The notes under the pieces: model-generated
Told to the model about the DNA's origin: nothing
Seen by the model: only the letters and a program-made list of their open reading frames with translations
The model's database searches: none
Source of the DNA: Candidatus Kryptobacter tengchongensis
GTDB taxonomy: Bacteria; Bacteroidota; Ignavibacteria; Kryptoniales; Kryptoniaceae
Length of the DNA: 64,000 nucleotides
Assembly: GCA_001485605.1 (NCBI GenBank)
Contig: FAON01000013.1
Span: 1 to 64,000 of the forward strand
Direction: 5' to 3'
Made by a program: the position numbers and the translations under genes
Shown here: in pieces, positions 1 through 64,000 of the stretch
How positions within the stretch are numbered: the stretch's first letter is position 1
Layout: each line of letters starts with the position of its first letter

Positions 1-87
1 GTCCTCGTCGCTATTGCTGTGTCGCTTTTTGTTTTCAGCCTTTTAGGACTTCTGTGTTGGCGAATGTGGCAAGTGAAAATTGAGTAA
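1..87 (+). CDS. C-terminal end of an unidentified membrane protein (partial)
   Basis: The window opens inside a reading frame that gives 28 residues and stops at TAA 85-87. About 20 of these residues form a hydrophobic stretch (Val-Leu-Val-Ala-Ile...Leu-Leu-Cys-Trp), followed by a short charged tail, which suggests a last transmembrane helix. The family cannot be recognised from so short a piece. Because the following kilobase is decayed, the parent gene could also be a remnant. Confidence 0.35.
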   Translation, partial: VLVAIAVSLFVFSLLGLLCWRMWQVKIE

Positions 88-843
88 AAACTATCATAAC
101 CTAAGTTTGCTACTTTTAGGACAAGAGCTAACCTAAGCAATGAAAATTATATTGAACTTATTGCGCTGTAGCTTTTTTTTTTGTTCTGAAGCTGTTCTCA
201 TTGTAACTTGCCTCTCATGTAAAGAGGTTAGAGATCTCAGGTTCAACTTATTGAGGACCCAAAAGCTTTCCTCCCAGTCTTTTGTAGATTTATCGATATC
301 TTTCTCCAAGCTTTTTTAAGGGATTTTAATGAGCATTATCATACAAAGCTTACCTTGAATTTGAAAAAACAAAGATGGAGAAGGAAAGAGAGTGTAAGTG
401 AAGTGAGGGGATTTAGGTTGGCCTCAAAAGAAAAAATGTCCTTTTATGAGATCTTTTCGTTACTATCTTATCTCTACCCTTTTTAGGTTTCCTTTTTAAA
501 CTTTATGATGACAAGTGTATATCTCAATGCTAAGATGAAGAAGAAGTTTTCGGGAGAACATCTTGCTTTGCCTGAATTAGATGTTTAGGGGGGAAGTATT
601 GTGGGGAAGAAAATCCAGAGAGAAAAGAGATATTAGTGGGATTCATGGAGTAGCGGAATATTTACCTATGAGATAAGGATTCTAAAAATAAATATAACAC
701 ATCAGCTTCATTAAGTATTCCGATAAGGCACAATAGATAAGACTGAAATAAAAAATCTTAAAATCTTAGATGATTACTTAACTTATTTTTCTGAGCCAAT
801 AAGACAGATGGGGATTGAAAAGTGAATGATTATGTTCTTTTAA
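88..843. other. Gene-poor, apparently decayed stretch
   Basis: No convincing gene, RNA or strong hairpin was seen here on either strand. Open frames are short and lack family features; the longest ATG-started one I checked (505-588) has no recognisable content. Together with the broken coiled-coil frame just downstream it looks like former coding sequence undergoing decay, but I cannot name a parent gene. Confidence 0.4.
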
Positions 844-1041
844 CTTATAAAAAATTTGCTAATAGTTGATCAACTTACAATCAGAGTTGGCCAGCTCGGT
901 GAAGCACAAAGGAAAACCGAAGAACAACTTATAATGCTAATTGAAGAATTTAGGCAAATAAGAAAATAGTTCGGTGATTTATTAGATACAATAAGCAAAA
1001 TCTCCCATATTTATGAAAAAAAATATTTCCAGTTCTTATAA
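844..1041 (+). pseudogene. Remnant of a coiled-coil protein with an internal stop
   Basis: The frame from 844 encodes a heptad-like coiled coil containing VGQLGEAQRKTEEQL and then EEFRQIRK, stops at TAG 967-969, and continues in the same frame for 23 more codons to TAA 1039-1041. The VxxLxEAQRKTEEQL pattern is typical of the coiled-coil part of DUF3782/PD-(D/E)XK-type proteins common in thermophiles; this is family recall, not a search result. No start codon with a ribosome site is visible, and neither a nuclease domain nor an intact partner is present. A dead fragment is the simplest reading. Confidence 0.45.
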
Positions 1042-1077
1042 CTTATGATATCTGAGTAAGCCAAAGTTTCTAATAGT

Positions 1078-2718
1078 ATGGGAGGGCATAAAATATCTTG
1101 TTTAACTAAATTTACAATTTTTATTGTAATTGCAGTTGTTTTTCTTGAGAATTTTTCTTTCGCCCAATTTTCCGAGACCATCCCAACTGACTACTGGATT
1201 TACCACATTATTGAAGAACTTAAACTTCGTGGTTACTTTAGGGAGCTACCACAGGGGTATAAACCATATTCAAGGATTGAAATATCAAGGCATATAGTTA
1301 AGGAGAACACAAGGGTAAAGAATGATTTTGAAAGAAAGCTTTTCAAAATTCTTGAGGAAGAATTTAGAGATGAAATTGATTTTTTATACACGCAGGTACA
1401 ATCAAACTCAACTAACCTTTTGAGAGATACCGATGATTTTAAACTCAAAGCTGGTGTTATGCTTTCTGAATACGCTTGGCGTGATGGTTATTCAAATCGT
1501 CTTTTAAGGTTTAGGGGCAGAGCAAAATTTTCACTGTATTATAGTGATAAGTTTACACTTTATAATAATTCTCTAATGGATCAAAATTTGCTTGATGATA
1601 CAACTTACACTGGTAAGAAATGGCTCGGCTTTTTTGCTGGTTACACCGAGCAAGGTTATTTAAAATTAAATGTCGGACCTATGTCGGTTAAATTGGGGAG
1701 GGATTATATAAAGTGGGGATATGGAAAGGGCGGGAATTTGTTAATTTCGGATTACGCAATTCCATACGATATAATTCAAATTGATTTATTCTCCAAGAAA
1801 ATTAAATATAGCTGGTTTATCTCTCAACTTGATGATAGGATACCAGATAGTATTAAAGTACTAGAAACGGATAGATTTGATAACGTTGAAGTATTAAAAT
1901 CTCGTAGGTATCTGTCTGCCAATAGGTTGGAGATAAACTTATGGTGCAAGCTTTATTTAGGACTTGGGCAAGCTATTTTATATGGTGGAAATCACCGTAA
2001 TATTGATTTAACACTTTCAAATCCAATAGCATTTTTTTATGAATTTCAAATAAATGATGGAAAGGAATCAAATATATTTTTTTATGCTGATTTAACTTAT
2101 TATCCAATTCGAAATTTAAATTTGTATGCTGAATTTCTCATAGATGATTGGATGTACCAAAGAAAAATGAAACAGGAACTTGAACCCAATACATACGCGT
2201 TTCTAATTGGATTTAAAATTGGGGATATATTAAATATAATTGGTAGTGAATTAAATGCAGAGTATACTCAAATTAGAAATAGAACTTATAATCATGAATA
2301 TGATCACAATAAATATCTTCGTTTCAAAAGACCAATTGCTCATCCACTTGGGAACGATTTCCAAAGTTTTGAATTATGGCTAACGCAATGGGTTTTGAGG
2401 AAATTAAAATTAACTCTAAATTACAAATTTATTGAACACGGAGAAGGCTCAATTGAAAAACCTTGGGATGAGCCGTGGATGGCACCTGATATAACAGTTG
2501 AAACTGGATATAAAGAAAAATTTCCATATGGTGTGGTTGAAAGAACACATAGAATCGGGTTTGGTTTGTTTTATTATTTTAGCTCAAAATTAAATTTTAA
2601 TCTTGAGGTTTTTTATTCAGATATAAAAAATTATAAAAACATTGAGGGGTCTAAAAAGAAGTTATTCACATTTAAAGCCTGGTTATTTTTCAACTTTGAT
2701 AAAACAGTAGGGAGCTAA
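1078..2718 (+). CDS. Wzi-like outer-membrane beta-barrel (capsule assembly family)
   Basis: This 546-residue protein begins with a signal peptide (residues 1-29, hydrophobic core FTIFIVIAVVFL, likely cut after SFA). The mature start has TDYWIYHIIEELKLRGYF, a motif seen at the N-terminus of Wzi-type capsule-assembly proteins of this phylum. The rest alternates aromatic and polar residues as expected for an outer-membrane barrel, with the family-like patch KLGRDYIKWGYGKGGNLL near residue 206. Wzi-family proteins help attach or assemble surface polysaccharide, which fits the sugar-nucleotide genes downstream. The ATG has no clear Shine-Dalgarno site; it was chosen because it gives a complete signal peptide. 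It could instead be a general barrel of unknown role. Confidence 0.6.
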   Translation: MGGHKISCLTKFTIFIVIAVVFLENFSFAQFSETIPTDYWIYHIIEELKLRGYFRELPQGYKPYSRIEISRHIVKENTRVKNDFERKLFKILEEEFRDEIDFLYTQVQSNSTNLLRDTDDFKLKAGVMLSEYAWRDGYSNRLLRFRGRAKFSLYYSDKFTLYNNSLMDQNLLDDTTYTGKKWLGFFAGYTEQGYLKLNVGPMSVKLGRDYIKWGYGKGGNLLISDYAIPYDIIQIDLFSKKIKYSWFISQLDDRIPDSIKVLETDRFDNVEVLKSRRYLSANRLEINLWCKLYLGLGQAILYGGNHRNIDLTLSNPIAFFYEFQINDGKESNIFFYADLTYYPIRNLNLYAEFLIDDWMYQRKMKQELEPNTYAFLIGFKIGDILNIIGSELNAEYTQIRNRTYNHEYDHNKYLRFKRPIAHPLGNDFQSFELWLTQWVLRKLKLTLNYKFIEHGEGSIEKPWDEPWMAPDITVETGYKEKFPYGVVERTHRIGFGLFYYFSSKLNFNLEVFYSDIKNYKNIEGSKKKLFTFKAWLFFNFDKTVGS

Positions 2719-2758
2719 GAAATTCAAATCATTTGTCATCGCGTTTTGAGATTGCTTC

Positions 2759-2771
2759 GGGGCTTCGCCCC
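2759..2771 (+). other. GC-rich hairpin after the Wzi-like gene
   Basis: GGGGC-TTC-GCCCC forms a short perfect stem. It lies in a stretch resembling the common dispersed repeat with the core GAGATTGCTTCGG...CTCAATGACA. There is no T-run after it, so a terminator role is doubtful; it is more likely a fragment of a dispersed repeat. Confidence 0.4.
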
Positions 2772-2792
2772 TCAATGACAGGATGAAAGATT

Positions 2793-3503
2793 GACTCACC
2801 CCCTAACCCCTCTCTATAAAATAGAGAGGGGGAGAATTAAAAAGGGTAAGTTAATAAACGACTCACCCCCTAACCCCCTCTCTATTTATAGAGAGGGAGT
2901 ACTAAGGTGGTGAGTTAATGAATTGACTCACCCTCTAACCCCCTCTCTACAACTGTAGAGAGGGGGAACTTAAAGGGGGTGAGTAAAAAAATAAAAATTC
3001 CCCCGACATAATTACTTTGCGACTTCGTCGCTTCGCACCATGCAATAATTCAACCCCTGTTCCCTCTATACAATTTTAGAGAGGAAAACTAAAGAGGTGG
3101 ATTAATAAATTGACTCACCCCCTAACCCCCTCTCTAAAATTAGAGAGGGGGGAAATGAAAAGGGGGTGAGTTAATAAACTAACCCACCCCAACTCCCTCT
3201 CTAAAGTTAGAGAGAGGAGAATTAAGAGAGGTAAGTTAACAAACTAACTCACCCCCTACCTCCCTCTCTACAACTGTAGAGAGGGGGAACTTAAAGGGGG
3301 TGAGTTGAAAAACTGACCCACCCAACTCCCTCTTTAAAGTTAGAGAGAGGAGAATTAAGAGAGGTAAGTTAACAAGCTAACTCACCCTCTACCCCCCTCT
3401 CTACAACTGTAGAGAGGGGGAACTTAAAGGGGGTGAGTTGAAAAACTGACCTACCCCAACCCCCTCTCTAATTTAGAGAGGGGGAAGCAAGGGGGTGAGT
3501 TAA
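2793..3503. repeat. Array of about ten degenerate palindromic repeats between the Wzi-like gene and glmS
   Basis: About ten units of 55-70 bp follow one another. Each has the plan GACTCACCCCCTAACCCC, then CTCTCTA...TAGAGAGG, then a purine stretch ending GGGGGTGAGTTAA. The inner CCTCTCTA/TAGAGAGG arms form a hairpin, and the outer CTCACCCCC/GGGGGTGAG arms extend it, so each unit can fold as a long interrupted stem. Copies start near 2793, 2860, 2935, 3050, 3112, 3177, 3245, 3311, 3377 and 3444. Loop sequences differ (ATAAA, ATTTAT, CAACTG, AAAAT, AAAGT). A foreign patch at about 3000-3048 (GACTTCGTCGCTTCGC) interrupts the array. There are no open reading frames and no cas genes. This is most like a clustered REP/MITE-type element family. 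Confidence 0.85.
3177..3443. repeat. Two tandem copies of a 133-bp higher-order unit
   Basis: Inside the palindrome array, the pair of units 3177-3310 is repeated almost exactly at 3311-3443. Each consists of one unit with an AAAGT loop followed by one with a CAACTG loop. Spacing between equivalent bases is 133-134 bp, and a further partial copy begins at 3444. The duplication is recent compared with the divergence among single units, pointing to expansion by unequal crossover or slippage of a two-unit block. Confidence 0.75.
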
Positions 3504-3538
3504 CAAGATAAATCTAAAATAAAAAAAGGTTTAAAGTT

Positions 3539-5398
3539 ATGTGCGGTATTGTTGGTTATATCGGGAAGAGAAATATCTTTGAAGTTCTTATAAGTGGGTT
3601 GAAAAGACTTGAATACAGGGGATATGATTCAGCAGGCATCGCCATATTATCCGACGATGTTTTTATTCTAAAGAGAGCTGGAAAAGTTTCAAGACTTGAA
3701 AACGAACTTCAAAATTTTGCACCTATTGTAAATTCAACTTCGTTTTCTTTATCTGTAGGTATAGCTCACACGAGATGGGCAACACATGGTGAGCCAAGCG
3801 ATATAAATGCACACCCTTTAACCGATTGCACAGGTAAATTTGCGGTTGTTCATAACGGAATAATTGAAAATTATCAAATCTTAAAGAAAAAACTTGAATC
3901 GCTTGGACATATCTTCAAAAGTCAAACTGATACTGAAGTAATTTCTCATTTGATAGAGGAATTTTATAAAAACACAAAAGATTTCACAACATCTGTTCAA
4001 CTTGCTCTTAATCATATTGAAGGAACATATGGGCTTGGGATAGTCTGTGCGCATGAGCCTGAAAAAATAATTGTTGCAAGAAAAGGAAGTCCGATAATAA
4101 TTGGCTTGGGTGATGGGGAGTATATAGCAGCTTCAGACCCCTCAGCTATTGTTGCTTTAACAAGAAATGTAATTTTTCTTGAGGATGGTGAAATTGGGAT
4201 AATATCACCTGATGGTGTTGAGGTAAGGAAGATACATTCTGATGAAAAATTGGATCTTGATAGCAGAATTCACGAATTAGCGCTTAGTTTAGATGAAATA
4301 GAAAAAGGTGGTTTTCCACATTTTATGCTTAAGGAAATCTTTGAACAGCCTGAGTCTTTGCTTAATTCAATGCGTGGCAGGATAAATGAAAAAGGCGAAG
4401 TAAAGCTCGGGGGAATCGCTGATTTTATGGATAAAATTTTAAATGCGAGAAGATTTATAATCACAGCATGTGGCACAAGTTGGCATGCTGGACTTGTTGG
4501 AAAATACATGCTTGAACAATATGCCGAAATACCCGTTGATGTTGAATATGCTTCGGAGTTTAGATATAGAAATCCAGTGATATTTCCAGATGATGTTGTG
4601 TGGTTGATAAGTCAAAGTGGTGAAACCGCAGATACTCTTGCTGCATTGCGACTTGCTAAGGCGAAGGGAGCAACTGTTCTTGGAATCGTAAATGTGGTTG
4701 GTTCAACAATTGCAAGAGAAAGCCATGCTGGAGTTTATATCCATGCCGGACCTGAAATTGGGGTTGCATCAACAAAAGCTTTTACAAGTCAGCTTGTTGT
4801 GCTTAGTTTAATTACGCTGTTGCTTGGAAGAGAAAAAGGGAAAATATCTCCCGAACTCGCATCTGAGATAGCAAGGGAATTGATTTCAATTCCTGAAAAA
4901 GTTAAAAAAATTCTTGAATTAAATGATCACATAAAAGCGCTTGCAGAAAAATATAAAGACCATCATAACTTTCTATATCTTGGGCGTGGGTTTAATTATC
5001 CAGTTGCGCTTGAGGGCGCCCTGAAACTAAAAGAAATTTCTTATATCCATGCAGAAGGTTATCCAGCAGCTGAAATGAAACATGGACCAATTGCTTTGAT
5101 TGATGAAAATATGCCTGTTGTTTTTATCGCTGTTAAAGATGGTGTTTACGAAAAAGTCCTAAGCAATATGGAAGAAGTTAAAGCAAGAAAGGGAAAAATA
5201 ATTTCAATTGTTACTGAACTTGATGATAAAGTAGCGAAATTATCTGATCACACCATTCAAATTCCACAAACATTTGATATGTTGATGCCGATTCTCTCTG
5301 TGATACCATTGCAGTTGCTTGCTTATCACATCGCTGTTATGCGTGGGTGTGATGTTGATCAGCCGAGAAATCTTGCAAAAAGCGTAACGGTGGAATAG
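3539..5398 (+). CDS. glmS: Glutamine-fructose-6-phosphate aminotransferase (isomerizing)
   Basis: GlmS makes glucosamine-6-phosphate from fructose-6-phosphate and glutamine, the entry step to UDP-GlcNAc for peptidoglycan and surface glycans. The 619-residue length is standard. Residue 2 is the catalytic Cys (MCGIVGYIG) of the N-terminal glutamine amidohydrolase domain. Two SIS domains follow, with ITACGTSWHAG near residue 308, SQSGETADT near 360 and STKAFTSQ in the first, and the conserved end DQPRNLAKSVTVE. The start is fixed because Cys must be residue 2. The region upstream is the palindromic array; I found no glmS-ribozyme-like sequence there. It stands ahead of the sugar-nucleotide genes. 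Confidence 0.97.
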   Translation: MCGIVGYIGKRNIFEVLISGLKRLEYRGYDSAGIAILSDDVFILKRAGKVSRLENELQNFAPIVNSTSFSLSVGIAHTRWATHGEPSDINAHPLTDCTGKFAVVHNGIIENYQILKKKLESLGHIFKSQTDTEVISHLIEEFYKNTKDFTTSVQLALNHIEGTYGLGIVCAHEPEKIIVARKGSPIIIGLGDGEYIAASDPSAIVALTRNVIFLEDGEIGIISPDGVEVRKIHSDEKLDLDSRIHELALSLDEIEKGGFPHFMLKEIFEQPESLLNSMRGRINEKGEVKLGGIADFMDKILNARRFIITACGTSWHAGLVGKYMLEQYAEIPVDVEYASEFRYRNPVIFPDDVVWLISQSGETADTLAALRLAKAKGATVLGIVNVVGSTIARESHAGVYIHAGPEIGVASTKAFTSQLVVLSLITLLLGREKGKISPELASEIARELISIPEKVKKILELNDHIKALAEKYKDHHNFLYLGRGFNYPVALEGALKLKEISYIHAEGYPAAEMKHGPIALIDENMPVVFIAVKDGVYEKVLSNMEEVKARKGKIISIVTELDDKVAKLSDHTIQIPQTFDMLMPILSVIPLQLLAYHIAVMRGCDVDQPRNLAKSVTVE

Positions 5399-5427
5399 GG
5401 AATAAGCCAAATTTGTAAAGGGGAAAA

Positions 5428-5450
5428 TTCTTTGCTAACTTTGCAAAGAA
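5428..5450 (+). terminator. Possible weak terminator after glmS
   Basis: TTCTTTGC at 5428-5435 pairs perfectly with GCAAAGAA at 5443-5450 across a 7-base loop, followed by GATTTATTTTTAT. The stem is AU-rich and the T-run is interrupted, so it may terminate only partly before the HEPN gene. Confidence 0.4.
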
Positions 5451-5526
5451 GATTTATTTTTATATTTGGTATTACCAGATGAAGATAAGTTTTATGAATT
5501 TTTAAAATTCTAAAATCCGAACGATT

Positions 5527-5931
5527 ATGAATAGGTGGAAAGATTGGTATGATCAAGCGAAAAGGGATATTGAGAGAGCCAGAATTGATATTGATTTTAA
5601 ATTTTATGAGTGGGCTTGTTTTACAGCACAACAATCCGCTGAAAAAGCGGTAAAGGCGCTCGCTTTGAAAATCGGTTTAAATTTATGGGGACATTCCATA
5701 TTTGAAATGATAAAAATTTTATCTGGAAAGATTGAAATTCCTGAAAAAATAGGTGAATACGCAAAATTGCTTGATCTATACTATATACCGCCAAGATATC
5801 CTAATGGGTTTGCTTCAGGTAAACCAGCTGATTACTTCACGGAAAAACAAGCATTGGAGGCATTAGATGCGGCAAGTAATATCATCAAGTTCTGTGAAGG
5901 GATTTTATTTAAAGAGGGAGGAGATACTTAA
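5527..5931 (+). CDS. HEPN-domain protein
   Basis: A 134-residue all-alpha HEPN-family protein (PF05168-like). The recognisable features are the N-terminal WKDWYDQAKRDIERA helix, FYEWACFTAQQSAEKAVKAL, the GHSI turn, and a C-terminal YPNGFASGKPADYF segment of the ARYP type. HEPN proteins pair with minimal nucleotidyltransferases (MNT), often as toxin-antitoxin or nucleotide-modifying pairs. I do not see a clean R-X4-6-H ribonuclease motif, so toxicity cannot be assumed. The gene overlaps the MNT gene by 65 bp, showing a single transcriptional unit. No clear ribosome site precedes the ATG. Confidence 0.8.
   Translation: MNRWKDWYDQAKRDIERARIDIDFKFYEWACFTAQQSAEKAVKALALKIGLNLWGHSIFEMIKILSGKIEIPEKIGEYAKLLDLYYIPPRYPNGFASGKPADYFTEKQALEALDAASNIIKFCEGILFKEGGDT
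5856..5860 (+). promoter_or_regulatory. Shine-Dalgarno site that sets the MNT start inside the HEPN gene
   Basis: GGAGG lies six bases before ATG 5867. The next in-frame candidate, GTG 5894, has no such site. This supports the long 65-bp overlap and translational coupling of the HEPN and MNT genes. Confidence 0.6.
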
Positions 5932-6250
5932 AACAGTTGAAGAGATATCAAAAACTGCTATGGATTTATTCCCAGAAATAGATGAGATAAGAATTTTCGG
6001 TTCATTTGCAAAGAAGCAGGAGACAGGGTTAAGTGATATTGACATTTTCGTATTGTTAAGTGATACTGGAAGCGAAAACCCGATTGAAAGATGTAAAAAG
6101 TATTTCTATTTTTTCGCAGATAATCTTGATATTGCAGTTGATGTTATAGTCGCTGGAGAAAACGAAATTGAGAGTTTTAGGAATTTAATAAACGAAAGTA
6201 TTTTGGTCGTAAAAAGAACCCCAAAAACAAATCAAAATAAATCTGCTTAA
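5867..6250 (+). CDS. MNT-type nucleotidyltransferase, partner of the HEPN protein
   Basis: A 127-residue nucleotidyltransferase of the minimal (MNT) family. The polymerase-beta-like motif IFGSFAKKQETGLSDIDIFV (G-S-x-A...S-D-I-D) starts near residue 43, with the two metal-binding Asp in SDID. In characterised HEPN/MNT pairs the MNT component modifies or neutralises the HEPN partner; whether that holds here is inference. The ATG at 5867 overlaps the HEPN gene and has GGAGG six bases upstream; homologues usually begin near the LKREEIL helix, so the first ~15 residues may be an extension. The UDP-glucose dehydrogenase gene starts three bases after the stop. Confidence 0.8.
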   Translation: MRQVISSSSVKGFYLKREEILKTVEEISKTAMDLFPEIDEIRIFGSFAKKQETGLSDIDIFVLLSDTGSENPIERCKKYFYFFADNLDIAVDVIVAGENEIESFRNLINESILVVKRTPKTNQNKSA

Positions 6251-6253
6251 AAA

Positions 6254-7597
6254 ATGAACATCTCAATCATTGGAACTGGTTATGTTGGACTTGTTACAGG
6301 CGCTTGTTTTGCCGAAAGTGGTAACAATGTGATCTGTATGGATATTGATAAAGAGAAAATCAATAAGCTTAAAAAGGGGATCGTTCCAATCTATGAGCCC
6401 GGTCTTGATGAAATTGTGAGAAAAAATTTAAATACTGGAAGATTGAAGTTTACAACTGATCTTGAATACGCTGTTAGAAATTCAGAAATAATTTTTCTTT
6501 GCCTCCCAACTCCGCCCGGAAAAGACGGGGATGCTGATCTTGGGATTTTATTTTCCGTTGTGAAGAATATCGCGAAAATTTTGCGGGGATTAGCAAAAGA
6601 CGAAAAAAAACAGCTTAAAAAGCTTATAGTTAGCAAGTCAACAGTACCAGTTGGAACGGCGGATAAAATAAAAGAAATGTTAAATAAAGAACTTGGCAAG
6701 TATTCAGATAAAATTGATTTGTATGTGGCTTCAAACCCAGAATTTTTAAAAGAGGGAAACGCTGTGCAGGATTTCATGTTTCCAGATAGAGTCGTGATAG
6801 GAGTAAATGATGGGGAAGCCGAAAAAATTCTTCGCGAACTTTATGAACCTTTCGTCAGAACAGGAGCTCCAATTCTTGTGATGGATACGCGAAGCGCTGA
6901 AATGGTTAAATATACCGCAAATGCTTTTCTTGCTATGAGAATTTCATTTATGAATGAGATAGCAAACCTTTGTGAAAAGCTTGGCGCTGATGTTGAAAAA
7001 GTAAGAATTGCAATCGGTTATGATAATAGAATAGGTCCAAGATTTTTGTTTCCCGGCGTTGGCTGGGGCGGTAGCTGTTTCCCTAAAGATATAAAAGCGT
7101 TGATGAAAATGGGGGAGAAAAACGGCGTTGAATTGAAAATTGTTAAATCAGTTTATGAGGTTAATGAAAGACAAAAGAAATTAATAGTTGAAAAGATAAA
7201 AAAACATTTTGGAAGGGAATTGAAGAATAAAAAGATAGCAATATGGGGATTGTCTTTTAAACCAAAGACAGATGATATGAGAGAAGCACCTTCAATTGTA
7301 ATCATAAATGAATTGTTAAAACTTGGAGCAAAAATTTCCGCTTTTGATCCCGTAGCTGTGCCAAATGCAAAGAAAATTTTCGGCGATAAAGTAAAATTTG
7401 CAAAAAATCAATATGAGGCTTTGAAAAATGCAGATGCTCTCGTCCTCATAACTGAATGGCAAGAATTTAGAGAACCTGATTTTAATTACATAAAAACATT
7501 GATGCGAACCCCTGTTGTCTTTGATGGAAGAAATATCTATAATCCAGAGAAACTCAAAAAACTTGGGTTTACATATTATGGCATCGGCAGAGGGTAA
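6254..7597 (+). CDS. ugd: UDP-glucose 6-dehydrogenase
   Basis: Oxidises UDP-glucose to UDP-glucuronate with two NAD+. The 447-residue protein starts with a Rossmann site (GTGYVGLVTGACFAE), has the middle helix domain, and the catalytic Cys275 in GWGGSCFPKD. The C-terminal UDP-binding domain includes WGLSFKPKTDDMREAP. Its product is the substrate of the UDP-glucuronate decarboxylase encoded at 11089, so the two belong to one route to UDP-xylose. The start is three bases after the MNT stop. The dehydrogenase could act on UDP-N-acetylhexosamine, but the downstream decarboxylase favours UDP-glucose. Confidence 0.93.
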   Translation: MNISIIGTGYVGLVTGACFAESGNNVICMDIDKEKINKLKKGIVPIYEPGLDEIVRKNLNTGRLKFTTDLEYAVRNSEIIFLCLPTPPGKDGDADLGILFSVVKNIAKILRGLAKDEKKQLKKLIVSKSTVPVGTADKIKEMLNKELGKYSDKIDLYVASNPEFLKEGNAVQDFMFPDRVVIGVNDGEAEKILRELYEPFVRTGAPILVMDTRSAEMVKYTANAFLAMRISFMNEIANLCEKLGADVEKVRIAIGYDNRIGPRFLFPGVGWGGSCFPKDIKALMKMGEKNGVELKIVKSVYEVNERQKKLIVEKIKKHFGRELKNKKIAIWGLSFKPKTDDMREAPSIVIINELLKLGAKISAFDPVAVPNAKKIFGDKVKFAKNQYEALKNADALVLITEWQEFREPDFNYIKTLMRTPVVFDGRNIYNPEKLKKLGFTYYGIGRG

Positions 7598-7670
7598 ATT
7601 TGTCTGAATCACTCTATCGGCTTTGAAAGTGAAAACTTTAAAAACTCTTCATTAAAAGTTACCAAGGGTT

Positions 7671-8228
7671 ATGCCATTTAAATTCACGAGGGTTAGTGAA
7701 ATACCGGATTTGATCATAATAGAACCAACAGTCTTTGAGGATAATCGCGGGTTTTTCATGGAGACTTACTCGTATAGAGAATTTGAAAGGGTTGGAATAA
7801 AAGAGAAGTTCGTTCAAGATAATCATTCAAAATCTGTGAAAGGAGTTTTAAGAGGCTTACATTTTCAAATTGAGCCATTTGCTCAGTCAAAACTTGTAAG
7901 ATGTATAAAAGGCGAGATATTTGATGTTGCGGTTGATATTAGACCCGAATCTGCAACCTTCAAAAAATGGTTTGGTTTGATACTCTCTGAAGAAAATAAA
8001 AGAATGTTATATATCCCCAAAGGTTTTGCTCATGGTTTTGTTGTGCTCTCTGAAGTTGCTGAGGTTGAGTATAAAGTTGATAATTTTTATTCACCTGAAC
8101 ATGAGCGTGGCATAATCTGGAATGACCCAGAAATAGGAATTAAATGGCCTTTTGAAAACCCAATTCTTTCCCCAAAAGATATGAATTTGCCTAAGTTATC
8201 AAAACTAATGGAAGAGTTATTGAGTTGA
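7671..8228 (+). CDS. rfbC: dTDP-4-dehydrorhamnose 3,5-epimerase
   Basis: A cupin-fold epimerase of 185 residues for dTDP-rhamnose synthesis. The family marks are VFEDNRGFFMETY, the catalytic His in LRGLHFQ, KGEIFDVAVDIR, and YIPKGFAHGF followed by VDNFYSPEHERGIIW. No rfbA, rfbB or rfbD is present in the window, so the rest of the rhamnose pathway must lie elsewhere or the enzyme may act on another dTDP/NDP-4-keto sugar. It ends one base before hypD, an unusual neighbour. Confidence 0.93.
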   Translation: MPFKFTRVSEIPDLIIIEPTVFEDNRGFFMETYSYREFERVGIKEKFVQDNHSKSVKGVLRGLHFQIEPFAQSKLVRCIKGEIFDVAVDIRPESATFKKWFGLILSEENKRMLYIPKGFAHGFVVLSEVAEVEYKVDNFYSPEHERGIIWNDPEIGIKWPFENPILSPKDMNLPKLSKLMEELLS

Positions 8229-8229
8229 A

Positions 8230-9396
8230 ATGATGCAGAAAGAAAATGTTCTTATAACCTATAAAGATCCAGAAAGGGTGAAGATTTTGGAAAAGATGAT
8301 CAAAGAAACAGTTGAAAAAATTGGAAGGTCCTTAAGGATAATGGAGTTTTGCGGTGGGCATACGCATACCATAATGAAATATGGGATAGATCAAATTTTA
8401 AAAGGGTTTATACATTTTGTGCATGGTCCGGGGTGTCCTGTATGTGTTTTACCAATGCAAAGAGTTGACCTTGCTATAGAACTTGCTAAACAAAAAGATG
8501 TTATTTTGTGTACTTATGGCGATGTTCTTAGGGTTCCCGGGTCAAATAGAAAAAGTTTGCTTAATTTAAAAGCGGAGGGAAGCGATGTAAGGATGTTTTA
8601 TTCTTGTCTTGATGCAATAAAAGTGGCGCAGAATAATCCTGATAAGCAAGTGATATTTTTTGCTATAGGATTTGAAACTACAACACCTCAAACCGCCCTT
8701 TTAATACTAAAAGCAAAAGATCTTGGTCTTAAAAATCTTTCCGTTGTATCAAATCATGTTATAACTCCGGCTGCAATACAACATATCCTCAACGCTCCTG
8801 AGGTAAGAGAAGTTGGTAGTATTGATATAGATGGTTTTATAGGTCCAGGGCATGTAAGCACCATAATTGGCACAAGACCGTATGAATATTTCGCAGAGGA
8901 ATTCTTAAAACCAGTTGTTATATCTGGCTTTGAACCTTTAGATATAATGATCTCTGTTTACATGATAGCTAAACAAATTGAAAAAAGAAAGGCATTTGTG
9001 GAAAACCAATATGTAAGATTTGTGACTAGGGAGGGAAATATCAAAGCACAAAAACTTGTAGCTGAGGTATTTGAATTGAGAAAAGAGTTTGAATGGAGAG
9101 GATTGGGCATAATTCCTTATAGCGCTTTGAAGATAAAAAAGAAATACTCTGATTTTGATGCAGAAGAAAGGTTTAAGGTTGAAGTTCCGCCACCGAAGGA
9201 ACATCCAGCTTGTATATGTGGAAAAGTAATCAGAGGTGTAGCTCTTCCTTTTGAATGTAAACTTTTTGGAAAAGTTTGTACGCCATCAAATCCCTATGGT
9301 TCATGTATGGTTTCATCAGAGGGTGCATGTGCAGCTTATTACAATTATAGAGGTACAATTTTAAATGAGGATACTCTTTCTGTGCCATCGGTTTAA
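8230..9396 (+). CDS. hypD: NiFe-hydrogenase maturation protein HypD
   Basis: HypD is the scaffold on which HypC/HypE/HypF build the Fe(CN)2CO unit of NiFe hydrogenase. All family motifs are present in this 388-residue protein: FCGGHTHTIMKYG, GPGCPVCVLP, CTYGDVLRVPGS, GFETTTPQTA, GPGHVSTIIG and SGFEPLDI. A C-terminal Cys set (ACICG, FECKLFGKVC, GSCMV) holds the [4Fe-4S] cluster. The gene starts one base after rfbC and overlaps hypX by 32 bp. No hypABCEF or hydrogenase structural genes are in the window, so its partners are elsewhere. ATG 8230 and ATG 8233 are both possible starts. Confidence 0.96.
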   Translation: MMQKENVLITYKDPERVKILEKMIKETVEKIGRSLRIMEFCGGHTHTIMKYGIDQILKGFIHFVHGPGCPVCVLPMQRVDLAIELAKQKDVILCTYGDVLRVPGSNRKSLLNLKAEGSDVRMFYSCLDAIKVAQNNPDKQVIFFAIGFETTTPQTALLILKAKDLGLKNLSVVSNHVITPAAIQHILNAPEVREVGSIDIDGFIGPGHVSTIIGTRPYEYFAEEFLKPVVISGFEPLDIMISVYMIAKQIEKRKAFVENQYVRFVTREGNIKAQKLVAEVFELRKEFEWRGLGIIPYSALKIKKKYSDFDAEERFKVEVPPPKEHPACICGKVIRGVALPFECKLFGKVCTPSNPYGSCMVSSEGACAAYYNYRGTILNEDTLSVPSV

Positions 9397-11053
9397 CTCG
9401 TTGTCTCAGCGACTTTACTGTGAGCTAGCTGAAAGAGGTCATGAGGTATCTATAGAGCTTGATGTCCATCCAGAACTTATGATAGAGGCAGTAAATCTTT
9501 ACAAGCCAGATATAGTGATTGCACCTTTCCTTAAGAGAAAAATCCCAAAAGAGGTATGGCAAAAATATACTACCTTGATCATTCACCCTGGACCACCTGG
9601 AGATAGAGGTCCAAACGCGCTTGATTGGGCTATTCTGGAGAAAAAACAGCTTTGGGGTGTAACGGTGCTTGAGGCAAGCGAAGAATATGATGCTGGGGAT
9701 ATTTATTCGTATAGGATATTTCCAGTCAGATTTGCAAAAAAATCAAGTATTTATAGACTTGAAGTGACAGAATCAGCTGTTGAATGTATACTTGAGACAT
9801 TGGAGAAATTTGAGTCTGGTAAAATTGATAAATTTCCACAAGATAACGCTGTATTTAATCCAGTAGTGCCGAAAGATTTCAGAAGAATTAACTGGGAAAA
9901 AGATAACACTGATGATGTGTTAAGAAAAATCTACGCATCCGATGGTCAACCTGGAGCTATTGCAAACATTCTCGGGACTGATTATTATTTATTCAACGTC
10001 TATCGTGAAGATTATTTGAAAGGTAAGCCAGGGCAGTTAATAGCTCAAAGGGATGAGGCTGTTTGCATAGGCACAAAAGATGGTGCGGTATGGATAACTT
10101 ATATGCGGAGTGAAGAGAAAAATTCAATTAAATTGCCAGCTATAAGAGTTTTGCCTAAATCCATTAGTGAGACTTTAAAAGAAGAACCATTAAAAGCATG
10201 GGAAAGTGTAAGTTTTGAAACCTATAGAGAAATATCTTATGAAGAATCCAAAGGGATCGCATATATAAAGTTCTATTTTTATAACGGGGCAATGTCCACG
10301 GAACAATGTTATCGTCTCCAAGAAGTTGTTAAATACGCGAAAAATAAGCCTGTTAAAGCAATTGTACTACTTGGGAATGAAGATTTCTTTTCCAATGGTA
10401 TGAATCTTAACACCATTGAAGCATCTGAAAGTCCGGCTGACGAATCGTGGAGAAATATAAACGCTATGGACGATTTATGTGAGGAGATATTAACCACAAA
10501 TGATAAGTTAACAGTAGCTGGTTTGATTGGAAATGCTGGAGCAGGGGGTGTGTTTTTGGGTTTAACTTGTGATTTTGTTTTTGCACGAGAAGGTGTGGTT
10601 TTAAATCCACACTATAAGAACATTGGAAATCTTTATGGCTCTGAATTTTGGACATATACATTACCTAAAAGAGTAGGATGGGAAAAGGGAAAAGAGATAA
10701 TGGAGAATCGCATGCCTATAAGCTCAAACAAAGCCGCTAAATTGGGACTCATAGATGGAACTTTTGCGAAAACACCGGAGGAATTTATAGAAAGGTTGAA
10801 AATAATGCTTGAAACATTTATAAATTCTCCTGATTATAGCGATTTCATCTCAAAAAAGAGAGAAGAAAGAGAAAAAGAATGGGCTGTAAAGCCACTAAGA
10901 GCTTATAGGGAAGAGGAACTTGAAAGGATGAAGCTTAATTTTTATGGTTTTGATACCAGTTATCATATTGCGAGATATTACTTTGTAAGGCGGTTTTTAC
11001 CTTTCCGAACACCCCCTTACCTTGCTGTACACCGCAGGAGAGTTTTATTATAA
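9365..11053 (+). CDS. hypX: Hydrogenase maturation factor HypX (formyltransferase-crotonase fusion)
   Basis: A 562-residue two-domain protein. Residues 1-~280 resemble methionyl-tRNA/10-formyl-THF formyltransferases, with IIHPGPPGDRGPNALDW near residue 72. Residues ~290-540 are an enoyl-CoA-hydratase/crotonase-like domain (ILLGNEDFFSNGMN-type loop, GNAGAGGVFLGLTCDFVFA). HypX makes the CO ligand of NiFe hydrogenase from the formyl group of 10-formyl-THF and is known mainly from organisms maturing hydrogenase in the presence of oxygen. Its start lies inside hypD in another frame (32-bp overlap), so the two are co-translated and probably work at the same step. AGAGG is visible about 12 bases ahead of the ATG. 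Confidence 0.9.
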   Translation: MRILFLCHRFNSLSQRLYCELAERGHEVSIELDVHPELMIEAVNLYKPDIVIAPFLKRKIPKEVWQKYTTLIIHPGPPGDRGPNALDWAILEKKQLWGVTVLEASEEYDAGDIYSYRIFPVRFAKKSSIYRLEVTESAVECILETLEKFESGKIDKFPQDNAVFNPVVPKDFRRINWEKDNTDDVLRKIYASDGQPGAIANILGTDYYLFNVYREDYLKGKPGQLIAQRDEAVCIGTKDGAVWITYMRSEEKNSIKLPAIRVLPKSISETLKEEPLKAWESVSFETYREISYEESKGIAYIKFYFYNGAMSTEQCYRLQEVVKYAKNKPVKAIVLLGNEDFFSNGMNLNTIEASESPADESWRNINAMDDLCEEILTTNDKLTVAGLIGNAGAGGVFLGLTCDFVFAREGVVLNPHYKNIGNLYGSEFWTYTLPKRVGWEKGKEIMENRMPISSNKAAKLGLIDGTFAKTPEEFIERLKIMLETFINSPDYSDFISKKREEREKEWAVKPLRAYREEELERMKLNFYGFDTSYHIARYYFVRRFLPFRTPPYLAVHRRRVLL

Positions 11054-11088
11054 AAGTTTATAATTAAAACAAAATTGGAAAAGCAAAA

Positions 11089-12030
11089 TTGGCAAGGGTT
11101 GTAATAACGGGTGGAGCTGGATTTATTGGGTCGCATTTATGTGATAGATTTATTGCTGAAGGCGATGAAGTTATTTGCCTTGACAATCTTATTACAGGAA
11201 ACCTTGATAACATTGCTCATCTTTTCGGTCATCCAAAGTTTAAGTTTATAAAATATGATGTCACCGAATTTCTTTATGTTCCGGGTGATGTTCACTTCAT
11301 TTTACATTTTGCATCTCCTGCAAGTCCAATGGACTATGTTAAGTATCCTATTCAAACGCTAAAAGTTGGAGCACTTGGAACCCATAAAGCATTGGGACTT
11401 GCGAAGGCAAAGGGTGCAAGGTTTCTTCTCGCATCAACAAGCGAAGTTTATGGTGATCCGCTTGTACACCCACAAAGTGAGGAATATTGGGGTAATGTTA
11501 ACCCAATTGGAATACGGGGTGTGTATGATGAGGCAAAGAGATTTGCAGAAGCTATGACAATGGCATATCACAGATACCATGGACTTGACACAAGGATCGC
11601 GAGAATTTTCAATACCTATGGTCCAAGAATGAGAATTGACGATGGAAGAGCTATCCCTGCATTTATGACCCAAGCACTTAAAGGTGAGGATATAACCGTT
11701 TTTGGTGATGGAAGCCAAACAAGAAGCATCTGCTATATTGATGATCTTGTTGATGGGATTTTTAAACTCTTGATGTCTGATTATGTTTATCCGATAAATC
11801 TTGGAAATCCAGATGAGGTGACAATTCTTGAACTTGCTAAAGAGATAAAAGAACTTGCTGGAAGCAAAAGTAAAATTGTTTTTAAACCACTCCCACCGGA
11901 TGATCCAAAGGTAAGAAGACCTGATATAACAAGAGCAAAAGAGATCCTCGGCTGGGAACCAAAAATACCTAGAAAGGAAGGGTTGAAAAGGACACTTGAA
12001 TACTTTAAACAAAAACTCGGGATATGGTGA
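11089..12030 (+). CDS. UDP-glucuronate decarboxylase (UDP-xylose synthase) type SDR
   Basis: A 313-residue extended short-chain dehydrogenase. It has [10 protein letters not shown] at residues 7-16, the Tyr146-x3-Lys150 pair in [25 protein letters not shown], and [21 protein letters not shown], a signature of UDP-glucuronate decarboxylases. It would convert UDP-glucuronate from the dehydrogenase at 6254 to UDP-xylose. The only reasonable start is TTG 11089, as no in-frame ATG or GTG precedes the nucleotide-binding motif. A dTDP-glucose 4,6-dehydratase or UDP-galactose epimerase is less likely given the motif set. The next gene starts inside its last codons. Confidence 0.85.
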
Positions 12031-12422
12031 AAGATTTTGGAGAGGATAAGGTTATTCATTTGATGAAAGGTAAGAGAAGATATATAACTATCTTACCTTA
12101 TGAGGAATTCAAAAGGATGAAAGATAATGTGAAAAGTTTTGAAAAAATTATTGATAAACAGATTAAAAAGAGGGGTGAATTTGATTTGAGGTTTACTGAA
12201 AATTTGCTCGTTGAAATTCTTGATTTATTTAAAGGTAACCTTGAAGAAGTTTATAAATTCATTGAAAAACTTGAAGAGTTGAAGCTTAAGCCAATTCCTG
12301 TTGAAAGTAAAAAAATAGGTTCAAGCATATACGAAATTCTTCTCAATAATGTAGTTTTAACTTACCGAGTGAATAAGCAGAAAAAACTTCTTACAGTGTT
12401 GAAGGTTGAAAGGGGAACTTAA
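12024..12422 (+). CDS. Conserved-looking small protein of unknown function coupled to the decarboxylase gene
   Basis: A 132-residue basic protein that I do not recognise. The N-terminus has [16 protein letters not shown], reminiscent of an antitoxin-like strand-helix start. The centre (residues ~45-95) is helical and charged. The C-terminus, [20 protein letters not shown], followed by LLTVLKVER, has the strand pattern of RelE/ParE-type folds. A fused antitoxin-toxin is only a guess. The ATG at 12024 overlaps the upstream stop (ATGGTGA), so it is translated with the UDP-glucuronate decarboxylase. No signal peptide or membrane segment is present. Confidence 0.6.
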
Positions 12423-12932
12423 AATTTACCATTTGCTAATGGTAGCAAAGAAATTTAGCCTTGGAGAGCCGTAACAATAAACTTCTTTTCGTGCCGTGGG
12501 AATTGTATAGATACGGCGATTTTCGGTGAAGTGATTTCTTTAGAGGTCCTTAGGACCTTTTTGAAAAAGTAAAATTAAATCCACTCTCAAAGGGATCGCT
12601 TCGCCGAAAATTGCAGATATAGACAAACTTAAACGAATTTCCTCGGCGAAGCGATCCTCCAAAGGAGTCCTCAGAACCTTTGCGAAAAGATTTTTCAACA
12701 TACCCAAAAGTCATCTCCTCACCTTTTCTCTAATGGATGTTATGTAAACTTGCCCTAAAAAGACTTCGTTAATTCTTCCCCTTTGCTGATTTTATGTTTA
12801 AAAAATCCCAATGAAGCGAAAACCTTAAGAAATTTTGAAATTTGTTTCCTTCTTTTTAAATTTTTATTGGAACTTTCAAGGATGTATTAACTGTTAATTA
12901 AATTTGGATTTCGTCATCGTTCTTTGAAATTT
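12423..12932. other. 510-bp intergenic region with diverged repeats upstream of tmRNA
   Basis: No gene was found. The first half carries two diverged direct copies and a perfect inverted repeat (listed separately). The second half (about 12,720-12,932) is AT-rich and presumably contains the tmRNA promoter, although I could not identify convincing boxes. Confidence 0.5.
12523..12690. repeat. Two diverged direct copies plus a 14-bp perfect inverted repeat
   Basis: Copy A (12523-12569) reads TCGGTGAAGTGATTTC...AGGTCC TTA GGACCT TTTTGAAAA. Copy B (12643-12690) reads TCGGCGAAGCGATCCTCC...AGTCCTCAGAACCTTTGCGAAAA. They are clearly related but diverged. Between them GATCGCTTCGCCGA (12594-12607) is the exact reverse complement of TCGGCGAAGCGATC (12643-12656). 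Copy A also contains the palindrome AGGTCC-TTA-GGACCT. This looks like an old dispersed-repeat (REP/MITE-like) insertion rather than a gene. Confidence 0.6.
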
Positions 12933-13296
12933 GGGGGTGGCGTGGTTTCGACGGGAGCCACGGGCACTTAAAACTGCACGCCGTGCTTTTGCCGTGTGCA
13001 CGTTAAATAAACGGCGAAAAATAAGTGCCAACTATTCATATGCCTTGGCTGCCTAAAAATCAATGGCAGCCCGTCCTTTATAACTTGTGCCTGTCCAGGT
13101 TATAAAGGGCGTGGAAAAAGACAGGCTCACGCTATCTCTCTTCTCGGAGGAGATGGCGTGAACAAAAATTCCGAGATAGTCCCGCTATCTTAGGTGCCTG
13201 TCCCTAAAGGCGGGGCGAAATTTTAAAGACAGGCTAAGCGTGTAGATGTTTTAAGTGTCTGGCTTCCGGACCCGGGTTCGACTCCCGGCACCTCCA
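12933..13296 (+). ncRNA. ssrA: Transfer-messenger RNA (tmRNA)
   Basis: The 5' end GGGGGTGGCGTGGTTTCGACGG and the 3' T-arm GGGTTCGACTCCCGG are diagnostic of tmRNA. The acceptor stem pairs GGGGGTG (12933-12939) with CACCTCC (13289-13295), including one G-U, and A13296 is the discriminator. The 3' CCA is not encoded (the gene continues CTC), so it must be added after transcription. Several pseudoknot-like G/C-rich inverted segments lie between, such as TATAACTTG...CAGGTTATA at about 13080-13105. tmRNA with SmpB rescues stalled ribosomes. Confidence 0.95.
13027..13056 (+). other. tmRNA proteolysis-tag reading frame
   Basis: The frame GCC AAC TAT TCA TAT GCC TTG GCT GCC TAA encodes ANYSYALAA and stop. 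The ALAA end is the classic ClpXP degron, and NYSYALAA resembles the Chlorobi tag ADDYSYAMAA (recall). The exact resume codon is inferred to be GCC 13027 because it gives an alanine start; the upstream in-frame codons (…AAA ATA AGT) cannot be excluded. Confidence 0.75.
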
Positions 13297-13321
13297 CTCT
13301 CAAACTTCAATCCCAATTATC

Positions 13322-14161
13322 TTACTTTTCAAGTATCAACTTTAAAATTTGAACTATCTTATTTTTTAACTCCTTCCTGTGTACAATAAGATCAATAAAA
13401 CCATGCTCAAGTAGAAATTCGGATCTTTGAAATCCTTCCGGCAAATCTTTACCTGTTGCCTGTTTTATTACCCTTGGTCCTGCAAAGCCAATTAAAGCGC
13501 CAGGTTCAGCTATATTTATATCCCCAAGCATGGCGTAACTTGCTGTTACTCCGCCCGTTGTTGGATCTGTCAAAACAGATATATACGGTATCTTTGCAGA
13601 GGATAATTTTGTAAGCATTGCTGATGTTTTCGCCATTTGCATTAGTGAAAGAGCACTTTCCATCATTCTTGCACCACCACTGGACGAAACTATTATAAGT
13701 GGATTCCTCAGTTTATATGCTCTCTCAATTGCCCTTGCAACCTTCTCCCCCACCACAGAACCCATACTCCCACCTATGAATCTAAAGTCCATTACGCCAA
13801 TCACAACTGATATTCCATTCATCTTACCTGTTCCTGTGATAATTGCCTCGTTTAAACCTGTCTTTTTCATTGCTTCTTTTAGTCGTTCTTTATATGGTTT
13901 CGTATCAACAAACGATAATACATCTACAGAGCGTAATTTTTTGTCAAACTCTTTAAATGTCCCTTTATCAATCAAAATATTAATATAGTCATAGCTTGTG
14001 ATTCTGAAATGATAATTGCACTTATGGCATGTCCATAAATTCAGTTCAAGCTGTGACTTGTGTATTATCTCCCCACACTGTTCACACTTTGTCCATAATC
14101 CTTCTGGTAATTCTTTTTTCTCACCCGAAATGTTCCCTGTTAATCTCTTGAACCAGGACAT
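13322..14161 (-). CDS. accD: Acetyl-CoA carboxylase carboxyltransferase subunit beta
   Basis: AccD forms the carboxyltransferase with AccA and makes malonyl-CoA for fatty acid synthesis. The 279-residue protein has the N-terminal zinc ribbon (Cys26, Cys29, Cys45, Cys48) and the crotonase-like core with [37 protein letters not shown] and [16 protein letters not shown]. It is the last gene of the leftward run that includes tsaB, tsaE and porX, with eight bases between its start and the tsaB stop. It converges on the tmRNA gene. Confidence 0.96.
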
Positions 14162-14169
14162 TATTTTTC

Positions 14170-14865
14170 TTACTTTGTTTTTATTAGAAACTCTTTAACA
14201 TAGATTGGTTCTATAGTTTCTATATCCGAAAACTCGCCTCTTTGATATTTTTGCTCTGCAATTGTGGCGACATAAAAAGCATCGGTGCAGTTAATCTCAT
14301 CTTCAAGAAAGATCATTGTATCTTGACTATAAAATTTCTCCCTTAAAATTTCAACACCATCTCCGATAAATACTGTTAAGCCACTTATTTTTTTCTTAAT
14401 CTCATCAATTCCACCAGAAAGATAGTTACTTACCCTTACAAGTTGATCACTTTCGTATTTATAAAAGCTAAAGTAAAAGTCGCTTTGTTTAGCGTTTAAA
14501 ACCGCACAAACGAAAATTTCATTATGTATATAATTTTTAAGAATATTGCAAAATTGTTTTGCCCTTAAAGCAAGTGCATCAAGTGTTGGAACTGCTATCA
14601 AAGGTTTTCCCAAAACATAGCATAATCCTTTCGCCACACTTAAGCTTATCCTGAGTCCAGTGAACGATCCAGGACCAATTGATACCGCTATTGCTTTTAT
14701 ATCTTTTAATGTAATATTTATATTTTCCAGCGTTTGATTAATAATTAAAATTAGTTTTTCTGCGTGTAGCTGTTTGGTGTTTAATATATTTTTTGATTTT
14801 TGTTTTTCATTTTCAATAACGGATACGGAACAGATATCAGTTGATGTATCAATTGCCAAAATCAT
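14170..14865 (-). CDS. tsaB: tRNA threonylcarbamoyladenosine biosynthesis protein TsaB
   Basis: TsaB is the inactive ASKHA-fold partner of TsaD in t6A37 tRNA modification. The 231-residue protein begins [17 protein letters not shown] and has the signature [22 protein letters not shown] (shown here as two motifs, GPGSFTGLR and SVAKGL), with the C-terminal [11 protein letters not shown]. It overlaps tsaE by four bases (ATGA), so the two are translationally coupled and their products act in the same complex. Confidence 0.93.
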
Positions 14866-15284
14866 AACTTAATAATTTCCACCTCCCTTTCATTTTCATA
14901 CCTTCCAAAATTAAGATATATCTCATATCTCTTTTTGGGTAAAATATCCTTTACTTTCTCCGCCCACTCTATCAACGATATTGCATCGTTATATATAAAC
15001 TCATGAAATCCTATTTCAATAAGCTCATCAAGCGAATTAATTCTATAAAGATCAAAATGATAAATAACCAGATCCCCCTCATATTTGTTCATTATAATAA
15101 AACTTGGGCTGTTAACTGTCTCCTTAACATTAAGTCCAAGGCATACACCCTGAACAAATTTTGTTTTTCCAGAGCCAAGTTCACCGTAAAGTGCAACAAC
15201 ATCCCCAGCCTTTAACATCTTTGCAAAATCTTTTCCAAGTTGTATTGTTTCAACCTCACTTTTAGTAATAAACTTGCCAATCAT
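14862..15284 (-). CDS. tsaE: tRNA threonylcarbamoyladenosine biosynthesis ATPase TsaE
   Basis: The ATPase of the TsaBDE t6A complex, 140 residues. The P-loop is GELGSGKT at residues 34-41. The family patches NSPSFIIMNKY, HFDLYRI and LIEWAEKV follow. The ATG directly follows the porX stop (TAA-ATG). Adjacency of tsaE and porX is common in Bacteroidota-type genomes, so this order is conserved rather than accidental. Confidence 0.94.
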   Translation of the reverse strand: MIGKFITKSEVETIQLGKDFAKMLKAGDVVALYGELGSGKTKFVQGVCLGLNVKETVNSPSFIIMNKYEGDLVIYHFDLYRINSLDELIEIGFHEFIYNDAISLIEWAEKVKDILPKKRYEIYLNFGRYENEREVEIIKL

Positions 15285-16856
15285 TTAAAGTTTTGGAGTG
15301 AGTTTTACAAGTGGGATTATCATTTCCTCAAGCGAAATACCACCATGTTGGAAAGTATCTTTATAAAGATTTAAATAATGGTGATAATCAGTCGGATATA
15401 CAAAATAATAATCTTCCTTTGCAATTATGTAATTTATAGCAACACCTCGTTTTGGAAGTTTATATTCCTCTGGTTTTTGGATAAGGATCGCCTCTTTCTC
15501 ATCACATCGTAAATTTCTTCCATACTTATATCTCAAATTCGTTGCTGCTTCTCTATCAGCGAAAACTTTAGAACCACGCAAAACTCTAATGCTACCGTGA
15601 TCAGTTGTAACAAATACAACAACATTTTTCATCTTTGAAAGCGTTTTTAACATTCTATAGAAAGATGAATAAACAAACCAAGTTCGTGTAACTCCACGAT
15701 ATGCTGATTCATCAAATGATAACTCTTTTATAACAGTTGAATCACTTCTACTATGAGCAAGCATATCAACAAAATTAACAACTATAGCAGTCAACTGCCC
15801 TTGAGCATAACTTGTTATATTTTGTTCAACCCCAAGTCCAAAATCAGGATCAATTATTTTAAAGTATCTTACCTTTGACTTCAACTTTATTTTTTTTCTT
15901 TGAAGTAAATCTTCGAGAAATTCCCTCTCATACTTGTTTCTACTTCTTTCTTCATCTTCATTACCTTCCCAAAGCTCGGGAAATCTTTTTTCTATCTCAA
16001 TTGGGAAAAGCCCACTGAAAATGGCGTTCCTTGAATATGGTGTTGCTGTCGGTAGAATTGAATAATAATATTGTCTCTCTACAATGAAATAATCGTGCAA
16101 CTCCCTCTCCATCATAATCCACTGGTCAAGGCGCATACAATCAACAACAAAAAACACAACATTTTTCCCATCCTCTATCTCTGGAATCAAATATCTCTCA
16201 ACTACATCAACTGATAACGTAGGTCGGTTTTCAGATTCAATCCATTCAGGATAATTTTTTTCAATATATTTCCCAAACTCAATATTACAACGTCTCTTTT
16301 GTTCAAAAAGCGATTCTCTTAAACCAAGTTCTGGATGTTCATCAAGTTCTATATCCCATTTCGTTAAGCGAAGATAAATTTCAATCCAATCCTGATAATC
16401 AAGTTCTGTCATCAAAGCATTTTCAATCGCACGAAATCCCTGCAAGTATTCTATCGTTAACTTCTCACTTGTTATTTTCTTTGCCTCAATAAATTTTTTA
16501 CATACCATTAATATCTGGCTTGGATTAACTGGTTTGGTAAGGTAATCACTTATTTTATACCCAATCGCATCTTCCATTAAGCTTTCTTCCTCATTTTTCG
16601 TAACCATAACAACAGGTATCCCAGGAAACAATTCTTTAATTTCAGAAAGGGTTTGCAACCCCCCCTTTCCAGGCATTATTTCATCAAGCAATATCAGATC
16701 AATATCTTTCCCCTTCTCCCTTAAAAACTCAATCGCATCATCTCCATTTGTAGCAATGGAAACATCATATCCCTTTTGTTCAAGAAACAATATATGTGAT
16801 CTCAAAAGTTCTATTTCATCATCTATCCAAAGTATATGTCCTTTTCTTTCTTTCAT
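15285..16856 (-). CDS. porX: T9SS response regulator PorX (receiver + PglZ-type phosphatase domain)
   Basis: PorX controls type IX secretion in Bacteroidota. The 523-residue protein has an N-terminal receiver domain with acidic Asp12/Asp13, phospho-acceptor Asp58 in LILLDEIMPG, Thr84 and Lys106 in YLTKP. A linker follows, then a PglZ/alkaline-phosphatase-superfamily domain (NVVFFVVDCMRLDQW near residue 233, VVFVTTDHGSIRV) that in PorX binds zinc and cleaves oligonucleotide-type substrates. No PorY kinase is present in the window. It sits directly upstream of tsaE, a conserved pairing. Its presence matches the T9SS cargo proteins nearby. Confidence 0.92.
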   Translation of the reverse strand: MKERKGHILWIDDEIELLRSHILFLEQKGYDVSIATNGDDAIEFLREKGKDIDLILLDEIMPGKGGLQTLSEIKELFPGIPVVMVTKNEEESLMEDAIGYKISDYLTKPVNPSQILMVCKKFIEAKKITSEKLTIEYLQGFRAIENALMTELDYQDWIEIYLRLTKWDIELDEHPELGLRESLFEQKRRCNIEFGKYIEKNYPEWIESENRPTLSVDVVERYLIPEIEDGKNVVFFVVDCMRLDQWIMMERELHDYFIVERQYYYSILPTATPYSRNAIFSGLFPIEIEKRFPELWEGNEDEERSRNKYEREFLEDLLQRKKIKLKSKVRYFKIIDPDFGLGVEQNITSYAQGQLTAIVVNFVDMLAHSRSDSTVIKELSFDESAYRGVTRTWFVYSSFYRMLKTLSKMKNVVVFVTTDHGSIRVLRGSKVFADREAATNLRYKYGRNLRCDEKEAILIQKPEEYKLPKRGVAINYIIAKEDYYFVYPTDYHHYLNLYKDTFQHGGISLEEMIIPLVKLTPKL

Positions 16857-16920
16857 TTTTTTACGCAGTTTTCTTTTTCAAATAAAAATTAAAAATCAAA
16901 AGCAAAATAAACAAACAGTG

Positions 16921-18438
16921 TCAAAATATATCAAGAACCTTATTTAAATACATTCCAACTTTTCCCTTAGCCATTTCTATCATGCTTGAAATGATCTCCG
17001 TTTTTCTCAACAAATAATAAAACGCTACGAGAAACCAAACAAGAGATATTAAAATGCGTAGATAAAATCTTAAATAAACATCAAAAATAAAAAATTTTAA
17101 GGCGAAACTAAAAAAAATTGGAAACGATAAAAAAGAAAATTTAGCAAATGAAATGATTAGCGATAAAAAGCCTTTCGTCGAAAATATCAAACCTTTATAG
17201 TTTCCATAACCTAAAATAAAAAGAATGAATGTTCTGGCAAAAAAGTTTAAAAAGGTTATATATGAAATTCCGAGCAATCCAAGTCCAGTATTATAAGCCA
17301 AATAATTCAAAAAAAGTATAAATGGAATAAATGCTATATTAACAATAAGAAGTTTTACTTGCTGATTTATAGTAATCAAAAATGTTCCAAGTATCGCACC
17401 AAGTGAAAGGAAGTAGTAAGCAATTGAAAGTTTATCAATATATCTTAAACTTTCTGTATACTTTGGCAGTAAGAAATGGATAAATGGTTCAGCAACTGCG
17501 ATGGTAAGTATTGAAATTAATGGGGTTATGAAAGCAAGAGCAAGCATAGATTCATCAAGAAAAATTTTTATACTTTCTTTGGATTTCGTCTTTCCAAATT
17601 CTTCAATCATTCTCTGACCAACAAACTGTCCAAGAGTTACAGAGACGAAATAAGGTATCATGCCAAATCCGACCGCAACTGAATAATATCCCATTTTTGA
17701 CTTTTCAAAAAGATTTGCAACGGAAAATTTATCTACGCTCATAAGAAATCCGTAAGTAAAGCCAACAAGCAAAATTTGAAAACCAACATTGAGAATTTCC
17801 TTTAAAAGATGAAAATTTACCTTCGGTTTGATTTCTTTCCATATATTTTTCATAGAGAAAATAAAGGCAATTAAAAACGCAAGCGTCATCCCCCAAAAAA
17901 TTCCAACGATTTTAAATTTAAACATCAAAAGAAGCGAAAGCGTTAAGTCAAGAACTGCTTGCACAAGTTGATATATATATGCCTGTTTAAACTTATGCCT
18001 TATCCGATAATATGTTAAAGCAAACATAAAATTTTGATTTAATAAAACAGCAATAGCAGATAAAATGACTGCAGTTTTATTTTCTGTGACTGTCTCAAAC
18101 GGAGAAAGAAAAGAATAAATTATAACGATGAGTAAAAATATAGATGTTATAAAATTTAATCCCCAAAGCCCTGATCTAAGTAATTCCCTTGCCCTTTTTT
18201 CATCACCACTCCCAATTTCATATGGGACAATGCGAGAAAGCCCATCAATTACCCCAAGGTTAGCATAATTCCCATAGGAAAAAAATAGAAAAATAGAACT
18301 GTAAACTCCGAAATCATAAGGACCGAGAAGTTTTGCAAAAATAAAGTTACGAAAGAACAAAATAAATTGAACTAAATACTGCGATACAATCGCAACGGAA
18401 AAATCACTTAATACTTTTCTCCTTGACCATTTCATCAT
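16921..18438 (-). CDS. Polysaccharide flippase (MATE/MOP, Wzx-like)
   Basis: A 505-residue polytopic membrane protein with about 12-14 hydrophobic helices and few charges between them. The N-terminus (FSVAIVSQYLVQFILFFRNF, then LLGPYDFGVYSS) is typical of O-antigen/exopolysaccharide translocases of the MOP superfamily. It would flip lipid-linked glycan units made by the glycosyltransferases just upstream. It overlaps the preceding glycosyltransferase gene by four bases. A 64-bp AT-rich gap separates it from porX. The cargo cannot be told from sequence. Confidence 0.85.
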   Translation of the reverse strand: MMKWSRRKVLSDFSVAIVSQYLVQFILFFRNFIFAKLLGPYDFGVYSSIFLFFSYGNYANLGVIDGLSRIVPYEIGSGDEKRARELLRSGLWGLNFITSIFLLIVIIYSFLSPFETVTENKTAVILSAIAVLLNQNFMFALTYYRIRHKFKQAYIYQLVQAVLDLTLSLLLMFKFKIVGIFWGMTLAFLIAFIFSMKNIWKEIKPKVNFHLLKEILNVGFQILLVGFTYGFLMSVDKFSVANLFEKSKMGYYSVAVGFGMIPYFVSVTLGQFVGQRMIEEFGKTKSKESIKIFLDESMLALAFITPLISILTIAVAEPFIHFLLPKYTESLRYIDKLSIAYYFLSLGAILGTFLITINQQVKLLIVNIAFIPFILFLNYLAYNTGLGLLGISYITFLNFFARTFILFILGYGNYKGLIFSTKGFLSLIISFAKFSFLSFPIFFSFALKFFIFDVYLRFYLRILISLVWFLVAFYYLLRKTEIISSMIEMAKGKVGMYLNKVLDIF

Positions 18439-19616
18439 AATATTGATTCATAGATTTTCTCAATCTTTTTTGCCACATCTTCTGCGTTATAATTTTGAAC
18501 GACAAACTCCCTTGCCTTCTTGCCCATCTCGCTTGCTAACTTTTCATCTATTAAAATTTTCTTCATTGCTTTATAAAGTTCAAGAAAGTCAAACGGTTGA
18601 ACAAGTATAGCTTTATCCTCAACTACTTCAGGTATGGATCCACTCATAGTTGTTATCACTGGTTTCCCACACGCCATGCTCTCAATTAGAACCATCCCAA
18701 ATTGTTCCTGCCACCTTTGAGTAGGAACACTTGGAAGAACAAAAACATCAGCAAGATTGTGGTATTTGGGCATTTCATCATAATCAACTGAGCCAGCAAA
18801 TATAACATTTTTCTCAATGTTTAAGAACTTTGAAAAATCATAAAGCAACTTTCTCAGTTCGCCTGTTCCAACAAGTACAAGTTTAACTTTAGCAGGGTCA
18901 ATGTCTTTATCCCCGAGCAATAGCTTAAATGCGTTCAAAAGAACAATAACTCCCTTATGCCAATGTAATCGTCCGGAAAAAAGAATGATTTTATCGTTCT
19001 TCCCTATTCCCAATTTTTTAACTAAAACTTCAGGCTTTTCCATAGGTTTGAACTTGTTTATATCTACTCCTGGTTTTATTACCCAAACCTTTTCCCCTGG
19101 AAAACCTTCAAGAATAAGAGATAATTTAGCCCTTTCTGATTTTGCAATGATGGCATCAACAGCTTTCTTTAAAATTTCAAACCTTTTGCTTTCTACAAAC
19201 TTATAACCTCGTGAAGCATAAGCAAATGGTATGTTCTGCCATTGAGTTATAACTAATCTACTATTATACTTTAATCTTGCCTTCGCTGCTTGATATGTAT
19301 AATAATATTCAATATCAGCAGAATGGATGATGTCAAAATTCTTTAAAACTTTTTCAAGCCCGAACATTTTCTGCCAGAATAATTCGTAATAAAAAACTCG
19401 CTGGTAAATTTTTCTAAGCTTCAAAATTTTAGGTATTAAAACTTCAAAATCATATACAGAAGGCAAGCGTATTACTTCAAGTTCATCATAAACTGAAAAC
19501 TTATTATTCAACGAGCATATCCCTGTCAATTTAAACTTATCTTTCAATGGGTAATAGTACTGTAATTCAAATTTTGATAGTCCATTTCCCCTGACTAAAG
19601 CAACTTTTCTCATCAT
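18435..19616 (-). CDS. GT4-family glycosyltransferase
   Basis: A 393-residue GT-B fold transferase. The C-terminal half has the GT4 signatures LFSGRLHWHKGVIVLLNAF and the E-x7-E donor-site motif in EQFGMVLIESMACGKPVI, followed by SGSIPEVVEDKAILV. The N-terminal acceptor domain is divergent. It overlaps both neighbours by four bases (ATGA), so it is coupled to the flippase and to the next glycosyltransferase. Donor and acceptor sugars are unknown. The start may be either of two adjacent ATG codons. Confidence 0.88.
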   Translation of the reverse strand: MMRKVALVRGNGLSKFELQYYYPLKDKFKLTGICSLNNKFSVYDELEVIRLPSVYDFEVLIPKILKLRKIYQRVFYYELFWQKMFGLEKVLKNFDIIHSADIEYYYTYQAAKARLKYNSRLVITQWQNIPFAYASRGYKFVESKRFEILKKAVDAIIAKSERAKLSLILEGFPGEKVWVIKPGVDINKFKPMEKPEVLVKKLGIGKNDKIILFSGRLHWHKGVIVLLNAFKLLLGDKDIDPAKVKLVLVGTGELRKLLYDFSKFLNIEKNVIFAGSVDYDEMPKYHNLADVFVLPSVPTQRWQEQFGMVLIESMACGKPVITTMSGSIPEVVEDKAILVQPFDFLELYKAMKKILIDEKLASEMGKKAREFVVQNYNAEDVAKKIEKIYESIL

Positions 19617-20716
19617 TTACCTTTAAGAATTTGAGTTAAGTATTTAAGCTGTTCTTCAAGCTTAAATTTTTTTGAGCGCTCAATTCCAGATAAACTCATT
19701 TTTAGTTTCAGTTCATTATCTTTCAAAACCCTTATTATAGCCAAAGCCATCTCATTTATGTCAGTAGGATTTACCAAAACCCCAGCGTCACCTACAACTT
19801 CAGGAAGGGATGAGGTATTTGAAACGATAACAGGGCAACCGCAAGCCATTGCCTCTAAAGGTGGCAAGCCAAATCCCTCATAAAGTGAGGGATAAACACA
19901 AACATCAACCTCACGAAATAATTTAACTAAATCAGTATCACTCACATATCCAAGATATTTTATATTTTTATTTTCAGCTGTTAATTTACTTAACCTTTCC
20001 CCTAACTCTTTAACCTTCCAACCAATCTTGCCACAAATAATAAGTTCAACATCTGGAATCTCTTTATTAACGATTTCAAAAGCTTTTAGCAATCTATCCA
20101 CTCCCTTTCTTGGTTCAATTGTTCCAACATAAAGAATTTTTTTACCACTAAAATTAACCCTTGCTTCCATCGGTTCTATAAATGAACCCAAATATACAAT
20201 TCTTATTTTGGTTTCCTCTATTCCCCACGATTTGATCAGATCTTTTTTTGTAAATTCGGAATGAACAACATATAAGCTTGGAAATTTTTTAAAAAAAATC
20301 CCAAAAATTTTAAATGAAAGAGATATTATAAAAGGGAAAAAATTGGGATTGTGCCATGCAATTATATCGGGGACAAATTGAATTATTTTTGTCCTCTTCC
20401 CTAAGATGGGATAAAATTTATAAATCAAAATTGCCCAAGGTCTAATGTTCGCAATGACTAAAACAGGATTTTTATAAACAGTTTTTAAAAATTTTCTGAC
20501 ATAAAGTGGAGCTTTTAATAATGATGGTGGGAATGTGTGTATTGTAACTTTATTGCTTTTTATAATGTATTCATGAAAATAAGCTTTGCTCTCTGGTGCG
20601 ACTATATCAATGTGCTCAACCTCAGAATCTTGAATTAAAACTTTAATTAACTCCTCATTTACTCGTTCAATCCCGGTCTTAAATTTAACAAATGAACCAA
20701 TAAATGTTAATCTCAT
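19613..20716 (-). CDS. GT4-family glycosyltransferase
   Basis: A 367-residue GT-B transferase with KILYVGTIEPRKGVDRLLKAF and the E-x7-E motif in SLYEGFGLPPLEAMACGCPV, followed by SNTSSLPEVVGDAGVLV, typical of mannosyl- or rhamnosyl-type GT4 enzymes. It is in the same operon as the flippase and two other GT4 genes, so it probably adds one sugar of the same repeat unit. Its ATG overlaps the stop of the small upstream ORF (ATGA). Confidence 0.9.
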   Translation of the reverse strand: MRLTFIGSFVKFKTGIERVNEELIKVLIQDSEVEHIDIVAPESKAYFHEYIIKSNKVTIHTFPPSLLKAPLYVRKFLKTVYKNPVLVIANIRPWAILIYKFYPILGKRTKIIQFVPDIIAWHNPNFFPFIISLSFKIFGIFFKKFPSLYVVHSEFTKKDLIKSWGIEETKIRIVYLGSFIEPMEARVNFSGKKILYVGTIEPRKGVDRLLKAFEIVNKEIPDVELIICGKIGWKVKELGERLSKLTAENKNIKYLGYVSDTDLVKLFREVDVCVYPSLYEGFGLPPLEAMACGCPVIVSNTSSLPEVVGDAGVLVNPTDINEMALAIIRVLKDNELKLKMSLSGIERSKKFKLEEQLKYLTQILKGK

Positions 20717-20865
20717 AGATTTATAGAAATCAAATCACTTGTTAATTCAGTTTTTAGAGTTGCTAAACTCGTAAGCCAATTTGAAACATCATCAGGTGGA
20801 TAGGTTAAATACATTTCCTTGCCAAAAAAATAGTTTAACTTTATTCTCTTTCCGTTTAAATCCAC
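20713..20865 (-). CDS. 50-codon ORF wedged between two glycosyltransferase genes
   Basis: The frame GTG GAT TTA AAC GGA... gives 50 residues: V/MDLNGKRIKL, then NYFFGKEMYLTYPPDDVSNW, then LTSLATLKTELTSDLISINL. The GTG lies three bases after the TGA of the upstream glycosyltransferase and in the same frame, and its own stop overlaps the next ATG (ATGA). It therefore fills the whole gap with no stop. It has no Shine-Dalgarno site and no recognised domain. It may be a small coupled protein, or a former C-terminal extension of the upstream gene cut off by a nonsense change. Confidence 0.45.
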   Translation of the reverse strand: MDLNGKRIKLNYFFGKEMYLTYPPDDVSNWLTSLATLKTELTSDLISINL

Positions 20866-20868
20866 ATC

Positions 20869-22071
20869 TCAATTTGAAATTAAGTTTTTATAAAAATTAA
20901 CAACACCTTCAGCAAGATTTTCTATATTGAAATTTGACTGAACGAAATTTCTAATGTCAATAACATTTTGACTTTTTAGCTTTTTGAGAGCAAATATAAT
21001 TTGCTCAATGAACTCATCATGTGTATTTGCAATTAAAATAGCTTCACAGTTTGGTATTCCTTCCGCTCCAATTGCAGTCGTAACAACAATTTTCCCCATT
21101 GCTATCGCTTCAATGATTTTAACTCTTATACCACCTCCAGATAAAATTGGGACTATCATTATTCCCTTTGATTTCATAAATTCCCTTGCATCTTCAACTT
21201 CACCAACAAGTTCAACATTTGGAAATTCTTTAACCCTCGTTGAAAACCTCCACAAATGCGGATTTCTCCCAGCGATGTAAAATTTCAAATCTGGAAATCT
21301 TTTATGAACATTCAACCAAACATTTTTTAGAAACCACTCAAGCCCCTGTTGATTTGGAAACCAATCAAGCGCCCCTATAAAGAAAAGAGAATTTAAATCA
21401 ATATTTTCAAAATCTGGTTTGTAATTTTCAACCTCAATACCTGCTGGTGCAACATGTATTGGGATTTTGCATCCATTTTCCCTGAAGATATTTGCATCTC
21501 TTTCAGTGATCGCAACTATACCATCAAATTGATTTAAAACTTTAAACTCGTATTTTCTTAATCTCTTTGATTGAATTAGTAACCAATGTTTTTTAAAAAA
21601 TGATCTCTCCCACTCGGCATATCTTTCAATAATTTCATGTTCCACATTATGGGAACGCAAAATAACCTTTGCTGTTGAATTTTCTCTAATTACCTTTAAA
21701 TATGGTGCTAAATATAAACCCTCAATCTGAACAATATCAAACTTATTATTTCTCAAAATTTGAATAAGTAAATTTTTGAACTTTTCAGAAGACCCGTATC
21801 GCCAAATGTGATATGTAACATCCTGAAATAAATTTACGAAAAAATATAAAGGTTTTATCTTCGTATCAACATCAACCGCATAGAACTTTATCATCTTCCT
21901 TAACTCGTCTGGAATTTTCTCAACATCAAATTTTCTTTTATATGTGTTCATTGCAAGGATTGTAACATCACATCCAAGTCGGGCAAATTCTTTCGCATAA
22001 TTTAAAGTTACAATGCTTCCACCATCTTTAGGTGGATACGGCATCTTATGTGCGAGAATGAGAATTTTCAA
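20869..22071 (-). CDS. GT4-family glycosyltransferase
   Basis: A 400-residue transferase. The N-terminal domain starts MKILILAHKMPYPPKDGGSI with the acceptor-domain pattern of GT4 enzymes acting on lipid-linked glycans (LRSHNVEHEIIERYA). The C-terminal domain has FIGALDWFPNQQGLEWFL and PILSGGGIRVKIIEAIAMGK. It overlaps the YfhO-like gene by 26 bp. It stops at TGA 20869-20871, after which the same frame stays open for another 51 codons. Substrates are unknown. Confidence 0.88.
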   Translation of the reverse strand: MKILILAHKMPYPPKDGGSIVTLNYAKEFARLGCDVTILAMNTYKRKFDVEKIPDELRKMIKFYAVDVDTKIKPLYFFVNLFQDVTYHIWRYGSSEKFKNLLIQILRNNKFDIVQIEGLYLAPYLKVIRENSTAKVILRSHNVEHEIIERYAEWERSFFKKHWLLIQSKRLRKYEFKVLNQFDGIVAITERDANIFRENGCKIPIHVAPAGIEVENYKPDFENIDLNSLFFIGALDWFPNQQGLEWFLKNVWLNVHKRFPDLKFYIAGRNPHLWRFSTRVKEFPNVELVGEVEDAREFMKSKGIMIVPILSGGGIRVKIIEAIAMGKIVVTTAIGAEGIPNCEAILIANTHDEFIEQIIFALKKLKSQNVIDIRNFVQSNFNIENLAEGVVNFYKNLISN

Positions 22072-24628
22072 ATCTGCTTATTCGCAATTTTTTTACATAA
22101 GGTATTAGTGAGATCAAAAGTCCAATGAGAACAGATGCACTTAAAGCTAAGCTGATTTTACTGCCGAGTTCAAACTTATCATCTTGATATATAAAAACGA
22201 TTTCATGTTCGCCGTCGGGAACAACAACTGCCCGAAAAACATAATTAGCTTTGTAAATTGGGGTTTCTTTTCCATCAATATAACATTTCCATTTTGGATA
22301 CCAGGTTTCACTTAAAAACAGAAGATTATTCCCAGTGGCTTTTGCCTTCAAGGTTATCTTCTGAATCTGATATTCTACTACTTCAACATACGCATTTTCA
22401 GCTGGGGGATCTATTTTTAGATTAAGCGTATCTTCAAGGAAAAGAAGATCTTTGGGGTTAAATTCCCCATTTTTCATTTTAAGAAGAATGTTTAAAGGTT
22501 TCTCAACTTGATAACGATTTACAAAAAATGCTCTTGGGAGATAGTTCGGGTTGAATATAACTTTTTTTGTACCATTGAAAACAAGATTTCCATAAATTGA
22601 ATCATACCTATCGCTTATCACATACTTAACATTTAAAATGTTAAGAACAAATGGATTAGTTATCCCTGCTACATCAATCAAATCTTGATAGATTCTCATT
22701 TTTGCACCGTGATAGCCAAATACATTTTGAAGACGATATAAAGCAAGATGATTTGACATAACTGGTTGACCGCCTGAAAGTTCAAGCACTCTGTAAAGTG
22801 TTGTGTCATGTTTTATATATTCAACATAATCAGGTGGATTGTAAATTGATATAAGCTCTTCCTTATTTGAATAATGAAGCACCATACCGTCAACTCGCCA
22901 TAAATCAAAAAATACAATCAACGCGATACCAAAATTGAACGAGTTTAAATTTATTTTACGAAGCGAAAGCAAGTAAATCAAAGCGCTAAGAATAGTAGAA
23001 AGTCCAAGGAAAACTCTCAAATCACTTAAAAAATTATCAAATATAAATTGATAAACATATGGTAAAATTCTGTTAAATAATTCCTGATTTACAAAACCAA
23101 AATTATTCTGGATGACAATGGAAAGCGCTCTATCGGTGGCAAAAAGCGAACGATATATATCAGAGATGAAATTTTTAAATATGATGGAAAATACAAACAA
23201 AGCAAGGGAAAAAATTGTCAGATTTCTAAAAAGAATTTTCGTTTTTTCAGGAAATCCATTTTTGTAAAAATTAAGAATGGAATTTAAACCGTAACCAGCA
23301 AGGAGAGGAACGGAAAACATTACAAGCGATAAAATCATGCTTGGAACTCTGAAACGATTAAAAAAAGGAACATAATAAAAGAACAGATCATAAATTAGCG
23401 GAAACTCTTTGCCAAAGGAGATCAAAAGTGAAAGTAAACTTAAAAAAGTTAGAAATTTAACAAAAGTTTCTTTTCTAAAGTTAAATATAACTCCAATTAC
23501 AGCGAGAAAAACTACAATACCACCAAGATAATTTGCTGCATCTGTAAAAGGCATCGGACCAAAATAAGTATTCAAACGAACCGTTTCCCCACCTGTTAAA
23601 ACACCGTTGTAGTTTCTCCACCCAAATCCATAGGTAGATGGAATTATAAAGGTCAAAACTTCCCCAGGGCTAAATGACCACTGTGTTGCATAATCATAAT
23701 CAAGCCCGGATTTTTGAGTTTCGGATGATCGCCCTTGGATTTTTTCAATTATAGGCGGTTGACCACGAATTGAGTATTTATTGTATTCAAAGACAGGTAA
23801 ATACTTGTCAAGAAAAATTCCAATTGATATAATTGTTGCAAAAACAAAAAGAATAGCAGAGCGAATTAAACCAATTAGATTTTCCTTTTTAAAAATTTTA
23901 ATAGCCAAATATGTTAAATAATATAGCCCGACCGAAAGGTAGATGTAAAACATCATTTGAATATGCGATGCGGAGAAAATAAGCCACAAACTAATGATTA
24001 GGGCTATTAGGTGTATTAATTTTGGTTTTTTTTGTGTTTTTTCAATTAGCAATAACAAATATGGGAAAATTGCCATAGTAATTATCTTCGTTTGATGCCC
24101 AACGGTAATCCACACGATAAAAAAAGTAGAAAAAACCATAGAAAACGCAACGACAAAAGAAATAAATTTGCTCATCCCCAATTGTCTTGAGAGCAGATAA
24201 GTCCCAATTGCCATTATAATTAGATAAAAGACCATATAAAATACGATATCAAATACTTCCCTGCTCGGAAAAAGGCTTGCAATTGTATTAATTATAAAAT
24301 CTTTTATAACACCAATTAGATCAAACGGTCTTTCTGGTCCGACATTTAAACTTGCGTAACCAGGCATACCTGAAAATATATACGGGTTCCATAAAAGTGG
24401 AACCTTTTGAGTTTTTGCATCTTCTGAGAGCGCAGACCAACTTTTAAATGCAACTATATCGCCCGAAATAAAGATTTTTTCATTTACTAAGGCTTCATTA
24501 AAAAAAACAAGCAAAGCGAGAACTATAAGAAGAATGTAAATGATGGAGTGATATTTAGGGTTGATTAATTCATTTGGTGTGATTGTTTTCTTTTCATGAT
24601 ATTTACTTGCTTTTTTCTTTTCAGCCAT
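22046..24628 (-). CDS. YfhO-like large membrane protein (possible lipid-linked sugar transferase)
   Basis: An 860-residue protein with a cytoplasmic N-terminus, around a dozen transmembrane helices, and a soluble C-terminal part (ENAYVEVVEYQIQKITLKAK, then FLSETWYPKWKCYIDGKETP) ending in one more helix. This layout and the ETWYPxWKxYIDGK motif are typical of the YfhO family, GT-C-like membrane proteins implicated in glycosylation of cell-wall polymers. It heads the glycosyltransferase run, so it may transfer a sugar from a polyprenyl carrier outside the membrane. A catalytic role is inference. Confidence 0.8.
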   Translation of the reverse strand: MAEKKKASKYHEKKTITPNELINPKYHSIIYILLIVLALLVFFNEALVNEKIFISGDIVAFKSWSALSEDAKTQKVPLLWNPYIFSGMPGYASLNVGPERPFDLIGVIKDFIINTIASLFPSREVFDIVFYMVFYLIIMAIGTYLLSRQLGMSKFISFVVAFSMVFSTFFIVWITVGHQTKIITMAIFPYLLLLIEKTQKKPKLIHLIALIISLWLIFSASHIQMMFYIYLSVGLYYLTYLAIKIFKKENLIGLIRSAILFVFATIISIGIFLDKYLPVFEYNKYSIRGQPPIIEKIQGRSSETQKSGLDYDYATQWSFSPGEVLTFIIPSTYGFGWRNYNGVLTGGETVRLNTYFGPMPFTDAANYLGGIVVFLAVIGVIFNFRKETFVKFLTFLSLLSLLISFGKEFPLIYDLFFYYVPFFNRFRVPSMILSLVMFSVPLLAGYGLNSILNFYKNGFPEKTKILFRNLTIFSLALFVFSIIFKNFISDIYRSLFATDRALSIVIQNNFGFVNQELFNRILPYVYQFIFDNFLSDLRVFLGLSTILSALIYLLSLRKINLNSFNFGIALIVFFDLWRVDGMVLHYSNKEELISIYNPPDYVEYIKHDTTLYRVLELSGGQPVMSNHLALYRLQNVFGYHGAKMRIYQDLIDVAGITNPFVLNILNVKYVISDRYDSIYGNLVFNGTKKVIFNPNYLPRAFFVNRYQVEKPLNILLKMKNGEFNPKDLLFLEDTLNLKIDPPAENAYVEVVEYQIQKITLKAKATGNNLLFLSETWYPKWKCYIDGKETPIYKANYVFRAVVVPDGEHEIVFIYQDDKFELGSKISLALSASVLIGLLISLIPYVKKLRISRFENSHSRT

Positions 24629-24704
24629 TAATTTACATTTTTTGTTTTGATTTTTTAAAAATTAAAAAAGTTGAATCAAATTTCAAAAGTCCATAACAAA
24701 ATAA

Positions 24705-24729
24705 AAAGGCGGGAGCAAAAGCCCCCGCC
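24705..24729 (-). terminator. Rho-independent terminator of the octaheme cytochrome gene
   Basis: On the minus strand, GGCGGGGGCTTTTGCTCCCGCC forms a strong stem (GGCGGG/CCCGCC with one mismatch, then GC, loop of four) followed by TTTTTATTTTG. It lies 32 bases after the cytochrome stop and separates that gene from the glycan operon. Confidence 0.85.
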
Positions 24730-24760
24730 GTCAAGACAAAACATCTAAAAATGAATGACA

Positions 24761-26146
24761 TTATTTAATTAAAACCATCTTTTTCATATCGTTGAATTCT
24801 GGGGTCATAAGTTTATAAATATATACACCGCTTGGCAAGTTACTCGCATCAAAATTAACCTTGTGAATTCCAGCTGAATATCTTGCGTTAGAAATCAGTG
24901 TTTTAACCTCAATACCTGCTGAATTATAAATCTTTAGAGTTACATTTGTTTCCTTTGGAAGATGGAACTCAATTGTGGTTGTTGGGTTAAATGGGTTTGG
25001 ATAATTTTGCAAGAGCATAAAATTAGATGGGATTAGACTAATACCGTCTTTCACAGAGACAGCCATTGAAAGCTTAGCCATTTGATCAGAAGTCAATGGC
25101 GCAACATATTGGCTCAATTCTTGCCTTAGATCAGTTTCAGATTTTAAAAATACCCACTTAGTTGGATCTGTTGCAGAGGTGTCAACTCGGCCAGTATAAT
25201 CAACAAAATCAAACTTTAAAGATATTTGCCAATCTGGCGGAACTGGTATAACTCCCTTTGTATTTATTAATTTCTTTTGAGCATCATCCCACTTGACAAC
25301 ATAAATTTGTCCAGTTTGATTATAAGTTTGAACATTTGCATTATTGTGGCACTCAGAGCATCTTCTTGTTGAATCCTTAGGCATAATGATATGAGCTCTA
25401 TATGGAGCAATTGTCACGAAAGATTTACCCTGGTAGGTTAACGACATTAAAGTTCCAGAGTAAACCTTTCCCTCTGGCATTCTACGGACAAGAAGCAAGA
25501 AATCACGAATGATGCCATAAGGTCTTTTGATTTTTGCTTGAAGTTCGCTTTCAAAGTGACAATTATAGCATGAAATTACAGTCTTTGCGTGACAAGCAGT
25601 GCAATGCACTTTTTGAGAGTGAATACTATGGGCGGTGTTGGTTGCAAGGGGTGAATGGCAAGTTTCACATCTTACTTCTGTTGCTCCAGGATCAAGCCAT
25701 GAAGCATAAGATGTGCCATCTCCATGCATTTCTTTCTTTGTATGGCATGTCATACATGTGAAACCTTTAGCAAAGTGGACGTCTACCCCTGCATAAAGAG
25801 TCTTTTCATTCTTTTGTCTGCTGTGGCATTTTAAGCAAATATCATCCGGAACCTTTGTTCCCTGACTAAAATTATGACAATCAGAACAATCCGGGGTATA
25901 AGTAGCTGGATCAATTGGTGTTCCATCTGCTTTTGTACCGGGATGACATTTTAAGCAATTTACGTTTTCAACTGGAATATTAGTGATGTTTTCAAAGCCA
26001 CCATTACTTTGCTTATACCAGGTACGTTTTCCCTCTCTTGTTTTGTGAAGGCTTGTTCCAAAATTACTTGGGTCTTGCGCAAAAAGTAAAGATGACAAAA
26101 AGGCTGTCAAAATAAGACCAAAGCTAAAGAGATAAATTTTCCTCAT
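24761..26146 (-). CDS. Secreted octaheme c-type cytochrome with T9SS sorting domain
   Basis: A 461-residue exported protein. Residues 1-23 are a signal peptide (LFA cut). Eight CxxCH haem sites start at residues 64, 87, 104, 131, 160, 182, 193 and 263, with extra His available as axial ligands. Residues ~376-461 are a type A T9SS C-terminal sorting domain (LLQNYPNPFNPTTTIEF, LPSGVYIYKL, end KKMVLIK). It should cross the outer membrane by T9SS and sit on the cell surface, giving a route for electrons to or from outside. It lies 83 bp downstream of the DsrK/HdrD-like gene on the same strand, with AGAGG ahead of the ATG, and is closed by a strong terminator. The electron partner is unknown. Confidence 0.88.
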   Translation of the reverse strand: MRKIYLFSFGLILTAFLSSLLFAQDPSNFGTSLHKTREGKRTWYKQSNGGFENITNIPVENVNCLKCHPGTKADGTPIDPATYTPDCSDCHNFSQGTKVPDDICLKCHSRQKNEKTLYAGVDVHFAKGFTCMTCHTKKEMHGDGTSYASWLDPGATEVRCETCHSPLATNTAHSIHSQKVHCTACHAKTVISCYNCHFESELQAKIKRPYGIIRDFLLLVRRMPEGKVYSGTLMSLTYQGKSFVTIAPYRAHIIMPKDSTRRCSECHNNANVQTYNQTGQIYVVKWDDAQKKLINTKGVIPVPPDWQISLKFDFVDYTGRVDTSATDPTKWVFLKSETDLRQELSQYVAPLTSDQMAKLSMAVSVKDGISLIPSNFMLLQNYPNPFNPTTTIEFHLPKETNVTLKIYNSAGIEVKTLISNARYSAGIHKVNFDASNLPSGVYIYKLMTPEFNDMKKMVLIK

Positions 26147-26229
26147 GGCTTGTTGACCTCTTTTAAGTTTTAGGTTTACTGTTAATAAATTTTGTTTAAA
26201 GAATGAACTGACTATTAACAGGTGCTTGT

Positions 26230-27522
26230 TTAGCTTAAAATAACTTTTGCTTTCTTTTTATATAAAATTGCATTTGCCACTAAGTCAACAAGCCCTTTAA
26301 CTTCAACACCGAGATTGTAATAATTATTCAAATCACCAAGTTGTAATTTACAATTTTCACATGCAGCAGCAACGATTTTTGCTCCTGTTTTTCTTATCTG
26401 CTCAGCTTTTGGCTTTCCTGCTTTCATTCTTTTTTCATAATATTCAGGCAGTGCAACAAGTCCTCCACCGCCACCGCAGCAATAATTTTCTATCCCATTT
26501 GGGTTCATTTCACGAAAATCTTTAACAACAGCTTCTAAAATAACTCTCGGCTCTTTAAATATACCTCCAGTTCTCGCAAGATTACAAGAGTCATGATAAG
26601 TAACGGGCTCAGGATTAGCTTCGGGGTCAAGATTTAATTTCCCTTTTTGAATATACTCAGCAACAAGTTCAACTATGCTTCTTATCCTAAATTGGAATGT
26701 TTCCCCAAACCAATTTGGTGCATCCCACACAAGAGCAGCGCATGCATGACCACATTCAGCGATCACGACCTCTTGAACTTTTAACTTCTTAGCTTCATCA
26801 ATGATTCTTTTAGCAATTTTTCTTGCTCTTTCAACATCTCCAAGGAAAACCCCATAATTTGCAGCTTCGTAAATGCTTAAAGTCCAATCCTCCCCAACCT
26901 CGTTAAAAATCACCGCAGGCGGAATAATTGTATGTGCACCCGCAAGCCCAACATATAAAACTCTGGCGCCCTCCTTCTCAACTGGAATCGTTGCATGGGG
27001 ATTTCCTGTTAATTCCTTGAGTTCTTTTTCAAGTTCAGAAATTTGCTGGATGAACATCTCTTTAAAGATTTCCGGGTTTTCCCCTTTAGCAATAGCTGAA
27101 TCAGCAAGCATAACTAAAATTTCAGGCGCCTTCCCAGCTGCGGTTGCCATTGCTCTTATAGTACGCATAACTAAAGGCGTATCTACGCCAAGGGGACAAT
27201 TAAATGTGCATCTTCTACACAAGGTGCATTCGGAAAAAGCCATTTCAACAAGTTTATCAAATTTTCCTTCATCAAGTTCTTCGGCGTTTACAATTGATGG
27301 AAAGTGTTTCCCTAAAAAGTTATATTTTCTTCTATAAATTTTTCTCAACTGCTCTGCCCTATAAGCTGGGACATGTTCAAGTTTAGGTTCAGATACATAA
27401 TAATGACAGCTTTCAGCACAAATACCACACCTTGCACAAACTTCAAGTGCGGTTTTTAGTGGCTGATTTAACTGTTTTTCTAAAACTTCAAAAACTTTAT
27501 TAACAACACCATTATTCGCCAT
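26230..27522 (-). CDS. DsrK/HdrD-like iron-sulfur oxidoreductase subunit
   Basis: A 430-residue cytoplasmic protein. It has two [4Fe-4S] motifs, CARCGICAESCHYY (from residue 29) and CTLCRRCTFNCPLG, then a Cys-rich CCG-type domain (YHDSCNLAR, NYCCGGGGGL, and a further CENCK near the end), the plan of HdrD, DsrK and TmcB. Such proteins reduce or oxidise disulfide or persulfide substrates and exchange electrons with a membrane cytochrome b. The ATG at 27522 was chosen because GGAGG precedes it; a longer frame to 27576 exists but only adds sequence overlapping the membrane-subunit gene. The genes overlap by 11 bp. It is more DsrK-like by operon company (TusA, DsrE2), but the exact subfamily needs a tree. 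Confidence 0.85.
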   Translation of the reverse strand: MANNGVVNKVFEVLEKQLNQPLKTALEVCARCGICAESCHYYVSEPKLEHVPAYRAEQLRKIYRRKYNFLGKHFPSIVNAEELDEGKFDKLVEMAFSECTLCRRCTFNCPLGVDTPLVMRTIRAMATAAGKAPEILVMLADSAIAKGENPEIFKEMFIQQISELEKELKELTGNPHATIPVEKEGARVLYVGLAGAHTIIPPAVIFNEVGEDWTLSIYEAANYGVFLGDVERARKIAKRIIDEAKKLKVQEVVIAECGHACAALVWDAPNWFGETFQFRIRSIVELVAEYIQKGKLNLDPEANPEPVTYHDSCNLARTGGIFKEPRVILEAVVKDFREMNPNGIENYCCGGGGGLVALPEYYEKRMKAGKPKAEQIRKTGAKIVAAACENCKLQLGDLNNYYNLGVEVKGLVDLVANAILYKKKAKVILS

Positions 27523-28156
27523 AAAGCACCTCCGTATATTTGTGAACAATTCCACGACGACCAAGATGAATCCCAAAGAAAAATCGTGAGAAAAAGAAAT
27601 AAAGACAATGTTTTATCTTCCCAACGGGCGCATAAAAAAACGTAAGACCAGAAGTAAAATACATTAAAGACGAAAATTTTGAATTCACAAGCGAAAGAGC
27701 TACAAAAGTGAGAAACAAACTAACAAGTAAAACTGATATAAAATCATCAACCGTGCTTATTTTACGAAGATTTTTTTCAAAAATCCGCATAAAAATTCCA
27801 CTAAATCCCATAATTGCACCAAGCCCAACTATTATCGCAAATAACTTTACAAACGATGAATTTATGTTAACCCTCACAAGATTTAAAATCAAAACTGCTA
27901 TCCCAATAAATATACCTATATGAAAAATAACACCTCTTAAATATGCAATCCAATGTTTCCTCGTGCTTTCCTTTACCCACGGCATCATTCCAATAGTAAA
28001 AGAATAAATCACTCCAATCTTATAAGAACCTTTTGGTCTTGCGAAATCGGCAGGAAATCTAAGCTGTTTTGTTTTATAGTAATGGTATATCAGCCCACCA
28101 CCAAAGAAAATAAGCGATGTAACGGCTACAAGCTTTGAAAAATCAAACCAGCTCAT
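27512..28156 (-). CDS. DsrM/HdrE/NarI-like membrane cytochrome b subunit
   Basis: A 214-residue membrane protein with about five hydrophobic helices (from residues ~6, ~78, ~107, ~137 and ~160). The segment KHWIAYLRGVIFHIGIFIGI and later His (KIKHCLYFFFSRFFFGIHLG) fit the two-haem cytochrome b fold of NarI/DsrM/HdrE. It would exchange electrons between the menaquinone pool and the iron-sulfur subunit encoded next. GGAGG stands seven bases before the ATG. It follows tusA by 16 bp. Confidence 0.8.
   Translation of the reverse strand: MSWFDFSKLVAVTSLIFFGGGLIYHYYKTKQLRFPADFARPKGSYKIGVIYSFTIGMMPWVKESTRKHWIAYLRGVIFHIGIFIGIAVLILNLVRVNINSSFVKLFAIIVGLGAIMGFSGIFMRIFEKNLRKISTVDDFISVLLVSLFLTFVALSLVNSKFSSLMYFTSGLTFFYAPVGKIKHCLYFFFSRFFFGIHLGRRGIVHKYTEVLYGE
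27529..27533 (-). promoter_or_regulatory. Shine-Dalgarno site that sets the DsrK/HdrD-like start
   Basis: GGAGG six bases before ATG 27522, inside the last codons of the membrane-subunit gene. It favours the 430-residue product over the longer frame. Confidence 0.65.
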
Positions 28157-28172
28157 AAATTGACCTCCCGAG

Positions 28173-28415
28173 TTATTTTACTTTCTTAATCATGAATCTG
28201 TATTCCTTTCCTTGCTGTTCAATTGAAATCAATTCTTGTCCACTTGCCTTCGCCCATGCTGGAACATCAGCCATCACTCCAGGGTCTGTTGCAACTCCCT
28301 CTATAATTGCCCCAACAGGTAAATCTTTTATTGCTTGTGATAGTTTTACTATTGGCAATGGACATAACAGCCCTTTAAGGTCGAGGAAAAGATCAGCTTT
28401 CAATTGCTCTGCCAT
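28173..28415 (-). CDS. tusA: TusA-family sulfur carrier protein
   Basis: An 80-residue sulfurtransferase with the active-site Cys18-Pro-x-Pro motif (LDLKGLLCPLPIVKLSQAI) and the C-terminal GQELISIEQQ-type strand. TusA proteins carry sulfane sulfur as a Cys persulfide and pass it to acceptors; in dissimilatory sulfur metabolism they work with DsrE-type proteins. Position between a DsrE2-like gene (20 bp upstream) and the DsrMK/HdrED-like genes (16 bp downstream) points to a role in redox sulfur trafficking rather than tRNA thiolation. AAGGAAG precedes the ATG. Confidence 0.93.
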   Translation of the reverse strand: MAEQLKADLFLDLKGLLCPLPIVKLSQAIKDLPVGAIIEGVATDPGVMADVPAWAKASGQELISIEQQGKEYRFMIKKVK

Positions 28416-28435
28416 TTTTACTTCCTTATTTGTTT

Positions 28436-28906
28436 TTAAATAAACAATGTAATTTTTGAATTTCTCGCTTCTTCAAGAAATGCTGCAACTCCAACAGGTT
28501 GGGAAACCTGAGGTATCAGTTTATCTTGCGTTAATTCCATAACTTCCATACTCATCTGGCATGGAACGAGTTTAACCCCAAGTTCAATAGCCATATCACG
28601 AAGTTGATTTAACATAGCAACATTTTTAGCCTTCATCATCTTCTTAAACATCCATCTCCCTATCCCACCGAAATTCATTTTACTTGGTCCAACCCCATTT
28701 ATATCTTTAAGCATAAAACCAAGCAATTTACCAAAAAAGCTTTTTCCAGTTTTTTCAGATTTTTTAATTGCTTGAAGTCCCCAAAATGTAAAGAACATTG
28801 TAACTTCCATTCCTGTGGCTGCTGCTCCAGTTGCAATAATGAATGCAGCCATCAACTTATCCATATCACCGCTGAAAACCACCATTGAAAGCTTGTTTTG
28901 TTCCAT
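28436..28906 (-). CDS. DsrE2-like (DsrE/DsrF-superfamily) sulfur-trafficking protein
   Basis: A 156-residue protein with the DsrE-superfamily start MVVFSGDMDKLMAAFIIATG and the family-typical GMEVTMFFTFWG. The single Cys116 lies in KLVPCQMSMEVMEL, the position of the conserved DsrE2 Cys. Hydrophobic stretches are short, so it is soluble or membrane-attached. Members transfer persulfide sulfur with TusA. It is the first gene after the regulator, 21 bp downstream. Confidence 0.88.
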   Translation of the reverse strand: MEQNKLSMVVFSGDMDKLMAAFIIATGAAATGMEVTMFFTFWGLQAIKKSEKTGKSFFGKLLGFMLKDINGVGPSKMNFGGIGRWMFKKMMKAKNVAMLNQLRDMAIELGVKLVPCQMSMEVMELTQDKLIPQVSQPVGVAAFLEEARNSKITLFI

Positions 28907-28927
28907 TTTTACAGAAAAATTTTATTT

Positions 28928-29383
28928 TTAAATTGAGACATTCTCTATATATCTTTTTAAAAGTTCCTTTAATTCATCGCAACTCTTAATGGAATTGTAC
29001 ACTGGACATTCCCTGCACTCATTTGTCGCGCAATCACCCTTTAGCTGTTCTTTGTGGAGCCAACACGGCTTTTCATAATCAACATACGCAGGGCAACTTA
29101 ATTTAATTTCATCCTCACAACCCTTGATCTCCCAGCAAGGAATTAAGGCTAACAATCTTCTTATTCCAGCTATGCTTATCTTTTTCTCGTTTATTGTTTT
29201 CTTTATACACTCAATTCTTTCCATATCCCGCATGCTAAACAACCTATGTCCGCTTTCTTTCTTATATGGTATTATCAAGCCTTCTCTTTCATATAATCTT
29301 ATTGTATGCTCTGAAATACCAAGTTTGCGTGCAACAATACCAATTGGAAACACAGGTTCATTTTCATCTACTGCTTTCATCAA
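28928..29383 (-). CDS. MerR-family regulator with Cys-rich two-CW-type C-terminal domain
   Basis: A 151-residue DNA-binding protein. Residues ~12-70 form a MerR winged helix (IGIVARKLGISEHTIRLYER, GHRLFSMRDMERI). The C-terminal half has eight Cys (83, 89, 97, 107, 118, 123, 126, 135) in the pattern CWxxxGC...CPAY...CW...C..CxxCPVY, like the two-CW domain. These could bind a metal, an iron-sulfur cluster or react with sulfur or oxidants. As first gene of the tusA/dsrE2/DsrMK-like operon it probably controls it according to redox or sulfur state; that is inference. It belongs to the HspR/DNA-binding group by helix sequence (ExxRLYExxGL). Confidence 0.85.
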   Translation of the reverse strand: MMKAVDENEPVFPIGIVARKLGISEHTIRLYEREGLIIPYKKESGHRLFSMRDMERIECIKKTINEKKISIAGIRRLLALIPCWEIKGCEDEIKLSCPAYVDYEKPCWLHKEQLKGDCATNECRECPVYNSIKSCDELKELLKRYIENVSI

Positions 29384-29406
29384 AAATCTGTGCTTTTAAT
29401 TCTAGA

Positions 29407-29432
29407 AAATCTAAACCTATAAATATAGATTT
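29407..29432 (-). promoter_or_regulatory. Candidate operator upstream of the MerR-family gene
   Basis: AAATCTA (29407-29413) and TAGATTT (29426-29432) form a 7-bp inverted repeat with a 12-base spacer, 24 bases upstream of the MerR-type ATG; TTCTAGAA next to it is also palindromic. MerR-type regulators bind such dyads in their own promoters. I could not place convincing -10/-35 boxes around it, so this is tentative. Confidence 0.3.
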
Positions 29433-29546
29433 CAAACAATATGCCAGAACAAAATTTATTGAAAAATAATCAAAATGGGTTCATCTTACGGGATTAAAAT
29501 GTGGAATTAATTGACATGGGGTTAAAAAGGGGTGGCAAATATAGAC

Positions 29547-29577
29547 AAAAAAAGCCTGGGTTGGGAACCCAGGCTTT
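29547..29577 (-). terminator. Rho-independent terminator of the T9SS cargo gene
   Basis: On the minus strand AAAGCCTGGGTT-CCC-AACCCAGGCTTT is a near-perfect stem followed by TTTTTTG. It lies about 20 bases after the stop of the 29596 gene and insulates the MerR operon. Confidence 0.85.
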
Positions 29578-29595
29578 GTTTCTAAAATCAGTAAT

Positions 29596-32186
29596 TTATT
29601 TAATTAGCAACATCTTATTTTTTAGAACTTTACTTCCAGCTTTCAAAATGTAGAAGTATGTTCCTGACGCGTAATTGCTGCCGTCAAATTGGACAACATA
29701 ATGCCCAGCTCTCATATATTGATTAACAAGTGTTGCAACCTTTTGACCAATGATGTTGTAAACCACGAGTTCAACTTGGGTATCTTCAGGTAAGCCAAAC
29801 TTTATCGTCGTGATCGGGTTAAATGGATTTGGATAATTCTGGCTCAAATAATAATCAGTTGGAATTCCATTATCAACAGCTTCAACAGATGTTGGTTTTG
29901 AAAGATTCAATCGGTAAACAGCTGACTTGACGGATGGTGATTTTTTATCTGTAACCTCAACTCTCCAATATAAAACTAAAGTTGTATCACCAGTTGGGAA
30001 TAATGGGAACAAATCAGCACCTCTTACATATTTTACAGTATCAGTCAAGGTATCAACCATTACAGTACTTGTTGATGTAAAGTTTTTATCTTTCGCAATC
30101 TTGAAGATATAAATTAATGTATCTTCGGGAATGTTTCCATCTATTGCTTTATTCCATACGAACCTTACAGTATCTGTTGAAAGGATATGGACAAATGCGC
30201 TATCTTCAGGCGAAACAAGCGTTGCTGCACTCGGTGGTAAATTTACACTTATAAAGTCAGATGCATAATATCTTGGTGATAGTTGATATCCACCTGTATA
30301 AACTGTCGATCCAGCAGTATATTGTGTCGCAATCCCGATGATACTTACAGGATACTGGGGTTCAGGCTGACCATCAATATCAGTATCACGATCAATTCTC
30401 ACTGTTAATGTCTCTGTTTTAGCATAAGATGTGAAGATCATATTAGCATCTGAGCCACTAGCTGGCCATGCTGGTGAAGTTGAAGACTTCCAAAGTGAAT
30501 CAAGCCGAACAAGCTGTCCTTCATAGGCTTCAAAATTAGCAAGGAACTCAGCGACGGTTAGCTTCTTTGGAGCTGGCAAAGGATGATTTTTCCAAAGAAC
30601 CTTTATTGATGTTGTATCAGCTGTTAAAGGAATTATCTCGGTTAAACCTCTAAAGATCTCAATTTGACCTATGACCATAATATAATCACCAAGATCAAAA
30701 TTCAATACAACATTTGCCTTATAAACATTTAACCCAGCAGTTTCATCTTGGATATAGTATGATGTATGAGACGGCAATGTGAAATTTGGAGAGGTGACAA
30801 CACCATAAACCAAGAGCGTATCACCCGATGCTTTGTAATCAGGGATATAATCTCCATTTTCGTCTTTTCTTGCCTCAGCAAGCGTTACTAATTTAGCAGC
30901 TTTCCCTTGAGCTGTAACGACAAGTGGTTCTGGAGCCTTTGTGGTAAATGAGTTAGGTCCAGATGGCGGGGAATACATCCTTAACCATTCGGCTGATGGA
31001 TTAGCATAATAGATATTGCCAACTACATCAACTGCTATAGCATGACTTCCAGATGTACTTGTACTTGGAACAAACAGCTTTTCAAATGACGGTGGATTTG
31101 CAAAAACTACCTTAAAAACTCCACCATTTGCTCCTCTAACTCTTGCATAAAGTATATCATCTGAATTTGTGTTTGGATCAGTCCCTGAATAAATCACAAT
31201 GTGAGTTACATTATCTGGCAATTCAACCGAATCAATAACACTAAGAGATGTTCCTGCCCATTTAAATTTATAAATTTTCTTGTATGATGTTGAGCTTACA
31301 CCACCAGCCACAAAAACATAACCAGAATCATCAATGGCAATATCTCTAAAATATCCAACACCATCAAGTGAATCCTTTGACAATATCTCATGTCCTAATT
31401 TACCTATTCTGTATACATACTTATCACCAGATACAAAAATAACGGTATCCAAAACATTTATTCCTCTCGGCGAAAAAGGCAGTGAAAATGAATCAACCAA
31501 AGAAACATCTTCGTAAACTCTTATCTGTTTAAGACTAAAATAAGTGGTATAAGTTCTCCCATCTTTTGCTATTACTAAATGCCATGGGTCAAAATCGGAG
31601 TTAACAAATGTAGCGGAGCGATCAAATTCCCCAACAAGTGTTCCATAAGCATTGACCTTTATCATACGGTTATATTGATAGCTGGTTGTTGATTCAGTCA
31701 TATACAAAAATCCGAAATTTCTACTATTTGGATCCTTATTTACATCAATATCCCTATTACTTAATCCAATTCCAGGAGCTGTATATACGGGATTTTCCCA
31801 AACCTGAGTCCATGCTGAATATCCACCAAGTTGTTGTGCTTTAATTTCAACGATATAGTTTCCAATTGGTCCTGGGATGCCGTAGTCAACTGTTCCATCC
31901 CAGTAAACGCTATGATCTCCAGGTATTAGATTGTAAACAGTTATAGTTTTTGAGTAGGTCGTTGTAACCTCATGATAAATTTTTACTTCAACCACTGTTG
32001 CTGAATCATTTAGCGTGAACTAAATTCTAACTCCTGTTTTATCAGCAAAACTTCCATCAAAAGGAGTTTTGCCATCTGGATTTGTAAATCTGATGTTGCT
32101 TGCATATACATTTGCAAGCGCTTGATAAATTGGAAAAGAAGTTAGAATTAATAAAAAGATGAAAAAATAGTTAATTTACGCAACAT
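29596..32186 (-). pseudogene. Large T9SS cargo protein gene broken near its 5' end (frameshift and nonsense codon)
   Basis: Most of the gene is intact: an open frame from 31995 of 799 residues contains a FlgD-like Ig segment (YNLIPGDHSVYWDG), a beta-propeller-like region, an OB-like domain (YIQDETAGLNVYKANVVLNF), an Ig-like region, and a T9SS sorting domain (LSQNYPNPFNPITTIKFGLP...KNKMLLIK). Upstream, ATG 32186 has AAGGAGG before it and begins a signal peptide, MLRKLTIF, but shifts frame at a T6 tract (32162-32167). Adding one T restores FIFLLILTSFPIYQALANVY and runs to TAG at 32020-32022 (VRI*FTLNDSATVVEV). One indel and one stop therefore separate export signal and body. It could be a real pseudogene, a phase-variable gene, or assembly error. 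Confidence 0.8.
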
Positions 32187-32282
32187 AATTACGCCTCCTT
32201 TTTGTTTTTGAGTTCACCAAAATATAAAACAGTTTAAATTTAAAGTCAAGAACAAATTTGCAAAATTTTAAATGATATAAAA

Positions 32283-33932
32283 TTACATTCTTTCAGGTCT
32301 TGAAATGCCTAGGATTTTCAATCCATTTGCAATAACGATTTTAGCTGCAAGACACAATGAAAGACGTGAAAGAGTGAGATTTTCGTCATTACTCACGACC
32401 CTATGCCTGTGATAAAATCTATGAAATGTCTCAGCGACATCGTTAAGATAATTTATAATCTTCAATGGCTCAAGCGTTAAATAAGCAATCTCAATCACCT
32501 CCGGGAATGAACTTAACAATTTCGCAAGCTCAATCTCCTCTTTCTCAACAAGAAGATCAAAATTTGCGCGATCTATTTCTTCAATCTTAATCCCAGAATC
32601 CTTTGCAAATCTTAAAATACTCGCTATCCTTGCATGAGCATATTGAAGATAATAAACAGGATTTTCTTCTGATTGCTTCTTTGCAAGATTCAAATCAAAA
32701 TTTAAATGTGCATCTCTGCTCCTATTTAAAAAGAAAAATCTCACAACATCTGGTCCGACTTCGTCAATTAATTCATCAAGCGTTACATAATTTGCCCTTC
32801 TCGTTGACATCTTAACAACTTCACCATCTCTTACCAGGGTCACGAATTGATATATCAATACCTTAATTTTTGAAACATCATATCCAAGCACCTCAAGCGC
32901 CCTTAGAACATCTGGATACTCAGCAATGTGGTCCGCACCAAAAATATCAATTATTAAATCAAATCCCCTTTTAAATTTTTCAATGTGATAAGCTATGTCT
33001 GGTAACCTATATGTCGGCTCGCCGGTGCTTTTGACAAGCACTTTATCCTGCTCCCCTCCGACCTTCGTAGCCATAAACCATTTCGCCCCATCTTTCTCAT
33101 AAACATAACCAAGTTTTTCAAGCTCCGAAATAACATCCCATATTTTCTTCTCGTAAAGCCAATCCTCATTGTAAAAAACATCAAACTCTATCCCCAACCT
33201 TTTTAAAGTTTTCTTTATGTCGTCAAAAATAACTTTCTCAGCTTTCTCTTTGAAAATTTTCAAATCAACTTCATTCCTTAGTGAATCACCATATTCATCA
33301 ATTAACAACTTTGCAATGTCCTTTATATAATCCCCTTGATAATACTCATCCGGATAATCAATTTTTTCCCCAAGTAATTCAAGATAGCGAAGCCGAACTG
33401 AATCCGCAAGGACTCTCATTTGCCTTCCTGCATTGTTGAAATAATATTCACGGGTGACCTCAAATCCAACCCATTCAAGTATGTTTGCAATTGTATCTCC
33501 AAGCACCGCATTTCTCCCATGCCCAACGGTAAGAGGTCCAGTTGGATTTGCACTTACAAATTCAACATTTGCTTTTTTCCCATTTCCTATATTTATTCTT
33601 CCATAATTTTCACCTTGATTTAAAATCCCCCTAATCTGTTGTATGAAAAACTTCGGAGTAAGCTTAAAATTTATAAAGCCTGGTCCAGCGACCTCAACCC
33701 TTTCAATATACTCGGGCTCTATCTCAAGGCTTGACAATATCTCAGAAGCGATCTCCTTCGGATTTCTACCAATCTTTTTTGCCAAGAGCATCGCAATGTT
33801 TGTAGCAAAGTCACCAAAGATTTCATTTTTTGGCTTATCAAATACAATTTCAATTCCATCAAGTTTAACTCCAATTTTCTGCAATGCTGATTTAACTTTT
33901 TCTTTCAGGTATTCCTTCGCTGATTGAGGCAT
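32283..33932 (-). CDS. argS: Arginyl-tRNA synthetase
   Basis: Charges tRNA-Arg. The 549-residue class I synthetase has the N-terminal Add-1 domain, the HIGH-type site ANPTGPLTVGHGRNAVLGD, the KMSK-type VVKMSTRRANYVTLDEL, and the C-terminal DALR anticodon domain ending in GLKILGISRPERM. Its start overlaps the end of rsfS by 41 bp. It is the last gene of a four-gene run. Confidence 0.97.
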   Translation of the reverse strand: MPQSAKEYLKEKVKSALQKIGVKLDGIEIVFDKPKNEIFGDFATNIAMLLAKKIGRNPKEIASEILSSLEIEPEYIERVEVAGPGFINFKLTPKFFIQQIRGILNQGENYGRINIGNGKKANVEFVSANPTGPLTVGHGRNAVLGDTIANILEWVGFEVTREYYFNNAGRQMRVLADSVRLRYLELLGEKIDYPDEYYQGDYIKDIAKLLIDEYGDSLRNEVDLKIFKEKAEKVIFDDIKKTLKRLGIEFDVFYNEDWLYEKKIWDVISELEKLGYVYEKDGAKWFMATKVGGEQDKVLVKSTGEPTYRLPDIAYHIEKFKRGFDLIIDIFGADHIAEYPDVLRALEVLGYDVSKIKVLIYQFVTLVRDGEVVKMSTRRANYVTLDELIDEVGPDVVRFFFLNRSRDAHLNFDLNLAKKQSEENPVYYLQYAHARIASILRFAKDSGIKIEEIDRANFDLLVEKEEIELAKLLSSFPEVIEIAYLTLEPLKIINYLNDVAETFHRFYHRHRVVSNDENLTLSRLSLCLAAKIVIANGLKILGISRPERM

Positions 33933-34317
33933 CTTTTTTACGTTTTCTGCTTTTTGTTTTTGGCTTTACACTATCTTCTGTTATGTACTCAAATTTAGCA
34001 TCCCCCCAAAATCTTTCAAGCCCGTAAAATTCCCTCGCTGGCTTTAGAAATGCATGAACAACAACATCAACATAATCAATTAAAACCCACGACAAATTTG
34101 TATATCCCTCAATATGCCAGGCTTTAACTCCCTTTTTCTCAAGTTCCTCAACTATGTGATCAACTATTGCTTTCAACTGAACTGATGATTCTGCTGAACA
34201 TATTACAAAAAAGTCTGTAACTGATGTTAACTTCCTCACATCCATGATCACGATATCCTCCGCCTTCTTTTCAAGAGCAAGTTGTGCTGCTTTCTTTGCG
34301 AGAGTTTTTGGCCTCAA
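33892..34317 (-). CDS. rsfS: Ribosomal silencing factor RsfS
   Basis: RsfS binds ribosomal protein L14 and blocks subunit joining in starvation. The 141-residue protein carries the family motifs DIVIMDVRKLTSVTDFFVIC, WHIEGYTNLSWVLIDYVDVV and VHAFLKPAREFYGLERFW. It is longer than the usual ~110-120 residues because of a basic tail (KPKTKSRKRKKD...) that overlaps argS in another frame. It overlaps the upstream LytR_C gene by four bases, in the order often seen in this phylum. Confidence 0.95.
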   Translation of the reverse strand: MRPKTLAKKAAQLALEKKAEDIVIMDVRKLTSVTDFFVICSAESSVQLKAIVDHIVEELEKKGVKAWHIEGYTNLSWVLIDYVDVVVHAFLKPAREFYGLERFWGDAKFEYITEDSVKPKTKSRKRKKDASISEGIPERKS

Positions 34318-34766
34318 AAATTTTCCTCACCTTTGTTTTTAAACGGTTTTAACATGATATAATCCTTGCCTATGACAACCGTGAATTCATTATAATAATT
34401 TGATTTCGCTCTTAAAATTTTATTTTCACTTATACCAAGCACCTTTGCAATTAACTTTGCAGTATCTGGCTTTCCAACATGGTCAACGATAAAACTTTCA
34501 TTTACAATAGCGCCATAGTTTCCATAATCAATCACATCAAAACCTTTGGTTCTCAAATACTGTGTTATTTGAAAAGCAACATCTTCTACTCCACAACCAT
34601 TTAAAACATCAATTTGATAAGATGGATTTTGAACAGTTATCTCCTCTTCATCTGAAAATTTATAATCCACATTTAAAATTTTCAAAACTCCAAAAACAAC
34701 AGCCACCACAAAAATTAAACCAAAAGCAATAAATAGAACTCTATTATTTTGCCTTTTATTTTTCAT
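34314..34766 (-). CDS. Membrane-anchored LytR C-terminal-domain protein
   Basis: A 150-residue protein with an N-terminal transmembrane anchor (residues ~10-28) and an extracytoplasmic LytR_C domain (YQIDVLNGCGVEDVAFQITQ, LRTKGFDVIDYGNY, FTVVIGKDYIMLKPF). It lacks the catalytic LCP domain. LytR_C-only proteins next to rsfS are common, and their function in the envelope is not established. It overlaps both neighbours by four bases. Confidence 0.85.
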   Translation of the reverse strand: MKNKRQNNRVLFIAFGLIFVVAVVFGVLKILNVDYKFSDEEEITVQNPSYQIDVLNGCGVEDVAFQITQYLRTKGFDVIDYGNYGAIVNESFIVDHVGKPDTAKLIAKVLGISENKILRAKSNYYNEFTVVIGKDYIMLKPFKNKGEENF

Positions 34767-37189
34767 TCCTCCGGAACAAACTTTAATATCCTTGATTTAC
34801 CATTTTCCAGTTTCTCTCTATCCATCTCAATTTTAACATATTCACCTTTCAAATAAAGCTGTGTCTGACTATCATAAAACCTGCTCATAATTTGCCCAGA
34901 TGGTCCCGCTGGTATAATTGAATATAATAAATTTTCCGAAAAATCAACAATTTGACGCATTGATGGACCGAGAACACAATTGAACGGTCTTAGCATGCTG
35001 AAACCAGCATTATTTACAGTTGTACCTGCACCACCGATCTCAAAAGGACCAAGATTAAAAATCTTATCAAGTGGTTTTCTCAACCCAAGCGGATGCACAA
35101 GTTCAAGCTTGTGCAACCTCCCCCAATGCCATGACAACATATCATCTCCAAGCAATTTCCTCAAACTATATATACCCTCCTCAAAACTTTTACGAATTAT
35201 CTCATCCCTTGTCTCAACTTTATCCACAGTTTTAACATCATCAAACCAAAGCGTATCATTTTCAATTATCAGCTGTTTTAAAATCCTAACTGGGACACCA
35301 GAATAGAATATGAACCTTTTGTAAAGTTCCCCTCCAAGTTCATCTTCAAATGTGTTTCTCATCATCGCAACAACAAAAGCGTTGAAAATTGTTGTAGCTA
35401 TATCATCACGAGAAAAATTGAAACCCCAGTTCTTTAAATACCTAAGCCCGTTTTTTACAAAATCGTTTGTAATTTCATTGCCATCAAATGCATTAATGAT
35501 ATACGGCGTTAATTCTTTTGCATAATGCGAAAAATAATCAAGTTGTAAAGTTTTAAAATCGTTTAACTCAAACTTTTCTTTTGATGATAGATATTCATTA
35601 ATTCTGATCGCCCTTGATTCTGGTTCCCAAAGATAAGTGATATAGTATGGGTAATCATCTGGAACAATCTTATTATTGGCTGTCGCGATGAAATTTTCTG
35701 GTGGATTAAAAACATTAGGTTGTTGATTAAATTGAACAAAACCAATCCAATCAAAATCATCAGTTTCACCAGAATTTAGCAATAATGGATTTAAATTCTT
35801 TCTTATCGGTATTTTACCAGCACAATAGTATCCAATATTTCCATATACATCAGCATAGATGAAATTCTGTGCAGGAACAGTGAAAAATTTAAGAGCATCT
35901 TTAAAGTCATCCCAATTTTTAGCATGATTAATCTTGTAAAAAACCAAAATTTCATCAGAGATCAAATTTCCAGTCCATTGCATTGAAACTGCTTTTGAAG
36001 TAATATATCTCGCATCAGCTTTAGGAATATATTCGGTAAAACTAAACTCATATACATCACTTATAATCGGTCCACGATGTGTTGAGAAAACCCTGAAGCT
36101 GTATTTACCTTTCCCCTTAACATGAATTACTTCTTCCCTTTCATTAAGGGGCAACCATGCTCCATTATAAAAGTATTTCTTTTCCACCGAATCAATCTTT
36201 TCAACATAGAAGTCTGTATCATCAAGCATCACATTTGTAAGCCCCCATGCGATATAATTATTTCTCCCGATGACTATTCCAGGGGTTCCTGGAATACAAA
36301 CCCCAAGCATGTCAAAGGAGCCATCGTTTAAATGAACCTGATACCATATTGATGGAAGCGAATAAGGAAGGTGTGGGTCATTAGCAAGCATTGGCTTACC
36401 ATTTTTTGATATTTTACCAGAGATAACCCATGAATTACTTCCAATTCCATCTGAAACCATTCCAAACATCTCTCTAAACTTAACATTCGCTTCAACGAAC
36501 TTCCCTGTCGGGACGACATATCTTTTTATGATAAGAGGGGCATTCTGAGGATACCGAGGTATCAACCTTCTAAATTTTTCCTCTCCAACCTTTGAAAGAA
36601 TCTCACTAAAAACTGGTTCATTCCACCACGCAAAATTTAACTGCCAAGCGATTAATCTTGTTATTAAAATGCAATCTGTTATGCTCCATTCATCAGGTTC
36701 ATACCCAAGTAATTTAAATTCAACTGGATAATTCCCTTTGTTCGTTTTGATAAAATAATTTACACCATCTGTGTATGATTTTAAGATCTCTATTGATTTT
36801 TCGCTTAGATATTTCTGCATTTTTTTAGCTGTCTCATTCAACCCGAGAGTTCTGAAAAGTTTGTCAATTTCCAGTGTCTCAATCCCAAAAATTTCAGACA
36901 ATCTCCCAGAGGCAATCCTTCTTGAAAGATCCATCTGCCACAATCTATCTTGTGCGGTCACATAACCGAGAGCAAAATAAAGGTCATGTTCATTCTTTGC
37001 AAATATATGTGGTATTCCATTTTCATCTCTATAAATATAAACTGTGTCAATTAAAAAGTGCGTTTTCAAAGTTCCTTCAAGTTTTGGATGTGATCTTGTG
37101 ATAAGTTTGTATGAAAGGATGATCACAGCGATCAATAAAACAAGCAAGATGAACGAAATTCCGGCAATGAACTTTGCAAACTTTGACAT
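34763..37189 (-). CDS. Penicillin acylase (Ntn-hydrolase) family protein
   Basis: An 808-residue exported or anchored hydrolase with an N-terminal hydrophobic segment (residues ~7-28). The alpha part includes DENGIPHIFAKNEHDLYFALGYVTAQDR. Ser251 in GIGSNSWVISG is the expected autocleavage site and N-terminal nucleophile of the beta chain. ANDPHLPYSLPSIWYQVHL and GIVIGRNNYIAWGLTNV follow. Family members cleave amide bonds in beta-lactams or acyl-homoserine lactones; the substrate here is unknown, and quorum quenching or cell-wall-related roles are both possible. It opens the run leading to rsfS and argS. Confidence 0.92.
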   Translation of the reverse strand: MSKFAKFIAGISFILLVLLIAVIILSYKLITRSHPKLEGTLKTHFLIDTVYIYRDENGIPHIFAKNEHDLYFALGYVTAQDRLWQMDLSRRIASGRLSEIFGIETLEIDKLFRTLGLNETAKKMQKYLSEKSIEILKSYTDGVNYFIKTNKGNYPVEFKLLGYEPDEWSITDCILITRLIAWQLNFAWWNEPVFSEILSKVGEEKFRRLIPRYPQNAPLIIKRYVVPTGKFVEANVKFREMFGMVSDGIGSNSWVISGKISKNGKPMLANDPHLPYSLPSIWYQVHLNDGSFDMLGVCIPGTPGIVIGRNNYIAWGLTNVMLDDTDFYVEKIDSVEKKYFYNGAWLPLNEREEVIHVKGKGKYSFRVFSTHRGPIISDVYEFSFTEYIPKADARYITSKAVSMQWTGNLISDEILVFYKINHAKNWDDFKDALKFFTVPAQNFIYADVYGNIGYYCAGKIPIRKNLNPLLLNSGETDDFDWIGFVQFNQQPNVFNPPENFIATANNKIVPDDYPYYITYLWEPESRAIRINEYLSSKEKFELNDFKTLQLDYFSHYAKELTPYIINAFDGNEITNDFVKNGLRYLKNWGFNFSRDDIATTIFNAFVVAMMRNTFEDELGGELYKRFIFYSGVPVRILKQLIIENDTLWFDDVKTVDKVETRDEIIRKSFEEGIYSLRKLLGDDMLSWHWGRLHKLELVHPLGLRKPLDKIFNLGPFEIGGAGTTVNNAGFSMLRPFNCVLGPSMRQIVDFSENLLYSIIPAGPSGQIMSRFYDSQTQLYLKGEYVKIEMDREKLENGKSRILKFVPEE

Positions 37190-37323
37190 AGTTTTTTCAA
37201 TTTTTTGTTTTAAAAAATTTACAAAAACAAGTTTTCATTTCAAATGTGTCTAATTTTTGATTTTGGAAATTTTACTTTATCTGGCTAAATTAAAATGCAA
37301 CAAAAATTAAAGCCACCCACATC

Positions 37324-39039
37324 ATGGATATCAAAGGAAAATCAGTTCTTATCCTTGGAGCATGGGGACTTGTCGGCTCAGCTGTTACCCGCCGAATAGT
37401 TCAAGAAAAACCAAGAAATATAATTGTTGCTTCCCTCAAACAGTGGGAAGCCGAAGAAGCAGTTGAGAAATTAAGAAAAGAATTCCCAGAATTTGACCGA
37501 AACTTTTTTATACCTTGGTGGGGCAACATCTTCGTCAGAGATGAATTTAAAGACATGAGCAGAGAGGAAATTTTATCAAACCCTGAATACAGAAGGACTT
37601 TGATCAACGACATACTCGGAGAGCTTACTGATGAGATATTAAAACAGTCAGCGCTTTACAAGCTACTGAACAGATTTTCACCCGAAATTGTGATTGATTG
37701 TATTAACACTGCAACAGCAATTGCTTATCAGGATATTTTCACATCTGCTCTTGAAGTTTTGCATTCAATTGACAGATTTAAAACTGGGGATGGTGAAAAG
37801 GAAAATATAATTGAGCCAGTTGAAAGATTACTCGCAACACTTTACATTCCCCAACTTATAAGACATGTTCAAATACTTTATCGCTCAATGCAAGAAGTTG
37901 GGACAAAGATTTATGTTAAAATTGGGACAAGCGGAACTGGAGGAATGGGCTTAAACATTCCATACACTCATAGCGAGGAAAGACCTTCAAAGGTTTTACT
38001 TAGTAAATCTGCCGTTGCTGGAGCACATACGCTTCTTCTCTTTTTAATGGGCAGAACCCCAGATGCACCTATAACAAAAGAAATAAAACCAACAGCAGCG
38101 ATCGCATGGAAAAAAATTGGATATGGAGAAATAAAAAGATTCGGTAAGCCAGTTGAATTGATTGATTGCCCGCCTGAAAAAGCATTTAAATTAAATGGAA
38201 CAATTGAATTGAGAATAACTGAAGATAATTTTGAGAAGCTCAACGAAACTTTAAAATCAGTTTTTATTGATACGGGGGAAAATGGACTCTTCTCAAGAGC
38301 CGAATTTGAAACACTTTCAACCCCAGGGCAGATGGAGTATGTTACACCTGAAGAAATTGCCGAAACGGTTATCTTTGAGATCAAAGGTGGTAATACAGGA
38401 CACGACATAATAAATGCGCTTGACCACGCTACGCTTGAACCAACCTATAGGGCTGGCTTTTTGACTGAATCAGCCTTAAAAAGGATGAGAGAACTTGAAA
38501 AACAATATGGTGTTGAAAGCATTGCTTTTGAATTGCTTGGTCCGCCAAGATTATCAAAACTTCTTTATGAAGCGCACCTCCTGAAACTTGCATTTGAAAG
38601 CATGGAAAATGTCATCAAACAAGATCCAAAGGTTATGAGCCAGAGGTGTGCCGAGATTATAAAGTCAAATAAAAAATTAAGAGCACAAATAATTTCAATT
38701 GGAATTCCAATTTTGATGCCAGATGGAGAAACTTTAATCCGAGGATATGAAGTTAAAATTCCACCATATCGTGGAGAAAATACCGTTAAAGTAACCCGTG
38801 AAAAAATTAACCAATGGGCTTACGACGGATGGGTTGATTTAAGAGTTGAAAACATGGAGATATGGAAAAAAAGATTCCAACAGATAATCAATGAAGTTGA
38901 AGCAATCCCACAGGAAGACACAAGTTCAAGGTTCGTGAGAACGAAAGAATACTGGGAAGATTTCAAAACGATAAATGAAGGTAAACTTGCTGGGTGGATA
39001 CTTGACCGAGAAGAGCATGGCATGAGGATGAAGTCGTAA
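37324..39039 (+). CDS. Large Rossmann-fold protein of unknown function
   Basis: A 571-residue soluble protein. The N-terminal NAD(P)-binding motif G12-x-x-G15-x-x-G18 (VLILGAWGLVGSAVTRRI) resembles the SDR/epimerase fold, but the length is about twice that of a typical SDR. The rest has conserved-looking patches such as VKIGTSGTGGMGLNIPYTHSEE and IPILMPDGETLIRGYEVKIP that I do not match to a known enzyme. It is transcribed away from the acylase gene across a 134-bp divergent gap and is followed by a nicotinamidase-like gene 66 bp on. An oxidoreductase acting on a nucleotide or sugar acid is possible, but no substrate can be argued. Confidence 0.75.
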   Translation: MDIKGKSVLILGAWGLVGSAVTRRIVQEKPRNIIVASLKQWEAEEAVEKLRKEFPEFDRNFFIPWWGNIFVRDEFKDMSREEILSNPEYRRTLINDILGELTDEILKQSALYKLLNRFSPEIVIDCINTATAIAYQDIFTSALEVLHSIDRFKTGDGEKENIIEPVERLLATLYIPQLIRHVQILYRSMQEVGTKIYVKIGTSGTGGMGLNIPYTHSEERPSKVLLSKSAVAGAHTLLLFLMGRTPDAPITKEIKPTAAIAWKKIGYGEIKRFGKPVELIDCPPEKAFKLNGTIELRITEDNFEKLNETLKSVFIDTGENGLFSRAEFETLSTPGQMEYVTPEEIAETVIFEIKGGNTGHDIINALDHATLEPTYRAGFLTESALKRMRELEKQYGVESIAFELLGPPRLSKLLYEAHLLKLAFESMENVIKQDPKVMSQRCAEIIKSNKKLRAQIISIGIPILMPDGETLIRGYEVKIPPYRGENTVKVTREKINQWAYDGWVDLRVENMEIWKKRFQQIINEVEAIPQEDTSSRFVRTKEYWEDFKTINEGKLAGWILDREEHGMRMKS

Positions 39040-39105
39040 CGAAACAAGAAAAATTTTTCATGCGTTTTTAATCTTGAAGTTAAAATCAAAATACGGAGGT
39101 GCGCC

Positions 39106-39771
39106 ATGAGAAAAGAACTAATCTTTTGGGATGTTGATACACAGTATGACTTCATGCTGAAAGATGGGAAGCTCTATGTTCCGAATGCCGAAGAAATAAT
39201 ACCCAACCTTGAAAAACTTTACAATTACGCTCGGAAAAACGGAATTCAAATTATGGGATCAGCTGATTATCACACTTTACAGGATGAAGAAATCTCCGAA
39301 AATCCAGACTATTTAAATACATTTCCACCGCACTGTTTGCAAAATACCCCTGGCTGGGAGAGAATTGATGCAACAAAACCATTGAACCCACTTTATATTG
39401 ATAGTCACCCCTACTCAAAAGATGAGCTTAAACTTATGATTCAAAATCATACAGGTGAGATAATTTTTAGAAAACAAAAGTTTGATGTTTTCTCAAATCC
39501 AAATGTTGATCCCGTTCTTGATCTCATAAATCCGAAAGAAATTGTCGTCTTCGGTGTAGCTCTTGATGTATGTGATGCCTACGCAATTGAAGGATTCTTG
39601 AAAAGAAAAAAATATAAAATTTATCTTGTTGAAGATGCAGTTAAACCAATATATGAAGATCGTGGAAAGCAACTTATTGAAAAATGGAGATCTGAAGGAG
39701 TAGAAATAGTCAAAACAGATGACATTGTTGAAAAAAACATACTGCTTGGAAAATTTGTCGCTGAAAAATAA
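39106..39771 (+). CDS. Nicotinamidase/isochorismatase-like cysteine hydrolase
   Basis: A 221-residue member of the isochorismatase superfamily. The catalytic triad candidates are an Asp in IFWDVDTQYDFM (residue 9 or 11), Lys122/125 in FRKQKFDVF, and Cys156 in VFGVALDVCDAYA. The pattern SADYHTLQDEE...FPPHCLQNTPG matches the metal-site and FPxHC motif of nicotinamidases, which turn nicotinamide to nicotinate for NAD salvage. GGAGG lies seven bases before the ATG. A terminator follows, so it ends the unit with the Rossmann protein. Confidence 0.82.
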   Translation: MRKELIFWDVDTQYDFMLKDGKLYVPNAEEIIPNLEKLYNYARKNGIQIMGSADYHTLQDEEISENPDYLNTFPPHCLQNTPGWERIDATKPLNPLYIDSHPYSKDELKLMIQNHTGEIIFRKQKFDVFSNPNVDPVLDLINPKEIVVFGVALDVCDAYAIEGFLKRKKYKIYLVEDAVKPIYEDRGKQLIEKWRSEGVEIVKTDDIVEKNILLGKFVAEK

Positions 39772-39794
39772 ACTTATCTCCGTTAAATTCATCA

Positions 39795-39822
39795 GGGGAA
39801 GGTTTCCCCTTCCCCTTTTTTG
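39795..39822 (+). terminator. Rho-independent terminator after the nicotinamidase-like gene
   Basis: GGGGAAGG pairs with CCTTCCCC across a five-base loop, followed by TTTTTTG. Confidence 0.85.
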
Positions 39823-39916
39823 TTATTCTCTTTTTAATTTTTATCTTTATTCTGTCCTCCCCAATTGGAGAGGATTTTTGATTTTTAATCTGGTAACAAT
39901 AAAAATTTTTCGATAA

Positions 39917-40975
39917 ATGTTTGAATACGTCGGTGTAATTCATGTTCATTCCACCTATTCAGACGGTACAGGAACAATACCCGAAATTGCAAAAGCTGCA
40001 AATGAACTTGGACTTGATTTTGTTATGCTGACTGACCACAACACTTTACAGCCAAAGCATGATGGTTACGAGGGATGGTATGGCGAAACAATGCTTATAA
40101 TTGGATATGAACTTAATGACCCGAATGATAAAAATCATTATCTCGTTTTCAAAGTTGACAAGGTTTTCTATCCAAATAATTCAGCAAAGGAATATGTACG
40201 AAAAATTAAAGAACTTAACGGAATTGGAATAATAGCTCACCCTGACGAAAGACGAAATAACTTTCAAGAATATCCACCATATCCATGGAATGAATGGGAT
40301 GTTGATGAATTTACGGGCATTGAAATATGGAATCACATGTCAGAATGGGTTGAAGGCTTAACACATGAAAATAAATTTCAAAGATTCATTCATCCATTGA
40401 AATCTTTGAAAGGTCCTTACCCTGAAACTTTAAAGCGCTGGGATGATATAGCAAGGAGAAGAAAGGTTGTTGGGATCGGTGGAGTTGATGCACATGGACA
40501 TAAATATAAAATATGGCAATTGTTTGAGGTTGAAATCTTTCCGTATAAAGTTATGTTCAGAGGTATTAGAACCCATATACTAATTGATGAACCAATTGAT
40601 AAAAGTAAAAAGGAAAATTTTGAACTTTACAAACAGAAAATTTTTTCAGCAATTGAAAATGGAAGATGTTTTGTGACATATGCTTATTTTGCAGATCCAA
40701 AAGGCTTCAGATTCTTCGCCGAAAGGAATGGGAAGCTCTTCCAAATGGGAGATTACATTGAAATAGATGAGCATCCAATTAAATTAAAGGCAACAACACC
40801 ACAAAACGCAGAAATAATTCTGCTAAGAAATGGTGAAATAACAACAAAAGTTTATGGAAACGAATTAATATATGAAGTTGGAGAGCCAGGAGCTTACAGA
40901 GTTGAAGCCTATTTTGGTGGAAAACCCTGGATTTTTTCAAATCATATAAGAATTGGAAATAAAGGACTGATTTAA
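39917..40975 (+). CDS. PHP-domain metallo-phosphoesterase-like protein
   Basis: A 352-residue protein with the four PHP motifs: HVHSTYSDGTG (His9, His11), LTDHNTL, IIAHPDERR, and GGVDAHGHKY. PHP enzymes are trinuclear-metal phosphoesterases, including histidinol phosphatases and nucleases. The C-terminal ~100 residues (CFVTYAYFADPKGFRFF, YRVEAYFGGKPW) form a beta-rich extension of the kind seen in CehA/McbA-type PHP proteins. Substrate unknown. It ends one base before purF. Confidence 0.85.
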   Translation: MFEYVGVIHVHSTYSDGTGTIPEIAKAANELGLDFVMLTDHNTLQPKHDGYEGWYGETMLIIGYELNDPNDKNHYLVFKVDKVFYPNNSAKEYVRKIKELNGIGIIAHPDERRNNFQEYPPYPWNEWDVDEFTGIEIWNHMSEWVEGLTHENKFQRFIHPLKSLKGPYPETLKRWDDIARRRKVVGIGGVDAHGHKYKIWQLFEVEIFPYKVMFRGIRTHILIDEPIDKSKKENFELYKQKIFSAIENGRCFVTYAYFADPKGFRFFAERNGKLFQMGDYIEIDEHPIKLKATTPQNAEIILLRNGEITTKVYGNELIYEVGEPGAYRVEAYFGGKPWIFSNHIRIGNKGLI

Positions 40976-40976
40976 A

Positions 40977-42458
40977 GTGTGTGGGATATTTGGAATTTAC
41001 GGTCATCCTCAATCTGCGTTGATGACATATTATGGGCTATATGCACTTCAACACAGAGGACAAGAATCAACAGGTATCGTCACCTGTGAAAAAGATGAAA
41101 TTACAGGCAAAGCAAGGTTCAACTTTTACAAAGGAATTGGGTTGGTTGCCGATGTTTTTAAAGATGAAAAAATAATCAATGAATATCTCAAAGGAACGTC
41201 TGCAATTGGACATAATCGCTATTCAACTACTGGCGCATCAAACAAGGCAAATATTCAACCTTTCGTTGTTCACTACAAGGGAGGAAATCTTGCAATTGCA
41301 CATAACGGAAACTTAACAAATACCCGCTCGCTTAGAAATAAACTCCAATCAGAAGGGACAATCTTCCAATCATCAACCGATACAGAGATCATTTTACATT
41401 TAATTGCAAGAAGTCAAAAGGAAGATCAAATTGAGCAAATAAAGGATGCGCTAACTCAAATTGAAGGTGCTTATTCGCTCGTAATTTTAACAGATAACAA
41501 ACTTATTGCGATCCGTGACCCATATGGTTTCAGACCACTTTCACTTGGAATTATGCCAGATGGAAGTTATGTTGTTGCATCCGAAACATGTGCTTTTGAT
41601 TTAATCGGAGCAAAGTATATCCGTGATGTCCTCCCTGGCGAAATTCTCGTAATTGATGATGACGCAATAAAAACGGGAGATTTAAAATCATACTGGATTG
41701 ATAAGAAAGTTGAAAGATGCGCATTCTGCATTTTTGAATTTATTTATTTTTCAAGACCTGATAGTAAAATTTTTGGCGAAAATGTTGATAAAGTAAGAAG
41801 AAAGCTTGGGAAATTGCTTGCACATGAACATCCAGCACCTCAATCAACAGATGAAGACAAGGTAATTGTGATAAATGTCCCGGATTCAAGCAACACTGCA
41901 ACGCTTGGATTTGTAACAGAAAGCAATAAACTTGGAAACAATGTCAAAATTGAGATTGGCTTGATAAGAAGCCATTATGTTGGCAGGACATTTATCCAAC
42001 CCCAGCAAAATATGAGGGAGTTAAAGGTAAAAGTAAAATTTAACACCGTCAAAGGTGTGCTTGAAAATAGGAGAGTTGTCATAGTTGATGATTCAATCGT
42101 TCGTGGGACGACATCAAAAGCGCTTGTGAAACTTATTAAAGAAGCTGGGGCAAGAGAAGTTCATTTCAGAGTCGCTTCCCCACCGATAAAATATCCATGC
42201 TATTACGGAATGGATTTCCCAAGTCAGGAAGAACTTATCGCTTCAAGGTTAAATGGAGATATTGAAGCAATAAGAAAAGAGCTTGGGGTTGAAACGCTTG
42301 GTTATTTATCCGTTGAAAAACTTCTTGAATCAGCTCCAAAACATTTAAATTTCTGTACCGCATGCTTTACTGGAAATTATCCAACACCCATTGAAGAAAA
42401 ACCTGAAAAATACGAGCACGAATTAAATATCAAAGAAGCAACCGAAAGATTTGATTGA
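40977..42458 (+). CDS. purF: Amidophosphoribosyltransferase
   Basis: First committed enzyme of purine synthesis: PRPP plus glutamine to phosphoribosylamine. The 493-residue protein has Cys2 (CGIFGIYGH) as nucleophile of the glutaminase domain and the PRPP loop VVIVDDSIVRGTTSK near residues 367-381. Cys in CAFCIFEFIYFSRPDS (residue 251), KYPCYYGMD and LNFCTACF match the [4Fe-4S] ligands of the Bacillus-type enzyme. Unlike that enzyme there is no propeptide, as GTG 40977 is followed directly by the Cys codon. It starts one base after the PHP stop. Confidence 0.96.
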   Translation: MCGIFGIYGHPQSALMTYYGLYALQHRGQESTGIVTCEKDEITGKARFNFYKGIGLVADVFKDEKIINEYLKGTSAIGHNRYSTTGASNKANIQPFVVHYKGGNLAIAHNGNLTNTRSLRNKLQSEGTIFQSSTDTEIILHLIARSQKEDQIEQIKDALTQIEGAYSLVILTDNKLIAIRDPYGFRPLSLGIMPDGSYVVASETCAFDLIGAKYIRDVLPGEILVIDDDAIKTGDLKSYWIDKKVERCAFCIFEFIYFSRPDSKIFGENVDKVRRKLGKLLAHEHPAPQSTDEDKVIVINVPDSSNTATLGFVTESNKLGNNVKIEIGLIRSHYVGRTFIQPQQNMRELKVKVKFNTVKGVLENRRVVIVDDSIVRGTTSKALVKLIKEAGAREVHFRVASPPIKYPCYYGMDFPSQEELIASRLNGDIEAIRKELGVETLGYLSVEKLLESAPKHLNFCTACFTGNYPTPIEEKPEKYEHELNIKEATERFD

Positions 42459-42459
42459 A

Positions 42460-43050
42460 ATGAATGGAAAATTTTTCAACATATCAAACCTTCTAAGTTT
42501 CAGCAGATTTATAATTTTAATCCCCACAATCTATTTTCTAACACTTGAACCCGGTATAATTCTTTTTGATGCATATGGATTTCAACTTTCTTTGAATCGT
42601 GCTATATCAATGTTTTTTATGTTTCTGCTTTACCTGAGCGATTTGGCAGATGGATACCTTGCAAGAAAATACAATCAAATTACAGAGTTTGGGAAAATAA
42701 TTGATCCACTTGCTGACAAAGTTTGCGTTGGTGCGATTGTTCTAAGCTTGGTTCAACAGGGCGATCTACCAGCTTGGTATGTTGGTATAGTGATAGGTCG
42801 CGATATATTAATTCTATCTGCAGGGGCTTATTTGAGTTCAAGGATAAAGTTTGTTCTCCCATCAAATAAGATTGGGAAATACACAGTTACATCAATTGCA
42901 GCTGTCATCGCCTTTTCAATGCTTAAGGTAAAAGGTTTAATCATGGACCTTTTAATTTCGGTGAGCGTTACGATGATTTTTATTTCACTTTATGTTTATG
43001 GAAAAAGATTTTTTGAACATTTGAAAAAAGCAAACTCTATTAGAACCTGA
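42460..43050 (+). CDS. CDP-alcohol phosphatidyltransferase (PgsA-like)
   Basis: A 196-residue integral membrane enzyme with the CDP-alcohol phosphotransferase motif LSDLADGYLARKYNQITEFG then KIIDPLADK (D-x2-D-G-x2-A-R-x8-9-G-x3-D-x3-D). It most likely makes phosphatidylglycerophosphate. ATG 42460 directly follows the purF stop (TGA-A-ATG); a TTG three codons earlier is possible but would overlap purF. About six hydrophobic helices are visible. Phosphatidylserine or cardiolipin-type activity cannot be excluded. Confidence 0.88.
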   Translation: MNGKFFNISNLLSFSRFIILIPTIYFLTLEPGIILFDAYGFQLSLNRAISMFFMFLLYLSDLADGYLARKYNQITEFGKIIDPLADKVCVGAIVLSLVQQGDLPAWYVGIVIGRDILILSAGAYLSSRIKFVLPSNKIGKYTVTSIAAVIAFSMLKVKGLIMDLLISVSVTMIFISLYVYGKRFFEHLKKANSIRT

Positions 43051-43071
43051 AAACAAATTTACACTTTTGGG

Positions 43072-44019
43072 ATGGGGATAATTGATAAACTCAACTTGAA
43101 AAAAATTAAAGATGGTTTGACAAAAACACGGAACAATCTACTTGAAAAAATTTCAAATTTATTTAGCACAACAAAAATAATAGATGAAAACTTTTTCGCA
43201 AACCTTGAGGAAATTTTAATAACCGCTGATGTTGGGGTTGACATGACAAACATGATAATTTCTGGCTTAAAAGAAAGATTAAAAAAAGAAAGTATTGACG
43301 ATACGAGAACAATTTTTTCTTTTTTGAAAGATGAACTTAATAAAATTTTAAACTCAGTTCATACCTTTCAAAACCCCGAGCCATTCGCTATTCCAGAAGG
43401 TGTAAAGCCATTTGTCATAATGATAGTCGGAGTTAACGGTGTTGGCAAGACGACCACGATTGGAAAACTTGCTTATAATTATAAATCTCGTGGCAAAAAA
43501 GTTTTGATAGGTGCAGCTGATACATTCCGAGCAGCTGCAAACGAACAGCTTGAGATATGGGCTGAAAGAGCCGGTGTTGATATAATTCAGCAACAAAAAG
43601 GAGCAGATCCCGGAGCAGTTGCTTTTGACACGCTCAAATCTGCACTTGCACGAAACATTGATGTCGTTCTCATTGACACCGCGGGACGACTTCACACAAA
43701 AACAAATTTAATGGAGGAACTTAAAAAAATTAAAAAAGTGATGCAAAAAGTAATACCTGATGCGCCCCACGAAGTTTGGCTTGTCCTTGATGCAACCACT
43801 GGTCAAAACGCAATTCAACAAGCAAGATACTTTACCCAGGCTGTTGGTGTAACAGGATTAATAATCACTAAACTTGATGGGACCGCCAAAGGTGGAGTTT
43901 TATTTGCAATCGTGAACGAACTTAAAATACCTGTAAAATTTATAGGAGTTGGAGAAGGCATTGACGACCTTCAACCATTTGACCCTGATGCTTTTATTGA
44001 TGCGATTCTTGAAAAGTAA
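43072..44019 (+). CDS. ftsY: Signal recognition particle receptor FtsY
   Basis: SRP-receptor GTPase that docks ribosome-SRP complexes at the membrane. The 315-residue NG-domain protein has the P-loop GVNGVGKTTTIGKLA near residue 120, DTFRAAANEQL, DTAGRLHT, and TKLDGTAKGG, ending GVGEGIDDLQPFDPDAF. The acidic A domain of E. coli FtsY is absent, as in many bacteria. Confidence 0.97.
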   Translation: MGIIDKLNLKKIKDGLTKTRNNLLEKISNLFSTTKIIDENFFANLEEILITADVGVDMTNMIISGLKERLKKESIDDTRTIFSFLKDELNKILNSVHTFQNPEPFAIPEGVKPFVIMIVGVNGVGKTTTIGKLAYNYKSRGKKVLIGAADTFRAAANEQLEIWAERAGVDIIQQQKGADPGAVAFDTLKSALARNIDVVLIDTAGRLHTKTNLMEELKKIKKVMQKVIPDAPHEVWLVLDATTGQNAIQQARYFTQAVGVTGLIITKLDGTAKGGVLFAIVNELKIPVKFIGVGEGIDDLQPFDPDAFIDAILEK

Positions 44020-44033
44020 CATCATATAAAAAA

Positions 44034-45761
44034 TTGACAGCTAAAAAGTGGGAAAATTTTCTGATTTTTTCTCTGCTTTTATTTTTCTCACTTCATAGGT
44101 TTTATAATCTTGGCTTTAAAGAACTTCAGATGTGGGACGAATCCCTTTATGGGGTTAGAGCAAAAGCTGTTTATTATTTCAACGAATGGCTTGACCAAAC
44201 AAAACACGCCGTTGGTGGACTTTACTCGTCTTCTCATCCACCTCTTTTTATATGGCTTACGGCGATTTTTTACAAAATTTTTAATATCTCCGAATTTACA
44301 ACACGATTTTTTTCGGCTTTATTTGGTTCATTAACGGTAATTTTATCCCAACTAATGGTAAAAAAATTTTTTGATGATATAAACGAGAAAAGATTTTATG
44401 CTAAACCAAGTTTTCTAGTTGCCCCATTTCTCGGCTCAATTTACCTTTTCAATTTTTATTCAAGGCAGGCACAGCTTGATATCCCCTATATTTTTCTCAT
44501 AACGCTCTCAATTTACTTTTATCTCAACTACCTGACGAGCAAAGAATTTCGTTACATTTTTTTCTCTGGAGTTTCTTTTGGTTTATCTCTGATGGTGAAA
44601 ATTATAGTTGGTTTTTTCGTTCCAATAGCAATTGGACTTTTCTTGATTTTGATGTTTTCATGCAAAAGAATCAAATTAAACGAATTTATATCACAAATTT
44701 TCATTCTAACTTTAATCGGTATTACCATTGCCTTACCCTGGCATATTTATATGCTGGCAAAACACGGCGAAGATTTTATAAATACATTCATCAAATTTCA
44801 CATAGTTGAGAGATTAACAGAAGGGGTTGAGGAAAACATCCCTGAACTTGGTTTCTTCTACATATTAAACCAACTAATAGTTCAATTTCCCCCGTCAATT
44901 TTAGTCTTTTTTGATTTCATTGATTTAGTCAAAAATTTCAAACAAGCTGATAAAAGAAAACTATTGCTTCACTCGTGGTTTTGGAGTATGTTTTTTATAA
45001 CTTCACTTTCAAAAACAAAGATACCAACTTATGTTCTTCCCCTTTTTGTGCCTGCTGTGACAATTGCTGGGGTTTACTTTGTTAAAGCTTTGAAAGAGAA
45101 AAATATCGTTTCAATCTCAGCCCTTTTAATTTCACTTTTGTGGTCATCAAGCCAAAACTTAAGAGACGCTGTCAAAGAGACAATAAAATTTAAATTTGAA
45201 TTCGGCTCGCTAAGTATTGCCTTTCTATTTTTAATTGCGATTTTAATTTCCCCTCTTTTTGTAAAACTAATTTTTGAAAAATTTGAGACAAATTCTTATC
45301 ACGGGCGGTACAAAATGATAAAATTTGCAACAGGACTAACACTATTAACCGGTTTATTCGTGATTCTAAAAACGGAATTTTTCATCAACTATGGCCAATA
45401 CATTGATGGAGCCCAAAAAATTTGTGATTATGTTGATAGATCAAAAGTTGACACAGTATTTTATTTTTACACAAAACATTCAACAGATGGTATGAATCCA
45501 CAACTTACCTTTTATTCATATCGCAAGCTCTCAGGCTCGATAAAATGGATAGAAATCCCAAGAAGCAGGTATGATATTTTGAAAAATTATCGCTCTTCAT
45601 TAAATAGAACGCTTATCATCATTGAAAAAACAAAAAAAGATTTTGAAGCCACTTCAAAAGAGCTTGAACTAACAAGAAAATTCCTCTTTGAGATCGGATT
45701 TGAGGAATCGCTCAATGTGAAAAGATACATACTTTTAAAATGGCGGGACAAGTTTGATTAA
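44034..45761 (+). CDS. GT39/ArnT-like membrane glycosyltransferase
   Basis: A 575-residue polytopic GT-C protein. The N-terminus has LQMWDESLYGVRAKAV, with the Asp-Glu pair in the first periplasmic loop that serves as catalytic site in PMT/ArnT-type enzymes. About 10-12 helices follow and a soluble C-terminal end. It would transfer a sugar from a polyprenyl-phosphate donor to a protein or lipid. TTG 44034 is the start used because it precedes the first helix and no ATG or GTG fits. It ends the purF-ftsY run. Confidence 0.82.
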   Translation: MTAKKWENFLIFSLLLFFSLHRFYNLGFKELQMWDESLYGVRAKAVYYFNEWLDQTKHAVGGLYSSSHPPLFIWLTAIFYKIFNISEFTTRFFSALFGSLTVILSQLMVKKFFDDINEKRFYAKPSFLVAPFLGSIYLFNFYSRQAQLDIPYIFLITLSIYFYLNYLTSKEFRYIFFSGVSFGLSLMVKIIVGFFVPIAIGLFLILMFSCKRIKLNEFISQIFILTLIGITIALPWHIYMLAKHGEDFINTFIKFHIVERLTEGVEENIPELGFFYILNQLIVQFPPSILVFFDFIDLVKNFKQADKRKLLLHSWFWSMFFITSLSKTKIPTYVLPLFVPAVTIAGVYFVKALKEKNIVSISALLISLLWSSSQNLRDAVKETIKFKFEFGSLSIAFLFLIAILISPLFVKLIFEKFETNSYHGRYKMIKFATGLTLLTGLFVILKTEFFINYGQYIDGAQKICDYVDRSKVDTVFYFYTKHSTDGMNPQLTFYSYRKLSGSIKWIEIPRSRYDILKNYRSSLNRTLIIIEKTKKDFEATSKELELTRKFLFEIGFEESLNVKRYILLKWRDKFD

Positions 45762-45815
45762 TGTTGATACCTTGATGTAGCCTTATATTTTTGATAAGCG
45801 AAAACCAGGAAAAAT

Positions 45816-45844
45816 TTGCTTTATTTTTGTAAAAATTTTATATT
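45816..45844 (+). promoter_or_regulatory. Candidate promoter of the tRNA-Arg gene
   Basis: TTGCTT (45816-45821) and TATATT (45839-45844) are separated by 17 bases, about 19 bases before the tRNA 5' end, consistent with a sigma-70-like promoter. The surrounding sequence is very AT-rich, so chance similarity is possible. Confidence 0.4.
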
Positions 45845-45862
45845 TATTCGGAAGTTTAACAA

Positions 45863-45938
<76 letters not shown>

Positions 45939-46067
45939 AAATCCCCCCCCCGATCAATTTCCATTAAAACTTGTAAGAAAACATCCACCTCTTGACTTTT
46001 AATTTTAATCGTGCTATCTTTTTAATGAAGATAACATCAAATAGAAAACAAAAATTGAGGTTTTACT

Positions 46068-46799
46068 ATGAAGAAACTAATTCTCACCCTTGGAGCGATT
46101 CTCTTTTTAACTTCAACCGTTTATCCCTGTTTTGACACTTATCTTTTCTTGAAACGTGCTTCAATGGTTTATCCTTTTAAATCACTTGTGCTTGAGTTAA
46201 ACGGAGAGTATTCAATTAACAGTTTGAGGTCCCCACAGGATGATTCTTTTCTATCAACTGGCAGTATCTATTATGGGCTTTGGAGAAATTTTTCTTTTCA
46301 ATTTTCCATCGGCTCTGATGAAAAAGCAAGAAACGAATTTAAAATTGATTATTATGCAATAAGGGGAGTTTATAATCTTTACTCCTCATTTATGAACAGG
46401 TATACGCTTGATATCATTTTAGAGCATCGTGGGAAATTAGGTGAAAAAAATAATGAGTTTGAGGTTTCACTTCCCAATATCTTCTATGTTTCAAACTTTG
46501 TCTATGTAATTCATCCAAATTTAAGCTATGGGTTTGAAAGTAAAGATTTTACATTGGGAGGTCATGCTGGTGCATTTTATACATTTAACGAAGCTGGTTT
46601 AATTGGGCTTGGATTTGAATATGCGAGCGTTCATAGCAGTAGCTACGCTGGACAAAGACTAACAAAAAGTGAATACTCAGCGAGCTTATTTTTCGGAGCC
46701 AAAATCGGCGACAAAATTTATCTTCAAAATGAAATAGCCAAGGGTCTTGCAAACTCAAGGGACATCGGATTTGCGATAACGACTAAAATAATTTTGTAA
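46068..46799 (+). CDS. Exported protein of unknown function, likely outer-membrane barrel
   Basis: A 243-residue protein with a signal peptide (MKKLILTLGAILFLTSTVYP). The mature part has alternating hydrophobic and aromatic strands (SFQFSIGSDEKARNEFKI, YYAIRGVYNLYSSF, TLGGHAGAFYTFNEAGLIGL) ending in a strand with a hydrophobic last residue, as in small outer-membrane beta barrels. No family is recognised. It is a single-gene unit with its own terminator. Confidence 0.65.
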   Translation: MKKLILTLGAILFLTSTVYPCFDTYLFLKRASMVYPFKSLVLELNGEYSINSLRSPQDDSFLSTGSIYYGLWRNFSFQFSIGSDEKARNEFKIDYYAIRGVYNLYSSFMNRYTLDIILEHRGKLGEKNNEFEVSLPNIFYVSNFVYVIHPNLSYGFESKDFTLGGHAGAFYTFNEAGLIGLGFEYASVHSSSYAGQRLTKSEYSASLFFGAKIGDKIYLQNEIAKGLANSRDIGFAITTKIIL

Positions 46800-46810
46800 A
46801 AACTGTTTTT

Positions 46811-46839
46811 AAGGGCATGGCTAAAGCCATGCCCTTTTT
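46811..46839 (+). terminator. Rho-independent terminator
   Basis: AAGGGCATGGC-TAAA-GCCATGCCCTT is a perfect 11-bp stem followed by TTT on the plus strand; it could also act from the other side. Confidence 0.85.
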
Positions 46840-46955
46840 CATATCAAAATTTATTTTTAGTTCCCCCCTAAAACCTATCTCCCCACCTTATTGAAACTGT
46901 TCTTTTTATTTTTTAACTTATTTAATGTATCCAAACTTAAAAACAGGAGGAAATT

Positions 46956-47141
46956 ATGAACAGAATAGTCATCGCGGGGGTTGTTCTTGCTGTTGTGAGT
47001 TTGATAATTGGTTTAATTGGTAAGATTACTGGTCATTCCATTATTTTTGCAAATGCGACATGGCATAACTTTGCTCAGACATGTTTACTGTTTGCCATAG
47101 CTTACGGTATAGGAAAACTAGCTGGGGAGAAAGAAAAATAA
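46956..47141 (+). CDS. Small two-helix membrane protein
   Basis: A 61-residue protein with two hydrophobic helices (residues ~4-23 and ~40-54) joined by a GKITGHSIIFANATWHNFAQ loop. GGAGG stands six bases before the ATG, and the gene is alone between a terminator and etfB, supporting that it is real. Function unknown; the His/Trp loop may be worth checking for conservation. Confidence 0.65.
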   Translation: MNRIVIAGVVLAVVSLIIGLIGKITGHSIIFANATWHNFAQTCLLFAIAYGIGKLAGEKEK

Positions 47142-47348
47142 AGTTAATGTTAAATTTCAATCTCCACCTGACTCATTGATATTAGCTGAACACTGTTTAA
47201 TCATTTTAAAGCGTTAAGGTAAATGTTAAGGGCGGATTTTTTGCTTATAGGTAAAAATTAACTTGGAACATTTGCGGAAAATAAGTATTTTTAAATGTAT
47301 TTTAAAAGTTCTTCAAGGTTTTGAACCAAAACAAAAAACAATCCACCT

Positions 47349-48098
47349 ATGAAAATTGCTGTCTGCGTAAATCGGGTTCCAGACACAGAAACAAGGGTAA
47401 AAATTGGGGCAGATGGTAAAACAATTGACAAAACAGGGGTTAATTACATTTTAAATCCTTACGATGAATTTGCAGTTGAGGAAGCTTTAAGGGTAAAAGA
47501 AAAATTTGGGGGTGAAGTTATTGTTATTTCACTTGGCGGAGCTGAAAATGCTGAAGTAATAAGAAAAGCGCTTGCGATGGGTGCTGACAAGGGAATTTTG
47601 CTGAAAGATGATTCACAGCGAGATACCTTTTCAATTGCCAAGGCACTTTCAGAAGTTTTGAGAGAAATTTCACCAGATATTATTTTCTTTGGGAAACAGT
47701 CAATTGATTACGATGATCAAGCAATGCCAAGTTTAGTTGGGGAATTTCTTGGCTTACCTTCAATTACTGTTGTTGTTAAACTTGAAATCAAAGATGATGG
47801 AACTGTCATAGCTGAACGAGAGATTGAGGGAGGCAGAGAAAAAGTTCAGGGAAAACTTCCAATAATAATTGGAGCTCAAAGAGGTTTAAACGAGCCAAGA
47901 TATCCTTCTCTTAAAGGAATAATGGCAGCAAAGAGCAAACCTATTGAAGAAAGAGAAGCGCCGAAGTTTGAAAATAAGACAGAAGTTATTGAAATGTTAC
48001 TTCCACCGCCGAAAAAACCTGGTAGAATAATTGGAACTGATGCAAGCGCAGTCCCAGAGCTTGTTCGTCTGTTAAGAGAGGAAGCAAAAGTTATTTAA
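47349..48098 (+). CDS. etfB: Electron transfer flavoprotein subunit beta
   Basis: A 249-residue EtfB with the start MKIAVCVNRVPDTETRVKI, the family patch NPYDEFAVEEALRVKEKFGG, the nucleotide-site GKQSIDYDDQAMPSLVGEFLG and LPIIIGAQRGLNEPRYPSLK. It pairs with the EtfA encoded next, to carry electrons from acyl-CoA dehydrogenases or similar flavoproteins to an acceptor such as a quinone oxidoreductase. No dehydrogenase or ETF-quinone oxidoreductase is adjacent. Confidence 0.95.
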   Translation: MKIAVCVNRVPDTETRVKIGADGKTIDKTGVNYILNPYDEFAVEEALRVKEKFGGEVIVISLGGAENAEVIRKALAMGADKGILLKDDSQRDTFSIAKALSEVLREISPDIIFFGKQSIDYDDQAMPSLVGEFLGLPSITVVVKLEIKDDGTVIAEREIEGGREKVQGKLPIIIGAQRGLNEPRYPSLKGIMAAKSKPIEEREAPKFENKTEVIEMLLPPPKKPGRIIGTDASAVPELVRLLREEAKVI

Positions 48099-48161
48099 AA
48101 TTTTTAAGTTGCAAAATACTTTTTGAATAATTATTTTAAAACAAATTCAAGATGTAAAAAG

Positions 48162-49148
48162 ATGGCAAAAAGAGTTTTAACATTTGCCGAGCAAAGGGAA
48201 GGAAAGTTTAAGAAATCAGCTTTTGAGGCAGTAAGAACTGGCAGAAAAATAGCTGATGAGTTATCAGCAGAATTTTATGCACTCGTCATTGGAGATGAAA
48301 AAGTTGAAAATATAGCACATGAACTCGGGAATTACGGTGCTGAAAAAGTTTTCATTGTTCAAGATAAAAAACTTGGGGAATATTCTTTAACAGCTTATGC
48401 TAAGATCATAGCCGAAGCTATGCAGAAACTTGAAGCGGAATATCTTTTCATGTCCGCAACAGCTATGGGGAAAGAACTTGCACCAAGGGTTGCTGGAAAA
48501 ATTGATGCCGGTTTTGCGGTTGATTGCACCGAGTTAAAAGTTGAAAATGGAGAAGTTATCGCAACAAGACCTGTTTATGCTGGGAAAGCTTTCATAAGGA
48601 TAAAAATCAATTCAGATAAAAAAATTTACACTTTAAGACCGAATGTTTTCTCAGCTGGTGAAAGTGACGGCAAGCCAGCGAGCGTTGAAAAACTTGAGAT
48701 TAACTTAAGCGATGAAGATTTTAAAGTTGTTGCTTTTGAAACATTAGCCTCAACCAAGGGAAAACTTGATGTAACAGAGGCTGACATTGTTGTTTCAGGT
48801 GGAAGGGGTTTGAAAGCACCCGAAAATTTCAAACTCATTGAAGAACTTGCTGATGTTCTTGGTGCAGCAGTTGGAGCTTCAAGAGCAGTTGTTGATGCGG
48901 GATGGCGACCTCATGATGAACAGGTTGGTCAAACCGGGAAGACAGTCTCACCAAAACTTTATATAGCGATTGGAATTTCCGGAGCAATCCAGCATCTTGC
49001 TGGAATGTCTTCTTCAAAGGTGATAGTAGCAATAAATAAAGATAAAGACGCGCCGATATTTCAGGTTGCAGATTATGGGATCGCCGGTGATTTATTTGAA
49101 GTTGTTCCCGCTTTGATTGAGGAATTGAAAAAGGTTCTCGGAAAATAA
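48162..49148 (+). CDS. etfA: Electron transfer flavoprotein subunit alpha
   Basis: A 328-residue EtfA. The C-terminal FAD domain has VVSGGRGLKAPENFKLIEEL, SRAVVDAGWRPHDEQVGQTG, and IAIGISGAIQHLAGM. ATG 48162 begins the usual AKRVLTFAEQREG start; an upstream TTG (48123) would add 13 residues unlike the family. GC content and codon use match etfB. The 63-bp gap to etfB is compatible with one transcript. Confidence 0.94.
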   Translation: MAKRVLTFAEQREGKFKKSAFEAVRTGRKIADELSAEFYALVIGDEKVENIAHELGNYGAEKVFIVQDKKLGEYSLTAYAKIIAEAMQKLEAEYLFMSATAMGKELAPRVAGKIDAGFAVDCTELKVENGEVIATRPVYAGKAFIRIKINSDKKIYTLRPNVFSAGESDGKPASVEKLEINLSDEDFKVVAFETLASTKGKLDVTEADIVVSGGRGLKAPENFKLIEELADVLGAAVGASRAVVDAGWRPHDEQVGQTGKTVSPKLYIAIGISGAIQHLAGMSSSKVIVAINKDKDAPIFQVADYGIAGDLFEVVPALIEELKKVLGK

Positions 49149-49178
49149 AACTTTAAAAATAAGGAGGTCTGATTTAAA

Positions 49179-49811
49179 GTGAGAAAAATTCAAGTAGACA
49201 TAGTTGGTTTATCTGCAACGCCCACTGGACCAAGCTCTTATGCTTTGATCTTGAAAGAGGTTGGAGGAGATAGGAGGTTACCCATAATTATAGGTTCATT
49301 TGAGGCACAGGCGATCGCTCTTGAGATGGAGGGAATAAAACCACCACGCCCCCTTACACACGATTTGATAAAGAACATACTTGATGGGCTTGGAGTTACG
49401 ATACTTGAAGTTGTTGTCACGGACTTAAGAGATGGGACATTCTATGCAAAGATTTACCTTGAATTGAATGGGGCAACATATGAAATTGATTCAAGACCAA
49501 GCGATGCGATTGCTGTTGCATTAAGATGTGGGGTTCCAATTTATGTAAATGAGGAAGTTATGGAGGAAGCCAGTTTCGCTCCCGAAGAAGAATCTCAAAC
49601 TGAAGAAATTGAAGAGGAGGAAGAAAATCCATTAGCTTCTGACGAAGATATTTCTCAACCCCCATCGCCAAAGCGAACGCCAAAGCCAACTTCAAAAGAG
49701 GAAAGAATTGCTGAACTTCAAAAACAACTTGAAGAAGCGATAAAAAGAGAAGATTATGAAAGAGCTGCAAAAATTCGGGATGAAATTAGAAGATTAAAAA
49801 TGGGCGATTGA
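49179..49811 (+). CDS. Bifunctional nuclease family protein with UVR motif
   Basis: A 210-residue protein. Residues 1-~130 form a BFN (DUF151) domain (VDIVGLSATPTGPSSYALIL, LPIIIGSFEAQAIALEMEG, IDSRPSDAIAVALRCGVPIY). An acidic linker follows, then a C-terminal UvrB/UvrC (UVR) helix pair, LQKQLEEAIKREDYERAAKI. BFN proteins have reported RNase/DNase activity in plants and mycobacteria; the cellular role in bacteria is unclear. The start is GTG 49179, with AAGGAGG 12 bases upstream. Confidence 0.9.
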   Translation: MRKIQVDIVGLSATPTGPSSYALILKEVGGDRRLPIIIGSFEAQAIALEMEGIKPPRPLTHDLIKNILDGLGVTILEVVVTDLRDGTFYAKIYLELNGATYEIDSRPSDAIAVALRCGVPIYVNEEVMEEASFAPEEESQTEEIEEEEENPLASDEDISQPPSPKRTPKPTSKEERIAELQKQLEEAIKREDYERAAKIRDEIRRLKMGD

Positions 49812-49844
49812 AAACATTTTGCGAAAATAAATCTGGAGCCACAA

Positions 49845-50624
49845 ATGAAACACTTTTCCCGAATTTTCATTTTGCTAATAATTATGTTCAGCTTTGCAAT
49901 TTCACAGTCAAATGAAAGATTGAAACAGCTTATTACCGAGGGGGATGAATATTCTGAGAAAAAATTTGACAACTACAAAGCCTTAGAAAAATATCTTGAG
50001 GCTTACAAAATTGACCCGAGGAATTATGATGTTCTCTGGAAATTGAGCAAAGTTTATGTTGATATTGGAGAGCATCTCCCAGCCAGAACAAAAGAAGAAA
50101 AGCAAAAGCAACTTGAGATGTATGAAAAAGCAAAAGAATACGCTGACCTTGCAATTCAGGTAAATCCCAATGGTTCAATGGGTTACACACGCAGAGCAAT
50201 CGCTTTGGGGAGAATCGCTCTTTTCAAAGGTGTATGGGAATCAATTGATCTTGTGAAAAAAGTAAAAGAAGATTGTGAAAAGGCAATTCAGCTTGACCCG
50301 AACAATAGCGTTGCTTACTATGTTCTCGGGAGAACACATGCAAAATTATGTGAAAAGCCAAAATTATTCCGTGCACCGCTTGGACTTGGTTGGGCAAACT
50401 ATGACGATGCCATAAAAAATTTTGAAAAAGCAATAAGTTTGAGACCAACTTTCATCATGTATCGTCTTGATGCTGCAAAAGCTTACATTGAAGTCAAAAA
50501 CTATAAAAAGGCGAAAGAACACCTAACAAAAATCGCCGAACTTCCAACTGAAGACGAAGATGACCCACAATTTAGACAGGAAGCTAAAGAGCTTCTGGAA
50601 AAGATAAAAGATAAAGCACCATGA
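49845..50624 (+). CDS. Exported TPR-repeat protein
   Basis: A 259-residue protein with a signal peptide (IFILLIIMFSFAISQS) and several tetratricopeptide repeats (KALEKYLEAYKIDPRNYDVL, AIQLDPNNSVAYYVLGRTHA, AIKNFEKAISLRPTFIMYRL). Related regulator-of-microtubule-dynamics-like TPR proteins are found in this phylum. It overlaps the PorD-like gene by four bases, so it may act as an envelope chaperone or adaptor with it; that is inference from context. Confidence 0.82.
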   Translation: MKHFSRIFILLIIMFSFAISQSNERLKQLITEGDEYSEKKFDNYKALEKYLEAYKIDPRNYDVLWKLSKVYVDIGEHLPARTKEEKQKQLEMYEKAKEYADLAIQVNPNGSMGYTRRAIALGRIALFKGVWESIDLVKKVKEDCEKAIQLDPNNSVAYYVLGRTHAKLCEKPKLFRAPLGLGWANYDDAIKNFEKAISLRPTFIMYRLDAAKAYIEVKNYKKAKEHLTKIAELPTEDEDDPQFRQEAKELLEKIKDKAP

Positions 50625-51514
50625 CCCGAAAGTTTCTTCTAACTGTCACTTTTATTACCCTTTTTATATCATCTTCACTCGCTCAGGAAATTGAATGCAA
50701 AGTTACCGTTAATTTTGAACAGTTACCACCGCAAAATAAATCTGATTTATCCGATTTCGCCGAAAAAATTCAGCGTTATATTAACACCTACAAATGGACA
50801 GATGTTGACCTCGGTGGTGAAAAAATTCAATGCACCTTGAATATCTTCTTCACATCTGCAAGTGGAAACAACTATCAAGCACAAATTTTCATCGGCTCAC
50901 AGAGAAAAATTTACGATTCAGATAAAAGCACTGCTCTCCTGAGAATACTTGACGACAAAGTTGATTTTTACTATGATAAAAATGCACCTATGTATCATGA
51001 TGAATTTCGTTTTGATCCACTTTTGAGTTTGATTGATTTTTACATGTATATTGTCATAGGTTACGATTTTGACACATATGAACCACTTGGTGGAACAGAA
51101 TTTTTTGAAAAGGCATTCAGGATTTGCACCAATGCGCAATCTTCAAGATATTCAAGAGGTTGGCAAAAAGTCACATCTGGATTTAGCAGATTTAACCTAA
51201 TAGATGAACTTCTTGACTCTAAATATTCAAATTTCAGAAAAGCAATGTATGATTACCATTACAACGGTCTTGATCTGCTTCAGAAGAAAACAGATGAGGC
51301 ACTTGCAACGATTGACTCTGTGATTGATGTAATCATAAAGATAAAAAAAGATGTCAACCCCACCTCAACGCTCGTCAAACTTTTCTTTGACGCAAAATAT
51401 ATGGAACTTGCCGAAATTTTCAAGTTATCAAAAAATAAAGAGGCTATTTACAAAAAATTAATTCTCGCAGACCCATCACATCAATCAACCTATCTTGAAT
51501 ATATGAAAGATTAA
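50621..51514 (+). CDS. PorD-like (DUF4835 family) envelope protein
   Basis: A 297-residue exported protein (signal peptide residues 1-21, ending SLAQ). The start of the mature part, EIECKVTVNFEQLPPQNKSDLSDF, and the later DPLLSLIDFYMYIVIGYDFD, SRGWQKVTSGFSRFNLI and YHYNGLDLL match the DUF4835/PorD family, linked genetically to type IX secretion in Bacteroidota. Family recall supports this strongly, but the mechanism of PorD is not known. It overlaps the TPR gene by four bases and shares its boundary with the nuclease gene downstream. Confidence 0.85.
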   Translation: MTRKFLLTVTFITLFISSSLAQEIECKVTVNFEQLPPQNKSDLSDFAEKIQRYINTYKWTDVDLGGEKIQCTLNIFFTSASGNNYQAQIFIGSQRKIYDSDKSTALLRILDDKVDFYYDKNAPMYHDEFRFDPLLSLIDFYMYIVIGYDFDTYEPLGGTEFFEKAFRICTNAQSSRYSRGWQKVTSGFSRFNLIDELLDSKYSNFRKAMYDYHYNGLDLLQKKTDEALATIDSVIDVIIKIKKDVNPTSTLVKLFFDAKYMELAEIFKLSKNKEAIYKKLILADPSHQSTYLEYMKD

Positions 51515-52911
51515 TGATGAAAATTCAATTCATAGGCGCAGTAAGAACAGTTACGGGTTCCATGCACCTTATTGAGGCAAATGGGTTAAAATTCCTGCTT
51601 GATTGTGGATTATATCAGGGGAAAAGAGCCGAGGCAAGAGAAAGAAATGAAAAATTTCCATTTGATCCAAAAGAAATTGATTTTATAATTTTATCTCATG
51701 CACACATTGATCACAGCGGGAACATACCCCAAATTGTCAAGAAGGGTTTTAGCGGGAAAATCTTTTCAACATCTGCCACCCGTGACCTTGCAAGCATAAT
51801 GCTTATTGATAGCGGTCACATTCAGGAGAAAGACGCTGAATATCTGAACAAAAAATTGAAAAGCAAAGGGGAACCAGAAATTGAGCCTCTTTATACAGTC
51901 AAAGATGCTCTTCGGTCACTTGAACATTTTTTTAGTCTCCCGTATAGAAAAGAAATTAAAATAGCCGATGGAATAAGTTTAATTTTCTATGACGCTGGGC
52001 ATCTTCTTGGCTCAGCCATAACCGTTCTTAATATAAAAGAAAACGGGGTAAAAGTTCGTCTTGCCTTTACAGGTGATCTTGGACGACCTTACAAACCGAT
52101 ATTGAAAAACCCAGAATTGATAGGTAATGTTGATTTTCTAATTACGGAAAGCACATACGGCGGAACGATACACGAGGAAATTGAAAAAGTTGAACAGAAA
52201 ATTGCGGAAATTGTAATTAAATCTTATAACCAAAACGGGAAAATTATAATTCCTGCTTTTAGCGTTGATAGAACTCAAGTGTTAATTTATATACTTCATA
52301 AGCTTGTCTCATCAAATCAAATCCCCAAAATTCCGATTTTTATTGACAGTCCACTTGCGGTAAATGCAACCGAGATTTATCGTCTTCATCCTGAATGCTT
52401 TGATGATGAAATGAAAGAATTGCTTTTAAATGGGAAAGATCCGTTTGACTTTTCAACGCTTCATTATATAACCGATGTTGAGGAATCAAAAAAATTAAAT
52501 AAATATGAAAAGCCTTGTTTGATTATCTCCGCTTCAGGGATGTGCGAAACAGGGCGGATTCTCCATCACCTTGCAAATAACATTGAAAATCCCAAAAATA
52601 CAATTTTAATTGTTGGATACATGGCGGAAAATACACTTGGTAGAAAGTTGAAGGATGGAGTTAAAAAAGTCAAAATTTTTGGCGATGAATACGATGTAAA
52701 CGCAGAGGTTATCTCCATTGATGCTTTAAGTGCCCATGCGGATAGAAACGAACTTCTTGCATATATAAGTCACATTGACAGAAAACATGTAAATGGAATA
52801 TTTGTCGTTCATGGTGAAGAGGAACAATCGTTTAAACTTGCGGATGGTTTGAAAGAGATAGGGTTTGAAAATGTGATCGTCCCCGAAAGAGGTGAAACAT
52901 TTGAAATATAA
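51514..52911 (+). CDS. Beta-CASP metallo-beta-lactamase RNA-processing nuclease
   Basis: A 465-residue MBL-fold protein. The zinc motif is SHAHIDHSG (His62, His64, Asp66, His67), followed by ITESTYGG, the beta-CASP domain (KIIIPAFSVDRTQVLIY), SASGMCETGRILHHL, and the C-terminal AHADRNELLAYI and FVVHGEEE. This is the YsnF/CPSF-like group of exonucleases acting on RNA. ATG 51514 or the next codon 51517 may start translation; the first overlaps the PorD-like stop. Confidence 0.92.
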   Translation: MMKIQFIGAVRTVTGSMHLIEANGLKFLLDCGLYQGKRAEARERNEKFPFDPKEIDFIILSHAHIDHSGNIPQIVKKGFSGKIFSTSATRDLASIMLIDSGHIQEKDAEYLNKKLKSKGEPEIEPLYTVKDALRSLEHFFSLPYRKEIKIADGISLIFYDAGHLLGSAITVLNIKENGVKVRLAFTGDLGRPYKPILKNPELIGNVDFLITESTYGGTIHEEIEKVEQKIAEIVIKSYNQNGKIIIPAFSVDRTQVLIYILHKLVSSNQIPKIPIFIDSPLAVNATEIYRLHPECFDDEMKELLLNGKDPFDFSTLHYITDVEESKKLNKYEKPCLIISASGMCETGRILHHLANNIENPKNTILIVGYMAENTLGRKLKDGVKKVKIFGDEYDVNAEVISIDALSAHADRNELLAYISHIDRKHVNGIFVVHGEEEQSFKLADGLKEIGFENVIVPERGETFEI

Positions 52912-54246
52912 ATGAATCAAGAAATGGAAAATTTCCGAAGGAAAAGTTTTTGGCTTGAGACAGCTGGTGAATTTAAAGCACAACCCGAATTAGAAGGAAG
53001 TTTAAAAGTTGACATCGCAATCATAGGGGGTGGTTTTACAGGTCTTTCAACAGCATTTCATATTAAAAAGATTAATAACTCAATTGATGTCGCAATAGTT
53101 GAAGACCAAATCTGTGGTTATGGAGCAAGCGGTAGAAATGCGGGTTTTGGTATGACGCTCTTCGGGTTGACATTTAGTTTAACTGCTTTAAGATTTGGAA
53201 AAGAAAAAGCACTTCAAGCACATCATTACATGGAAAAGGCGGTTGATTATTTAAGTGAATTCATAATTACAAACGGAATTGAGTGTGATTACGAAAGACC
53301 CGGATTTTTAAGAGTTGCAACATCAAAATTTTATGTGAAAAGGATACAAAGTGAAATAAATCTTATACGTTCGCTTGGCATTGAAGGGATAGAGTGGCTT
53401 TCGGAAGAAGAAGTTAAAAAAGAAGTAAATAGCCCTCTATATCTTGGGGCGTGGTGGGAACCAAGATGTGTACTGCTTAATCCCGTAAAACTTGCATGGG
53501 GAATAAGAAAGCTAAACCTTGAACTTGGAGTGAAAATTTTTGAATACTCCTCTGTAAATGAAGTAAATCGCCACAAATCCCATTTCATAATAAAAACAAA
53601 TAAAGGAATTTTAAAGGCTGAAAAAATTTTATTTGCAACCAACGCATTCTCTCACCTATTCCCGCAGTTGAAGAGAACGCAAGTTCCAGCCTTTACATAT
53701 ATTGTTTTAACAGAACCACTTGATGCAAAATTTTTTGATGAAGTTGGCTGGAAAAATAGACAAGGGATTGAAGATGCAAGAAATCTCGTTCATTACTACA
53801 GATTAACCAAAGATAACAGATTGCTTATGGGTGGGGGTGATGTCGGAGTTGGATTCGGAAGAAAAATGCATTATGATGAAAATGAAAGGATCTTTAACGA
53901 GTTAAAAAATTATGTCAAGAAGCTCTTTCCTGTCTTAAAAGATGTAAAATTTACACATCAATGGGGTGGACCTGTTTCTGTCCCAATTGATATGGCTCCT
54001 ATAATTGGAAAAATTGGAGATGAAAGAGCTTACTACAGTTTGGGTTGCGTTGGTCATGGGGTATCGCTGACAAATTTTAACGGGAAACTTCTTGCCGAAA
54101 TTTTGCTTGAACAAAAGTCTGATTTGACTCAAATGTTTTTTGTAAATCGCAAAGTAATACCTTGGCCCCCTGAACCCATTAGATTTGGCTTAAGCCATTT
54201 GATCCGAGGTTATATGAGGCTTGAAGATAAAATCCTTGATAGATAA
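52912..54246 (+). CDS. FAD-dependent amine/amino-acid oxidoreductase (DAO family)
   Basis: A 444-residue flavoprotein with the dinucleotide site VDIAIIGGGFTGLSTAFHI from residue 33 and the DAO-type GYGASGRNAGFGMTLFG flavin loop. The C-terminal YYSLGCVGHGVSLTNFNGKLLAE completes the FAD site. It resembles gamma-glutamylputrescine/sarcosine oxidases. The substrate is unknown. It begins one base after the nuclease gene and converges with the GT39-like gene five bases downstream of its stop. Confidence 0.88.
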   Translation: MNQEMENFRRKSFWLETAGEFKAQPELEGSLKVDIAIIGGGFTGLSTAFHIKKINNSIDVAIVEDQICGYGASGRNAGFGMTLFGLTFSLTALRFGKEKALQAHHYMEKAVDYLSEFIITNGIECDYERPGFLRVATSKFYVKRIQSEINLIRSLGIEGIEWLSEEEVKKEVNSPLYLGAWWEPRCVLLNPVKLAWGIRKLNLELGVKIFEYSSVNEVNRHKSHFIIKTNKGILKAEKILFATNAFSHLFPQLKRTQVPAFTYIVLTEPLDAKFFDEVGWKNRQGIEDARNLVHYYRLTKDNRLLMGGGDVGVGFGRKMHYDENERIFNELKNYVKKLFPVLKDVKFTHQWGGPVSVPIDMAPIIGKIGDERAYYSLGCVGHGVSLTNFNGKLLAEILLEQKSDLTQMFFVNRKVIPWPPEPIRFGLSHLIRGYMRLEDKILDR

Positions 54247-54250
54247 AGCC

Positions 54251-55699
54251 TTAACCTTTGACCTTTTCAAAAAGGAAAATCTCTATCCCAAGAAATTTCT
54301 TTCTCATGGAAAAATACATTAGATTGCTCAAATTTTTAAAGATAATTTCTTCAAGTTCGGGCTCATGCGATGAAACATACCAAATCCTTTCATACTTTTG
54401 TGATAATTGCCGAAGTTTGCCAATTAACTTGTGCTCATTTTGTAAAAAGATATCTTGAAGTTGAACCTTCTCAACATCTTTTCTGGTTGAATAGTAGTAA
54501 AACACATATTTGTTTGCGATAATTAAATCCCTTTCCCCTGCCCTTTCCTCAATGAACTTAACTGCTTCTCTCCATTCTTCTTTGTTCGTCTTGCCATAAT
54601 ACCAAGCGAGATTCACTACTGAAAGAAACAAGATAATGCCAAAAATGTATCTTTTTAACCTGATATCATCGCAACTCTCAACCCCAATTGAAACAAGACA
54701 ATAAAAAGGGATGGAAGAAGCAATTACATATCTTGTGAAATAAAAGGGAGTTAAAAATTGGGATAGGATAAACGGCGTTAAAATTGGTATGATAAACCAA
54801 AGCCAGAGAATTATGTAAGTTTTTCTTTTCTCTGCACTAAATTTCTTAAAGCCAAAAATTGAAAACACGACCATAGCAAGCATGACCAAAAGTAAAATGG
54901 CGGGGCTTAAATACTCAATTATAAACCTGTTCAAAATCACATTACCGCTTTCATCCCTTGGCATTGGATATGTTGCTCCAGCGAATTGAATCAGCGTTTT
55001 CATAAGTTCAACAAAATCAGGTTTAGGCAACCAAAACCTACCAAATAACAAGATTTCTTTCACCTGATTTAAAACAATTAAAAATCTCGGCGTGAAAAAT
55101 AGAAAAGAAACAAATAATGTAAGGATAAAGTTTTTTAATTTCGCCCTCTCATAAAAAGCCACAAAAATCAATTGAGCAAAAATTATAAAGAAGCTATAAA
55201 GGTGGGTGTAAAGCAAAAGAATGTTTACGAGCGAGTAAAATATATAGTGTTTGATACTTTCGTTTTCTAAAATTTCAAGAAAGTAAAAAAATGAAAAAAC
55301 CGATAACAGGCACATCATTGCATACATTCGTGCTTCCTGCGAGTAAAAAACTTGAAAGACAGAAATACCTGCGATAAGAGAAGAGATTAATGCAACTTTT
55401 TCATCCCAAAATTTAAGGCAAAGTTTATATAAAATTATCACAGTTATTATGCCAAATATAACTGATGGGAAACGAACAGAAGCCTCTGAATCGCCAAACA
55501 TTTTTATCCAAAGATGAAGAATGATATAATAAAGAGGCGGGTTAGCGTCGGTTTTTGTTGATTTGATAATCTCATCAATTTTCAAATTAGCAAATCTAAC
55601 TGAGGAACCTTCATCAAGCCATAAACTTTCTGCATCAAGCAAAAAAATTCTCAGAAACAGGCTTAAAACAAATATCATTAGGAAATATCTTGACCTCAT
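54251..55699 (-). CDS. GT39/ArnT-like membrane glycosyltransferase
   Basis: A 482-residue polytopic protein. The first external loop has AESLWLDEGSSVRFANL, with the Asp-Glu pair of GT-C PMT-like enzymes, and TDANPPLYYIILHLWIKMFG, a hallmark of the family. About ten helices follow, then a soluble end. Its ATG directly follows the aminotransferase stop. It is a second such enzyme besides the one at 44034; their sequences differ, so they are not a recent duplicate. Confidence 0.85.
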   Translation of the reverse strand: MRSRYFLMIFVLSLFLRIFLLDAESLWLDEGSSVRFANLKIDEIIKSTKTDANPPLYYIILHLWIKMFGDSEASVRFPSVIFGIITVIILYKLCLKFWDEKVALISSLIAGISVFQVFYSQEARMYAMMCLLSVFSFFYFLEILENESIKHYIFYSLVNILLLYTHLYSFFIIFAQLIFVAFYERAKLKNFILTLFVSFLFFTPRFLIVLNQVKEILLFGRFWLPKPDFVELMKTLIQFAGATYPMPRDESGNVILNRFIIEYLSPAILLLVMLAMVVFSIFGFKKFSAEKRKTYIILWLWFIIPILTPFILSQFLTPFYFTRYVIASSIPFYCLVSIGVESCDDIRLKRYIFGIILFLSVVNLAWYYGKTNKEEWREAVKFIEERAGERDLIIANKYVFYYYSTRKDVEKVQLQDIFLQNEHKLIGKLRQLSQKYERIWYVSSHEPELEEIIFKNLSNLMYFSMRKKFLGIEIFLFEKVKG

Positions 55700-56998
55700 T
55701 CACGATTGGGCAAGCTTCTTAATCTCGTTTAAAATTTTTGCAACATCCATTTCACTATTATAAACATGGAAAGAAACTCTAACTGCCATCAAATTACCTT
55801 CGGTTACTGGTCTAACCCTAATTCGCTTTTCCATTAAATAAGAGACAATTTTATCATACTCTATGTTTTTCATCTTGAATGTTATCATTGCACTTCTAAA
55901 GTCTTCCTCCTGCGGAGATAAAACATCAACATTTGGAATTTTAATAAGTTCCTGATAAAAAGCTTCAGCGAGGATTCTGTTATGTTTCCACACATTTTCA
56001 ATCCCAATGGCGTTTAAAAAATCAATGGCTACCTCAAGACCAAAGAACAAAGCTGGATTTTGAGTTCCATACTCAAACCTTTGTGCAGAAGGTTGAAATT
56101 TCAACTCGTTTTTTTCAATGCTATATCCAGCGTCTGAATATCCACCAACGGTTAAGGGTTGTATTAGTTCAAGGTTTTCTTTCTTAACATAAAGAATTCC
56201 CGTTCTTTTCGGTCCCAGAAGCCATTTATGTCCGCTTGTTGTATAAAAGTCACAGTTGTATTCACGAACATTAATGGGCATCATCCCAGGAACTTGTGCT
56301 CCATCAAGAAAAACCCATAAACCTTTATCTTTCGCAAGTTTACAAATTTCTTTTTCGGGGAGACGCTGACCTGTGGTGCAGGTTATATGGCTTACGAAGA
56401 TCAATTTGGTTTTTTTATTTATCAATCTTTCAATTTTTTCAAGATTTCCATTCCAATTTTTTGTATCAGGCTCAAAAGTTTTCAAAATGATACCATCTCT
56501 CTTAGCTCGGTTTAGTAGTGGGAGATTTCCAGCTACATGTTCGTGTGTTGTCAAAATAACTTCGTCTCCTTTTTTCAAAGGAAGACCATTTATTACAATA
56601 TTAATTCCCTCAGTTGCACAGCTTACAAGAGCAATCTCTTCCTTATCACATCCAAAGACATCAGCGCATTTTTCTTTTACTTTCCACCATCTTTCAAGAT
56701 CATGATTTGGCGTTGGGTATCTGTCAAGATTGTCCATCTCCTCTTTTACCTTATGGCTCACCACAAATGGCGATGAGCCAAGTCCCCCCGTATTAAGGTA
56801 GACATAGTCCTTAGGTATTGGAAACTGCTCACGAATTAACTTCCAAAATTTTGGATTTTCAGGTTTAAGGTTTGAGATTTCTTCGGCAAAATTTTTAAAG
56901 TTTAAATGATCAAATTTAAATTCTGAATTTTTGAAAAGTGCACCAAAAGTTAGAAATCCCATAGATTTTAGGAATTCCTTTCTTCGCATGATTTTCAA
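55700..56998 (-). CDS. Class V aminotransferase / cysteine desulfurase-fold protein with Tat-like leader
   Basis: A 432-residue PLP enzyme. The fold motifs are YLNTGGLGSSP, SCATEGINIVINGLPLKKGD, LDGAQVPGMMPINV (Asp232) and TTSGHKWLLGPKRTG with the PLP Lys258. It resembles isopenicillin N-epimerase-like and selenocysteine-lyase-like proteins. The N-terminus MRRKEFLKSMGFLTFGALF looks like a twin-arginine leader (two Arg, then E-F-L-K), suggesting export of a folded PLP protein. No nucleophile Cys at the desulfurase position was identified. The reaction is unknown. Confidence 0.83.
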   Translation of the reverse strand: MKIMRRKEFLKSMGFLTFGALFKNSEFKFDHLNFKNFAEEISNLKPENPKFWKLIREQFPIPKDYVYLNTGGLGSSPFVVSHKVKEEMDNLDRYPTPNHDLERWWKVKEKCADVFGCDKEEIALVSCATEGINIVINGLPLKKGDEVILTTHEHVAGNLPLLNRAKRDGIILKTFEPDTKNWNGNLEKIERLINKKTKLIFVSHITCTTGQRLPEKEICKLAKDKGLWVFLDGAQVPGMMPINVREYNCDFYTTSGHKWLLGPKRTGILYVKKENLELIQPLTVGGYSDAGYSIEKNELKFQPSAQRFEYGTQNPALFFGLEVAIDFLNAIGIENVWKHNRILAEAFYQELIKIPNVDVLSPQEEDFRSAMITFKMKNIEYDKIVSYLMEKRIRVRPVTEGNLMAVRVSFHVYNSEMDVAKILNEIKKLAQS

Positions 56999-57010
56999 AA
57001 TGTTAATTTT

Positions 57011-57925
57011 TTAATCTGTTTCAGCCTCAACATAATTTACGAGCTCTCCAATGTTTTGAATCCATGCTGTTATTTTATCTCCTGGTTTAATTGGTCCTAC
57101 TCCTTCTGGTGTTCCAGTTGCAATAACATCTCCAGGATAAAGAGTCATATATCGGCTGATTGATTCAACTATTGAAGGAATGTCAAAGGTCATATTTCTC
57201 GTGTTTGAATTTTGCCTAAGTTCATCGTTAACCCATAATTTTAAATCAAGTTCAACAGGTGGTTGAATTTCATCAGCTGTTACAATCCACGGTCCCATCG
57301 GTGCGAAATAATCAAAACTTTTTGACCTAAACCATGGATGTTGAGCTTGGATGTCTTTTCTTTGAAGATCTCTTGCCGTGACATCTATGACAATTGTATA
57401 TCCAGCGATATAGCTCCAAGCATTTTCTTTTTTAATCTTTTTTCCCCTTTTCCCTATCACAACTGCAAGCTCAATTTCATGGTCAATCCTTCCCACATCT
57501 GTCGGGATATAAATTGTCTCCAAATGTCCTATTACTGAAGTTCCACTTTTTGCAAAAATTATCGGTTCTTCAGATGGAGGTGTTGCTCCAAATTCCCTTG
57601 CGTGTTGTTCATAATTTCTCCCCAAGCAGACAAACTTTGGTGGAAATTCAACAGGAGCGTTATACCTAAAGGACTCTTTGACGAAAAGATACTCCATCAA
57701 ATTATGCTTCTCAACAAATTCAATAACCCGCTTGAAAAGGTCAATGTTAAATAGTTGCTCCCTGAAAAGCTCAGTTATAGTTTTTATACGTGGGAAATCA
57801 TCAATTTTATTTTTAAGTTTTTGATAAAGTGGGAGTGCATCAGTTAAGTTAAGAATTCTACCACTTTCATCATAAATAATCCCAATGAAATTTTCCTTTT
57901 CAGTCCGTAGTGAAAGCAGTTTCAT
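57011..57925 (-). CDS. Fumarylacetoacetate hydrolase (FAH) family protein
   Basis: A 304-residue member of the FAH superfamily. The core reads FVCLGRNYEQHAREFGA, EEPIIFAKSGTSVIG, RIDHEIELAVVIGKRGK (metal Glu), and YTIVIDVTARDLQ, ending VIATGTPEGVGPIKPGD. Such enzymes act as acylpyruvases or hydrolases/isomerases of 2-keto-acid derivatives. Substrate unknown. It is the first gene of the three-gene run with the aminotransferase (12-bp gap) and the GT39-like transferase. Confidence 0.92.
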   Translation of the reverse strand: MKLLSLRTEKENFIGIIYDESGRILNLTDALPLYQKLKNKIDDFPRIKTITELFREQLFNIDLFKRVIEFVEKHNLMEYLFVKESFRYNAPVEFPPKFVCLGRNYEQHAREFGATPPSEEPIIFAKSGTSVIGHLETIYIPTDVGRIDHEIELAVVIGKRGKKIKKENAWSYIAGYTIVIDVTARDLQRKDIQAQHPWFRSKSFDYFAPMGPWIVTADEIQPPVELDLKLWVNDELRQNSNTRNMTFDIPSIVESISRYMTLYPGDVIATGTPEGVGPIKPGDKITAWIQNIGELVNYVEAETD

Positions 57926-58009
57926 AGCTTTGTAATTTTATTTTTATTTTCCCTTATTTTAATAAAGTTTTGGGATTTTATCAAGGAGGAAGTTTATGAC
58001 AAGAATCAT

Positions 58010-58960
58010 TTAAAAGTCCATCCCTATTCCAACTCTGATAACCGAACCAAGGCGGTTAAAATTCAGATATGAGAAGTCAAAATTTACAGGTATCTTAGCA
58101 CTTGAACCGTTTATCCCGAATCCAAATGTGAAGTTTTCCTCATCGTAGTTTAACTTATATCCGCCTCTAAAGCTAAGGAAATTTTTATATGTATACTCAA
58201 TCCCGAGGTTTAATTTTTCGGGTGAATCACTTGGATGTAATGCTTCAATCATTAAAGATAGGCGAGTCGGTTGATCATATTCACCTATAATTTCACCTGC
58301 CATTCCAATTTTAAACATTATTGGCATTTTGAATGAATCACCAATATATTTACTATCAACCCCAAAGTTTTGTATTGCTCCAGCTATCCTTAGACTTCTG
58401 AAACCAGTGAAATAAAGAATGCCAACATCAAAAACAAAGTTATCAGACTTATAAAACCAAATTTTTTCTCTTACATATTTAACTAATCCACCGAAAGAGA
58501 ATTTATCGGTTAACATCTTTGCGTAAGAAACTCCTAAGGCAAACGCATCAGCAGAAAAAGTTTCAGTTATAATATAATTTCCCGGTTGGTCTGGGTTTGC
58601 GTTTACTGTTCCTTGCATCGTTCCGAAATCAAAACGAACAAAACTTATTCCCAAAACACCGATATTTCCAAGTTTTACTGTATAAGCTGATGCTATTTGC
58701 TTTACATCAGCAAGCCAATTTGCAAGTGTAAAATTAACAGATTGCTTCTTCGTCATAAATCCAGTGAGAGCTGGGTTTATGAAAATCGCATCTGCACTAG
58801 TGTGAAATAAAGCTACGCCTGCATCACCAACCCCGCTTGCTCTCGGGCTTACGGGAACTTCAAGGAAAACATATCCAGTTGTTCCAACCTTTTTGAAACT
58901 CTGCGAAAAAACCAAATTCAAAACTAAAAATAGAAAAGGAAAAACTTTTTTCATTTTCAA
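58010..58960 (-). CDS. PorV/PorQ-family outer-membrane beta-barrel
   Basis: A 316-residue exported protein (signal peptide MKMKKVFPFLFLVLNLVFSQ). The start GYVFLEVPVSPRASGVGDAG, then FINPALTG, is the hallmark of the PorV/PorQ family in T9SS organisms. PorV acts as a shuttle for cargo at the outer membrane. The rest is a 14-strand-like barrel, ending RVGIGMDF with a terminal Phe. It lies next to a T9SS cargo gene and a TonB receptor, an order common in this phylum. It may serve the adjacent cargo specifically; that is inference. Confidence 0.88.
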   Translation of the reverse strand: MKMKKVFPFLFLVLNLVFSQSFKKVGTTGYVFLEVPVSPRASGVGDAGVALFHTSADAIFINPALTGFMTKKQSVNFTLANWLADVKQIASAYTVKLGNIGVLGISFVRFDFGTMQGTVNANPDQPGNYIITETFSADAFALGVSYAKMLTDKFSFGGLVKYVREKIWFYKSDNFVFDVGILYFTGFRSLRIAGAIQNFGVDSKYIGDSFKMPIMFKIGMAGEIIGEYDQPTRLSLMIEALHPSDSPEKLNLGIEYTYKNFLSFRGGYKLNYDEENFTFGFGINGSSAKIPVNFDFSYLNFNRLGSVIRVGIGMDF

Positions 58961-58968
58961 ACCCTAAA

Positions 58969-60990
58969 TTATCTTATTATTGCAAATTTACCGAGCTTCT
59001 TTCTACCATCGTTGGTTTCAATATGATAAATGTAAATTCCACTTTCAACATATTGCCCGTAATCTGTAACCTGATTCCAAGAGGCAATGCCTGAACCATC
59101 ACTATGATAAATTGTTTTAACAAGGTCTCCTCTAATGGTATAAATTCTTATCACGCATGGGCTTGGTATATTAACGAATTGAATAACATCAACATCTCGT
59201 GGATTTATGAATCCAGAGCGAGCCACAAAAGGATTTGGAACTACAAGAATTTTGTCAAGATCATTTGTTGCGGGTATAGTTGCTTTAAATGGCACTATCA
59301 TGCGATTTGCGTAAATTGAGCTTTCCATGGGCGGGACCCTGTTGGAATTAGTTTCTGGAAAACGAGCGTTTGGATTTGGTGGCCACGAGGAATGCCCAGT
59401 GTCATAACTCGTAATCGCATAGTAATAACTGAACCCAATTGTAACTGTCGTGTCAACAAACTTATACTTTCTCGTGGTAGCGTTGTAAAATTGTGGGTCT
59501 CCTTTTCTAATATCAGCGATCAACTCCCATGGTCCAATTGGAAGATAATTTGAACGATAAATTCTATAACCAGCAAGATCAAAAGCTTCACTACCAGAAT
59601 AATCCCTATCTGGGATAGTTTCAACTGAATCATACCATTCAATCACATTGGCAATTACTCCTTCTTTCTCATCAAAAAGTCGCACCGTAAAATTTGGAGC
59701 CGGCGGGGGATCAGGAACATTATATCCGTTTTCGTAATTGAATTGGGCACGACGAGAATTTTTTAAAAGTTCATTATATCCTTTGCTCCCAATCACTGAT
59801 GCTCCTAAATTTGGATCTACCGCTTCTTTGTACGAAACCCCACCAATAACCTCCGCAGTCACAACTTTTATCGTATCTCCAGGTTTCAATGTCCAAGGAC
59901 CTAGCGAGACAAGAGACCACATTCTTCGCGTTGTCCAAAGAGGATCAGAAGGTGAAACGACTGGAGAGGAAGCATTTCTTGGATCTTTACAAATTGCATA
60001 TCTTCCATCAAGCCCAACACTTGCAGTTCCAAACGGACCATATAGATCAATTCTGTCATCAGCCGCAGACCAAGCATAACCATTTATCCTATTTGCCCTC
60101 CCTGTGCTATCTGGAGAGATATAGATAAATTTTAATCCCGGATATCCTGGAGCAAGCCACTCACCTTGTCTTTGTGGACCACCTTGGCTGTAATAACCAT
60201 ATTTTTCATTTCTTTCCACTGTTGCTGGGAAATCATCAGCATAGCCAAAAAGCAATCTATCAGTTGGGACAAAGAAAAAACGATTATTTCTTGCTCCCTC
60301 GCTATATTGAGGATAAAATAAAATTCTCCACGCTCTTGAGTTTATTGAAAAAGCATAAGTGAATAGAATATACATTTTATAAATCGTGGCATTATAAAGA
60401 CCAAATTTGTCGTCGGGAGATAATTCATTGCTTATGTTTTTTATCACATATTCAATTATGATATAATTTTCATCTGCTTGAGAGCCACTCCATTGCATGG
60501 CTTTTCTCTCAACTCTTATAGGTAAGGGTTTATCCCCTTGATATTGAGGTTGATAGTTTGGATTATACTCCCATACGCTTTCAATTATTTCCTCTGGTCC
60601 AGGGAATTTGGTTTGCCAATGGTTTTCTATTTTCATATGCTTTCTAACAACATACTTTGCTCCTGCTTCCGGGGACACGCTTCCAGCATACATTGCCCAA
60701 TCCTCCGCTGCGATAACTTTACCATTTGAATCAAGTCCAGCTACGATGAAACCACCAGAGACGAGATGTGAAGCTGGACCGCCGATATCTGCTCCGATCC
60801 ATTCGGGATCAAAGCCAGGCCAATCCATTCCATAATTTATCCTTTGCCAATTATTAAACGGTGGGCAAATTTTACCATAATAAAAAGATTCCCACAACAT
60901 ACCCCTTTTAAAACTAAGCAAAGGTGCCGAAACTTGAGAGAACGATTGTATTGCTAAAATAAAAAACAAAATCAAAGTTTTTATTCTCAT
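58969..60990 (-). CDS. T9SS cargo protein, large secreted
   Basis: A 673-residue secreted protein with a signal peptide (residues 1-19), a long N-terminal domain of unknown fold rich in Trp and Tyr, a fibronectin-like region around residue ~440-550 (VIEWYDSVETIPDRDY, YYYAITSYDTGHSSW), and a C-terminal sorting domain (LVVPNPFVARSGF, YVESGIYIYHIETNDGRKKL, end GKFAIIR). It ends eight bases before the PorV-like gene and starts 18 bases after the TonB receptor, so the three form one unit. Function unknown; adhesion or polymer binding is possible. Confidence 0.83.
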   Translation of the reverse strand: MRIKTLILFFILAIQSFSQVSAPLLSFKRGMLWESFYYGKICPPFNNWQRINYGMDWPGFDPEWIGADIGGPASHLVSGGFIVAGLDSNGKVIAAEDWAMYAGSVSPEAGAKYVVRKHMKIENHWQTKFPGPEEIIESVWEYNPNYQPQYQGDKPLPIRVERKAMQWSGSQADENYIIIEYVIKNISNELSPDDKFGLYNATIYKMYILFTYAFSINSRAWRILFYPQYSEGARNNRFFFVPTDRLLFGYADDFPATVERNEKYGYYSQGGPQRQGEWLAPGYPGLKFIYISPDSTGRANRINGYAWSAADDRIDLYGPFGTASVGLDGRYAICKDPRNASSPVVSPSDPLWTTRRMWSLVSLGPWTLKPGDTIKVVTAEVIGGVSYKEAVDPNLGASVIGSKGYNELLKNSRRAQFNYENGYNVPDPPPAPNFTVRLFDEKEGVIANVIEWYDSVETIPDRDYSGSEAFDLAGYRIYRSNYLPIGPWELIADIRKGDPQFYNATTRKYKFVDTTVTIGFSYYYAITSYDTGHSSWPPNPNARFPETNSNRVPPMESSIYANRMIVPFKATIPATNDLDKILVVPNPFVARSGFINPRDVDVIQFVNIPSPCVIRIYTIRGDLVKTIYHSDGSGIASWNQVTDYGQYVESGIYIYHIETNDGRKKLGKFAIIR

Positions 60991-61008
60991 CTTGAAATGT
61001 CTTTTCTT

Positions 61009-63870
61009 TTAAAAACCAAGACCAATTGTAAAATAAATTTCCCTTGGGACATTACGATAGGTTGTAAAGTAATTAAATTTGTAACTTGCCCTTGGATTAA
61101 GTGGATCTTCTCCTGGTTTTAGCATATCAGGAGTTATATTCCTTTCAACCCAATCTCTCAAATCATCTTGCGATGAAAATGGGGTCAACCACCTGTTATT
61201 AAATAAATTCATCACTCTAACCCCAATTAAAATACTCTGCTTCCCGAAGTAAATTCGCTTCGTCAAGTTGAGATCAAATTTTGCTTCAAGCGGATAACGA
61301 CGGTTATTCACAACATCTTTAAACTCGTCATAACTCGTCACATAAGTGAACGGTGTTCCGCTCTGCGCAGTATAAGTTAAACTTACACTAAAATCAGAAA
61401 ATGGCTTGACGCCCAAAATTTCAATTCCACCATCTTTCTCAATGTTATAACTTACAAGTGCCCTAAATGTATGTGTCCTATCATCGTATGACAAAAAATC
61501 ATTTGCTTGATTTCTTTCTTGATAATTCCTTGGATCATTTGGATCATCTGACCAAAGTGCCCTTGGACCATAATATCCAAATGTCGTCCTTGACAAACTA
61601 TAAGTTAACCTGTAGTTCCATCTTCCTGGAGCAACCTTATCAATTGTAATTTCAATTCCTTTTGATGCTCCGTAAGAATTATTCTCATAAGTTAAATATC
61701 TTTTGTTTCGCCTAATCCCAGCACTTGGTGCATAGATGTAAAGAGTTCCAACCTGTTTAACTCTATCATTGTAATAAGCGACAATATCAATTCTATGTGT
61801 GTTTTTATAACTGTGTTGTAAGCCAAATTCATAGCTTATTGTTTGCTTTGGTCCAAGATTTCCATTGCCATAAGCGATCCATCCAAGTTCCGTTGTTTTC
61901 ATTAAGGCTTCTTTAAATGTAGGCATAGAATAAAAATGTCCATATTGTAATCTAAAAGCTGTATTTTCAGCTATTGGAAATGAAATTCCAAATCTCGGTG
62001 AAACTCTAACATAACCTCTCGTTCGCTTTGTCCTTGGATCACCTATTGCTTCAGCACCAAGGGCGGGATAAAATGGATTAAATCTATCATAAGGGATCTC
62101 CGTGTTAAAATTATAACCGTCAACTCTTACACCAACATTTGCAATCATTCCTTCATATTCAAATTTGCTTTGGACATATCCAGCGATATAGTACGGATAT
62201 GCTTTGTAATATTCTGCATAACCTGTTCTTGAAATAAAAGCATTTGCTGCAAAGCTTGAAACAGCGCTGTAATATGTGTCCCAATAGTTGAGTTTAAACC
62301 CAGCTTTTATTTGTAACCTTGTTGTTATTTGGTTTGTATAATCACCGTAAACGCTCCATGCGTCAGTTCTTGCATCTTGACCGTAAAGTGTCGTAAACGA
62401 ATAAACTGTTCTATACCCTTCATCCCATGGACCTGGTGGAATTGACCATACATCATCTCTTAAATAGCTTGGTCTCTGTGGCACAGGCAAAACAAGAACA
62501 ATATATCTTTCTCTTGAATGATAAGCTGTCAATTCAAAAAATGAATGTTGATTTATCGCATATGTCCAGGTAAAACTTTGTGTTGTTGTTATCTCATCCC
62601 TTGGTGAATCCGTCACGAGGACATATTTCCAAGCACCATCTCTGCCAGCCCAGCGAATATCATCCGAACCAGAAAACAAACCGCCACGATAATATTGATA
62701 AAGTCCCATAAGTTTAAATTTATGCTTCGGGATTGGACTCCAAGATAAAGTTAAAGTATAATTTTGATAAATTTGTACCCTTTCAATTGTGGGGATTCTT
62801 GTAGGTTTTTCTCTATACTCAGCCGAGATGAAAAATCTAAGAGCCTCTGGACTTGAGCCCAAAGGACCACCGAAACCAAGCAGAAACCTTCTGTAAGAAA
62901 GTTTTCTATAATCATAAACGCCAAGTGGGTTTGGTCCGCCATCGGGATTTGGTGAGTGATTTTCAACCCACTTACGCCACATTTTATAAAGCCATTCGTC
63001 TGAGGAATCAGGATACATCCTTTTCCATCCTTCCAAAGTTCCCCATTTTTTCCATTCAACCGTTTCAGGACCATAAAGATAGGGACCCCAGTGGTATTGC
63101 CCTGGTGGTCTATATTCAAATCTTATTTCGCCAGATAATTTTGGACCACCTTCTTTTGTCACAACCTTAACAACACCAGACTGTGCATTTCCATATTCTG
63201 CACTAAAACCACCCGAGATGATTTCCATCTGTGCAACCGCAAGCGGATTATAATCATATTTCCACGAGTTATTTGATTTATCCCAAGCAAAACTATAACC
63301 TGGGACACCTGTATTTGTTGTTATTTGCTCAACACCATTTATCATAAAATTTAACTCATACGCTCCACCACCACGAATGCTATATGTCCCATTTGGATTT
63401 TGAATTATGCCAGCGGTTAATTCAAGAATTTGTTTTAATCCTTCAATCGGGGCACTTTCAATTTCTCTGGCTTCTATATTTACTGATGTTGAAGTTTTAT
63501 CCTTTTCTATAACAGGTCTTTTAGCTTCAACAATTATTGGTTCAACCTCAATCGCGGTTGGCTCAAGCTGAAAATTAACAGTTGTCGTTCTATCAACATA
63601 AACAACAACATCCCGCACTATGACTTTTTTATAACCAACCATGCTTGCGATTAAATTATATCTTCCAGGCGGAACATTAATTATAAAATACTCGCCCTCA
63701 AAATTTGCAGCTGCTCCCATTGTTGTTCCTTCTATTAAAACATTTGCCCCAGGAAGTGGCTCACCAGTTGTTCTATCCGTGATCTTTCCGGAAATTTTTC
63801 CCTTGGGAGTTTGAGATAACGAAACTGATATGATTAAAAGAAGTGAAATTACGACTTTTAAAAATCTCAT
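61009..63870 (-). CDS. TonB-dependent receptor with carboxypeptidase-regulatory-like N-terminus
   Basis: A 953-residue outer-membrane receptor. Signal peptide residues 1-19, then a CarboxypepD_reg domain (KISGKITDRTTGEPLPGANV), a plug (VEAKRPVIEKDKTSTSVNIE, GGGAYELNFMINGVEQ, GGFSAEYGNAQSGVVKVVT) and a long barrel ending in Phe. Family members take up or bind large substrates, or in this phylum often accompany T9SS/PorV cargo. No TonB box is obvious after the signal peptide. The first residues are preceded by a T9SS gene ending 11 bases upstream. Confidence 0.93.
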   Translation of the reverse strand: MRFLKVVISLLLIISVSLSQTPKGKISGKITDRTTGEPLPGANVLIEGTTMGAAANFEGEYFIINVPPGRYNLIASMVGYKKVIVRDVVVYVDRTTTVNFQLEPTAIEVEPIIVEAKRPVIEKDKTSTSVNIEAREIESAPIEGLKQILELTAGIIQNPNGTYSIRGGGAYELNFMINGVEQITTNTGVPGYSFAWDKSNNSWKYDYNPLAVAQMEIISGGFSAEYGNAQSGVVKVVTKEGGPKLSGEIRFEYRPPGQYHWGPYLYGPETVEWKKWGTLEGWKRMYPDSSDEWLYKMWRKWVENHSPNPDGGPNPLGVYDYRKLSYRRFLLGFGGPLGSSPEALRFFISAEYREKPTRIPTIERVQIYQNYTLTLSWSPIPKHKFKLMGLYQYYRGGLFSGSDDIRWAGRDGAWKYVLVTDSPRDEITTTQSFTWTYAINQHSFFELTAYHSRERYIVLVLPVPQRPSYLRDDVWSIPPGPWDEGYRTVYSFTTLYGQDARTDAWSVYGDYTNQITTRLQIKAGFKLNYWDTYYSAVSSFAANAFISRTGYAEYYKAYPYYIAGYVQSKFEYEGMIANVGVRVDGYNFNTEIPYDRFNPFYPALGAEAIGDPRTKRTRGYVRVSPRFGISFPIAENTAFRLQYGHFYSMPTFKEALMKTTELGWIAYGNGNLGPKQTISYEFGLQHSYKNTHRIDIVAYYNDRVKQVGTLYIYAPSAGIRRNKRYLTYENNSYGASKGIEITIDKVAPGRWNYRLTYSLSRTTFGYYGPRALWSDDPNDPRNYQERNQANDFLSYDDRTHTFRALVSYNIEKDGGIEILGVKPFSDFSVSLTYTAQSGTPFTYVTSYDEFKDVVNNRRYPLEAKFDLNLTKRIYFGKQSILIGVRVMNLFNNRWLTPFSSQDDLRDWVERNITPDMLKPGEDPLNPRASYKFNYFTTYRNVPREIYFTIGLGF

Positions 63871-63881
63871 GGCTTTAAATG

Positions 63882-64000
63882 CTATTTTATTAAAACCATT
63901 TTTCTAAATGGCGACTTAAAGTTGTCAACCTCAAGCTGATAATAGTAAACACCACTTGGTAAATTGCCAGCGTCAAAACTTGTGATATGCTTACCGGCTT
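63882..64000 (-). CDS. C-terminal end of a T9SS cargo protein (partial)
   Basis: The frame at the window edge encodes the last ~38 residues of a sorting domain: AGKHITSFDAGNLPSGVYYY, then QLEVDNFKSPFRKMVLIK and stop at 63882-63884. The LPSGVYYYxL and KMVLIK strands match the CTD of the cytochrome at 24761. The N-terminal part lies beyond the window. It is upstream of the TonB receptor by 11 bases. Confidence 0.85.
   Translation of the reverse strand, partial: AGKHITSFDAGNLPSGVYYYQLEVDNFKSPFRKMVLIK

Follow-up and report, generated by a model that had tools for sequence, protein, structure and literature searches.

What does a run of ten palindromic repeats do directly ahead of glmS, and how did it come to be there? 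The window considered here (the whole stretch of DNA that was analysed, i.e. positions 1 to 64,000 of contig FAON01000013.1 of Candidatus Kryptobacter tengchongensis) contains ten units of 65-70 nt each, which stand head to tail at 2790-3506 between a Wzi-like gene and glmS. It is probable that this array consists of tandem, triplex-capable repeats of the BoxC/PIT kind, in which the triplex is maintained and which were copied into the locus, and that it is not a dedicated regulator of glmS. The features on which the argument draws are the following.

1078-2718, plus strand: upstream gene, capsule assembly protein Wzi family (PF14052)
2790-2856, plus strand: unit 1, with leader CTCACCCCC, loop TAA and hairpin; 3' third strand decayed; class II motif on the minus strand
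2857-2921, plus strand: unit 2, with leader, hairpin and 3' third strand; class II motif on the minus strand, and on the plus strand only with a second loop of up to 12
2856-3190, plus strand: block of 335 bp matching the array at C4:3504-3838 (another contig of this genome), 94.3% identical over 336 columns
2922-2988, plus strand: unit 3, both strands carry a class II motif
2989-3045, plus strand: remnant of a second repeat (ACTTCGTCGCTTCGC), nested between units 3 and 4
3046-3108, plus strand: unit 4, degenerate (start placed at about 3044-3049); fold not significant, triplex motif absent
3109-3176, plus strand: unit 5, the best kept; 11-nt stem; class II motif on the minus strand, and on the plus strand with an 8-nt loop
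3177-3242, plus strand: unit 6, outer arms degenerate
3188-3453, plus strand: 133-bp tandem duplication, 3188-3320 versus 3321-3453, 96% identical
3243-3308, plus strand: unit 7, class II motif on the minus strand, and on the plus strand with an 8-nt loop
3309-3375, plus strand: unit 8, degenerate copy of unit 6
3376-3441, plus strand: unit 9, copy of unit 7; both strands carry a class II motif
3442-3506, plus strand: unit 10, class II motif on the plus strand (array end approximate)
3539-5398, plus strand: glmS (SIS and GATase domains), starting about 33 nt past the array end

The ten-unit array that the initial annotation had described upstream of glmS is real, with six unit-head matches observed in the window versus 0.10 expected. 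Its description of copies 6-7 and 8-9 as a recent tandem duplication was equally correct, the 133-bp duplication implying that units 6-7 became 8-9, and the other repeat family that it placed near 3000-3048 was recovered at 2989-3045. Just 3' of glmS (window positions 5527-6250), a HEPN domain gene is followed by an overlapping nucleotidyltransferase (MNT) gene, i.e. a HEPN/MNT pair of the toxin-antitoxin type.

Read on the C-rich strand, a unit comprises the leader CTCACCCCC, the loop TAA, the arm CCCCCTCTCTA, a loop, the arm TAGAGAGGGGG, a spacer and the trailer GGGGGTGAG. The leader is approximately the mirror image of the hairpin arm, and the opposite strand therefore reads GGGGGTGAG behind a TTA loop; judging from the letters, this stretch could occupy the hairpin groove in antiparallel orientation, forming the triplets G.GC, T.AT and A.AT. 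The trailer would be an equivalent potential third strand on the other strand, and with leader and trailer each able to take this part, well-kept units are therefore double-sided. A Y arm, an R arm and a third strand follow each other on one strand, with GGC, AAT or TAT triplets, as in a class II intrastrand triplex. Inner and outer arms had both been reported as kept, which is right for the inner stem (intact in nine of the ten units, decayed in unit 4) and wrong for the outer arms, exact copies of which are confined to some units: CTCACCCCC to units 1, 2, 5 and 7, and GGGGGTGAG to units 3, 5, 7, 9 and 10, units 4, 6 and 8 being degenerate. Three folds of two well-kept units gave z values of -6.5, -5.8 and -6.1 relative to shuffles, compared to -2.6 for unit 6 (weakly better than shuffles) and -0.2 for unit 4.

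With our own triplex finder (stem of at least 8, at most one mismatch, first loop of at most 8, for which PMC4666352 allows 6, and second loop of at most 6), six class II motifs were found on the minus strand of the array and three on the plus strand, with stems of 10-11; relaxing the second loop to 12 gave six plus-strand motifs with stems of 9-12. Under the relaxed setting, a motif is present on at least one strand in seven of the ten units (1, 2, 3, 5, 7, 9 and 10) and in none of units 4, 6 and 8, from which it follows that the constraint is loose within the array. All class II motifs of the 64-kb window with 10-11-nt stems fall inside the array, the three further matches outside it being rich in A/T and having stems of 8 nt. 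Across 100 shuffles of the array region, the mean was 0.01 motifs and the maximum one, and shuffles of the whole window (n = 5) contained 0-5.

That the palindrome is a dispersed element, as had also been proposed, is borne out by a genome-wide count. A profile of the ten units, run on the contig stretches examined, returned at least 24 arrays with 131 units, of 1-13 units each and with a single direction within most arrays, while the 2.68-Mb genome as a whole contains 69 copies of the inner palindrome (reversed control: 0). The location is predominantly intergenic, 21 of the 24 arrays overlapping no ORF of at least 90 aa and the other three overlapping one each (91, 100 and 131 aa). Three of the 24 arrays are at contig ends; contigs C5 (at its end), C10 (at its start) and C15 (at its end) break in or beside arrays, and true array lengths may therefore be greater, copy numbers in the assembly probably being underestimates.

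The arrays also appear to travel in pieces larger than a unit. All four near-exact copies of the nested sequence in this genome stand in or adjoin arrays of the element, and it therefore appears that whole blocks have been copied; the block common to 2856-3190 and C4:3504-3838 carries the nested repeat at an equal position. The remnant recurs between units on C4, with diverged forms on C9, C5 and at C4:2264. Pieces of the second family (GAGATTGCTTC, CTTCGTCGCTTCGC and GCAATGACA) are found at 2738-2785 and 2989-3045 of the window and in arrays on C4, C5, C9, C10, C11, C12 and C14. With the second family lying between the units of many arrays, these are therefore mosaics of two families.

Beyond this genome, the exact palindrome was present in 10 of the 61 genomes searched (the source genome counted). 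The exact 19-nt head CTCACCCCCTAACCCCCTC was found in at least 119 stretches of genome_contigs, with about 2 to 10 expected by chance (estimated from base composition), and among the matches listed these span about 18 phylum-level groups, as assigned from record titles with the names grouped by us. The groups include Chloroflexota, Cyanobacteria, Bacteroidota, Planctomycetota and Spirochaetota, as well as Armatimonadota, Gemmatimonadota, Peribacteria, Zixibacteria and Proteobacteria; many of the sources are metagenome bins, and some are isolates (Herpetosiphon, Hymenobacter, Oscillatoria, Zavarzinella). Among the matches listed, a matching 3' arm follows in 106 of 120 cores with enough downstream sequence (14 being without a good one), and a trailer-like run is also present in 6 of the 120. 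A relaxed pattern found copies in all 22 sampled head-bearing genomes, at 1 to 32 places each (reversed control: 0), and a scan of 395 genomes of the phylum found the element in 21 (reversed control: 2). The longest run of hairpins in 274 foreign loci, two of which actually derive from this genome, was four, versus 13 units here. The class of matches 'inside ORF' (130/413) rests on crude ORF calls and was not relied on. In a Flammeovirgaceae bin (L141, ~3329-3428), leader and arm are repeated alone with a 40-nt period before one complete hairpin.

These copies allow leader and arm to be compared across elements, as only the head is prescribed by the scan patterns, which place no condition on the bases that precede the leader or follow the arm; in the relaxed pattern, neither C-run is prescribed. 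The C-run of the leader equals that of the arm in 113 of 115 distinct elements, among the viral-contig matches listed and those of the phylum (shuffles: mean 63.5, maximum 80), a set that leaves out our own genome (two loci) and seven loci pre-selected by the exact 5-C pattern. Among the matches listed in this set, the arm has a C in all 73 elements whose second base ahead of the leader is C; position 1, which hardly varies there, gives 105 of 113 versus 104.2 in shuffles, which is not significant. In the 19-mer set, i.e. 114 elements left from 129 copies after dropping 7 without TC behind the head and 8 duplicates, triplet-compatible combinations among the matches listed amount to 110 at position 1 (95.8 shuffled), 38 at position 2 (19.8) and 30 at position 3 (17.2). 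With a single element per genome (86, among the matches listed), the values become 82 versus 68.3 at position 1 and 29 versus 15.0 at position 2, position 3 no longer being significant (14 versus 11.2), and mutual information peaks in register at positions 1 and 2. An A in the leader paired with a T in the arm (eight elements, position 1 of the 19-mer set) is compatible with T.AT as a purine-motif triplet and incompatible with the pyrimidine motif.

Shared descent of a few subfamilies inflates such shuffle tests; the one-per-genome test and a comparison within genomes, which removes the founding of subfamilies, hold still. Within eight foreign genomes, C-runs are equal in 91 of 98 elements (shuffles: mean 71.0, maximum 84) and within this genome in 45 of 61 (mean 32.9, maximum 43), the equality within genomes exceeding all 20,000 shuffles in a test that left out interrupted runs, unlisted rows and genomes without variation. 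From this covariation of leader and arm we therefore infer that the triplex itself is maintained. The constraint on pairing suggested by the initial annotation is thereby supported and is in fact wider than was claimed, the third strand covarying with the hairpin.

A simpler account, which we consider unlikely, is that of plain hairpin or cruciform repeats amplified by slippage, the likeness of leader and arm stemming from a shared C-rich origin. Watson-Crick pairing of the inner and outer arms alone does fold well, and the loss of the outer arms in several units would be in line with such an account. However, this pairing does not tie the leader C-run or the flanks to the arm, and yet covariation is seen, also within genomes, of which a hairpin alone predicts none. 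In addition, a mirror-image leader and arm would be kept equal neither by direct-repeat nor by inverted-repeat conversion.

The position of the array, ending so shortly before glmS and running in the same direction, raises the possibility that it acts as a structured leader or attenuator, with a comb of transcript hairpins controlling glmS. Folding is strong in every good unit, and a search of 2650-3600 found no sigma-70-like promoter, so read-through transcription of the array is possible. Nevertheless, this reading is quite improbable in view of the relatives, in which an ortholog of the Wzi-like gene directly precedes glmS: at two loci of G001 and in G003 and G006, ~17-42 nt separate this gene from glmS and the array is absent, and it is likewise absent in G002, where a different gene precedes glmS (G004 and G005 yielded no full glmS for comparison). 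Given these empty sites, this lineage is the only one among the genomes examined to have the array at glmS. In these relatives, all of the same genus, the exact palindrome itself occurs 10 times in G001, 26 times in G002 and not in G003-G006. Nor do the arrays keep to one orientation to their neighbours: seen along the array, the 21 arrays flanked on both sides lie between genes that converge (8), both run forward (6), both run in reverse (5) or diverge (2), as classified from crude ORF calls. For the E. coli relative of the element, the available text of Holder et al. (2015, PMC4666352) reports that it showed neither promoter nor terminator activity. The leader role first suggested for the array is consequently not supported, and its position is all that speaks for a regulatory role at glmS. 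A conserved glmS leader was rejected on the absence of the array at this gene pair in relatives, as was a glmS riboswitch, the site being empty in relatives and an Rfam search of the array matching no family. G001 has full-length glmS twice (L038 and L043; 88% and 72% identity to the gene of the window), each time behind a Wzi-like homolog.

The element demonstrably spreads, and a REP/REPIN family mobilised by a RAYT (Y1_Tnp) would be the familiar explanation for short extragenic palindromes in many copies, the more so as Y1_Tnp matches occur in 18 of 22 foreign element-bearing genomes and once in this genome. Even so, we regard it as very unlikely. The sole Y1 gene of this genome lies in a 6.5-kb locus without any unit, and is associated with a different repeat (L015, G000:C14:122300-123300): several copies of other palindromes (CGCAGGCTAAAGCCTGCG and GCACCCTTTAGGGTGCG), of GTAG type and REP-like, flank it, and together they likely form a classical REP/RAYT pair. 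Across 40 Y1 loci (10 in relatives of the class and 30 in element-bearing genomes), an element core was found within 1.5 kb of the Y1 gene in one, where the gene is a 988-aa frame and no RAYT, and G001 and G002 carry the palindrome without a Y1_Tnp match. The link to a REP-associated transposase (TnpA-REP) that had been envisaged is thus not supported, and RAYT was rejected as the mover. Fourteen ORFs are bracketed by two elements; Pfam searches of six of these returned ordinary enzymes and surface or transport proteins, and no transposase. At two E. coli sites, tauD-hemB and yjdP-phnP (MG1655 and seven further strains), the differences are internal deletions, at least one of them between direct repeats, and one replacement; a clean insertion or target duplication was not seen at these two sites.

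Dispersed G-quadruplex or i-motif elements, suggested by the G5 and C5 runs that every well-kept unit contains, are hardly credible, as there are two G-runs per strand and unit, the match of leader and arm is not predicted, and, for the E. coli relative, the available text of PMC4666352 reports that NMR ruled out a quadruplex.

The reading that remains preferred is therefore that of tandem triplex-capable repeats. In this scenario, the G-rich strand would fold back into a class II (purine-motif, reverse-Hoogsteen) triplex, and copies able to do so would be the ones that multiply or persist, possibly through recognition by some factor or through events at stalled replication forks. The same fold could drive slippage and unequal recombination, by which arrays would be both made and broken. 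Such copying would have brought the array, in this lineage, to its place between the wzi-like gene and glmS, and it would not be a dedicated regulator of glmS. It is possible, although doubtful, that a factor present across many bacterial phyla recognises the three-stranded fold and copies or protects the element, in which case the third strand would be selected everywhere, this lineage would have an amplified, double-sided form whose arrays lengthen, shorten and travel as blocks, and arrays could tune neighbours such as glmS by copy number. Seen in distant bacteria as well as inside single genomes, the covariation of the third strand provides comparative evidence for conservation of the triplex in addition to that of the hairpin.

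As far as searched, the new features are a unit that is double-sided and lengthened, long arrays running head to tail, a wide distribution and the covariation. The terms covariation, Chloroflexi and Bacteroidetes are absent from the available text of PMC4666352; a literature search, with most subscription journals outside its reach, found no later paper on third-strand covariation, and a literature sequence search found no paper printing CTCACCCCCTAACCCC.

With respect to known systems, the element resembles MITEs in being a small, non-coding inverted repeat that spreads in a genome, and may differ from them, as neither a transposase whose ends match nor a target-site duplication was found, the empty glmS sites of relatives being too diverged to fix an insertion junction. 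With REP, BIME and REPIN sequences (GTAG/CGTC-tagged repeats, as described in the available part of PMC3733652) it shares short, clustered, intergenic palindromes; unlike these, it has a third strand and neither a GTAG or CGTC foot tag nor an adjoining RAYT, the hairpin foot reading TAA, TGA, TG or TGT in most units instead of a GTAG-like tetranucleotide.

Its closest counterpart is the BoxC/PIT element or TM_ECO of E. coli and other Proteobacteria, for which we rely on the available text of Holder et al. (2015, PMC4666352) throughout. The E. coli member forms a stable triplex in vitro by CD and NMR, which in vivo DMS footprinting did not show, and BoxC-type repeats have been unexplained since the 1990s, with no function or mover shown. 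The order of pyrimidine arm, purine arm, TTA-type loop and reverse-Hoogsteen arm is common to both, as are the intergenic location, a copy number that varies sharply among close relatives and the lack of an adjacent transposase. The arms in the window, CCCCCTCTCTA and TAGAGAGGGGG, do not match the strict TM_ECO consensus, CCCTCNCCC N3-6 GGGNGAGGG N3 GGGNGAGGG, and the element is therefore not TM_ECO in the strict sense; only membership of the wider kind is claimed. Compared to the 9-nt stems with C3/G3 of TM_ECO, the stems of the array are longer (10-11, with C5/G5) and have T-A pairs close to the hairpin loop; well-kept units have a two-sided third strand, and the element occurs in head-to-tail runs of up to 13 units and far outside the Proteobacteria. 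These double-sided tandem arrays are a strong test object for BoxC-type repeats.
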